Shown in pieces: positions 1 to 64,000 of a stretch of 64,000 nucleotides of DNA (within the stretch, counting starts at the first letter, position 1; each line of letters begins with the position of its first letter). The position numbers and the translations under genes are program-made. This DNA comes from Pseudomonas antarctica. Its GTDB lineage: Bacteria > Pseudomonadota > Gammaproteobacteria > Pseudomonadales > Pseudomonadaceae. The notes under the pieces were generated by a model, which was not told the origin of the DNA, did no database searches, and saw nothing but the letters and a program-made list of their open reading frames with translations. The DNA lies in NCBI RefSeq assembly GCF_001647715.1, contig NZ_CP015600.1:2604001-2668000 (forward strand). The letters run 5' to 3'.

Positions 1-1
1 A

Positions 2-328
2 TTCCTCGGGGTAACGGCCAAGCAACTTCTGGTCCTGGTGACCGTTGGGGGCGTGGCTGCTTATCTCTTCAATAATCACGATGAACACACGCCGGAAAAT
101 CTCGCCCTTGAGGCGTTTATCCGTTCCCAGGAACAGGTGGGCGAGCAGGTGGGCGCGGTGCTGGAAATTGCGTTGGTCAGGCAGGTGGTTGCCTATCCCG
201 GTTACGGCACGTCGGGCTACAAGCGATCGCTGTATGCCGTCGAAGGGGAGCGGGGGCAATTGATGGTGACGCTCAGGCAAATGGACGGTGAGCAGGGCGT
301 CGAGGTGACGGAAATACGTCGGCCGTGA
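2..328 (+). CDS. Coa1-like small membrane-anchored protein, 5' end cut by the window
   Basis: The frame is open to the left edge, so the real start lies outside; the GTG at 38 falls inside a hydrophobic stretch and is unlikely to be the start. Visible are a short hydrophobic segment (codons before and after position 38, ending in VAAYLF) and then a soluble domain of about 80 residues with an alternating Y-x-V-x-G-x-x-G pattern (YAVEGERGQ). A membrane anchor followed by this compact domain resembles the Coa1/DUF1783 family of cytochrome oxidase assembly-type proteins. The family call rests on pattern only and no catalytic residue is visible. The next gene is convergent (stop at 389). Confidence 0.5.
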   Translation, partial: FLGVTAKQLLVLVTVGGVAAYLFNNHDEHTPENLALEAFIRSQEQVGEQVGAVLEIALVRQVVAYPGYGTSGYKRSLYAVEGERGQLMVTLRQMDGEQGVEVTEIRRP

Positions 329-388
329 TCACCCAGCCCAGTCAACGCCATCAATGGCCAGGACTGAGCAGGTCGATAAGGCGGGATC

Positions 389-625
389 TTATGAGGCGAG
401 AACCGTTGGCGATTCGCGGGTGATAACGGTCCCCGACTGGATCAATCTGAATTCTTCGCCGTCCAGTTTCTCTACACGATCGCCAATGGCCAGCTTGTAG
501 GTAGTGGTGGGCGCCGAGCCAGCCGGGTCGCTTTGCGCCGGGTTGGATTCCTGGAACTCATGCACCGAATACACGCGTCCTTCCGCGTCTCTGGCATGGA
601 ACTGTCCGACAAGTACTGCAGCCAT
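389..625 (-). CDS. Conserved hypothetical protein, about 78 aa
   Basis: Small acidic, soluble protein with no signal peptide or membrane segment. I do not recognise a named family. The reading frame extends to an ATG at 679, but the ATG at 625 is preferred: AGAGG lies about 10 bases upstream of it, while nothing resembling a ribosome binding site precedes 679. From 625 the protein begins MAAVLVGQFHARD and ends TRESPTVLAS. It sits convergent to the Coa1-like gene and divergent from the FMN reductase, with about 230 bp of intergenic sequence before the latter. Function unknown. Confidence 0.6.
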   Translation of the reverse strand: MAAVLVGQFHARDAEGRVYSVHEFQESNPAQSDPAGSAPTTTYKLAIGDRVEKLDGEEFRLIQSGTVITRESPTVLAS

Positions 626-853
626 CTGTTTAGAACCTCTGGAGATAAACACTCGATTTGCGGTTCTGTAGACCGTCATGGAGCGGGGTAGTTTACCTAT
701 GGAAAAAAAATACTATTCGTTGATGTTTTCAGACGCTTCCTACGCGAGCTACGGCGAGTCAAACGTCTTGGGGATGATCAAAACCTTCTGGTGAACCCGT
801 CGCGAAGACTCTATAACTACAAGCTCCTTTAGTCAGACGTCGGGAAAACCCCA

Positions 854-1411
854 ATGAGCAAGGTCTACACGATTGCCGTCCTGGTCGGCAGCTTGAGAAA
901 AGAGTCGATCAACCGCAAGGTCGCCCTGGCGTTGGCCGAACTGGCCCCTGCCAATCTCAAATTGAACATTGTTGAAATTGGCGATTTGCCGCTCTACAAC
1001 GAGGACATCGACGGGGCATCACCGCCCGCAGCCTACAGTACTTTCCGTCAGCAGGTACGTTCATCCGACGCGGTGCTGTTCGTGACCCCGGAATACAACC
1101 GTTCCGTGCCTGCGCCGTTGAAGAATGCCATCGACGTTGGTTCGCGACCGTACGGGCAAAGCGTCTACAGCGGCAAGCCTGGGGCGATCATCAGTGTGTC
1201 GCCGGGGGCGATTGGAGGCTTTGGTGCCAACCATCATCTGCGCCAGTCCCTGGTGTTCCTCGATGTGCCGTGCATGCAGCAGCCGGAAGCGTACCTGGGT
1301 GGGGCGGGCAGTGTGTTTGATGAGGCGGGTAAGGTGTCGGAGAAGACCAAGCCGTTCTTGCAGGCGTTTATTGATGCTTATGGGAAATGGGTTGAGAAGC
1401 AGTCGGGCTGA
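854..1411 (+). CDS. NAD(P)H-dependent FMN reductase (ChrR/YieF type)
   Basis: A 185-residue flavodoxin-fold reductase, the usual length for the FMN_red family. Residues 9-20 (VLVGSLRKESIN) form the N-terminal FMN phosphate-binding loop, and PEYNRSVPAPLKNAID around residue 80 is the second flavin-binding signature shared by chromate/quinone reductases such as ChrR and YieF. Members are cytosolic, use NAD(P)H to reduce FMN-bound quinones, chromate or azo compounds, and are linked to redox stress. Which electron acceptor is physiological cannot be read here. The gene stands alone; a long repeat element begins 13 bp after its stop. Confidence 0.85.
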   Translation: MSKVYTIAVLVGSLRKESINRKVALALAELAPANLKLNIVEIGDLPLYNEDIDGASPPAAYSTFRQQVRSSDAVLFVTPEYNRSVPAPLKNAIDVGSRPYGQSVYSGKPGAIISVSPGAIGGFGANHHLRQSLVFLDVPCMQQPEAYLGGAGSVFDEAGKVSEKTKPFLQAFIDAYGKWVEKQSG

Positions 1412-1424
1412 TCGGGTTGGTTGG

Positions 1425-2281
1425 GTACATATCCGTTGCTGCGGTAACGGCGGCTTAGGGTTCCGCCCTTACGGCGGGTCACTTTTTTACAAAGCGCCTA
1501 AAAAAGTAACCAAAAAACGCTTTGCCCCACCACTCGGTGCCTCGCCTGGGCTCGGCATGCCCGCACTCCGGCTTGAATCCGTGGGCCGCCGCAATGGGCC
1601 ATCCCTGGCCCAGTGCGGCTAACCCGGCGTCCTGCCGGGTTACCCACGGATTCAAGCCTGCGTTCGGCCATCGTGGTTAACGGGGCCTGTCAGATCAAGA
1701 TCAACAGCAGAGCACGGCGGCCTGAAAGCCGACCTGAGTGGTTGAAGCAAAAGCAGGGCAACAGCACAGCAACACCACTTTTACCGGGTGAATTGAGTTC
1801 CAAATGTGGGAGCGGGCTTGCTCGCGAATGCGGTGTGTCAGTCAACTCATTTGTAACTGACACACCGCATTCGCGAGCAAGCCCGCTCCCACATTTGATT
1901 GGGTTCAGCTTCCAAGATCAGGTCGGCTGTCAGGCCGCCTCGGTTTTGCTTTTGATCTAACCACTCAGGTCGGCTACCAGGCCGCCGTGCTCTGCTTTTG
2001 ATCTTGATCTGCTGTTGATCTTAGGCGCCCCGTTAACCACGCTGGCCGAACGCAGGCTTTGGAGCGTGGGTAAACCGGCAGGACGCCGGTTTAGCCGCGA
2101 TGGGCCAAGGATGGCCCATGGCGGCGGCCCACGGTCCAAAGCCTGCGTGAGGGCACACCGAGCCTAGGCGAGGTGCCGAGTGGTGGGGCAAGAGCCCTTT
2201 GGTTACTTTGGGGCTTTTCCAAAGTGACCCGCCGTAAGGGCGGAACCCATGTCAGCCGTAACCCAAACAACGGATATGTAC
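1425..2281. repeat. Long structured inverted-repeat element, copy 1
   Basis: This fills the whole convergent gap between the FMN reductase and poxB. The left arm starts GTACATATCCGTTG (1425) and the right arm ends with CAACGGATATGTAC (2281). Reversed, the right arm (about 1997-2281) tracks the left arm (1425-1710) for roughly 285 bp with many substitutions, including the blocks GGTTCCGCCCTTACGGCGGG, CCCCACCACTCGG and GGTTAACGGGGC. Within the left arm, CTTGAATCCGTGGG (from 1572) pairs with CCCACGGATTCAAG, and nested stems AACCCGGC/GCCGGGTT and TGGGCCA/TGGCCCA lie inside it. Arms at 21511 and 25817 are nearly identical in sequence. A REPIN sits in the centre. ORFs inside are products of the repeat. 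Confidence 0.85.
1801..1897. repeat. REPIN with perfect 42-bp arms
   Basis: Positions 1801-1842 and 1856-1897 are exact reverse complements, 42 bp each, around a 13-base loop. The arm contains the P. fluorescens REP core TGTGGGAGCGGGCTTGCTCG. Two REPs in head-to-head order are the usual mobile unit (REPIN), moved in trans by RAYT transposases; none is encoded in the window. Perfect arms suggest recent insertion or repair against each other. Confidence 0.92.
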
Positions 2282-2300
2282 ACAAATCCCCCCACCACCC

Positions 2301-4025
2301 TCAGCGCAACCAGTTGGTGCGCGCCAACTCGATCACTTCATCACCGCGCCCGCTCATCACCGCCTTGAGCATGTACAGGCTGAAACCCTTGGCCTGTTCC
2401 AACTTGATGCTGGGCGGCATCACCAGTTCCTGCGTGGCGGTAACGACGTCCACCAGCACCGGGCCGTCATGCGCCAGGGCTCGGCGCAAGGCCGGTTCGA
2501 GGTCTTCGGATTGTTCCACGCGAATGCCGAGGATGCCCATGGCATTGGACATGGCCGCGAAATCCGGATTTTTCAATTCAGTGCCGGTGTCGAGGTAGCC
2601 AGCGGCTTTCATTTCCATGGCGACAAACCCGAGTGACGAGTTATCGAACACGATGACTTTGACCGGCAATTTCAATTGCGCCAACGAGATGAAATCGCCC
2701 ATCAACATGGCAAACCCACCGTCGCCGGACATCGAAATGACCTGGCGCCCGGGGAAAGCCGCTTGTGCGCCGATGGCCTGCGGCATGGCATTGGCCATCG
2801 AACCGTGGTTGAACGAACCGATCAGGCGGCGTTTGCCGTTCATTTTCAAGTAGCGCGCAGCCCAGACGGTGGGTGAGCCGACGTCGGCGGTGAAGATGGC
2901 ATCGTCATCCGCCAACTCGCTGAGTAAGCGCGCCACGTATTGCGGGTGGATCGGCCGGTCAGCCTTTGAGGGCTCTGCCAGGTCATCCAGGCCTTGGCGG
3001 GCCTTCTCGTAATGCTTCAGTGAGGTGTCGAGAAAGCTGCGGTCGGCCTTGCGGGTCAGGCGCGGCAACAGTGCTTCGATGGTCTCGCTGACGTCGGCAG
3101 CGATACCCAGGTCCAGCGTGGCCCGGCGCCCCAGCGCCTGCGGGTTGCGGTCGACCTGGATGATTTTCGCGTCGGTCGGGTAGAACTGGCGGTACGGGAA
3201 GTCGGTGCCGAGCATGATCAGCGTGTCGCAGTTGAGCATGGCGTGATAACCGGAGCTGAAACCGATCAAGCCGGTCATGCCCACATCAAACGGGTTGTCC
3301 CACTCCACATGCTCTTTACCGCGCAAGGCATGCACCACCGGCGCGCCCAAGGCATCGGCCAGGGCCACCACTTGGTCGTGGGCGCCGGCACAGCCGCTGC
3401 CGCACAGCAGGGTGACTTTCTGGCTGCCCTCAAGGATCTCGGTGAGGCGTTGCAGGTCCTGCTCCGCCGGCAAAGTGCGCGGTGCGTGCAGGGCCGGCCA
3501 CGGCTTGAGCTTGTCTTGTACTTCCAGCAGCGACACATCGCCAGGAATCACCACCACCGCCACGCCACGGTTGAGGATCGCCGAGCGCATGGCGCGGTGC
3601 AGCACCTGGGGCATTTGCTCGGGGTTGGTCACCAGCTCGATAAAGTGGCTGCACTCTTTGAACAGTTCCTGGGGATGGGTTTCCTGAAAGTAGTTCAGGC
3701 CGATTTCCGAGGAGGGAATCTGTGCGGCAATGGCCAGCACCGGGACATGGTTGCGATGGCAGTCGAACAGGCCATTGATCAAATGCAGGTTGCCCGGCCC
3801 GCAACTGCCGGCGCACACCGTCAGTTCGCCGGTGGCGGCGGCTTCGGCACCGGCGGCGAAGGCGGCGACTTCTTCGTGGCGCACGTGCATCCACTCGATG
3901 CTGTCCATGGTGCGCAGGGCGTCGGTCAGGCCATTGAGGCTGTCGCCGGTCAGGCCCCAGATGCGTTTGATGCCCGCCTGTTCAAGGGTGGTCGCCAATT
4001 GCTGGGCCAGGTTGATTTTCGCCAT
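2301..4025 (-). CDS. poxB: Pyruvate dehydrogenase (quinone), thiamine-diphosphate dependent
   Basis: Peripheral membrane flavoprotein that oxidatively decarboxylates pyruvate to acetate and CO2 and passes electrons to ubiquinone. The 574-residue length matches E. coli PoxB (572). The N-terminal PYR domain has [10 protein letters not shown] and the [14 protein letters not shown] stretch carrying the catalytic Glu. The PP domain has GDGGFAML followed by FDNSSLG, the GDG...N thiamine-diphosphate/Mg site. The C-terminus [17 protein letters not shown] closely matches the E. coli lipid-activated tail. The ATG at 4025 is chosen because a GGAG lies 6 bases upstream; an ATG four codons earlier would place that site inside the gene. 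Its 3' end abuts the copy-1 repeat element. Confidence 0.95.
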
Positions 4026-4102
4026 GAAGAACTCCAATCGTCAGTGAGGTAAAAAATTGCTGATCAATAGGGGACAGTTCGATCACGGCGAATGCTCCGC
4101 TC

Positions 4103-5335
4103 TTAATGTGAAGATTGCGTCATGGCGGCGCGGTATTGGCGGGTGCGGCGGGCGATAAACCACTGGTCGCGGACCAACGCCATCCACGGTGCGACCTTCG
4201 GCTTGGGCAGGTGGCCGCGGCTCAGGCGGCGCATCTGGTAACGCACCACCGCCAGCGTGGCGAGGGCTGCCAGGGGTTTGCGCTGCCAGTTGATGGGTTT
4301 GAGTTGCGGGTTCAGATCGCGCCCTTCGCGCCAGTGTTTGATCAGTTGTGGTTCCAGCGTCAGGGCGGTGGCGATGCCGGCCATGGCAATGCCGCTGTCC
4401 AGCACCTGCTGCACGATTGGCAGGCGACGAATACCGCCGGTGACCATCAGCGGCATGTTGGCGAGGGTTGCAAGCGCTTTGGCAAATTCCAGGAAGTACG
4501 CTTCACGCGCCAGGGTACGGCCGTCCCGCGCGTCTCCTTGCATCGCCGGGGCCTCATAGCTGCCGCCGGATAACTCGAGCAGGTCGATGGGCAACGGGTT
4601 GAGCATCTCGACCACCGCGCGCGCATCGGCCTCTTCGAACCCGCCGCGCTGGAAGTCCGCCGAGTTGAGCTTTACCGCCACACAAAAGGACGGGCTGACG
4701 TTGGCGCGCACTGCGTTGATCACCTCCAGCAGCAGGCGCGCACGGTTTTCCAGCGAGCCGCCCCAGCGATCGGTACGCAGGTTGCTCAGCGGCGAGAGAA
4801 ACTGGCTGAGCAAATAGCCATGCGCTGCGTGGATTTGCACCCCGGTAAACCCGGCTTTCTCGGCCAGGCGCGCGCTGGTGGCGAAGCGCTTGATCACGTC
4901 TTGAATGTCGTGCTCGGTCATGGCCCTGGGCTTGGCAAACATCTTCGAAAAACCGCCCAGCTCGAGTGCTACCGCTGAGGGCGCCAAGGCTTGCTGGCCC
5001 AGATTGGCCATGGTCTGGCGCCCCGGATGGCTGAGCTGCACCCAAAAGTGCACGCCCTTGGCGCGGGCAACATCGGCCCATTCACGGAAGCTCTCCAGGT
5101 GCTGCTCATCTTCCAGGGCCACGCCGCCGGGGCCGGTCATGGCGTGGCGGTCGATCATCACGTTGCCGGTCAGTAATAAACCGGGCTCACCGTCCGCCCA
5201 GGTCTTGTACAACTGCTTCAATTCGCGCGAGGGCGCTTGCCGGGCGTCGGCCATATTCTCTTCCATCGCCGCCTTGGCGATGCGGTTGGTAAGGATTTGG
5301 CCGTTGGGCAGTTGCAAGGCTTCAAAGGGCGACAT
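4103..5335 (-). CDS. NADH:flavin oxidoreductase, Old Yellow Enzyme family
   Basis: FMN-containing TIM-barrel oxidoreductase of about 410 residues. Characteristic pieces are GVQIHAAHGYLLSQFLSP (His pair that binds the substrate carbonyl), NLRTDRWGGSLENRARL (family signature) and a C-terminal VTGGIR phosphate-binding loop. Such enzymes reduce activated alkenes or unusual electrophiles, and the true substrate is unknown. The ATG at 5335 has AGGAG 8 bases upstream; an in-frame ATG at 5434 lies upstream of the promoter described at 5364-5394 and is rejected. It is transcribed divergently from a MerR regulator that probably controls it. Confidence 0.88.
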   Translation of the reverse strand: MSPFEALQLPNGQILTNRIAKAAMEENMADARQAPSRELKQLYKTWADGEPGLLLTGNVMIDRHAMTGPGGVALEDEQHLESFREWADVARAKGVHFWVQLSHPGRQTMANLGQQALAPSAVALELGGFSKMFAKPRAMTEHDIQDVIKRFATSARLAEKAGFTGVQIHAAHGYLLSQFLSPLSNLRTDRWGGSLENRARLLLEVINAVRANVSPSFCVAVKLNSADFQRGGFEEADARAVVEMLNPLPIDLLELSGGSYEAPAMQGDARDGRTLAREAYFLEFAKALATLANMPLMVTGGIRRLPIVQQVLDSGIAMAGIATALTLEPQLIKHWREGRDLNPQLKPINWQRKPLAALATLAVVRYQMRRLSRGHLPKPKVAPWMALVRDQWFIARRTRQYRAAMTQSSH

Positions 5336-5363
5336 GGATTGACTCCTGGGCGGGGGAGGCCTC

Positions 5364-5394
5364 AGGCTAAGCTTAAAGTTAACTTTAATGTCAA
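5364..5394 (-). promoter_or_regulatory. MerR-type promoter/operator of the OYE gene
   Basis: On the minus strand a perfect -35 box TTGACA (5394-5389) is followed by a 19-base spacer and TAGCCT (5369-5364). Almost the whole spacer is a perfect 16-bp palindrome, TTAAAGTTAACTTTAA (5373-5388). An over-long 19-bp spacer with a centred palindrome is the hallmark of promoters activated by MerR-family proteins through DNA untwisting. The merR start lies 20 bp to the right. Confidence 0.8.
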
Positions 5395-5407
5395 GCAGGG
5401 CGTGGCA

Positions 5408-5812
5408 ATGAATATTGGTGAGCTGGCAAAACAAAGCGGGCTGGCAGCGTCGCGTATCAGGTTCTACGAGGCCGAAGGGCTGATCAGCCAGGTGGGGCGC
5501 CAGGCCAATGGCTATCGACGCTATTCAGCACAAGCGTTGCAGACCCTGCAACTGATTCAGAGCGCGCAGCAGGCCGGGTTTACCTTGCAGGAACTCAAGG
5601 CGCTGATGCCAGCACCAGGCGAGCACAAGCGCGATGAATTGGTCGAGGCACTGGAGCGTAAGGTGCAGCAGATCGAAGCGATGCAGGCGCAGTTGGCCCA
5701 GAGCAAAGCTCAGTTGCTGGGCGTGATCGAGGCGGTGCGGGCCCAGCCGGCAGATGTGCCGTGTTCCATAGGGCAGAAGCACGTGCTGGCGTCGATCAAA
5801 ATCAATTCATAA
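5408..5812 (+). CDS. MerR-family transcriptional regulator
   Basis: A 134-residue regulator. Residues 1-70 form the winged helix-turn-helix (NIGELAKQSGLAASRIRFYE, then NGYRRYSAQALQTLQLI). Residues 78-110 form the dimerisation coiled coil. The C-terminus has one Cys (PCSIGQ) but no metal-binding Cys cluster, so a metal sensor of the MerR/ZntR kind is unlikely; organic or electrophile sensing would fit the neighbouring flavin oxidoreductase. The ATG at 5408 is used because the residues upstream in frame do not belong to the family. Divergent from the OYE gene, whose promoter contains a palindrome suited to this protein. Confidence 0.88.
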   Translation: MNIGELAKQSGLAASRIRFYEAEGLISQVGRQANGYRRYSAQALQTLQLIQSAQQAGFTLQELKALMPAPGEHKRDELVEALERKVQQIEAMQAQLAQSKAQLLGVIEAVRAQPADVPCSIGQKHVLASIKINS

Positions 5813-5840
5813 AAAAGCCCTGGCATGCCAGGGCTTTTTC
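5811..5840. terminator. Bidirectional intrinsic terminator
   Basis: The stem AGCCCTGGCATGCCAGGGCT (5816-5835) is a perfect palindrome flanked by a run of A on the left and T on the right, so it serves both the merR gene ending at 5812 and the convergent DUF934 gene ending at 5853. Confidence 0.9.
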
Positions 5841-5852
5841 ATGCGCTAACGT

Positions 5853-6347
5853 TTAGCGACGACGGAACAAGGGCAGCGGTTCATCCGTTGCGGCTTGATA
5901 CGTCACCGAGAAGTCCTTGAGGCTTTCCAACGCTTCATACGGGTCTTTGTCGGCGCGCAAGGCGAAGGCATCGAACCCGCAGCGGTGCAGATAAAACAGC
6001 TGGTCGCGCAGCACATCGCCAATCGCGCGCAGCTCGCCTTTGAAACCGTAGCGGTCTCGCAGCAGGCGTGCGTTGGAGTAGTTGCGACCGTCGGTGAAGG
6101 CCGGGAAGTTCAGGGCGATGACCTGGAAGTGTTCCACGTCGTTGCCGATTTCTTCGGCTTCTTCATCGGCGTCCAGCCACACACCCAGGCCGCCGTCGCG
6201 GGCCTTGAGCGCATGGGCGTGCTCGCGCCACAGGGCCAACGGTACGATCAGGTCGTCGCAGTTGGAAATGCCATCGAAGCTCGCGTCCTTGGGCAGCAGG
6301 TGCCAGGTTTCGTCGAGGACTTCGTTGTTCTTAATGATTCGCTGCAT
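5853..6347 (-). CDS. DUF934 protein, sulfite-reductase partner
   Basis: A 164-residue soluble protein beginning MQRIIKNNEVLDETW, with FPAFTDGRNYSNARLLRDRY and the GELRAIGDVLRDQLFYLHRCGFDAF stretch typical of DUF934. It is nearly always encoded directly after cysI in Pseudomonas and related proteobacteria and is presumed to assist sulfite reduction; no biochemical role is evident from the sequence. Its start lies inside the end of cysI (17-bp overlap), indicating translational coupling. The reading frame continues upstream to 6407, but those residues run inside cysI and do not fit the family. Confidence 0.88.
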   Translation of the reverse strand: MQRIIKNNEVLDETWHLLPKDASFDGISNCDDLIVPLALWREHAHALKARDGGLGVWLDADEEAEEIGNDVEHFQVIALNFPAFTDGRNYSNARLLRDRYGFKGELRAIGDVLRDQLFYLHRCGFDAFALRADKDPYEALESLKDFSVTYQAATDEPLPLFRRR

Positions 6348-7989
6348 AGACGCGCTCCTTGAACAGGTCGATGCCAATGCGCTGGTAGGTGTCGATGAAA
6401 CGCTCATCTTCGGTGCGCTGTTCGATGTACACGTCGATCAGCTTGCCGATCACCTCGGGCATGGCTTCCTGGGCGAAGGACGGGCCGAGGATCTTGCCCA
6501 GGCTCGCATCGCGGCTGGCGCTGCCACCCAGGGACACTTGGTAGAATTCTTCGCCTTTCTTGTCCACGCCCAGGATGCCGATGTGGCCGACGTGGTGGTG
6601 ACCACAGGCGTTCATGCAACCGGAGATGTTCAGGTCCAGCTCGCCGATGTCGAACAGGTAGTCCAGGTCGTCGAAACGGCGCTGGATCGATTCGGCGATC
6701 GGGATCGATTTGGCGTTGGCCAGGGAGCAGAAGTCGCCGCCCGGGCAGCAGATGATGTCGGTCAGCAGGCCGATGTTCGGCGTGGCGAAACCGCCTTCGC
6801 GCAGCTCGCCCCACAGGGTGAACAGTTGGCTCTGTTCAACGTCGGCGAGAATGATGTTCTGCTCATGGGAGGTGCGCAGTTGGCCGAAGCTGTAGCGCTC
6901 GGCCAGGTCGGCGACGGCGTCCAGCTGTTTGTCGGTGATATCGCCCGGTGCAACGCCGGTGGGTTTCAGCGACAGGGTCACCGCGACATAGCCCGGCTTT
7001 TTGTGCGCCAGGGTGTTGCGGGTACGCCAGCGGGCGAAACCTGGGTGCTGCTGGTCAAGGTCGGCCAGCGCAGCTTCCTGGTTGCTCAGGGCTTTGTACT
7101 CAGGGTCGACGAAGTGCTTGGCGACGCGGTGTACTTCGGCTTCGGTCAGGGTGGTCTGGCCGCCGCGCAGGTGTTCCATTTCAGCGTCGACTTTCTGGGC
7201 AAATACCTCAGGGGTCAGCGCTTTGACCAGGATCTTGATCCGGGCCTTGTACTTGTTGTCACGACGGCCGTAGCGGTTGTAGACCCGCAAAATGGCATCG
7301 AGGTAGCTCAACAGGTCCTGCCATGGCAGGAATTCATTGATGAATGCGCCGACGACCGGTGTACGACCGAGGCCGCCACCGACCAGCACACGGAAGCCCA
7401 GCTCGCCGGCTGCGTTGTGCACCGGCTCAAGGCCAATGTCATGCACTTCGATGGCGGCGCGGTCCGAGGTCGAGCCATTGATGGCGATCTTGAACTTGCG
7501 CGGCAAGTAGGCGAATTCCGGGTGAAAGGTGGTCCACTGACGGACGATTTCACACCAGGGGCGCGGGTCGATCAGCTCGTCGGCGGCTACGCCGGCGAAT
7601 TGGTCGGTGGTCACGTTGCGCAGGCAGTTACCGCTGGTCTGAATGGCGTGCATCTGCACGGTCGCCAGTTCAGCCAGGATGTCCGGCACGTCCTCCAGCG
7701 CCGGCCAGTTGAACTGCACGTTCTGGCGGGTACTGATGTGGGCATAGCCTTTGTCGAAGTCACGGGCAATCTTGGCCATCATGCGCGTCTGGCGCGAGGT
7801 CAGTTGGCCATAAGGCACGGCCACCCGCAGCATCGGCGCAAAGCGCTGAACATAAAGGCCATTTTGCAGGCGCAGAGGGCGGAACTCTTCCTCGCTCAGC
7901 TCACCTGCCAAGTAGCGTCGGGTCTGATCACGGAACTGCTTGACGCGGTCCTCGATGATGCGCTGATCGTATTCGTCGTATACGTACAT
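6331..7989 (-). CDS. cysI: Sulfite/nitrite reductase hemoprotein (siroheme, 4Fe-4S)
   Basis: A 552-residue siroheme enzyme of assimilatory sulfur metabolism that reduces sulfite to sulfide with six electrons. The substrate/siroheme arm is in the N-terminal half (ISTRQNVQFNW). The cluster cysteines are CCPGGDFCSLA near residue 420 and SGCMNACGHH near residue 462. The ATG at 7989 (MYVYDEYDQ) has AGGA five bases upstream; the frame's earlier ATG at 8076 adds an unrelated basic stretch and is rejected. Followed by DUF934 with overlapping ends, the standard Pseudomonas pair. Sulfur-starvation control by CysB is likely from the family, but no site was identified here. Confidence 0.93.
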   Translation of the reverse strand: MYVYDEYDQRIIEDRVKQFRDQTRRYLAGELSEEEFRPLRLQNGLYVQRFAPMLRVAVPYGQLTSRQTRMMAKIARDFDKGYAHISTRQNVQFNWPALEDVPDILAELATVQMHAIQTSGNCLRNVTTDQFAGVAADELIDPRPWCEIVRQWTTFHPEFAYLPRKFKIAINGSTSDRAAIEVHDIGLEPVHNAAGELGFRVLVGGGLGRTPVVGAFINEFLPWQDLLSYLDAILRVYNRYGRRDNKYKARIKILVKALTPEVFAQKVDAEMEHLRGGQTTLTEAEVHRVAKHFVDPEYKALSNQEAALADLDQQHPGFARWRTRNTLAHKKPGYVAVTLSLKPTGVAPGDITDKQLDAVADLAERYSFGQLRTSHEQNIILADVEQSQLFTLWGELREGGFATPNIGLLTDIICCPGGDFCSLANAKSIPIAESIQRRFDDLDYLFDIGELDLNISGCMNACGHHHVGHIGILGVDKKGEEFYQVSLGGSASRDASLGKILGPSFAQEAMPEVIGKLIDVYIEQRTEDERFIDTYQRIGIDLFKERVYAANH

Positions 7990-8222
7990 ATAGGTCCTGT
8001 TCTCGGCAAATCTGCGCGCACGGCCGCGCACTCCCAACGGAGCCGGCGCACGATACCAGTTTGCGTTTATGCGCAAAAGTGATGTTTGAGTATATGTAAA
8101 TAACCAAATTGACTAATGAGAACGGTTATCGCGATACCCACATTTGTCATGCGGGCAATCATGATCTTTACTGTCGTCGAGTCTTAGTGCAATCACCTAT
8201 AAAACCGACAAGAGGCGATGCG

Positions 8223-8336
8223 ATGAGCAATTCGACCAAAGCCCGTAAACCTGACAGTACCGTTGACGCCTGGGCCATTTTGTTCCTGATAATTCTGGTG
8301 GTCGGAACCGCCGTGTTCTGGGTTAGCCACCAATAA
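8223..8336 (+). CDS. Small single-pass membrane protein, 37 aa
   Basis: Encodes a basic N-terminus (MSNSTKARKPDSTVDAW) followed by one hydrophobic helix, AILFLIILVVGTAVFWV, ending SHQ. GAGG lies about 9 bases before the ATG, and the spacing and charge pattern are those of a real N-in membrane peptide. The frame is open further upstream, but the ATG at 8223 is the only start with a binding site. It sits between cysI (divergent) and the periplasmic binding protein. Function unknown. Confidence 0.65.
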   Translation: MSNSTKARKPDSTVDAWAILFLIILVVGTAVFWVSHQ

Positions 8337-8412
8337 AAGAAGGTTGGTTGAGCCTCGATTGACTGCCAGTTTGCCACTATCATGGCGGCCAACATTCAAG
8401 GCTCAAACGACT

Positions 8413-9492
8413 ATGTTGAAGGTTCTGATTGCGTGTGCGTGGTTACTGGGATCGGCGTACGGGGCGATGGCCCATGCGACGTCAGTGGTCTTTCTTAACC
8501 CGGGCACGTCCACGGAACCCTTCTGGGTCGGCTATTCGCAATTCATGCAGGCCGCTGCCAAGGACCTCGGCCTGCATTTGTGCGTGCGCTATTCCGAGCG
8601 CGACAGCAATAACACCCTGACGCAGGCGCGAGAGGCGTTGCAGGGCGCTGACCGCCCCGATTATCTGGTGCTGGTCAACGAACAGTATGTTGCCCCGCAG
8701 ATTCTGCGCCTGGCCCAAGGCAGCGGGGTCAAGCTGCTGCTCGTCAACAACGCCCTGACCCCGGATCAGGTGCAGTTCCTGGACGTGTCCAATCAGCCTG
8801 ACCTGCTCGGCAGCATCGTTGCCGATGACGAGCAGGCGGGCTACCTGATGCTCACCGAGTTGCTGCGTCAACATGGCCCCATTGCGCCCGGCCAGACCCT
8901 CGACTTGCTGGCGTTCTCCGGGGTCAAGAACACGCCTGTCTCGCTGCTGCGCGAAAAAGGTTTGCGCAAGGCGCTGGATGAACACCCCGAAGTCCGGTTG
9001 CGCCAATTGGTGTACGGCGAATGGAACCGCCAACGCGCCCTTGAACAAGCCACTCAGCTGTTCAAGCGGCACCCGGAGACGGCGCTGGTGTGGTCGGCCA
9101 ATGACGAGATGGCCCTGGGCGCCATGCAGGCTCTGCAGGACAGTGGCCGCGTACCGGGCAAGGATGTGTTGTTCAGTGCGATCAACAGCTCGTCGCCCAT
9201 CCTTGAGGCTCGGCTCGACGGTCGACTGAGTGTCCTGGTGGCGGGGCATTTCACCCTGGGCGGTTGGGCCATGGTGCTGTTGTATGACGATGCCCATGGG
9301 GTGGATATCGCCCGGCACGGCGGGAGCGAGCGTGAGGTCGCGCTGTTCCAGCTGATTGGGCCGGAGCAGGCGCGCCGCTTGTTGCAAATCAATGCCGGCA
9401 GCGATTACAGCGTGGATTTTCGGGCGTTATCGGCCTTGGGCAAACCTGAAAGCTATCGTTACCCGTTCAGCCTGCGCGCTGTGTTGCCTTGA
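8413..9492 (+). CDS. Orphan periplasmic sugar-type substrate-binding protein
   Basis: A 359-residue protein with a clear signal peptide (basic start, hydrophobic core to about residue 20, cleavage after AMA). The mature part has the two-lobed type-1 periplasmic binding fold of the ribose/LacI family: VVFLNPG at the first strand, SIVADDEQAGYLM around residue 137, and WSANDEMALGAMQAL around residue 230. No ABC permease or ATPase is adjacent, so it either works with a distant transporter or acts as a sensor input for a kinase or chemoreceptor. Ligand unknown. The start at 8413 is chosen because it begins the signal peptide; in-frame codons upstream would bury it. Confidence 0.8.
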   Translation: MLKVLIACAWLLGSAYGAMAHATSVVFLNPGTSTEPFWVGYSQFMQAAAKDLGLHLCVRYSERDSNNTLTQAREALQGADRPDYLVLVNEQYVAPQILRLAQGSGVKLLLVNNALTPDQVQFLDVSNQPDLLGSIVADDEQAGYLMLTELLRQHGPIAPGQTLDLLAFSGVKNTPVSLLREKGLRKALDEHPEVRLRQLVYGEWNRQRALEQATQLFKRHPETALVWSANDEMALGAMQALQDSGRVPGKDVLFSAINSSSPILEARLDGRLSVLVAGHFTLGGWAMVLLYDDAHGVDIARHGGSEREVALFQLIGPEQARRLLQINAGSDYSVDFRALSALGKPESYRYPFSLRAVLP

Positions 9493-9498
9493 CCCTCC

Positions 9499-9717
9499 TC
9501 AGACGCCGGCCAGGTGCAGCACCAGCTTGACGATGCCGAACAGCGCCAGCGCAAACACCGCCGTGAACAGAATGCCCAGGATCACAAAGTGGCTGGGCTT
9601 GCCGTGGGTAAAGTCCCGCGCGCGGTTCTTGCCGCTCTGCACACCGAAGGCGGCGGCCATCACACTGTGCAGCATTTGCCAGAAGGTCGGTGGCTTGTTG
9701 TCGACTGGACCGTTCAT
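9499..9717 (-). CDS. DUF2970 small membrane protein
   Basis: A 72-residue protein with the family core FWQMLHSVMAAAFGVQS followed by a charged loop (GKNRARDF) and one C-terminal transmembrane helix (FVILGILFTAVFALALFGI). Widespread in gamma- and betaproteobacteria, with no assigned function. It converges on the binding-protein gene, with only 6 bp between the two stops. Confidence 0.85.
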   Translation of the reverse strand: MNGPVDNKPPTFWQMLHSVMAAAFGVQSGKNRARDFTHGKPSHFVILGILFTAVFALALFGIVKLVLHLAGV

Positions 9718-9823
9718 ACATCCCTCGTCAGGTAGATCTCCCTACAGAGCATAGACAACTCTCGGTGAGGCCACGCCCGTTGTATGTATGCACCAACGAC
9801 CAAAGGCGGAGCGGTGATGTGCT

Positions 9824-9847
9824 GTCACTCCCAATCACAGGAGTGAC
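9824..9847 (+). promoter_or_regulatory. Hairpin enclosing the ribosome binding site of the next ORF
   Basis: GTCACTCC (9824-9831) pairs perfectly with GGAGTGAC (9840-9847) around an 8-base loop. The right half contains the only Shine-Dalgarno-like GGAG for the ATG at 9851, so the folded RNA would hide it. This could be a translational off-switch or simply a degraded leader. Confidence 0.55.
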
Positions 9848-9850
9848 ACC

Positions 9851-10321
9851 ATGCCCGATTCATCTCGCCGTCCCGCCACTGGCAAGCCGCCAGTGGCAAC
9901 CCTGAGTATTCACGGCGACGTCCTCGAAAAGGCCGTTCCGCAATGGCTGGTCGACGCGACGCCAGCCCGCAGGTTGGCACTTAAAGAAACCGCGGCGGTC
10001 TTGCCCGACTGGTACAAAAACGCCTCGCCCGAACAGCGCAAGACCGTCAACGCGAGCGTCAAGGCCAGCGCCGTCGCTCAGGTTCAGTTGCACAAAACCA
10101 TGTCGACGTTTCAGGACGTTGATGCATTCGCCAAGCCATTACTGCCCAAGGCGTTGAAAGAACAGTTCCAGGTGGAAATCGACGTCGACAAGACGTTGTT
10201 ATGCCCCAGGCGCCCGCTGCAGGTCAGTACGATTGAGATAACGGTTGACGGTATTGGCGCTGTTTTTTTGGAGGATGTGGAAGCTGTCAAGTTCAGGCAG
10301 CTTCGACATGGGTGGAGTTAG
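9851..10321 (+). CDS. Short DUF6543-like protein, probably a truncated toxin N-terminus
   Basis: 156 residues. The middle repeats the pattern VPQWLVDATPARRLALKE and LPDWYKNASPEQRKTVN, the same kind of helical unit as LPAWLKHASADDRFAYHRH in the 1617-residue neighbour. The section AFAKPLLPKALKEQF followed by IDVDKTLL resembles the start of the dermonecrotic-toxin-like DUF6543 domain, but the frame then leaves the family (LLCPRRPLQV...) and stops after about 40 further residues. The likely reading is a remnant of a second toxin-like gene that lost its 3' part; a genuine small protein cannot be excluded. The stops of this gene and the large convergent one are 10 bp apart. Confidence 0.55.
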   Translation: MPDSSRRPATGKPPVATLSIHGDVLEKAVPQWLVDATPARRLALKETAAVLPDWYKNASPEQRKTVNASVKASAVAQVQLHKTMSTFQDVDAFAKPLLPKALKEQFQVEIDVDKTLLCPRRPLQVSTIEITVDGIGAVFLEDVEAVKFRQLRHGWS

Positions 10322-10331
10322 TGCGATTTAC

Positions 10332-13300
10332 TCACGGCCTGGGCAGTTCCAGCTTAAGGAACAGCTCCTTATCCAGCGGCGGTTTGATCTCGGCTTTATC
10401 CAAATTGACCACGGCTCGGTTGTCAGCGCGAGCCCGTTCGATCAGTTCTTTACGCGTAAACAGGCGCTCAGCTTTAGTCTTTAGATGGCCGAAGGCCGGT
10501 GTTAATGCTGGAGTATCGGCCGCCGGGTAATGAAAGTGCGCGTACCACAGGACGGTTTCTTCATACGGTTTCCCATGTTTTATTTGGCTTTTATCGCGTA
10601 TCACGTATTCGCTGAGATAGTCGCCTGCCTTCAATAAAACTCGGCTTTTGACCAGGTTGATATCGACAAAACCGTGTTGCCACAGGTACGCAATATTGGA
10701 CGCTTTGGGGCGCTGTTGCTTGTAGCCCTCGCTGCATACTTCACGTGCCAGCTTGAGTGTGGTGGATGACTCGTCGCGGTAGGTGTTCATCATGGCGTTC
10801 GCATCTGGATGCGAGGCATGATTACGTTCGATTTCATCGGCCAGGGCGGCCATTTTGTTCGCATGCGGGGTCAACATGTCTTGCCAGTCCAGCGGGTTGA
10901 GCATTTCGCCGCGTGTCGGGTCCTGAAGCTTTCTCTGCAGGCCGCGTATCTTGCGTTCGATTTCCGCCCTTTGGGGTATCGCGCTTTCTGCCTCACGTTT
11001 AATAGCGGCCAATGAGCGAACCACCGGCGCAGGCGGTTGTGTGGCGGGCGTCGCCGCAACAACCTCGACCCATACGCCTTCATTGGCGTGTTCGAGGTAG
11101 GTGGCGACGATCTGCCCGGTGATGGGGTCGTTGATGTCGACAAATTGGCCGGGGTCCTCCGGTCGAGGATCGCGCAAATCACCCACCAGGCTGCTGTTGT
11201 TGCGCGTCTTGATGACTTTCCTGGCGGCGGGTTTCGCCCGGGTCGGGCTGGCAGAACTTGGCAGGAGGGCAAACCCTTGGTCTGTCAGGATCAAATCGGC
11301 CAGCTGTGCTTCAAGGCTGGTACGGGTGTCAATGAGCTGCTCCAGGAATGGGGTTTGATACTCCTCGCGCACAAAGCCGGAGCCCATTTCACTTAATGAG
11401 TTAACGGCGTTCTCGAGTCGCTCATAGCGTTCAAGGACGCCCTTGAGTACGGCAACTTGCTCAACCGTAGAGTAGCCACTGGTTGTACGCATTTCCGTGT
11501 GCGCCAAGACGCTGGCTGTGGTTTTAGGATCAGTGAGTTCCTGGACGAAAAGAAACTCCGCCGGTTCTCGGGAACCGTGGGAGCGGTCCAGTACCAGCTC
11601 GGTAAGGAATAGCAGTGCGTGTTGCTTTAGGGCGATCGAGGATATCTTTTGGTCGGTGGGCCTGTCTTGCAATAGAAAATTGCGCAGTGCGGGGTCTGCC
11701 TGTTTGAGGAAGGTTTCGATTTTTTCTGCAGGCTCAACCATCTGTTCGAGCGCTTCAACCTGTAGCGTCTTGGTGTTGATGTACGCCTCGTAGGCGTCTG
11801 TGACGTTGTCGCGCAACTCTCTGTTGACGCGGTCTCCGAGCTCCACGGTGTTTTCGCCGCGTTCGGTTTCAAGGGTGTCGGTAAATTTTTGCGACAACAC
11901 CTCAAAGATTGACCCCCAGTAGTTATAAGCAAACTGGGTTGCGACGTCGCGTGATCGTTTGTGTCTCGGGTCCGTTCTGTCGGCTTCCATCAGTTCGCCG
12001 TTCTTGACTTCGATCTTCTGCATTGTCGGGTTAATCACCTCCGCGTTTTGCCGGTAGTTGTCGAATGCGATATCCCAATGCAATTTGGCTTGCGCGGTCA
12101 TGAGTTGTCTTTGCGCATGCCGTTCTGTGATTCTGGCGTGCAGTTCTGGAAGCGCAGTCGAGGTGCCGAGCCTTATCCAATCCTCTCGCAACGCTTTTTT
12201 ATGTTCGACCAGTTGGGTCCTGGCCGTGTCCAGCGCTGTTTTGAACGGAAGAAACGTGATCGCCAATGGCAGCATTTCGGCATTGAGACTTTCCAGGTCT
12301 CTCTTCAGCGCGGCTATCCGATCTCGATGCTGTCGCTGCCATTTATCCAGCTTTTCCCTGGGCATACCGCCTTCCAGCCGAGCCTTTCGTTCCAGCCGCC
12401 AATGCCCTTGTCCGTCGCTGGCCAACTTGAAGCCAGGACGCTGCGGGTGCTGCGGGTCAACCAGGTAGACCTCGCCGAAACCGGCTACCACGCTGACTTG
12501 AAACAGCAGCCCGCCGACGCTGGCGTGCCAGCTATTGTCAATTCTGTACAGCCCCTTGAGCGGGCCGCTTGCCTCGGCGGGTGGCAAGGTTTCGGGCCAC
12601 GGCACGTGAACATCGAGCAGCGCCTTGAGCAACTTCGCGCTGCTCTGGGGGCTGGCTATCGAGCGGCTGAAGTCCAGCGCGGTGTGGCCTGTCGCCGGAG
12701 GCTCACCCGGCAGCGCGACCGAGCCGTGTTGGACCGGTGCAGTGCTCTCCGGAGGCGGCAAACCCGCAGTGCGGCGCCAGGACGCCAGGTGCAGAGCGTT
12801 GTCTTGCGGGGCGAGTTCCGATAACGGCTGTCGGGCGCCATCCGAGGGTGTGGCGGCATGCAACAGCACCATCGCGGTATTGAGCAACAGGTCAATCAGC
12901 GCCAGCTCGCGGGTGGTCGGGTCATCGCTGTCGAGTCCGGCCAAATCCTGTTCCAGGCTGCTGACCAGGACCAGGAACCAGCCCGCCAACATGGCCGGGC
13001 CGCGCACCAATGGCAGCAACAAGGTGTTGAACAGCAGCCAGGCACCTTCCATCACGATCGCCCAGCGGCTTCCGCTGTTGGACACCGACTCGCGATCAGC
13101 CAGGTCGACCATCGCCCTTGCGGTGCTGCCGAACAGGTGGCCAAGCAGCTTGCCGTTGACCTGTGACTGAAGCCATTCATCGGCACCCTCATCGACTGCC
13201 AGCGTCGCGGGGGCCGGCTGTTCAGGCGGGGCGAATTCATCCCCGGGCAGGAAGCGAATGATGTGCGGCTCTTTAAACCCGCCGTGATCGTAGATCGGAC

Positions 13301-15185
13301 GCGCCTTGTCGCTTAGCCAGGTCAGCACGCTCGTCTGCACCGCGCCGGGAGTGGCAAGCGCATCCAGCAAGGCCTGGCGTGTGGGGTATTGATACAGGCT
13401 GTCGGTATACAGCGGCCGATACAGCAGGTGCGGGCCGATGTTGGCGTCCCGAGGCTCGATAACAAACATGTTATTGACTGTGTCGGGCGTGGCTCCGGCT
13501 TTTCGGCACAGGGCCAGTGGGCGCAGGACGATCTCCTGGCCGTCGACGATTCTGTCGGCGGGGGTGTCGCCCATCAACGCCTTCACATAACGATAGCCTG
13601 TGGTGGTGACGCCATACTGCTGCCTGATCCGGTACTCCAGCGCCTGCATCGGCAGGTGGACCTTGAGTTCGCGAGTAAACAGGGTCTCCCGTTGGCGCGC
13701 GTCGCTCGTGTCGGTGAGCAACAGGTCCTTGATCTTCTGTGGATAGGCTGTGCCAATGTCGACGCGCTGGATCAACCCCTGGCTACCCAGCAAGTAGTCT
13801 GTGGTCATCCAGTCCGGCAGTGTCTCGGCACTTTTGGCGGCGAGCGTCAGCGTGCCTTTGGGCTTGCCGGCGAGGTTCTTCAGCGCCAGCTCCGTCAGCG
13901 ACATGCGTACATGCTCGATAATGCCGGCGCCGCCCGGGTAGCCGGCGGCCACGGCGAAATCCAACACCAACTCGTCGGGATCGTAATCCTCATGGTCGGT
14001 TTGCATCTGTTTGCGCAATGCGTCGCGGCTGAAATTGTGGATGTTTGCAATGCCCTCGTTGAAAGAGCGGCCCTGATTCTGTTTCATCACTCGCGCCATG
14101 TCCTGCAGATGGCGGTGGTAGGCAAAGCGGTCATCGGCACTGGCGTGCTTGAGCCACGCGGGCAGCTGGCGGTCGACCTTTTGCAGGCGCGCAGCAGAAG
14201 GCACCGGGACCTTGGTAAACAGTAGGGCTGGGTCCGTGAGTTTATTCAGGGCTTGGGCAAGCGCTGCTTCGCTTTGGCCTTGAAATGACAAACTCGCCAG
14301 GTCTTCAAGTTGCTGATTAAGAATAAGCCCGGCCTGCTGTTCGAACACGTTGCCTTCAGGCTCATTGCGCCGCCAGGTGATGCTGTCGCACTGGAATTGG
14401 TTCTGCATCCTGGCCCCCCAGGTTTCGCCAAAGGCATCCATCGAGTCAAACGGCTCGACAGCCCCCGTCAGGCTGCACAGCAGCACCTGTTGGTCGCGCA
14501 CCAGCAGCAGGTCCGGCGTGAGCAGGCGTGATGCTTTCCCGGCGCTGGAAAGAGTGGTTTCAATGAAATAGGCATACGTGGTGGGCGTGGAGCGGGGCAG
14601 ACGCTCGAGGCGCCCGGGCCAGGCGGCGGTGACAGCCAGCATGTCCCGTTGTACTTCGGTCAGGCCTGAGGGGCCTGCTGCTGCCGCGGTCATCTGACCA
14701 TTGAGAAATTCACCCAGCCATTGCCAGCGACTGCTGCCGTGGCTGTCGGTGGCGCTCCAGTAGTCAGTCAGGGCGTGCTGGAAATGCAGGTAGAGCGATG
14801 AGGGTAAAGCGTCGATGAGTTGCGCGATGACCTGCATGTCGATCAGCGGCAGCGCTGCGGGCTTCAGCACCGTAGGCACGTTTTGCGTCAGGTAGAACGG
14901 CAGTTCACGGCGTGGCTGCAGGTCAAGTAGCTGCGGGTTCAAGACATGTGCGATAGCGATGTTCATCAACAGCGGGTAGGTATAACCGCCAGCGGGGGCC
15001 GGGGTGGCCAGCTTGACCGAGAGCAGGTCCAGTTGCAGGGTCGGGTAGCGCTGCAGGATGCGCTCGCGCAGGGCATTGAACACCACTGAAAACAAAGCTG
15101 GGCGAGTGGCGAAACGCTCATGGACAGCCTGGGCAGGTAATTGGCCCAGGGCTGTGGGTAACACGGGGTAGGTTGGATCGGGCAT
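10332..15185 (-). CDS. Large dermonecrotic-toxin-like (DUF6543-type) protein
   Basis: 1617 residues without a signal peptide. Residues 1-640 are the mixed helical region typical of DUF6543 proteins of Pseudomonas (a toxin-related N-terminal module), including LPAWLKHASADDRFAYHRH near 330. Residues about 705-780 contain two or three hydrophobic stretches (GAWLLFNTLLLPLV, GWFLVLVSSL, ALIDLLLNTAMVLLHA) that could be a translocation or pore segment. Residues about 940-1370 are highly charged and predicted coiled coil. The C-terminus (KPYEETVLWYAHFHY onward) is a separate soluble domain with no catalytic motif I recognise. The ATG at 15185 has AGGA 7 bases upstream. No immunity or secretion gene is adjacent. 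A secreted or contact-delivered effector is an inference from the family. Confidence 0.65.
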   Translation of the reverse strand: MPDPTYPVLPTALGQLPAQAVHERFATRPALFSVVFNALRERILQRYPTLQLDLLSVKLATPAPAGGYTYPLLMNIAIAHVLNPQLLDLQPRRELPFYLTQNVPTVLKPAALPLIDMQVIAQLIDALPSSLYLHFQHALTDYWSATDSHGSSRWQWLGEFLNGQMTAAAAGPSGLTEVQRDMLAVTAAWPGRLERLPRSTPTTYAYFIETTLSSAGKASRLLTPDLLLVRDQQVLLCSLTGAVEPFDSMDAFGETWGARMQNQFQCDSITWRRNEPEGNVFEQQAGLILNQQLEDLASLSFQGQSEAALAQALNKLTDPALLFTKVPVPSAARLQKVDRQLPAWLKHASADDRFAYHRHLQDMARVMKQNQGRSFNEGIANIHNFSRDALRKQMQTDHEDYDPDELVLDFAVAAGYPGGAGIIEHVRMSLTELALKNLAGKPKGTLTLAAKSAETLPDWMTTDYLLGSQGLIQRVDIGTAYPQKIKDLLLTDTSDARQRETLFTRELKVHLPMQALEYRIRQQYGVTTTGYRYVKALMGDTPADRIVDGQEIVLRPLALCRKAGATPDTVNNMFVIEPRDANIGPHLLYRPLYTDSLYQYPTRQALLDALATPGAVQTSVLTWLSDKARPIYDHGGFKEPHIIRFLPGDEFAPPEQPAPATLAVDEGADEWLQSQVNGKLLGHLFGSTARAMVDLADRESVSNSGSRWAIVMEGAWLLFNTLLLPLVRGPAMLAGWFLVLVSSLEQDLAGLDSDDPTTRELALIDLLLNTAMVLLHAATPSDGARQPLSELAPQDNALHLASWRRTAGLPPPESTAPVQHGSVALPGEPPATGHTALDFSRSIASPQSSAKLLKALLDVHVPWPETLPPAEASGPLKGLYRIDNSWHASVGGLLFQVSVVAGFGEVYLVDPQHPQRPGFKLASDGQGHWRLERKARLEGGMPREKLDKWQRQHRDRIAALKRDLESLNAEMLPLAITFLPFKTALDTARTQLVEHKKALREDWIRLGTSTALPELHARITERHAQRQLMTAQAKLHWDIAFDNYRQNAEVINPTMQKIEVKNGELMEADRTDPRHKRSRDVATQFAYNYWGSIFEVLSQKFTDTLETERGENTVELGDRVNRELRDNVTDAYEAYINTKTLQVEALEQMVEPAEKIETFLKQADPALRNFLLQDRPTDQKISSIALKQHALLFLTELVLDRSHGSREPAEFLFVQELTDPKTTASVLAHTEMRTTSGYSTVEQVAVLKGVLERYERLENAVNSLSEMGSGFVREEYQTPFLEQLIDTRTSLEAQLADLILTDQGFALLPSSASPTRAKPAARKVIKTRNNSSLVGDLRDPRPEDPGQFVDINDPITGQIVATYLEHANEGVWVEVVAATPATQPPAPVVRSLAAIKREAESAIPQRAEIERKIRGLQRKLQDPTRGEMLNPLDWQDMLTPHANKMAALADEIERNHASHPDANAMMNTYRDESSTTLKLAREVCSEGYKQQRPKASNIAYLWQHGFVDINLVKSRVLLKAGDYLSEYVIRDKSQIKHGKPYEETVLWYAHFHYPAADTPALTPAFGHLKTKAERLFTRKELIERARADNRAVVNLDKAEIKPPLDKELFLKLELPRP

Positions 15186-15322
15186 GACGAAATCCTGTTT
15201 CCTGTTTCAATCCGGTGCGGGTTGGCTGCCGGGTCAGCGGACCGATGATCGGTCCGCTACAGGAAATCGGATTTCGTCGTGGCGAGTACGGTAGGGGGAT
15301 ACCGCAAATAGGGCCGAGCGTC

Positions 15323-18300
15323 TTAGTTGTCGTAACCCAGGTTCGGCGCCAGCCAGCGTTCGGTGACGCTCAAGTCCTGTTGCTTACGCGCGGTGTAGCT
15401 TTGCACCTGGTCCTTGTCGACCTTGCCCACGGCGAAGTATTGCGCCTGCGGATGGGCGAAGTACCAGCCGCTGACTGCCGCCGCCGGGAACATCGCGTAG
15501 TGCTCGGTCAGGAACACGCCGCTACGGCCCGCCTGCATTTCGCGGGCCTCGGGGTCGAGCAGTTGGAACAGTTGGGCTTTCTCGGTGTGGTCCGGGCACG
15601 CCGGGTAGCCCGGGGCAGGGCGGATGCCGCTGTATTGCTCTTTGATCAGCGCCTCGTTATCCAGCTGTTCGTCCTTGGCGTAGCCCCAGTGTTCTTTACG
15701 CACTTGCTGGTGCAGCCACTCGGCGCAGGCCTCGGCCAGGCGGTCGGCCAGGGCCTTGACCATGATCGAGTTGTAATCGTCGCCTGCGTCCTGATAGGCC
15801 TTGGCCACTTCTTCGGCGCCGATACCCGCGGTGGTGATGAAGCCACCGATGTAGTCGGTGACGCCGCTGTCTTTTGGCGCGACGAAGTCGGCCAGGGAGA
15901 AGTTTGGCTTGCCGTCGGTCTTGATGATTTGCTGGCGCAGGTGATGCAACCTGGCAATCGGCTGGCCGTCGTCACCGTAGACTTCCAGGTCATCGTCCTG
16001 CACCTGGTTGGTCGGCCAGAAGCCGAACACTGCGCGGGCGCTGATGAGTTTTTCGTCGATCAGCTTTTTCAGCATTTCCCGGGCATCGGCGTAGAGCGCG
16101 GTAGCCGCTTCGCCCACCACTTCGTCTTCGAGGATGCGCGGGAACTTGCCGGCCAGGTCCCAGGAGATAAAGAACGGCGTCCAGTCGATGTACTCGGCCA
16201 GCACCTTGAGGTCGATATTGTCCAGCACCTTGGCGCCAGTAAACGTCGGTTTCACCGGGGTATAGGTGCTCCAGTCGAACTGCGGCTTCTTGGCGATCGC
16301 GGCCGGGTAGCTCAGACGCTCGGTGCGGGCGCTGCGGTTCGAGGTGCGCTCGCGCACGTCGATGTATTCCAGGCGGGTTTTCTCGACGAAGGCTGGCTTC
16401 AATTCCTTGGACAGCAACTGCGTGGCCACGCCCACCGCACGGGAGGCGTCGGTTACATAGATCACCGCGTCGTTGCTGTACTTGGGCTCGATCTTCACCG
16501 CAGTGTGCGCCTTGGACGTGGTCGCGCCACCGATCATCAGCGGCAGGTGGAAGTCCTGGCGCTGCATCTCGCGGGCCACATGCACCATCTCATCCAGGGA
16601 CGGCGTGATCAGGCCGGACAGGCCAATGATGTCGCACTTCTGTTCCTTGGCCACCTGCAGGATCTTCTCGGCCGGGACCATCACGCCCAGGTCGACAATG
16701 TCATAGCCGTTGCAACCCAGCACCACGCCAACAATGTTCTTGCCGATGTCATGCACGTCACCTTTTACGGTGGCCATCAGGATCTTGCCCTTGGCTTCCG
16801 GCTTGTCGCCTTTTTCCAGTTCGATGAACGGGATCAAGTGGGCCACGGCCTGCTTCATCACCCGGGCGGATTTAACCACCTGGGGCAGGAACATTTTGCC
16901 GGCGCCAAACAGGTCGCCGACGATGTTCATGCCGGACATCAACGGGCCTTCGATCACCTCGATCGGGCGCGCGAACGATTGGCGGGATTCCTCGGTGTCT
17001 TCGACGATATGCGTGGTGATGCCCTTTACCAGCGCGTGCTCCAGGCGCTGGTTCACCGGCCAGCCACGCCATTCCTCGGTCTCGGCTTCTTTTACGCTGC
17101 CGTCACCTTTGTATTTGTCGGCGATGGCGAGGAGGGCGTCGGTGCCTTCCGGTGTGCGGTTGAGCACCACGTCTTCGACCGCATCGCGCAGCTCGGCCGG
17201 GATCTGGTCGTAGATCTCCAACTGGCCGGCGTTGACGATACCCATGGTCAGGCCATTGCGGATCGCATACAGCAGGAACACCGAGTGGATCGCCTCACGC
17301 ACCGGGTTGTTACCGCGGAACGAGAACGACACGTTGGACACGCCACCCGAGGTCAGCGCATACGGCAGCTCATCGCGGATATAGGCGCAGGCGTTGATGA
17401 AGTCCACGGCGTAGTTGTTGTGCTCTTCGATACCGGTGGCGACCGCGAAGATGTTCGGGTCGAAGATGATGTCTTCCGGCGGGAAGCCGACGTCATTGAC
17501 CAAAATGTCGTAGGAGCGTTTGCAGATTTCTTTCTTGCGCGCTTCGGTGTCGGCCTGGCCGGCTTCGTCAAAGGCCATCACCACCACGGCGGCGCCGTAG
17601 CGTTTGCACAGCTTGGCGTGGTGAATGAACTGCTCCACGCCTTCCTTCATGCTGATGGAGTTAACGATGCCCTTGCCCTGGATGCACTTGAGGCCGGCCT
17701 CGATCACTTCCCACTTGGAGGAGTCGATCATGATCGGTACACGGGAGATGTCCGGCTCGCCGGCAATCAGATTGAGGAAGGTCACCATGGCCTTCTTCGA
17801 ATCGAGCATCCCTTCGTCCATGTTGATGTCGATCACCTGGGCGCCGGCTTCCACCTGCTGCAGGGCGACTTCCAGGGCTTCGGTGTAGTTGTCTTCACGG
17901 ATCAGGCGGGCAAAACGTGCGGAACCGGTAATGTTGGTGCGCTCGCCGACGTTGACGAACAACGAGCTGCGATCAATGGTGAACGGCTCCAGGCCCGACA
18001 GGCGGCAAGCCTTGGGAATGTCCGGGATCGGGCGCGGCGCATAACCGGCCACGGCCTTGGCGATGGCTTCGATGTGGCCCGGCGTGGTGCCGCAGCAGCC
18101 GCCCACAATGTTGAGGAAGCCGCTCTGGGCGAATTCTTCGATGACCTTGGCGGTTTCCGACGGCAGCTCGTCGTACTCGCCGAACTCATTGGGCAGGCCG
18201 GCGTTTGGGTGCGCCGACACGTGGGTGCTGGCCTTGTTCGACAGTTCTTCCAGGTACGGGCGCAGCTCACTCGCCCCAAGGGCGCAGTTCAGGCCTACGG

Positions 18301-19054
18301 AAATCGGCTTGGCGTGGCTGACGGAGTTCCAGAACGCTTCGGTGGTCTGGCCCGACAGGGTACGGCCGGAGGCGTCGGTGATAGTGCCGGAAATCATGAT
18401 CGGCAACTCGATACCCAGTTCTTCGAACACGCCTTGCACGGCGAAGATCGCGGCTTTGGCGTTGAGTGTGTCGAAGATGGTTTCGATCAGGATCAGATCG
18501 GCGCCGCCCTCGATCAGACCTTTGGTCGCCTCGGTGTAGTTTTCCACCAGCTCATCAAAGGTCACGTTACGGTAGCCGGGGTTGTTCACGTCAGGCGACA
18601 GCGAGCACGTACGGCTGGTAGGGCCGAGCACGCCAGCGACGAAGCGCGGCTTGGCCGGGTTTTCCAGGGTCTTCGCGTCGGCGACCTTGCGCGCCAGGCG
18701 TGCGCCCTCTACGTTTAATTCGTAGGCCAGGGCTTCCATGCCGTAATCGGCCATGGAAATGCGCGTGGCGTTGAAGGTGTTGGTTTCCAGAATGTCGGCG
18801 CCGGCATCCAGGTAGGCTTTTTCGATGCCGCCGATCACGTCCGGACGGGTGATGACCAGCAAGTCGTTGTTGCCCTTGACGTCGCTCGGCCAGTCGGCGA
18901 AGCGCTTGCCACGATAATCCTGTTCCTCAAGCTTGTAGCTCTGGATCATCGTGCCCATACCGCCATCGAGTATCAGGATACGTTCCTTGAGGGCTTGATG
19001 AAGGGCTTGCAGACGAGCGCTACGATCGGACATGGGACTACTCTGGTCAGGCAT
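15323..19054 (-). CDS. metH: Cobalamin-dependent methionine synthase
   Basis: Transfers methyl from methyltetrahydrofolate to homocysteine via cobalamin. All four modules are present: homocysteine domain from residue 25 ([10 protein letters not shown]; zinc ligand Cys near 255 and [11 protein letters not shown] near 320), folate domain (about 365-640, [13 protein letters not shown]), cobalamin domain (about 660-900, with the lower-ligand motif [10 protein letters not shown]), and the reactivation domain that binds S-adenosylmethionine ([11 protein letters not shown] near 1165). Length 1243 against 1227 in E. coli. A second ATG seven codons in (19033, MSDRSARLQ) is an equally plausible start; neither has a strong binding site. 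Its B12 requirement links it to the cobalamin region 4 kb downstream. No riboswitch is seen in its leader. Confidence 0.96.
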
Positions 19055-19197
19055 TTCGGAGGGGACGAATCATAGCAAACCTGTGCCGATTTAGAGCATG
19101 TCCAGGTTTTGCATGAATATCGTTCATGTTGGTGCGGGATGCAGGTCGGTAGAATTCCCGGGATTTATCATTTTGGCTTCATATCGGGACCAGGCTC

Positions 19198-21492
19198 ATG
19201 CCGTATCGCATCATCGTCAGCCTTGCACTTTTGCTGATTGGCACCACTACGCAGGCCCAAGATCCCGCCCCGGCGATTTCCTACACCCGTGACATTCAAC
19301 CGATTTTTACCGAGAAGTGCGTGGCGTGCCATGCCTGCTATGACTCGGCCTGCCAGTTGAACCTGGGCAGCGGCGAAGGCGCGGCCCGGGGCGCGACCAA
19401 AGTGCCGGTCTACGACGGTGAGCGCAGCCAGGCAACCAAGCCGGTCCGGCTGTTCTATGACGCCTTCGGTAAAGCCGCCTGGCAGCGCGAAGGCTTCAGC
19501 TCGGTACTTGATGCCCAGGGCAGCCAGGCCGCGCTGATGGCGCGCATGTTGGAGTTGGGCCACCGTCGTGCGCCCTTGCAGCCCAATGGCAAATTGCCTG
19601 AAGACATCGTGCTGGGCCTGAACCGCGAAAACATGTGCCCGTCGCCAGGTGAATTCGACGCCTACGCCGGCGCACACCCCAATGAGGGCATGCCGCTGGC
19701 CGTCACCGGCTTGAGTGACCAGCAATACCAGACCCTGCAACGCTGGCTGGCCTCCGGTGCGCCGATCGATGAGCAAGGCGTGGCGCCGAGTGCCCAGGAA
19801 GCCGCGCAGGTGCTGCAGTGGGAAAACCTGCTCAACGCCCCCGGCGCCCGCCAAAGCCTGGTGGCGCGCTGGCTGTACGAACACCTGTTTATTGCGCATC
19901 TTTATTTCGAGGGCGGCGAACCCGGGCATTTCTTTCAGTGGGTACGCTCACGTACCCCCAGCGGCCAGCCGATTGACCTGATCAACACCCGCCGCCCCAA
20001 CGACGACCCCGGCACTCGGGTGTACTACCGCCTGTGGCCGGTACAAGGGGTGATCGTGCATAAAACCCACATCACCTATCCTCTCAGTGCGCAGAAAATG
20101 GCACGGGTCAAATCCCTGTTCTACAGCGGTGATTGGCAGGTCACCGCGTCGCCGGGCTACGGCCCCGGGCGCCGTGCCAACCCATTCGAGACCTTCGAGG
20201 CGATCCCGGCGCAGGCGCGTTACCAGTTCATGCTGGACAACGCCGAGTATTTTGTACGCACTTTTATTCGTGGCCCGGTGTGCCGCGGGCAGATTGCCAC
20301 GGACGTGATCCGCGACAACTTCTGGGCGCTGTTTCAGGCGCCGGATCACGATCTGTACATCACCGATGCCCGCTATCGCGGCCAGGCGACGCCGTTGCTG
20401 GCGATGCCGGGGCAGAATGATGACGTGGGCAGTGTGCTCAGCCTGTGGCTCAAGTACCGCGACAAGCGCAACCAGTACGAAGCCCTGCGTCGGGACAGTT
20501 ATGCCGACCTGCCGGCGCCAAGCTGGTCAACCCTGTGGGCCGGCAATGACAATGCGCTGTTGAGCATCTTCCGCCACTTTGACAGTGCCTCGGTCAATAA
20601 AGGCCTGATCGGTGAAGTCCCGCAGACGATGTGGTTGTTCGATTACCCGTTGCTGGAGCGCACCTACTACCAACTGGTGGTCAACTTTGACGTGTTCGGC
20701 AATGTCTCGCACCAGGCCCAGACCCGGCTCTACTTCGACCTGATCCGCAATGGTGCCGAGCAGAATTTCCTGCGCCTGATGCCGGCCGATACCCGCGACG
20801 ACTTTATGGACGATTGGTACCAGAACAGCGGGAAACTCAAGCTCTGGCTGGACTACGAGGCGATTGACGATGACACGCCGAGTGGGTTGCATCTGGATAA
20901 GAAGGACCCGAAGCGCGATTTTGCCAATCAGTTATTGACGCGTTATGGCGATTTGAACGCCAGTCCGGACCCGATCAACCGTTGTGCCGGTGCCTATTGC
21001 TCGCGCGATGGGATTGATCCGGCGTTGCGGGATGCGGAGCAGGCCCTCAGTCGCCTCACGTCGAGGCCGGCGGCGGGGCTCAAGGTGATTGAGCAACTGC
21101 CTGAGGCCACTATGTTGCGGATCGAGACCGCCAGCGGCAAGCGGGTGGTTTACAGCATGTTGCGTAACCGGGCGCACAGTAATGTGGCGTTTTTGCTGGG
21201 TGAGGCTTATCGCTATCAGCCGGGGCTGGATACTGTGACCATTTATCCAGGGGTGCTGAGCAGTTATCCGAACTTCATTTTCAATATTCCGGCGCAGGAG
21301 GTGCCGGGGTTTGTTTTGGCGATGGAGAGTGCCAGGGATGCTCAGCAGTTTGAGAAGATTGTTGATCGGTGGGGTGTGCGGCGCAGTCATCCGCTGTTTT
21401 GGCAGTATTTCCACGACTTGTCGCGGTATGTTCTGGAGACTACGCCGGTTGAGGCGGGGGTGTTGGATATGAATCGGTATGAGAATTTGTGA
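19198..21492 (+). CDS. cti: Cis-trans fatty acid isomerase
   Basis: A 764-residue periplasmic c-type cytochrome-like enzyme that converts cis to trans double bonds in membrane phospholipid acyl chains, a rapid response of Pseudomonas to solvents and heat. Residues 1-20 are a signal peptide (hydrophobic IIVSLALLLIG, cleavage near TQAQ). The heme-c site CVACH at about residues 41-45 is followed directly by ACYDSACQL, typical of Cti. The rest is the long Cti-specific region, including YPLLERTYYQLVVNFDVFGN. Divergent from metH across a 143-bp gap. The copy-2 repeat element starts 18 bp after its stop. Confidence 0.93.
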   Translation: MPYRIIVSLALLLIGTTTQAQDPAPAISYTRDIQPIFTEKCVACHACYDSACQLNLGSGEGAARGATKVPVYDGERSQATKPVRLFYDAFGKAAWQREGFSSVLDAQGSQAALMARMLELGHRRAPLQPNGKLPEDIVLGLNRENMCPSPGEFDAYAGAHPNEGMPLAVTGLSDQQYQTLQRWLASGAPIDEQGVAPSAQEAAQVLQWENLLNAPGARQSLVARWLYEHLFIAHLYFEGGEPGHFFQWVRSRTPSGQPIDLINTRRPNDDPGTRVYYRLWPVQGVIVHKTHITYPLSAQKMARVKSLFYSGDWQVTASPGYGPGRRANPFETFEAIPAQARYQFMLDNAEYFVRTFIRGPVCRGQIATDVIRDNFWALFQAPDHDLYITDARYRGQATPLLAMPGQNDDVGSVLSLWLKYRDKRNQYEALRRDSYADLPAPSWSTLWAGNDNALLSIFRHFDSASVNKGLIGEVPQTMWLFDYPLLERTYYQLVVNFDVFGNVSHQAQTRLYFDLIRNGAEQNFLRLMPADTRDDFMDDWYQNSGKLKLWLDYEAIDDDTPSGLHLDKKDPKRDFANQLLTRYGDLNASPDPINRCAGAYCSRDGIDPALRDAEQALSRLTSRPAAGLKVIEQLPEATMLRIETASGKRVVYSMLRNRAHSNVAFLLGEAYRYQPGLDTVTIYPGVLSSYPNFIFNIPAQEVPGFVLAMESARDAQQFEKIVDRWGVRRSHPLFWQYFHDLSRYVLETTPVEAGVLDMNRYENL

Positions 21493-21510
21493 TTTGTGAT
21501 TTGTGTGGGG

Positions 21511-22457
21511 GTACATATCCGTTGCTGCGGTAACGGCGGCTTAGGGTTCCGCCCTTACGGCGGGTCACTTTTTTACAAAGCGCCTAAAAAAGTAACCAAA
21601 AAACGCTTTGCCCCACCACTCGGTGCCTCGCCTGGGCTCGGCATGCCCGCACTCCGGCTTGAATCCGTGGGCCGCCGCAATGGGCCATCCCTGGCCCAGT
21701 GCGGCTAACCCGGCGTCCTGCCGGGTTACCCACGGATTCAAGCCTGCGTTCGGCCAGCGTGGTTAACGGGGCCTGTCAGATCAAAATCAAAAGCAGAGCA
21801 CGGCGGCCTGAAAGCCGACCTGAGTGGTTGAAGCAAAAGCAGGGCAAAAGCACAGCGGAAGCAGAACTGCTTTTCTGTGGGAGCTGGCTTGCCTGCGATG
21901 CAAGCACCTCGGTACATCAGGCATACCCAGCTGATGCCATCGCAGCGGTTCGGCGGTCCGACAAGCCAGCCCCACATTGACCGAGTACAGCCTGAAGAGC
22001 AGCACACTCTCTGCCTGATGTACTGAGTTCAAAATGTGGTTAACGGGGCCTGTCAGATCAAGATCAACAGCAGATCAAAAGCAGAGCACGGCGGCCTGGT
22101 AGCCGACCTGAGTGGTAGAAGCGAAGGCAGGGCAAAAGCACAGCAGAAGCAGAACTGCTTTTCTGTGGGAGCTGGCTTGCCTGCGATGCAGGCACCTCGG
22201 TCCACCAAGTACACCGAGCTGATGCCATCGCAGCGGTTCGGCGGTCCGACAAGCCAGCCCCACATTGACCGAGTACAGCCTGAAGAGCAGCACACTCTCT
22301 GCCTGATGTACTGAGTTCCAAATGTGTGTGAACTAATTTGTAAACCATGTGGGTGAGTCATACCGGCAAGAGCCCTGCTTACGTTGGGGCTTTTCCAAAG
22401 TGAGTCGCCGTAAGGGCGAAACCATAGGCCGCCGTTACCGAAGAAACGGATAGGTAC
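21511..22457. repeat. Long structured inverted-repeat element, copy 2
   Basis: Same family as copy 1: it starts GTACATATCCGTTG, and the first 260 or so bases are nearly base-for-base those of 1425-1690. The right end (22384-22457) is the degraded inverse, with GTCGCCGTAAGGGCG and CGCCGTTACC, ending GGATAGGTAC. The interior differs from copy 1: it holds a 277-bp tandem duplication with a TGTGGGAGCTGGCTTGCCTG REP variant in each half. It occupies nearly all of the cti-nfuA gap; only the last 107 bp before nfuA are outside it. Confidence 0.82.
21759..22320. repeat. 277-bp tandem duplication inside repeat copy 2
   Basis: Units 21759-22035 and 22036 to about 22320 both begin GTGGTTAACGGGGCCTGTCA and both end GATGTACTGAGTTC plus a short tail. 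Each contains a REP pair (TGTGGGAGCTGGCTTGCCTG and, inverted, GGACAAGCCAGCCCCACA-like). The units differ mainly by point changes and a short AGATCAA insertion in the second unit. Confidence 0.85.
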
Positions 22458-22555
22458 ATCCCCCCAAGGCACCCACACAAAAAACTATCCCGACAAAAAC
22501 ACTAGGACTTTGTACCTCGGTAATAATTTGGCGTAAACTGCCCGCAAGCCTGTGA

Positions 22556-23149
<594 letters not shown>

Positions 23150-23169
23150 GTAAGGCGTTCACTGCGAAC

Positions 23170-23202
23170 AAAAAAACGGCGCCCCGTGAGCGCCGTTTTT
23201 TA
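23170..23202. terminator. Intrinsic terminator after nfuA
   Basis: AAAAAACGGCGC (23171-23182) pairs with GCGCCGTTTTTT (23190-23201) around a 7-base loop. A-run and T-run flanks make it usable in both directions. Confidence 0.92.
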
Positions 23203-23251
23203 TGCTTAAAATTCAGTGTCTTACACACTCTTTCTAACAAATAAGATTAAC

Positions 23252-23334
23252 TGTGGGAGCGGGCTTGCTCGCGAATGCGGTAGTTCAGTCAGAGATGCAC
23301 TGGCTGACACTCCGCGTTCGCAAGCAAGCCCACA
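23252..23334. repeat. REPIN between nfuA and cobM
   Basis: TGTGGGAGCGGGCTTGCTCG (from 23252) faces an inverted, shortened partner CGTTCGCAAGCAAGCCCACA (ending 23334) in which the GCTCCC step is deleted. It lies in a convergent gap, the usual position for REPs. Confidence 0.85.
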
Positions 23335-23350
23335 TGTCCAACCGCACTCT

Positions 23351-24097
23351 TCAGGGGCGATAGAGGTGCGCGTGGCCTGCCCGGTACAGTGAGGACTCGC
23401 TGAAGCTGTCGCTTGCCAACACCCTGCCAACCACAATCAGTGCCGTACGCCGGAACCCCTTGGCGGCCACCTTCTCGGCAATATCACTCAGCGTGCCGAC
23501 AACCCAGTCCTGATCCGGCCACGTCGCCCGGTGCACCACGGCAATCGGGCAGTCCGCGCCATAGTGCGGCAGCAGTTCGGCGACGATTTTGTCCAGGTGG
23601 TTGACCCCCAGGTGAATCGCCATGGTCGTGCCGTGGCGGGCCAGGCTGTCGAACGCCTCACCGGCAGGCATGCTGGTTTTGTCGGCGTAGCGGGTCAGGA
23701 TCACGCTTTGGGCGATATCCGGCAGGGTCAGTTCCGCCTCCAGCAACGCCGCACAAGCCGCCACTGCCGTCACCCCGGGAATGATCTGGAAGGGAATGCC
23801 CCGTTCGCGCAAATGGCGGATTTGTTCGCCAATCGCCCCATACAGGCTCGGGTCGCCGGAGTGCACGCGGGCCACATCCTGGCCCTTTGCATGGGCTGCC
23901 TGGATCAACTCGATGATCTGTTCCAGGTGCAATTCGGCGCTATTGACCACCTGTTCCGCCTGATGACCCTCCAATACGGCGGTGGGCACCAGCGAGCCGG
24001 CATAAATGATCACCGGGCAACTGCGGATCAGCCGCTGGCCTTTGACGGTGATCAATTCCGGGTCGCCGGGGCCTGCGCCGATAAAGTAGACGGTCAT
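23351..24097 (-). CDS. cobM: Precorrin-4 C11-methyltransferase
   Basis: A 248-residue SAM-dependent tetrapyrrole methyltransferase that methylates C-11 of precorrin-4 in aerobic cobalamin synthesis. Motifs are the N-terminal VYFIGAGPGDPELITVKG, the ARVHSGDPSLYGA loop near residue 77 and IIPGVTAVAACAA near residue 103. Fourth gene of the minus-strand set cbtB-cbtA-cobE-cobM; a 70-bp gap precedes it, and the shared riboswitch at 25571-25757 probably governs the set. The other ring-modifying cob genes are not in the window. Confidence 0.93.
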   Translation of the reverse strand: MTVYFIGAGPGDPELITVKGQRLIRSCPVIIYAGSLVPTAVLEGHQAEQVVNSAELHLEQIIELIQAAHAKGQDVARVHSGDPSLYGAIGEQIRHLRERGIPFQIIPGVTAVAACAALLEAELTLPDIAQSVILTRYADKTSMPAGEAFDSLARHGTTMAIHLGVNHLDKIVAELLPHYGADCPIAVVHRATWPDQDWVVGTLSDIAEKVAAKGFRRTALIVVGRVLASDSFSESSLYRAGHAHLYRP

Positions 24098-24167
24098 GGG
24101 GAGTTCCTGTTGAAAAACGGGCGAGCATGAAGATTGCTCATGATCGAGAACGGCAATTATCGGGATT

Positions 24168-24560
24168 TTAGCCGGTGCAGGCTAATGCAAAGGTGGCCTG
24201 GGCGGTTTTTTTGCGGGTGATCAACAGGCGGGCAGGGGCGTGGGAGAGCTGTTCAGCCAAGGCAAGGGCCGCGCTTTCGGCGATGCCGTAACAGCCGGTG
24301 TGTGCGAAGGCCACGGCTGATTTGTGGCTCAGCCGGTCCTCGTAAACCGCCAGGTGTTCTGCACTGAAACACTGTAACGGCAGGTTCAGCATGTGAGCCA
24401 GGGCAAGCAAGCCCGGTTCATCCTGCTTGCGATCAATACTGGCCAGGGCCGCAATATGTTGGCGCTCAATACCGCCCTCGGCGAGGACGGCGTCAAACAG
24501 ACCCAGCAGGGTGTGAACGTCACAACCCCGCCGGCATCCCAGCCCGACCACCAGCGTCAT
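24168..24560 (-). CDS. cobE: CobE/CbiG C-terminal domain protein, cobalamin biosynthesis
   Basis: A 130-residue protein with the family start VVGLGCRRGC, then ALASIDRKQDEPGLLALA and the LSHKSAVAFAHTGCYGIAESAAL segment. It equals the stand-alone CobE of the aerobic pathway, corresponding to the C-terminal part of CbiG, which assists around precorrin-5A; the exact biochemical role of the free domain is not settled. Its ATG overlaps the cbtA stop (ATGA), so the two are translationally coupled. Confidence 0.88.
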   Translation of the reverse strand: MTLVVGLGCRRGCDVHTLLGLFDAVLAEGGIERQHIAALASIDRKQDEPGLLALAHMLNLPLQCFSAEHLAVYEDRLSHKSAVAFAHTGCYGIAESAALALAEQLSHAPARLLITRKKTAQATFALACTG

Positions 24561-25261
24561 GCCGAGTAATGTTCGTCGCGGTTACGGCGGAACAGCCACG
24601 CGCTGATCAGGCCTAAGGCCAGCCAGAATGCAACGTTGGTCAGCTGCGATGCGATCTTGAACTGTGATTCCAGCGCTTCGGGGGCCAGCATCGAATGCAC
24701 GAGGGGTTGCGGTGCGCCGATAACATGCGGGACGGCGATGATCGCCACACCCAGCACTTTCAGCAGCCCGTTGCGACCAAACACCAGCAGCGCGATACCG
24801 GCTGCGGTGGACGCCGCGGTGCCGATCCACCAGACCTGCCGTTGTGCCAAATCAGCCGCGGCAGTCCCCGGCAATTCCGGTGGCAGGCCCAAAGTGGGCG
24901 CCAGCACGAACGTCGCGTAACCCGCCAAGCCCCACAGCAGCCCTTGGGCCGTGCGAGTCGGCGCGCGCAGGGTGTAGAGACCTGCCAACATCAGCGCAAA
25001 ACCGACGGCGACCACCAGGTTTCCGCCGGTGGTAGACAGCACGCGCTGCCAGCCATTTTCCGGCTCCCAAGCTTCGGCGTCGTGGATATGGGCTGCGGCA
25101 CCTTCGGCATGTTCATGGGTCACTTCGACAGCAGACGGGGCTTTTTCAAAGGTTTCCGCCTGCAAAATCAGCGGTGCGACCCAGAAGCTTTGCAGCAGGG
25201 TCAGTAGCAGGGCGGCCAGCAAGCCGGTGAAACCTGCGGTTTGAGCAATACGCTTGATCAT
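24557..25261 (-). CDS. cbtA: Predicted cobalt transporter subunit CbtA
   Basis: A membrane protein of 234 residues. About five hydrophobic helices are visible: GFTGLLAALLLTLLQSFWVA near the start, LVVAVGFALMLAGLY, LLWGLAGYATFVLAP, ASTAAGIALLVFG and AFWLALGLISAWLF. A His/Glu-rich loop (VTHEHAEGAAAHIHDAE) after helix 1 is a probable metal-binding site. CbtA with CbtB is a predicted cobalt uptake system found under B12 riboswitches. The ATG at 25261 is used (GAGG about 10 bases upstream); the frame opens seven codons earlier at a GTG. Confidence 0.88.
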   Translation of the reverse strand: MIKRIAQTAGFTGLLAALLLTLLQSFWVAPLILQAETFEKAPSAVEVTHEHAEGAAAHIHDAEAWEPENGWQRVLSTTGGNLVVAVGFALMLAGLYTLRAPTRTAQGLLWGLAGYATFVLAPTLGLPPELPGTAAADLAQRQVWWIGTAASTAAGIALLVFGRNGLLKVLGVAIIAVPHVIGAPQPLVHSMLAPEALESQFKIASQLTNVAFWLALGLISAWLFRRNRDEHYSA

Positions 25262-25272
25262 GTCGGCAGGCC

Positions 25273-25461
25273 TCAGTGGCACGGGAACGCGGCGCTGTGG
25301 CGGGTATCGTGGGCCGCGTTGTGCACCGCCTCGATATGCGAGAAACCGGCGAAATACACCAGGCAGGCGCCGAGGATCGAGGCACCGATGGCGGCGCTCA
25401 GGCGTTGGCTCAGGGTGGCGGAGCTACGGGTGGTGTGCGAGGTGCTGCTGATGATCGACAT
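25273..25461 (-). CDS. cbtB: CbtB, small cobalt transporter subunit
   Basis: 62 residues: a Ser/Thr-rich N-terminus, one hydrophobic helix (AIGASILGACLVYFAGF) and the invariant CbtB C-terminus with the His pattern HNAAHDTRHSAAFPCH, the likely cobalt ligands. The ATG at 25461 has AAGGGA 6 bases upstream; an in-frame ATG at 25500 lies in the riboswitch expression platform. First gene of the minus-strand cobalamin set, 11 bp before cbtA. Confidence 0.9.
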   Translation of the reverse strand: MSIISSTSHTTRSSATLSQRLSAAIGASILGACLVYFAGFSHIEAVHNAAHDTRHSAAFPCH

Positions 25462-25570
25462 GGCGCGTCCCTTCTGGGTGTCAGGGTGGAACGAGCGCAT
25501 GAAAACCCCGCGAGCCAGGCACGCAGAGTTTTAAACAGCGCCCGCCCACCGCGGGTTTGTTATCTGATTT

Positions 25571-25757
25571 TTTCGGGCCGGTCTCCGGGCTTGCGAGGGG
25601 GCTCTTGAACTAGAGTCCTGAAAGCATCGCCTTCCCATACCCGAGGGCACAGTGGCTGTGACGCTTCGCTCGCTTACCGTTGCGGGGGCAGCACCGGACT
25701 GGTCATGCACGCATGATTTACCGGTTTCCCGTTTCACCCTGTGAAGGGCACCCGAAA
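25571..25757 (-). ncRNA. Cobalamin riboswitch upstream of cbtBA-cobE-cobM
   Basis: Read on the minus strand: the closing stem P1 TTTCGGG (25757-25751) pairs with CCCGAAA (25577-25571), then the GGGTGAAACGGGAAACCGGT block, the B12 box GCTGCCCCCGCAACGGTAA (25692-25674), and the 3' element AAGCCCGGAGACCGG. About 110 bp remain to cbtB. There AAACCCGCG can pair with downstream CGCGGGGTTTT, a possible terminator/antiterminator. Adenosylcobalamin binding should switch the genes off. Confidence 0.92.
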
Positions 25758-25816
25758 CAAGGTGTGTAGGAGAGCATGGGGGTGGGAGGGGAGTCAATTG
25801 GGGTTTTTTGGTGGGT

Positions 25817-26506
25817 GTACATATCCGTTGCTGCGGTAACGGCGGCTTAGGGTTCCGCCCTTACGGCGGGTCACCTTTTTTACAAACGCCTAAAAAAGTA
25901 ACCAAAAAACGCTTTGCCCCACCACTCGGTACCTCGCCCAGGCTCGGTATGCCCGCACTCCGGCTTGAATCCGTGGGCCGCCGCAATGGGCCATCCCTGG
26001 CCCAGTGCGGCTAACCCGGCGTCCTGCCGGGTTACCCACGGATTCAAGCCTGCGTTCGGCCATCGTGGTTAACGGGGCCTGTGAGATCAAGGTCAACAGC
26101 AGAGCACGGCGGCCTAGTAGCCGACCTGAGTGGTAGAAGCAAAAGCAGGGCAAAAACACGGCAACAACAGAACTGCTTTTCTGTGGGAGCTGGCTTGCCT
26201 GCGATGGCATCAACTGTGTGTCACTGACAGACCGAGATGTCTACATTGCAGGCAAGGCAGTCCCCACATTTGAATGCGTTCAGCGTCCAGGTTCAGGTCA
26301 GCTGCTAGGCCGCCGAACTCCGCTGTTGAGCTTTTTGATCTTAGGCGGCCCACTTAGGAATGCCGGAGGACGGGCACACCGAGCCTGGGCGAGGTGTCGA
26401 GTGGTGGGGTACTTTTGGTTGAGCCGGCATTTCGGGCCCTTTTCCAAAAGCGACCTGCCGTAAAGGCGGAACCTAAGCCGCCGTTACCGCAGCAACGGCT
26501 ATGTAC
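25817..26506. repeat. Long structured inverted-repeat element, copy 3
   Basis: Starts GTACATATCCGTTG (25817) and runs almost identically to the left arms of copies 1 and 2 to about 26130. The right arm is shortened to about 200 bp and is the most degraded inside, but its tip (26455-26506) is the best preserved inverse of the three: CTAAGCCGCCGTTACCGCAG then CAACGGCTATGTAC. The core holds a diverged REP pair (about 26182-26275). The element occupies the space between two divergent cobalamin riboswitches. Confidence 0.82.
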
Positions 26507-26564
26507 ATCAACCAAACAACCCCATCATTGACCATCCCCCACGCACTGCGTAGCCTTGCACCTT

Positions 26565-26735
26565 CGAGGTTCTTCGGCCCAGGTCGAAGCTAAGAAGGGA
26601 ACGCGGTTCAAGCCGCGGCTGCCCCCGCAACTGTGAAGGGTTCATCTGACTGCCACGCCACTGCCAATACGGCGGGAAGGCGCAGCCAGCGCCGGTCGTA
26701 AGACCCGCATGCCCCAAGCCAGGAGACCTGCCTCG
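26565..26735 (+). ncRNA. Cobalamin riboswitch upstream of cobW-cobN
   Basis: P1 CGAGG (26565-26569) pairs with CCTCG (26731-26735). Inside are AAGAAGGGAACGCGGTT, the B12 box GCTGCCCCCGCAACTGTGAA (from about 26618) and the 3' element AAGCCAGGAGACCTGCC. Ligand binding is expected to repress cobW and the genes behind it when cobalamin is plentiful. Confidence 0.95.
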
Positions 26736-26820
26736 TAACCGATTTTCTACTTCAACCGGGCGGGGTGATCCGGTGACGAAATCAGCTTCTGCGCATTTGC
26801 CGCAGGGCCTGTCGTCCCGT

Positions 26821-26843
26821 ATGCCCGCCCCAAAGGGCATCCG
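26821..26843 (+). promoter_or_regulatory. Ribosome-binding-site hairpin before cobW (riboswitch output)
   Basis: ATGCCC (26821-26826) pairs with GGGCAT (26835-26840). The right half overlaps AAAGGG, the only Shine-Dalgarno candidate for the cobW ATG at 26844. This suggests the riboswitch acts on translation by hiding the binding site, unlike the more terminator-like leader of cbtB. Confidence 0.55.
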
Positions 26844-27905
26844 ATGAAAACACTGGCCAAACTCCCCGTCACCATCGTTACCGGCTTCCTCGGCTCGGGC
26901 AAAACCACCTTGCTGCGCCATATGCTCGACAACGCCCAGGGCCGTCGCATCGCCGTGATCGTCAACGAGTTCGGCGAGCTGGGCATCGACGGTGAAATCC
27001 TCAAGCAGTGCTCCATCGGTTGCACCGAGGAAGAAGCCAACGGCCGCGTGTACGAACTGGCCAACGGCTGCCTGTGCTGCACCGTGCAGGAAGAATTCTT
27101 CCCGGTGATGCGCGAATTGGTCTCCCGTCGCGGTGACCTCGACCATATCCTGATCGAAACCTCGGGCCTGGCCCTGCCAAAACCGTTGGTCCAGGCCTTC
27201 CAGTGGCCGGAAATCCGCAGCGCCTGCACGGTTGACGCGGTGATTACCGTGGTCGACAGCCCGGCTGTCGCCGCAGGCACCTTTGCCGCGTTCCCGGATC
27301 AGGTTGATGCCCAGCGCAAACTCGACCCGAACCTGGACCACGAATCGCCCCTGCACGAGCTGTTCGCCGACCAACTGGCCAGCGCCGACCTGGTGATCCT
27401 CAACAAAGCCGACCTGATCAGCCCTGAAGACCTGGCACGCGTGCGCCTTGAAGTCGCCGAAGAGCTGCCGCCGGCCGTGAAAATCATCGAGGCCAGCAGC
27501 GGTCGCGTGCCGCTGGACGTGTTGATTGGCCTGGGCGCCGGCTCCGAAGAACACATCGACGGTCGCCACAGCCACCACGATCATCACCACGAAGGTGAAG
27601 ACGACCACGACCACGATGCGTTTGATTCCATCTCCATCGACTTGCCGCAAGCTGATGAAGCGCTGCTGCTCGACGCCCTGAATCAACTGGTGGTGCAACA
27701 CGGCATCCTGCGTGTCAAAGGTTTCGCGGCGATCCCGAACAAGCCGATGCGCCTGCTGATCCAGGGTGTGGGCACGCGTTTCGACAAGCATTTCGACCGT
27801 GCCTGGGGTGCTGATGAAGCCCGCATCACGCGTCTGGTGCTGATCGGCCAGGAGCTGGATGCGGCGGGCCTCGAAGCGCAACTGCGCGCTGCGCTCAGCG
27901 TTTAA
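26844..27905 (+). CDS. cobW: CobW, metallochaperone GTPase of cobalamin synthesis
   Basis: A 353-residue G3E-family P-loop GTPase. Walker A is GFLGSGKTT (residues 14-22), the metal-binding motif is CLCC near residue 75, the base-specificity motif is NKAD near residue 188, and a His-rich loop (HSHHDHHHEG) lies near residue 246. It is thought to hand cobalt to the CobN-containing chelatase. First gene after the second riboswitch; cobN follows 3 bp after its stop. Confidence 0.95.
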   Translation: MKTLAKLPVTIVTGFLGSGKTTLLRHMLDNAQGRRIAVIVNEFGELGIDGEILKQCSIGCTEEEANGRVYELANGCLCCTVQEEFFPVMRELVSRRGDLDHILIETSGLALPKPLVQAFQWPEIRSACTVDAVITVVDSPAVAAGTFAAFPDQVDAQRKLDPNLDHESPLHELFADQLASADLVILNKADLISPEDLARVRLEVAEELPPAVKIIEASSGRVPLDVLIGLGAGSEEHIDGRHSHHDHHHEGEDDHDHDAFDSISIDLPQADEALLLDALNQLVVQHGILRVKGFAAIPNKPMRLLIQGVGTRFDKHFDRAWGADEARITRLVLIGQELDAAGLEAQLRAALSV

Positions 27906-27908
27906 CCC

Positions 27909-30900
27909 ATGCACCTGCTCAGGACCCAGCCCGGCGGTTTCGTCTCGGAAGACAACATTGCCGACTTAGGCCAAACCCCCGCCGAGCTGGTGATTCTGTG
28001 CAGCGGCGATTCCAGCCTGGCACTGCTGGCCGAAGCGGCCCAGCAGTTGCCCGACGATTACCCCAGCTTTCGCCTGGCCAACCCGATGCAGGTGCAAAAC
28101 CATGCCTCGGTCGACCTGTACGTCGATGAGGTGCTGCGCCACGCCAAGGTCATCCTGATTTCGCTGCACGGCGGCATCGGTTATTGGCGCTACGGCATCG
28201 AGCGCCTGGTGGAATTGGCCGAGCGCGGCGTGCAGCTGATCCTGGTGCCGGGTGATGATCGCCCGGACCCGGAACTCAGCGGCTTGAGCTCCGTTGGCGC
28301 AGAAGCGCGCGACCGCCTGTGGCACTTCCTGCGCCAGGGCGGCCTGGGCAACGCGCTGGATTTCTATCGCTGCCTGGCAAGCAGCTACCTGGGCCGCGAC
28401 TATGCCTGGGCCGAACCGCAAAGCCTGCCGCGCACCGCGATTTATCACCCGCACAAAGCCAACCCGCGCTTGAATGACTGGCAGTCGGATTGGCAGGCAG
28501 ATTGGCCGGTAGCCGCAGTGCTGTTCTATCGCTCGCATTTGCAGGCGGCCAATACCGGTTTTATCGACGTGTTCTGCCAACGCTTGCAGGCGGCGGGCCT
28601 TAATCCGTTGCCGATAGCGGTGGCCAGTTTGAAAGAGCCCGGCTGCCTCACGGTGGTCGAAGATTGGCTGGATGACGTGCAGGCGGCGGTGATTCTGAAC
28701 ACCACCGGCTTTGCCCAGTCCAGCCCGGAAGCCCCGCATTTACGGCCATTTCGCCGCAATATTCCGGTGATCCAGGCGATTTGCGCCCAGGACAACCAGC
28801 CCGGCTGGGAGGCCAGCGAGCAAGGCCTCGGCCCGCGCGACCTGGCGATGCATATCGCCTTGCCGGAGCTGGACGGGCGCATTATCAGTCGTCCCATCAG
28901 CTTCAAAGACCTGGCCTGGCGCAGTGAGCGCAGCCAGTCCGACGTGGTGTGCTACCGCGCTGCGCCCGAGCGCATGGATTTCGTCGCCGAGCTGGCGCGG
29001 CGCTGGGTCGAACTGGCACGGGTGCCGAATGCACAAAAGCGCATCGCACTGATCCTCGCCAACTACCCGACCCGTGACGGCCGCATTGGCAATGGCGTGG
29101 GCCTGGACACCCCGGCGGCGGCGCTGAATATCCTGCGCGCGCTGCAAGCCGAAGGTTATCCCGTGCCCAGCGAGTTGCCGCACAGCGGCACGGCCTTGAT
29201 TCATGACCTGCTCGGCGGCGTCACCAACGATCTGGACAGCCTCGACCTGCGCCCGTGCCACCAAAGCCTGGGCCTGGACGACTACGAGGCGATGTTCAAG
29301 CACCTGCCTGAAGCCAATCGTCAGGCGGTTTTGGCGCGCTGGGGCGCACCGCAGAACGATCCGATGTGCCGCGACGGCCGCATGATGATCGCCGGCCTGC
29401 GCCTGGGCCTGACTTTTGTCGGCATCCAGCCGGCGCGGGGTTATCAGGTTGACCACAGCGCGGTGTACCACGACCCGGACCTGGTACCGCCCCACGGTTA
29501 TTTGGCGTTTTACTTTTGGTTGCGCCATACCTACGGCGCCCATGGCGTGATCCATGTGGGCAAGCACGGCAACCTCGAATGGCTGCCGGGCAAGGGTGTG
29601 GGGCTGTCGGAGAACTGCTGGCCCGACGCGCTGCTGGGGCCGTTGCCGAATATCTACCCATTTATCGTCAATGACCCGGGCGAGGGTGCCCAGGCCAAGC
29701 GTCGCACTCAAGCGGTGATCATCGACCACCTCATGCCACCGCTGACGCGTGCCGAGACCTACGGCCCGCTGCGTAACCTGGAGCTGTTGGCCGACGAGTA
29801 TTACGAGGCGCAATTGCTGGACCCACGCCGCGCCCTTGAATTGCAAAAAGACATTCTCAAGCTGGTGCGCGAAACCCATATCGATCAGGAGCTGGAGCTG
29901 GATAACGAGGCCGACGCCACGGTCTGGTTGCCGCGCCTGGACACCTACCTGTGCGATTTGAAGGAGTCGCAGATCCGCGACGGCCTGCATATTTTTGGCG
30001 AGTCGCCCGAAGGTCGTTTGCGCATCGACACCCTGCTGGCCTTGCTGCGCATCCCGCGCGGCGATGGGCGTGGCCCGCAATCGAGCTTGCTGCGGGTGCT
30101 GGCCAAGGCGTTTGAACTGGGCTTTGACCCACTCGATTGTGCCCTGGCCGAGCCCTGGACCGGGCGTCGCCCCGAGGTTTTGCAAAACATTGATCAGCAG
30201 CTCTGGCGCACCGCCGGTGATACCCGCGAGCGCCTGGAGTTATATGCCGCGCGTTTGATCGAGCAAGCGCTGGAAGGGCCGATTGAGCAGTTGGAGGAAC
30301 CTGGCTGGGAGGATGTGAAGTCGGTCATCGAGAGCCTGCGCGTCGTCGTGGCACCGCGTCTGGACGCGTGCGGGCCTGCGGAAATGCAGGGTTTGCTGGA
30401 GGCGTTGAGTGGCCGCTTTGTACCCGCAGGCCCCAGCGGCGCACCCAGTCGTGGGCGCCTGGATGTACTGCCCACCGGGCGTAATTTCTTCACCGTGGAT
30501 GTGCGCAACCTGCCCACCACCACGGCCTGGCGCATTGGCTTCCAATCCGCCAACCTGATTCTTGAGCGGCACCTGCAAGACCATGGCGACCACCTGCGCC
30601 AGCTCGGCCTGTCGGTCTGGGGCACCGCCACCATGCGTACCGGCGGTGATGATATTGCCCAGGCCATGGCGCTGATGGGCGTGCGCCCGGTATGGGCCAC
30701 GGGCAGCCAGCGCGTGGATGACTTCGAGATTCTGCCGATCAGCCTGTTGGACCGCCCGCGCGTTGACGTAACGCTGCGCGTGTCCGGGTTCTTCCGTGAT
30801 GCCTTTGCCAACCTGATCCGGCTGTTTGATGCAGCCGTGCAGGCAGTGGCGGCCCTGGATGAGCCGGATGACATGAACCCGCTGGCGGCCAAGGTGCGCA

Positions 30901-31670
30901 GCGAGCGCGAGGCGCTGCTCAGCGCGGGCCTGGATGAAGAAGCGGCCGCGAAACAGGCTGGCTGGCGCATCTTCGGCGCCAAGCCTGGCGCCTATGGCGC
31001 GGGCGTACAGGGTGCGATTGACGGTCGCCTGTGGCAGAGCCGCGAGGATTTGGCCGAGGTCTACCTGAACTGGGGCGGCTATGCGTATGGCGGTTCCGAT
31101 GAGGGCACTGCCGCCCGCGAACAGTTCGCCCAGCGCCTGAGCCAGGTGCAGGCAGTGTTGCAGAACCAGGACAACCGCGAGCACGACCTGCTCGACTCCA
31201 ACGACTACTACCAATTCCAGGGCGGTATGCTCGCGGCCGTGGAAACCCTGAGCGGTGATAAAGCCGCCAGCTATCATGGCGACCATAGCCAGCCGGACCT
31301 GCCCAAGGTCCGCACCCTGAAGGAAGAGCTGAACCGGGTCATCCGTTCCCGTGCCGCCAATCCCAAATGGATCGACGGCGTGAAGCGCCATGGCTATAAA
31401 GGCGCGTTCGAAATGGCCGCGACGGTAGACAACCTGTTCGCATTCGACGCCACCACCGCGCTGATTGATGATCACCAATACGCCTTGCTCGCCGACGCTT
31501 ACTTGCTCGACCCTGACACCCGGGCCTTTGTGCAGCAGCACAACCCCGATGCGTTGCGCGATATGACCGAGCGTATGCTCGAAGCCCAGCAGCGCGGCAT
31601 GTGGCAAGAGCCCGGAGCGTATCGCGAGGCGTTGGAAAACCTGTTGCTGGATATAGAAGAAGACAGCTGA
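27909..31670 (+). CDS. cobN: Cobaltochelatase large subunit CobN
   Basis: 1253 residues, the usual CobN length. It is the porphyrin-binding subunit that inserts Co2+ into hydrogenobyrinic acid a,c-diamide, at the cost of ATP hydrolysed by the AAA+/VWA partners. Family blocks include the HVGKHGNLEWLPGKG stretch near residue 550, FIVNDPGEGAQAKRR near 585, and the C-terminal NPKWIDGVKRHGYKGAFEMA near 1155. Its TGA overlaps the ATG of the next gene (TGATG at 31668-31672), so the chelatase subunits are translationally coupled. Confidence 0.96.
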   Translation: MHLLRTQPGGFVSEDNIADLGQTPAELVILCSGDSSLALLAEAAQQLPDDYPSFRLANPMQVQNHASVDLYVDEVLRHAKVILISLHGGIGYWRYGIERLVELAERGVQLILVPGDDRPDPELSGLSSVGAEARDRLWHFLRQGGLGNALDFYRCLASSYLGRDYAWAEPQSLPRTAIYHPHKANPRLNDWQSDWQADWPVAAVLFYRSHLQAANTGFIDVFCQRLQAAGLNPLPIAVASLKEPGCLTVVEDWLDDVQAAVILNTTGFAQSSPEAPHLRPFRRNIPVIQAICAQDNQPGWEASEQGLGPRDLAMHIALPELDGRIISRPISFKDLAWRSERSQSDVVCYRAAPERMDFVAELARRWVELARVPNAQKRIALILANYPTRDGRIGNGVGLDTPAAALNILRALQAEGYPVPSELPHSGTALIHDLLGGVTNDLDSLDLRPCHQSLGLDDYEAMFKHLPEANRQAVLARWGAPQNDPMCRDGRMMIAGLRLGLTFVGIQPARGYQVDHSAVYHDPDLVPPHGYLAFYFWLRHTYGAHGVIHVGKHGNLEWLPGKGVGLSENCWPDALLGPLPNIYPFIVNDPGEGAQAKRRTQAVIIDHLMPPLTRAETYGPLRNLELLADEYYEAQLLDPRRALELQKDILKLVRETHIDQELELDNEADATVWLPRLDTYLCDLKESQIRDGLHIFGESPEGRLRIDTLLALLRIPRGDGRGPQSSLLRVLAKAFELGFDPLDCALAEPWTGRRPEVLQNIDQQLWRTAGDTRERLELYAARLIEQALEGPIEQLEEPGWEDVKSVIESLRVVVAPRLDACGPAEMQGLLEALSGRFVPAGPSGAPSRGRLDVLPTGRNFFTVDVRNLPTTTAWRIGFQSANLILERHLQDHGDHLRQLGLSVWGTATMRTGGDDIAQAMALMGVRPVWATGSQRVDDFEILPISLLDRPRVDVTLRVSGFFRDAFANLIRLFDAAVQAVAALDEPDDMNPLAAKVRSEREALLSAGLDEEAAAKQAGWRIFGAKPGAYGAGVQGAIDGRLWQSREDLAEVYLNWGGYAYGGSDEGTAAREQFAQRLSQVQAVLQNQDNREHDLLDSNDYYQFQGGMLAAVETLSGDKAASYHGDHSQPDLPKVRTLKEELNRVIRSRAANPKWIDGVKRHGYKGAFEMAATVDNLFAFDATTALIDDHQYALLADAYLLDPDTRAFVQQHNPDALRDMTERMLEAQQRGMWQEPGAYREALENLLLDIEEDS

Positions 31671-32668
31671 TGATTGATATTCCGCATTTCCCGCTGTCCG
31701 CCGTGGTCGGCGCCGACGACTTGAAACTGGCCCTGTGCCTCACCGCCATCGACCCGAAAATCGGCGGTGTGCTGATCGAAGGCCCGCGCGGCATGGCCAA
31801 GTCCACGCTGGCGCGAGGCCTGGCAGATTTGTTGGCCAGCGGTCAGTTTGTCACCTTGCCGTTGGGCGCTACCGAAGAGCGGCTGGTGGGCACGTTGGAT
31901 CTGGACGCTGCGCTGGGCGAAGGCCGCGCGCAATTTTCCCCCGGTGTCCTGGCCAAGGCTGACGGCGGCGTGCTGTATGTCGATGAAGTCAACTTGCTGC
32001 CCGATCACCTGGTGGACCTGCTGCTGGATGTGGCCGCCAGCGGCACCAACCTGATCGAGCGCGACGGGATTTCCCATCGGCATTCGGCGCGCTTTGTATT
32101 GATCGGCACCATGAACCCGGAAGAGGGCGAATTGCGCCCGCAACTGCTCGACCGCTTCGGTTTCAATGTGGCATTGAGCGGGCAAACCCAGCCCACCGAG
32201 CGCGGGCAAATTATCCGCCGCCGCCTGGATTTCGACAGCGATCCCGTAGCGTTCTGCAGCCAATGGGCCACGCAGCAAGCCGCCTTGCGCGATCGCTGCA
32301 CCCAGGCGCGGGCGCGGCTCGACAGCATTGCGTTGGATGATCAGGCGTTGGCGCAGATCACCGAGCGCTGTTTTGCCGCCGGTGTCGATGGCTTGCGCGC
32401 AGACCTCGTGTGGTTGCGCGGCGCGCGCGCCCATGCGGCCTGGCGTGGCGCTGGCGCCATCGCCGAGGAAGATATCGAAGCCGTGGCCGAATTCGCCTTG
32501 CGCCATCGCCGTCAGGCGCAAACCCCTCCGGCGAGCCCGCCCGATAAAGGCCAGGCGCCACAACCCTCGGACTCCTCGCCCGGCCAAGGCCAATGGGGCG
32601 ATATGCCCGCACCGGCCTTGCCCACGGGCGCACGCCGGGATGTGCCCACCTGGCCAAAAAAGCCCTAG
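31670..32668 (+). CDS. AAA+ chelatase subunit (ChlI/BchI/CobS-like)
   Basis: 332 residues. Walker A is EGPRGMAKST near residue 39-48 (magnesium-chelatase I form, with A before K), Walker B is GGVLYVDEVNLL near residue 99, and sensor LIGTMNPEEGELRPQLLDRF lies near 143. After the AAA+ lid (to about 285) comes a Pro/Gln-rich tail (PPASPPDKGQAPQPSDSS), a linker like that of ChlD-type proteins. With CobN and the VWA protein it should form the three-part cobalt chelatase, replacing CobS/CobT as is usual in Pseudomonas. The ATG at 31670 overlaps the cobN stop; an earlier in-frame start would run inside cobN. Confidence 0.9.
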   Translation: MIDIPHFPLSAVVGADDLKLALCLTAIDPKIGGVLIEGPRGMAKSTLARGLADLLASGQFVTLPLGATEERLVGTLDLDAALGEGRAQFSPGVLAKADGGVLYVDEVNLLPDHLVDLLLDVAASGTNLIERDGISHRHSARFVLIGTMNPEEGELRPQLLDRFGFNVALSGQTQPTERGQIIRRRLDFDSDPVAFCSQWATQQAALRDRCTQARARLDSIALDDQALAQITERCFAAGVDGLRADLVWLRGARAHAAWRGAGAIAEEDIEAVAEFALRHRRQAQTPPASPPDKGQAPQPSDSSPGQGQWGDMPAPALPTGARRDVPTWPKKP

Positions 32669-33333
32669 GCATTCGCCCCCGACCTGACGCGGGGGCGGAT
32701 GCCCGGCCCAAGGCGGGGCGACTGGAAAAAGGCAGGCACGGCAAAGCGCGTCGTGCAACGTTGGGTTCGATCAACTGGCCGGGCACCTTGCTCGGTGGTC
32801 GGCCGCAAACCCGTGAGGATGTGGTCTACCACCTGCGCAGCCGCTCAGCCCATGAGTTGTGGCTGGTGATTGTCGATGCCTCGGCGTCCACTCGGCGCCA
32901 TGGCGCGTTGAGCGACGCCAAAGGCTTGCTGGCCCAGTTGTTTGATGACGCATATCGGCAGCGGGCGCGCATGGCGTTACTGACGGCCAGCGGGCAAGCG
33001 CCCAAATGGCAGGTGCAGGGGTTGAAGGCCGCCAAAGGCTTGGCCGGGTGGCTGGCTCAACTCGGCGCCGGCGGCGGCACGCCGTTGCTGGCGGCGTTGT
33101 CCGAAGCCGCGCATTGGCTGCGCGCGCGGCGTAAGCGTTACCCGGCCGAGCAGCAGCGTTTGCTGGTGATTACCGATGGGCGGCTCAAAGACATCGCCGG
33201 ATTAGCGGCGCTCGACTGCCCGGGGTTGCTGGTGGATATCGAGCGTGGCCCGATCCAGCTCGGGCGCGCCAAACAGCTGGCGCTTGAGCTGCAGCTGGAC
33301 TATCGACATATCGACAGCGTGTCGCTGCAATAA
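32593..33333 (+). CDS. VWA-domain chelatase subunit (ChlD/CobT-like)
   Basis: 246 residues from the ATG at 32593, which overlaps the AAA+ gene by 76 bp in another frame; a shorter start may be the true one, since the first 60 residues are a basic low-complexity stretch. The VWA domain begins about residue 88 (LWLVIVDASAS, the DxSxS metal-ion site), has GGGTPLLAAL near 158 and the strand LLVITDGRLKD near 190. Together with the preceding protein it equals a ChlD split into its AAA+ plus linker part and its VWA part. Last gene of the cobW operon; the lipopeptide genes start 209 bp later on the same strand. Confidence 0.82.
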   Translation: MGRYARTGLAHGRTPGCAHLAKKALGIRPRPDAGADARPKAGRLEKGRHGKARRATLGSINWPGTLLGGRPQTREDVVYHLRSRSAHELWLVIVDASASTRRHGALSDAKGLLAQLFDDAYRQRARMALLTASGQAPKWQVQGLKAAKGLAGWLAQLGAGGGTPLLAALSEAAHWLRARRKRYPAEQQRLLVITDGRLKDIAGLAALDCPGLLVDIERGPIQLGRAKQLALELQLDYRHIDSVSLQ

Positions 33334-33542
33334 AAGTGAACGTTCCCTGATTCCCGCTTGTCCCCGCTTCCCATGTCACCCCCTGCCTGCCAAATCCCTT
33401 AATTTTCCAAGCCTGCCGGAAGCCTCTCCAGGCCCCCGGCTGCGCCCGCGATTTTTTTTCAGGGCGCCCAGCACACCCGATCCAAGCGGCAGCTGAAAAC
33501 GGACTTTCTCCTCAACCGTGACTTATCAGGCAGGTTACCCCC
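33334..33542 (+). promoter_or_regulatory. Leader between the cobalamin operon and viscB
   Basis: 209 bp with no ORF. It holds an imperfect hairpin (GCCGG at 33415 with CCGGC at 33436, inner AGCC/GGC) and, 11 bases later, T8 (33452-33459), at best a weak terminator. The promoter of the NRPS operon should lie here, but no convincing -35/-10 pair was found. AGG lies about 10 bases before the viscB ATG. Confidence 0.4.
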
Positions 33543-57783
<24,241 letters not shown>

Positions 57784-57787
<4 letters not shown>

Positions 57788-58926
57788 AATTTCGTAAAAC
57801 AGGCGTGTTCCTGGCAGTCGCCATCGCGGCCGGTCTGGTCGTCTACACGGTGCAAGCACCCGCCGATGCCCCGCAATACCTGACCGCTACGGCCGAACGG
57901 GGTGACATCGAAAACGCTGTATTGGCCACGGGGGTGCTGGAAGGCGTCAAGCAAGTGGATGTCGGCTCCCAGGTTTCCGGCCAATTGAAATCCCTCAAAG
58001 TCAAAGTCGGCGACAAGGTGAAAAAGGGCCAATGGCTTGCCGAAATCGACCCATTGATCCTGCAGAATACCCTGCGCAAAGCCCAGGTTGACGAGGAAAA
58101 CCTGCAGGCCCAGCGCCGTGCCACGGCCGCTCAACTCAAACAGGCCAAGTCGGTTTACGAGCGCTATAAAGGCTTGCAGGTTGACGAGTCGGTCTCGCGC
58201 CAGGATTTCGAAGACGCCGAATCGACGTTCCAGGTGCAGCAGGCCAACCTGTTGTCCCTGGATGCGCAGATAAAAAGCGCGCATATCCAGATCGACACCG
58301 CCAAGGTCAACCTGGACTACACCCGTATCGTCGCGCCCATCGACGGCGATGTGGTGGGCATCGTCACCCAGGAAGGCCAGACCGTGATCGCCAGCCAACT
58401 GGCACCGGTGCTGCTCAAGCTGGCGGACCTGGACACCATGACCGTCAAGGCTCAAGTGTCCGAAGCGGATGTGATCCATATCAGCCCCGGCCAGCAGGTG
58501 TATTTCACTATCCTGGGTGAGGCCGACAAGCGCTATTACGCCAAGCTGCGCGGCACTGAGCCGGCGCCGCAGAACTTCCTCGAAACCCAGACGGCTGGCA
58601 CACCCAAGCAAAACACCGCGGTGTTCTACAACGCGCTGTTCGACGTGCCCAACCCCGAACACCGCCTGCGCATCGCGATGACTGCGCAGGTACGCATCGT
58701 GCTCGACACCGCCCAGTCCGCATTGATGGTGCCGGTGGCGGCGCTCGGTGCGCGCAACGCCGATGGCAGTTACCCGCTGCGCGTGTTGGATGCCAAGGGC
58801 AAGGCGGTGTCGCGCAACGTGAAGACCGGGATCAATAACAACGTCAAAGTGCAGATTCTGGAGGGCCTGGCCGAGGGCGACAAAGTCGTGATCGGCGACG
58901 CAACGCCCGCTGTGGCGGGGAGCTGA
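57784..58926 (+). CDS. macA: MacA-like periplasmic adaptor for lipopeptide export
   Basis: 380 residues from a GTG overlapping the viscC stop (GTGA), the same coupling as viscB-viscC. An N-terminal membrane anchor (FLAVAIAAGLVVYTV) is followed by the barrel/lipoyl half-motif VDVGSQVSGQLKSLKVKVGD, a coiled-coil hairpin (about 95-180) and the second half DYTRIVAPIDGDVVGI. Membrane fusion protein of a MacAB-type pump; in massetolide and viscosin loci this pair follows the last NRPS gene and exports the product. The outer-membrane partner is not encoded here. The frame upstream of 57784 lies within viscC and is rejected. Confidence 0.92.
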
Positions 58927-58929
58927 CGC

Positions 58930-60888
58930 ATGACCCAGCCACTGTTGGAACTCAAGGGCATCACCCGTACTTTCATGGCCGGCGAGCGTGAGTTCATTGC
59001 GCTCAAAGGTATCGACCTGACCATTCATGCCGGGGAAATGGTGGCGATCATCGGCGCCTCGGGTTCGGGTAAGTCGACCCTGATGAACATCCTCGGCGGT
59101 CTCGATTACGCCACCGCCGGCAGCTACAAGATCAATGGTATCGAAACCCGCTCGCTGGGCGATGAGCAGTTGGCGGAGCTGCGCCGCGACTACTTCGGTT
59201 TTATCTTCCAGCGCTACCATTTGCTCGCGCACCTGAGTGCGTTGCATAACGTCGAAATGCCGGCGATCTACGCCGGCACACCGGAGACCCAACGCCACAG
59301 CCGGGCGCGGGAATTGCTCACGCGCCTGGGCCTGGCCGGGCACACCACCCACCGGCCCAGCCAGCTTTCGGGCGGGCAGCAGCAACGGGTGAGTATCGCG
59401 CGGGCGTTGATGAACGGCGGCGAGGTGATTCTCGCCGACGAACCCACCGGCGCACTCGATACCCACAGCGGCAAGGAGGTTATGCGTATCCTTGCTGAAC
59501 TGCACGCCGCCGGGCACACGGTGATTATCGTCACCCACGACCCGAAGGTGGCGGCGAATGCCCAGCGCATTGTCGAGGTGTGCGACGGTGAGATTGTCAG
59601 CGACAAGGCCAATGACAGTGTCGGCCTGGAGCTGCCCAGCGAGGCCCCGATCGAGTCCAAGCGCAGCGGCGCCCGGCGTTTGGTGGCGAGCCTGGGGTTG
59701 TTCAAGGAAGCGTTCAACATGGCCTGGGTGGCGCTGATTTCCCACCGCATGCGCACCTTGCTGACCATGCTCGGCATCGTCATCGGCATCACCTCGGTGG
59801 TGTCGATTTCGGCCATTGGCGAAGGCGCCAAGCGCTATGTGCTCAAGGACATCCAGGCCATCGGCAGCAACACCATTGACATCTTTTCCGGCACCAGTTT
59901 CGGTGACAGTCGCGCCTCGGCCATCGAGACACTGATGCCGTCGGATGTGGAGGCGTTGAACCAACTGTACTACGTCGACAGCGCCACGCCGGTGGTCGGC
60001 CGCAACCTGTTGTTGCGTTTCGGCAATATCGACGTGGATGCGCAGGTGAATGGGGTCAGCGACCGTTACTTCACCGTGAAGGGGCTGAAACTGGAAGCCG
60101 GGATTGCCTTCAGTGAAAGCGACGCGCGGCGCCAGGCCCAGGTGGTGGTGATCGACCACAACACCCGTCACCGTCTCTTCGGGCCAAACGTTGACCCGTT
60201 GGGCCAGGTGATTCTGGTAGGCAACCTGCCGTGCACGGTGATTGGCGTGACGGCTGACAACAAAAACATGTTCGCCGCCAGCAAGGCGCTGAACGTGTGG
60301 GTCCCGTATGAGACGGCGGCGGGGCGGTTGTTGGGGCAGCGCCATCTGGACAGCATCACCGTGCGCATCAAGGACGGCCAGCCGAGCAAGGTGGTGGAAG
60401 ACAACGTCAATAAACTCATGCTGCAACGCCATGGCACCAAGGATTTTTTCACCAATAACCTCGACAGCATTATGCAGACCGTACAGAAAACCAGCCGCTC
60501 CCTGGCGCTGCTGTTGTCGCTGATCGCGGTCATTTCGTTGCTGGTAGGCGGTATCGGGGTGATGAACATCATGCTGGTGTCGGTCACCGAGCGCACCCGT
60601 GAAATCGGTATACGCATGGCCGTGGGCGCGCGGCAGTCGGACATCCGCCAACAGTTCCTGGTGGAGGCGGTCATGGTCTGCCTGATCGGCGGGATGATTG
60701 GTATCTCGCTGTCGTTTGCGATCGGCTATCTGTTTTCGTTGTTTGTGAAGGAGTGGGAAATGGTGTTTTCCCTGGGGTCTATCGTCACCGCATTTGCCTG
60801 TTCGACGATGATCGGGATTGTGTTTGGCTTTGTGCCCGCAAGGAACGCGGCGCGGTTGGACCCGATTGAGGCGCTTGCAAGGGACTGA
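58930..60888 (+). CDS. macB: MacB-like ABC transporter, ATPase fused to permease
   Basis: 652 residues. The ATPase is N-terminal: Walker A GASGSGKST near residue 43, signature LSGGQQQRVSIARAL near 147, Walker B VILADEPTGALD near 168. The first membrane helix is near residue 275 (MLGIVIGITSVVSISAIG), followed by a large periplasmic MacPCD domain and three C-terminal helices (LALLLSLIAVISLLVGGIGV onward), the standard MacB layout. Starts 3 bp after macA. Powers export of the lipopeptide by inference from conserved position. Confidence 0.94.
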   Translation: MTQPLLELKGITRTFMAGEREFIALKGIDLTIHAGEMVAIIGASGSGKSTLMNILGGLDYATAGSYKINGIETRSLGDEQLAELRRDYFGFIFQRYHLLAHLSALHNVEMPAIYAGTPETQRHSRARELLTRLGLAGHTTHRPSQLSGGQQQRVSIARALMNGGEVILADEPTGALDTHSGKEVMRILAELHAAGHTVIIVTHDPKVAANAQRIVEVCDGEIVSDKANDSVGLELPSEAPIESKRSGARRLVASLGLFKEAFNMAWVALISHRMRTLLTMLGIVIGITSVVSISAIGEGAKRYVLKDIQAIGSNTIDIFSGTSFGDSRASAIETLMPSDVEALNQLYYVDSATPVVGRNLLLRFGNIDVDAQVNGVSDRYFTVKGLKLEAGIAFSESDARRQAQVVVIDHNTRHRLFGPNVDPLGQVILVGNLPCTVIGVTADNKNMFAASKALNVWVPYETAAGRLLGQRHLDSITVRIKDGQPSKVVEDNVNKLMLQRHGTKDFFTNNLDSIMQTVQKTSRSLALLLSLIAVISLLVGGIGVMNIMLVSVTERTREIGIRMAVGARQSDIRQQFLVEAVMVCLIGGMIGISLSFAIGYLFSLFVKEWEMVFSLGSIVTAFACSTMIGIVFGFVPARNAARLDPIEALARD

Positions 60889-60913
60889 TTTCGCTCAAGC
60901 AACCGTTATCAGG

Positions 60914-61000
60914 TGTGGGAGCTGGATTGGCTGCGATGCAGGCACCGCGGATGGTCATTAAGACTCAATCGATGCCATCGCCGGCAAGCCAGCTCCCACC
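60914..61000. repeat. REP pair between macB and the LuxR regulator
   Basis: TGTGGGAGCTGGATTGGCTG (from 60914) faces the inverted GCCGGCAAGCCAGCTCCCAC (ending about 60999) in a convergent gap. It may also act as a transcription barrier, since no other terminator is seen there. Confidence 0.82.
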
Positions 61001-61015
61001 GGGTTTTGCGCTGAG

Positions 61016-61705
61016 TTAGAGCCCCGTGGCTATCCCTTCCTCAGTCGCGTACATCCACCGCAACAACGAGTGCCGCCCGCTGATCCCCAGCTTGATCGCC
61101 GCGCGCTTGAGGTAGCTCTCGATGGTGTTGACCTTCAACGTCAATTGCTCGGCCAACTCCGGTGCAGTGCGCCCGGCCAGCAGGCCTACGCACACCTCAA
61201 GTTCACGGTTGGACAGGCGCAGCCCCGATTGCACCAGGCGTTCTTCGATGCGTCGGCGCAGGGTTTCGATGCCTTGTTTTTCCGGCGCCGCTGCGTCGTT
61301 GCTCTGGCGGCCGGGCTGAATGGCGGTGATGTGCTTCTCGACCATGGGCAGCAACAGCGTGGAGAAGTCCTGCAGCATGTTGCGTTCCTGCGCCGAAAAG
61401 CTCTCGGACTGATGCGAGCGATACACCGACAGCACGTAGCGCACATCGTCCTTGCGGCGCGTCAGGTGCAGTTGTGCGGCGGGTTGCTCTGCGCCCAAAG
61501 CCGCCACCGAGTCGGTGTAGACCGGGCTGATCCGGCGTCGGGTGTGCCCCTCTGCACTCACCCGCAATTGGGTGATATGGGTGGCGTCCACTGCCAGTTG
61601 AGTAAGGATCAGGTCATGCAGCATGCGCGGGAAATGGCGACTGCCGGTGCTGGCGATGACCTTGCCTATATGGGGGAACAGGTGTGAGTTCATCAGTTCG
61701 TCCAT
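61016..61705 (-). CDS. LuxR-type regulator of the lipopeptide genes (ViscBCR/MassBCR type)
   Basis: 229 residues. The C-terminal 65 residues are a LuxR helix-turn-helix (LSNRELEVCVGLLAGRTAPE, then LTLKVNTIESYLKRAAIKLG). The N-terminal part lacks the conserved acyl-homoserine-lactone pocket residues, as in the LuxR solos that flank Pseudomonas lipopeptide clusters and are needed for their expression. It faces the NRPS operon across a REP pair, the position of ViscBCR/MassBCR. The start is uncertain: ATG at 61705 and at 61693 both lack a clear binding site. Confidence 0.88.
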   Translation of the reverse strand: MDELMNSHLFPHIGKVIASTGSRHFPRMLHDLILTQLAVDATHITQLRVSAEGHTRRRISPVYTDSVAALGAEQPAAQLHLTRRKDDVRYVLSVYRSHQSESFSAQERNMLQDFSTLLLPMVEKHITAIQPGRQSNDAAAPEKQGIETLRRRIEERLVQSGLRLSNRELEVCVGLLAGRTAPELAEQLTLKVNTIESYLKRAAIKLGISGRHSLLRWMYATEEGIATGL

Positions 61706-61839
61706 GAGTTTTAAATGTCGGTATTCAGCCTTATAACGACGGGGTCCAAGAAGGTAACCAAGGTGAATAACCTACAGTGATAATGCTCCCGCCGAGAACC
61801 TATGCTAGTACAGCCTGGCAAAAGCATGGGGATCCAATC

Positions 61840-61897
61840 TGGAAAAAATCAGATTAAAAACGCATAACGGCGGTCGGACCAGTCCGACCACCGTTTG
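61840..61897 (-). terminator. Intrinsic terminator downstream of mdeA
   Basis: A 28-base near-perfect palindrome at 61867-61894, with GGTCGGA/TCCGACC as core, is followed on the minus strand within 6 bases by TTTTT and later by a second T run. Placed 32 bp after the mdeA stop. Confidence 0.8.
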
Positions 61898-61925
61898 TGG
61901 GAAATGATTACATCAAACACAGGCC

Positions 61926-63170
61926 TTACTTCATGGCGTGCTCGTCGATCAAGGCCCGACGCGGCGCAGTGCGGCTGCATTTGGCCAGCGCCTGATGGAT
62001 GTCTGCCAGCAGGTCGGCGACATCCTCAAGCCCGACCGACAACCGCACCAGGCCCTCGCTGATACCGTGTTGCGCACGTTCTTCGGGGGTGTAGGTGGAA
62101 TGGGTCATGCTGGCCGGGTGCTGGGCCAGCGACTCGGCATCGCCCAGGCTGACTGCGCGGGTGAATAACCCGAGGGCATTCATGAAGCGCCGACCGGTCT
62201 CGATGCCGCCCTTGAGTTCAAACGCAATCATGCCGCCGGACAGTTTCATCTGGCGTGCCGCCAATTCGTATTGTGGGAAAGAGCGCAGCCCGGGGTAGGT
62301 CACCCACTGCACGGCCGGGTGCGCCTGCAAGGCTTCGGCCACCGCCTGGGCGTTGCTGCAATGGCGGTCCATGCGCAGGGCCAGCGTCTTGAGGCCGCGC
62401 ATCAACAGTGAGGCGTCCTGGGGCGACATCACCGCGCCGGTCAAGTCTTTGAGCCCTTGCAGGCGGATGCGTTGCGCCAGGGCCTGATTGCTCACGGCGA
62501 TACCGGCAGTGATGTCACCATGGCCGCTGAGGTATTTAGTGGCCGAGTGCACCACCACGTCGGCCCCCAGCTCCAGGGGGCGTTGCAGATAAGGCGTGCA
62601 GTAAGTGTTGTCGACCACCACGGTGACGTTGGGCTGCTGATGTGCGAGGTCGGCCACGGCGGCAATATCCACCAATCGAAGGTTGGGGTTGGCCGGGGTC
62701 TCACAGTAGATCATGCGGGTGGCGGGGGTGAGTGCAGCGCGCAGGGCGGCCAGGTCGGTGAGGTCGACATGACGCACCTTGATACCGAATTCACCGATGC
62801 CGTGGTGCAGCAGGGCGAAGGTGCAACCGTAGAGGGTCTGGCTGACGATCACTTCATCGCCCGGGCGCAGCAGGGTCCAGAACGTCGCGGCAATCGCGCC
62901 CATGCCAGAACTGAAGGCCACGGCCGCCTCACCGTTTTCCAGGGTCGCCATGCGCGATTCGAGCAGCGCCAGGGTCGGGTTGGAAATACGCGTATAAAAA
63001 TGGCCGCTGGCTTCACCGGCAAAGCAGGCAGCGCCGTATTCAACCGTGGGAAAAGCGAACGTGGCGGACAGGTAGATAGGCGGCACGAGCGCGCCGTGAT
63101 GGTCCTTGGGGTCATAACCGTGGTGGATAGCGCGGGTGGAAAAGCCGAATGTGTTGTGTTTATTGTTCAT
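61926..63170 (-). CDS. mdeA: Methionine gamma-lyase
   Basis: A 414-residue PLP enzyme that splits L-methionine into methanethiol, 2-oxobutyrate and ammonia. It reads closely along the P. putida enzyme: [13 protein letters not shown] at the start, the catalytic Cys typical of true methionine gamma-lyases in [13 protein letters not shown] near residue 116, the PLP lysine in [11 protein letters not shown] near 210, and the [20 protein letters not shown] tail. AAGGAG lies 8 bases before the ATG. Divergent from an Lrp-family regulator, the mdeA-mdeR arrangement known in pseudomonads. Confidence 0.92.
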
Positions 63171-63293
63171 GTCGGGCGCTCCTTATTTCCTACAATGCTA
63201 TGCTCATAACCACAGATGAACGTTGCAACATTGGCAGGAAAATCCCGGATTAAGGGACGAAATATCCATAAAAATAATGAATAGAGGCAAGCT
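63171..63293. promoter_or_regulatory. Divergent mdeA-mdeR control region
   Basis: A 123-bp AT-richer gap between two divergent starts. It contains the palindrome GTTGCAAC (63222-63229) within AACGTTGCAACATT, a candidate Lrp-type operator half. No promoter boxes are claimed. Confidence 0.4.
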
Positions 63294-63764
63294 ATGCCCG
63301 TCAGCCTGGATCGCACCGACAAAGCGCTTTTAAACGCATTGCAAGGCAATGCCCGCCTGACCGTGGCCGAGTTGGCCGACCGTGTTGCCCTGACCACTTC
63401 GCCGTGCTGGCGACGGGTGCGCAACCTGGAGGAGAGCGGGGTGATCAGCGGCTATCAGGCGATCCTCTCGCCCAAGGCGCTGGGGTATGGCGTGACGGCA
63501 TTTGTCAGCATCATGATGGAGAGCCACACCCAGGAAATCGCTCGCGCGTTTGAGCAACGATTGCTGGACATTCCCGAGATCGTGGCGTGCCATAACGTGT
63601 CGGGGCGCTATGACTTTTTACTTGAGGTAGTGGCCAAGGATCTGGAGTCGTTTGGCGAGTTTGCGCGGGAGGTGTTGCAGACCTTGCCTTGCGTCAAAGA
63701 GATCTATTCGAGCTTTTCCTACAAGTCGGTACGGCGGTTGCGGGTGATACCTTTGCCTGGGTGA
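63294..63764 (+). CDS. mdeR: Lrp/AsnC-family regulator, probable activator of mdeA
   Basis: 156 residues. The N-terminal winged helix (LDRTDKALLNALQGNARLTV, then TTSPCWRRVRNLEESGVISG) is followed by a RAM/AsnC ligand domain (GYGVTAFVSIMMESHT, CHNVSGRYDFLLEVVAKDLE). AGAGG lies 7 bases before the ATG. Position next to mdeA identifies it with MdeR, which responds to methionine-related amino acids; that role is inferred from position. Confidence 0.88.
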   Translation: MPVSLDRTDKALLNALQGNARLTVAELADRVALTTSPCWRRVRNLEESGVISGYQAILSPKALGYGVTAFVSIMMESHTQEIARAFEQRLLDIPEIVACHNVSGRYDFLLEVVAKDLESFGEFAREVLQTLPCVKEIYSSFSYKSVRRLRVIPLPG

Positions 63765-63842
63765 CCGAGTACCTATCCCCGGTCTGCCAGCCCCCGCGCC
63801 GCCGACAAAGACTGTATCGCGCCAGCCGCCTGAAGTAGCCGT

Positions 63843-64000
63843 TCAGTTTGTCTTCAAGTACCCGCGTGGCGTGGTGCCGGTCATGCGTTTGAAGAAGGCG
63901 ATCAACGCGCTGTCACTGGCAAAGCCCAGTTCGAAGGCGCAGTAGCCCACGTTACGTCCCGTGGCGAGCAATTCGATGACTCGCATCAAGCGCCACTGCT
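63843..64000 (-). CDS. AraC-family regulator, C-terminal fragment at the window edge
   Basis: Reading leftward from the right edge in one open frame gives about 52 residues: WRLMRVIELLATGRNVGYCA, then FELGFASDSALIAFFKRMTG, then TTPRGYLKTN and a stop at 63843. This is the second helix-turn-helix of the AraC family (A.ELGFAS.SA...FFKR..G.TP..Y). The effector domain and start lie beyond the window. Its target is unknown. Confidence 0.85.
   Translation of the reverse strand, partial: QWRLMRVIELLATGRNVGYCAFELGFASDSALIAFFKRMTGTTPRGYLKTN

Follow-up and report, generated by a model that had tools for sequence, protein, structure and literature searches.

The TwoAYGGAY RNA (RF01731) was described in 2010 as a candidate motif of unknown role, with representatives in gamma-proteobacteria, Clostridiales and the human gut (PMC2864571), and CsrA binding was proposed for it in 2014 on the basis of motif matches (PMC4333381). 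The CsrA/RsmA consensus is given as RUACARGGAUGU, displayed in short hairpin loops, and in Pseudomonas putida KT2440 the proteins RsmA, RsmE and RsmI all enrich intergenic sequences that adjoin ISPpu8 or resemble the ISPpu8 flanks; one target of all three is a ‘long palindromic region downstream PP_3547’ (PMC7937890). Dispersed repeats have been catalogued in the P. fluorescens group, among them R200 (320 bp, 47 in SBW25) and R178 (101 bp; PMC2718517 Table 3). The RNA motif, the CsrA prediction for it, the intergenic repeats of P. fluorescens and the palindromic REPINs are all already known; in the open-access literature searched we found no report of a TwoAYGGAY RNA as part of a mobile palindrome.

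Here, we analyze a 64,000-nucleotide stretch of the Pseudomonas antarctica genome (NZ_CP015600.1, positions 2,604,001 to 2,668,000; hereafter the window), and conclude that three long inverted-repeat elements within it (1425-2281, 21511-22457 and 25817-26506) are probably non-autonomous, MITE-like mobile palindromes whose arms encode a putative Rsm-binding RNA. All three begin with GTACATATCCGTT and carry an imperfect inverse of GTACATATCCGTT at the far end, and their left arms are near-identical, with copy 2 at 99% and copy 3 at 97% identity to the 286-base arm of copy 1. These features had been recognized in the initial annotation, the nested stems of which were all found, together with a core holding REP-type sequences; in copy 1 the sequence of the core contains a REPIN-like inverted pair at 1806-1892, the two members of which we take to be REPs. 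None of the three copies fully contains an ORF of 120 aa or longer. As suspected, they belong to a dispersed repeat family with further genomic copies: a search of the P. antarctica genome, which comprises 6.6 Mb in three contigs, yielded at least 50 matches to the 286-base arm, with scores computed for 40 of the 59 first-look candidates. The elements are thus non-coding, have terminal inverted repeats and are present in many copies, as MITEs are. Arm matches occur in 33 of 57 genomes (P. antarctica included) and in two of 22 genera, and a plasmid collection searched with the arm gave no match. Elsewhere in the window, the plus strand of 33543-57787 carries a pair of neighboring giant ORFs (4303 and 3778 aa), which are, judged by length only, of non-ribosomal peptide synthetase size.

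Copy 1 (1425..2281) is a complete two-arm palindromic element with GTACATATCCGTT ends, comprising a 286-bp L-type arm (1425..1710, plus strand) and a 267-bp R-type arm (2015..2281, minus strand). When the arms of the genome were scored against these two, they separated into two groups. The L group contains 21 arms that are 91-100% identical to the copy 1 L arm; the R group contains 13 full arms, with copy 1 R as the reference, ten of the other 12 at 93-98% identity to it and two near 89%. Full R arms share about 75-83% identity with L, and are somewhat more varied among themselves (mean pairwise identity 0.932, n=13) than the L arms (0.959, n=21). One more truncated R-type arm was found at C1 ~4,483,760 while PF01609 loci were being checked. 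Within the window, a full R arm survives in copy 1 alone. Copy 2 (21511..22457) has a full L arm, a duplicated REP-bearing core and only the outer 93 bp of the R arm (22365..22457, minus strand), which is 82% identical to R positions 1-95. Copy 3 (25817..26506) has a full L arm and a right arm that is short and decayed (26344..26506, minus strand; identity about 75% with L 1-166 and 73% with R 1-159). The shortening attributed to the copy 3 arm therefore holds for the right arm (26344-26506), whereas the left arm (25817-26102) is full length. The apparent drift of the right arms arises because L and R differ and because R has suffered deletions, with 93 bases left in copy 2 and a decayed 163 in copy 3; the deletions in some copies came later. 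The earlier view of one arm held near-identical while the other decays was thus mostly wrong, since L and R are two types that are each conserved across loci, and we therefore reject arm-specific decay or gene conversion and find no support for arm-specific selection.

The accompanying guess that the arm is a structured RNA or a protein-binding site was largely right, with a match to RF01731 and covarying stems both supporting a structured RNA. Relative to a gathering score of 43 bits for the Rfam covariance model, the copy 1 L arm scores 50.2 bits at 1563..1665 (minus strand) and the copy 1 R arm 45.9 bits at 2043..2155 (plus strand), both reading outward; the L arms of copy 2 (21649..21751) and copy 3 (25955..26057) each score 50.2 bits on the minus strand. 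The core of this RNA is a closing stem enclosing two tandem hairpins. From sequence and predicted fold, hairpin 1 of the copy 1 L arm has the loop AGGAC (1629..1633, minus strand; closed as CAGGACG) and hairpin 2 the hexaloop AGGGAU with CC/GG closure (1601..1606, minus strand), an Rsm-type site; the corresponding loops of the R arm are AGGAC (2080..2084, plus strand) and AAGGAU (2107..2112, plus strand). Compared with the two terminal AYGGAY loops of the family, the window arms read AGGAC in hairpin 1 and A[A/G]GGAU in hairpin 2. The P. antarctica genome contains at least 34 RF01731 matches, 30 of them over the cut-off, and 14 control genomes contain none, among the 150 of 234 candidates that were scored. 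Across 95 genomes, P. antarctica included, a search with strict filters – which makes the counts a lower bound – found a match in 36 and one over the cut-off in 31; within the genus Pseudomonas, 32 of 59 genomes have one.

The stems passed the covariation test that the initial annotation had proposed. Twenty-seven cores were aligned, two of them window cores and the other 25 taken from as many other genomes. Pairing holds for 94.7% of cells, and 12 of 18 pairs have changed on both sides; there are 51 double-change cells, against 12.3 +/- 2.6 in shuffled alignments, and none of 500 shuffles was as high. Control structures slid along the alignment gave at most 49% pairing. The set derives from 30 cores, from which three identical to retained rows (L083, L084 and L088) and one of another family with different geometry (L086) were dropped; L080, a core with no GGA in loop 2, was brought in. 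Because the RF01731 model favors GGA-containing loops, retention of GGA was re-tallied on 33 loci picked by DNA similarity alone (51 arms, 27 distinct), where it is present in loop 1 of 26/27 and in loop 2 of 27/27 distinct arms; a larger set, some of whose loci had been found by means of the RNA model, gave 34/35 and 35/35. Among 152 distinct related cores AUGGAU is the commonest loop (110/152 for loop 1 and 116/152 for loop 2), in a search whose pattern demands GGA. Departures within otherwise-paired helices of these cores comprise 29 G-U and 6 A-C on the sense strand, although support from this asymmetry is limited because the copies are related and the excess depends on the conditioning: unconditioned counts of G-U versus A-C in relatives are 22 vs 4, 5 vs 6 and 16 vs 25 for the three helices, an excess in hairpin 1 only. 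Within the genome, constraint on the core is weak in the L arms (5/63 vs 39/223 variable columns, p 0.075), and the R arms show no difference (14/63 vs 50/204).

Hairpin 2 of both copy 1 arms presents ANGGAN in a hairpin loop, as expected of a CsrA/Rsm site, and reads CC-A[A/G]GGAU-GG across the arms; hairpin 1 in this genome holds its GGA in a five-base AGGAC loop (C-AGGAC-G), short of the ideal ANGGAN. The genome has three CsrA-family matches. Each intact arm, if read on its outward strand, would yield a TwoAYGGAY RNA with GGA loops in the form bound by the CsrA family (RsmA/RsmE/RsmI), and the double hairpin of such an outward transcript would be expected to bind an Rsm dimer; of the mechanisms considered, presentation of the double hairpin to an Rsm dimer by an outward transcript is the best supported. 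Its abundance would then decide whether the RNA works as a small sponge or gives the neighboring gene an Rsm-responsive 3′ untranslated region. We infer that the arm strand is transcribed, that Rsm binds the arm RNA, and that the binding matters to the cell or to the element. The recovery of palindromes with Rsm proteins in P. putida is suggestive of such binding, and the ISPpu8-associated class resembles the present elements in that a long intergenic palindrome and IS flanks appear in Rsm pull-downs, the palindromes being likened by description only (PMC7937890).

The resemblance to RF01731 extends to a score over the gathering cut-off, tandem GGA-loop hairpins and covarying stems, whereas the listed TwoAYGGAY RNAs differ from those described here, which are arms of a multi-copy mobile palindrome, often form diverging pairs, and in this genome have a five-base hairpin-1 loop. 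The titrating small RNAs CsrB, RsmX, RsmY and RsmZ likewise have GGA in hairpin loops and predicted Rsm binding, although those known to titrate Rsm proteins have more sites and are single genes, whereas the present family has two hairpins per arm and tens of dispersed copies. Genes of the RsmY/RsmZ type also have their own promoter with a GacA box. No sigma-70-like promoter was found in 1400-2300 and no GacA-type box near the window copies, the sole match in the window being at 36040 with 3 mismatches to what we take to be the GacA box consensus; the RsmY/RsmZ arrangement was thus not seen in these scans. A full-length transcript is predicted to form one giant L:R hairpin in which the GGA loops are hidden (-675 kcal/mol, vs -444 when pairing may span no more than 200 bases), and a core-to-end transcript is predicted to retain the motif. 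The loops would therefore be exposed only by core-to-end transcripts, by solo-arm copies, or by co-transcriptional folding.

The alternative with the strongest claim is that the repeat simply is the catalogued P. fluorescens family R200, with R178 as its outer end, and nothing more. Both families are dispersed and intergenic, their sizes and copy numbers fit (PMC2718517 Table 3), and the matches in many relatives are confined to roughly the outermost 90-100 bases of the arm. We regard this identity as a tentative possibility of some weight. The comparison is one of size and count alone, and an identity with R200 would be compatible with an Rsm-binding role for the arms; in the available portion of the Silby 2009 description (PMC2718517), neither an RNA motif nor an Rsm site is reported for either family.

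That these elements have moved is indicated by the empty site of copy 1, the flanks of which are contiguous in three of 56 relatives (G004, G030 and G031); in a further relative, G017, both flanks match and lie ~1.6 kb apart. Many copies outside the window run ~60 bases further than those within it, to CATAGGTATCTAC (CATAGG) ends. Seven of eight such tailed copies with both ends have a 10-bp target duplication of REP sequence, with 7-10 of 10 bases matching, and the eighth, at 178204, has none (1 of 10 bases). Over all eight the mean is 7.62 matching bases vs 4.04 when flanks are cross-paired (108/40320 permutations), an effect seen at length 10 only; for the seven without 178204 it is 8.57 vs 3.83 (6/5040 permutations). 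This compares with the 11-bp duplications of ISPpu8, an IS4-family element (PMC3056050). The window copies are bounded by GTAC and lack CATAGG ends, and no direct duplication was found at GTAC-bounded copies pooled with those of relatives. Their flanks, in the window for example 1400-1424, 21486-21510 and 25792-25816, are G+T rich toward the element (81% over the 20 bases next to it and ~60% beyond 60 bases; 47 flanks), and complementarity between left and right flanks is weak (7.57 vs 6.93, p 0.049, 23 GTAC-bounded copies), the p value having been 5e-5 before three tailed-looking copies of G073 were removed. Some of the G+T flanks are short tandem repeats that look G-quadruplex-capable and vary by locus.

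The CATAGG ends are separable from the arms, because they also bound MITEs of 211-231 bases with no arm match in G073 and G061 (L335, L337 and L340); 79 ends in G073 lie within 3 mismatches, and exact 10-bp duplications are present at two of the copies of this MITE that were viewed. G103 carries a 549-base single-arm element that has CATAGGTATCTAC ends and contains RF01731. A search of the P. antarctica genome for an autonomous partner covered eight DDE_Tnp_1 (PF01609) loci, none of which has a match to the arm, or an end with 0-1 mismatch, within ~1.5 kb; one (L297) has a single CATAGG-like end match with 2 mismatches. Two other candidates were set aside: a 3.1-kb CATAGG-ended pair in G073 resolves into two separate MITEs, one of 231 and one of 211 bases, on either side of other ORFs, and in the Rhodanobacter locus L225, considered as an arm-flanked transposase, none of the listed ORFs was recognized as a transposase. 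In G010 (L149) two arms lie 1.6 kb apart with an IS110-family transposase ORF between them. On the 135-kb replicon C2 (55500-59500; L097), an IS110-type transposase gene (PF01548) interrupts an arm where its TwoAYGGAY core borders the rest.

The chromosomal copies are also oriented relative to replication. With landmarks provided by an exact dif match at 3,263,238, dnaA at 554-2074 and a GC skew that, in the stretches sampled, switches sign somewhere from 3.22 to 3.40 Mb, the L arm points with the fork in 24 of the 25 copies that can be oriented by arm type among 27 chromosomal copies, a count that omits two ambiguous copies (2,857,668 and 3,878,735) and the C2 copy. The sole exception is a solo R arm at 2,091,197, and the later-found R-type fragment also agrees. 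Position-blind clustering of two-arm copies gave 11/11 in P. antarctica and 13/14 in G017, for which the origin was assumed to be the point opposite dif; the G017 figure is limited to two-arm copies because 3 of 4 solo arms there run opposite to the rule. No rule emerged from the 3 copies of G010 or the 5 of G073, which were too few or mixed. The bias fits either fork-coupled insertion or selection by orientation. The C2 replicon has a dif-like site with two mismatches at 94801-94824.

These observations bear on a second alternative, that the structure exists for mobility only, as DNA hairpins for a transposase, with the likeness to Rsm sites incidental or ancestral. The family does share with REPINs and RAYT-mobilized REPs a palindromic form, REP pairs in the core and at target sites, and a genome with Y1-transposase matches, five of which exceed the cut-off (one with an internal stop). 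However, REPINs are mobile units with REPs at both ends, and here the REPs are in the core or constitute the target, neither of the end sequences, GTACATATCC or CATAGGTATCTAC, is a REP, and the element is several times larger. The fork-following orientation (24/25, 11/11, and 13/14 in G017) would be expected from single-strand transposition, and the GTAC-bounded copies without direct duplication and the two of three helices that lack a G-U preference in unconditioned counts point the same way; the 10-bp duplication of the tailed copies, by contrast, is typical of a cut-and-paste enzyme, and neither G010 nor G073 follows the orientation rule. Moreover, DNA hairpins have no need of GGA kept in the loops of one strand, and the same RNA family is present in Clostridia and other genera, so that we consider an explanation by mobility alone unlikely. 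Separately, C1 227000-236500 contains three consecutive Y1-transposase matches, one with an internal stop; the first and second are separated by a match to a DDE transposase.

Least probable of all, and in our judgment very unlikely, is that the elements are bidirectional terminators plus repeat debris, with hairpins that are harmless or useful for ending transcription between convergent genes, as might be suggested by the tail-to-tail bias of the P. fluorescens repeats (Silby 2009, PMC2718517), by the context of 27 copies in P. antarctica (14 between convergent genes, 10 tandem and 3 divergent, from rough gene calls and as raw counts without a genome baseline) and by three terminator-like sites in 1400-2300 vs 1.3 +/- 1.1 in shuffles, one of them just inside the left end at 1462-1478, but this leaves the covariation and the kept GGA loops unexplained, and copy 3 is located between two divergent riboswitch leaders. 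These leaders are cobalamin riboswitches at 25559-25770 (minus strand) and 26550-26749 (plus strand), which diverge with copy 3 between them; downstream of them lie a gene for a CbtA-type cobalt transporter and the pair cobW-cobN.

The preferred reading – mobile palindromes with putative Rsm-binding arms – raises the question of how widely this geometry recurs. In the window the sense RNAs face outward from the element center. A scan for the perfect double AUGGAU motif gave at least 119 stretches, from which 80 named loci with 88 matches were analyzed. Among the matches listed, an inverted partner lies no more than 1.6 kb away for 32 of the 88 (28 loci), and for 31 of these 32 it is on the upstream side of the sense RNA; the exception, L221 of P. 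guariconensis, points inward, as do pairs in G078. RF01731 was found in 9 of 24 scanned sources and was absent from 15, five Luteimonas records being among the 15, and outside Pseudomonas 4 of 18 scanned double-loop loci reach the RF01731 cut-off. In one Ruminiclostridium MAG, a pair of RF01731 matches diverges inside a 114-nt inverted repeat of 70% identity, and single matches occur in one Lachnospiraceae, one Lysobacter and one Glaciecola record. Scans of viral contigs found 18 and 2 stretches. A broader proposal can be framed, in which a palindrome with two outward Rsm decoys is a general, cross-phylum vehicle for TwoAYGGAY, the sponge sites gained as it multiplies shift the Gac/Rsm switch of the host, and its insertion in line with replication reflects fork coupling; taken as a whole, we think this somewhat unlikely.

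A mobile palindrome gives the TwoAYGGAY RNA a genomic home, and makes the Rsm idea testable in laboratory pseudomonads. It also offers a possible reason why palindromes flanking transposons appear in the P. putida Rsm pull-down. A jumping element may in this way spread spare docking sites for RsmA/RsmE, one of several master switches of the cell, and if the sites work, selfish DNA would change the target dose for a global regulator.
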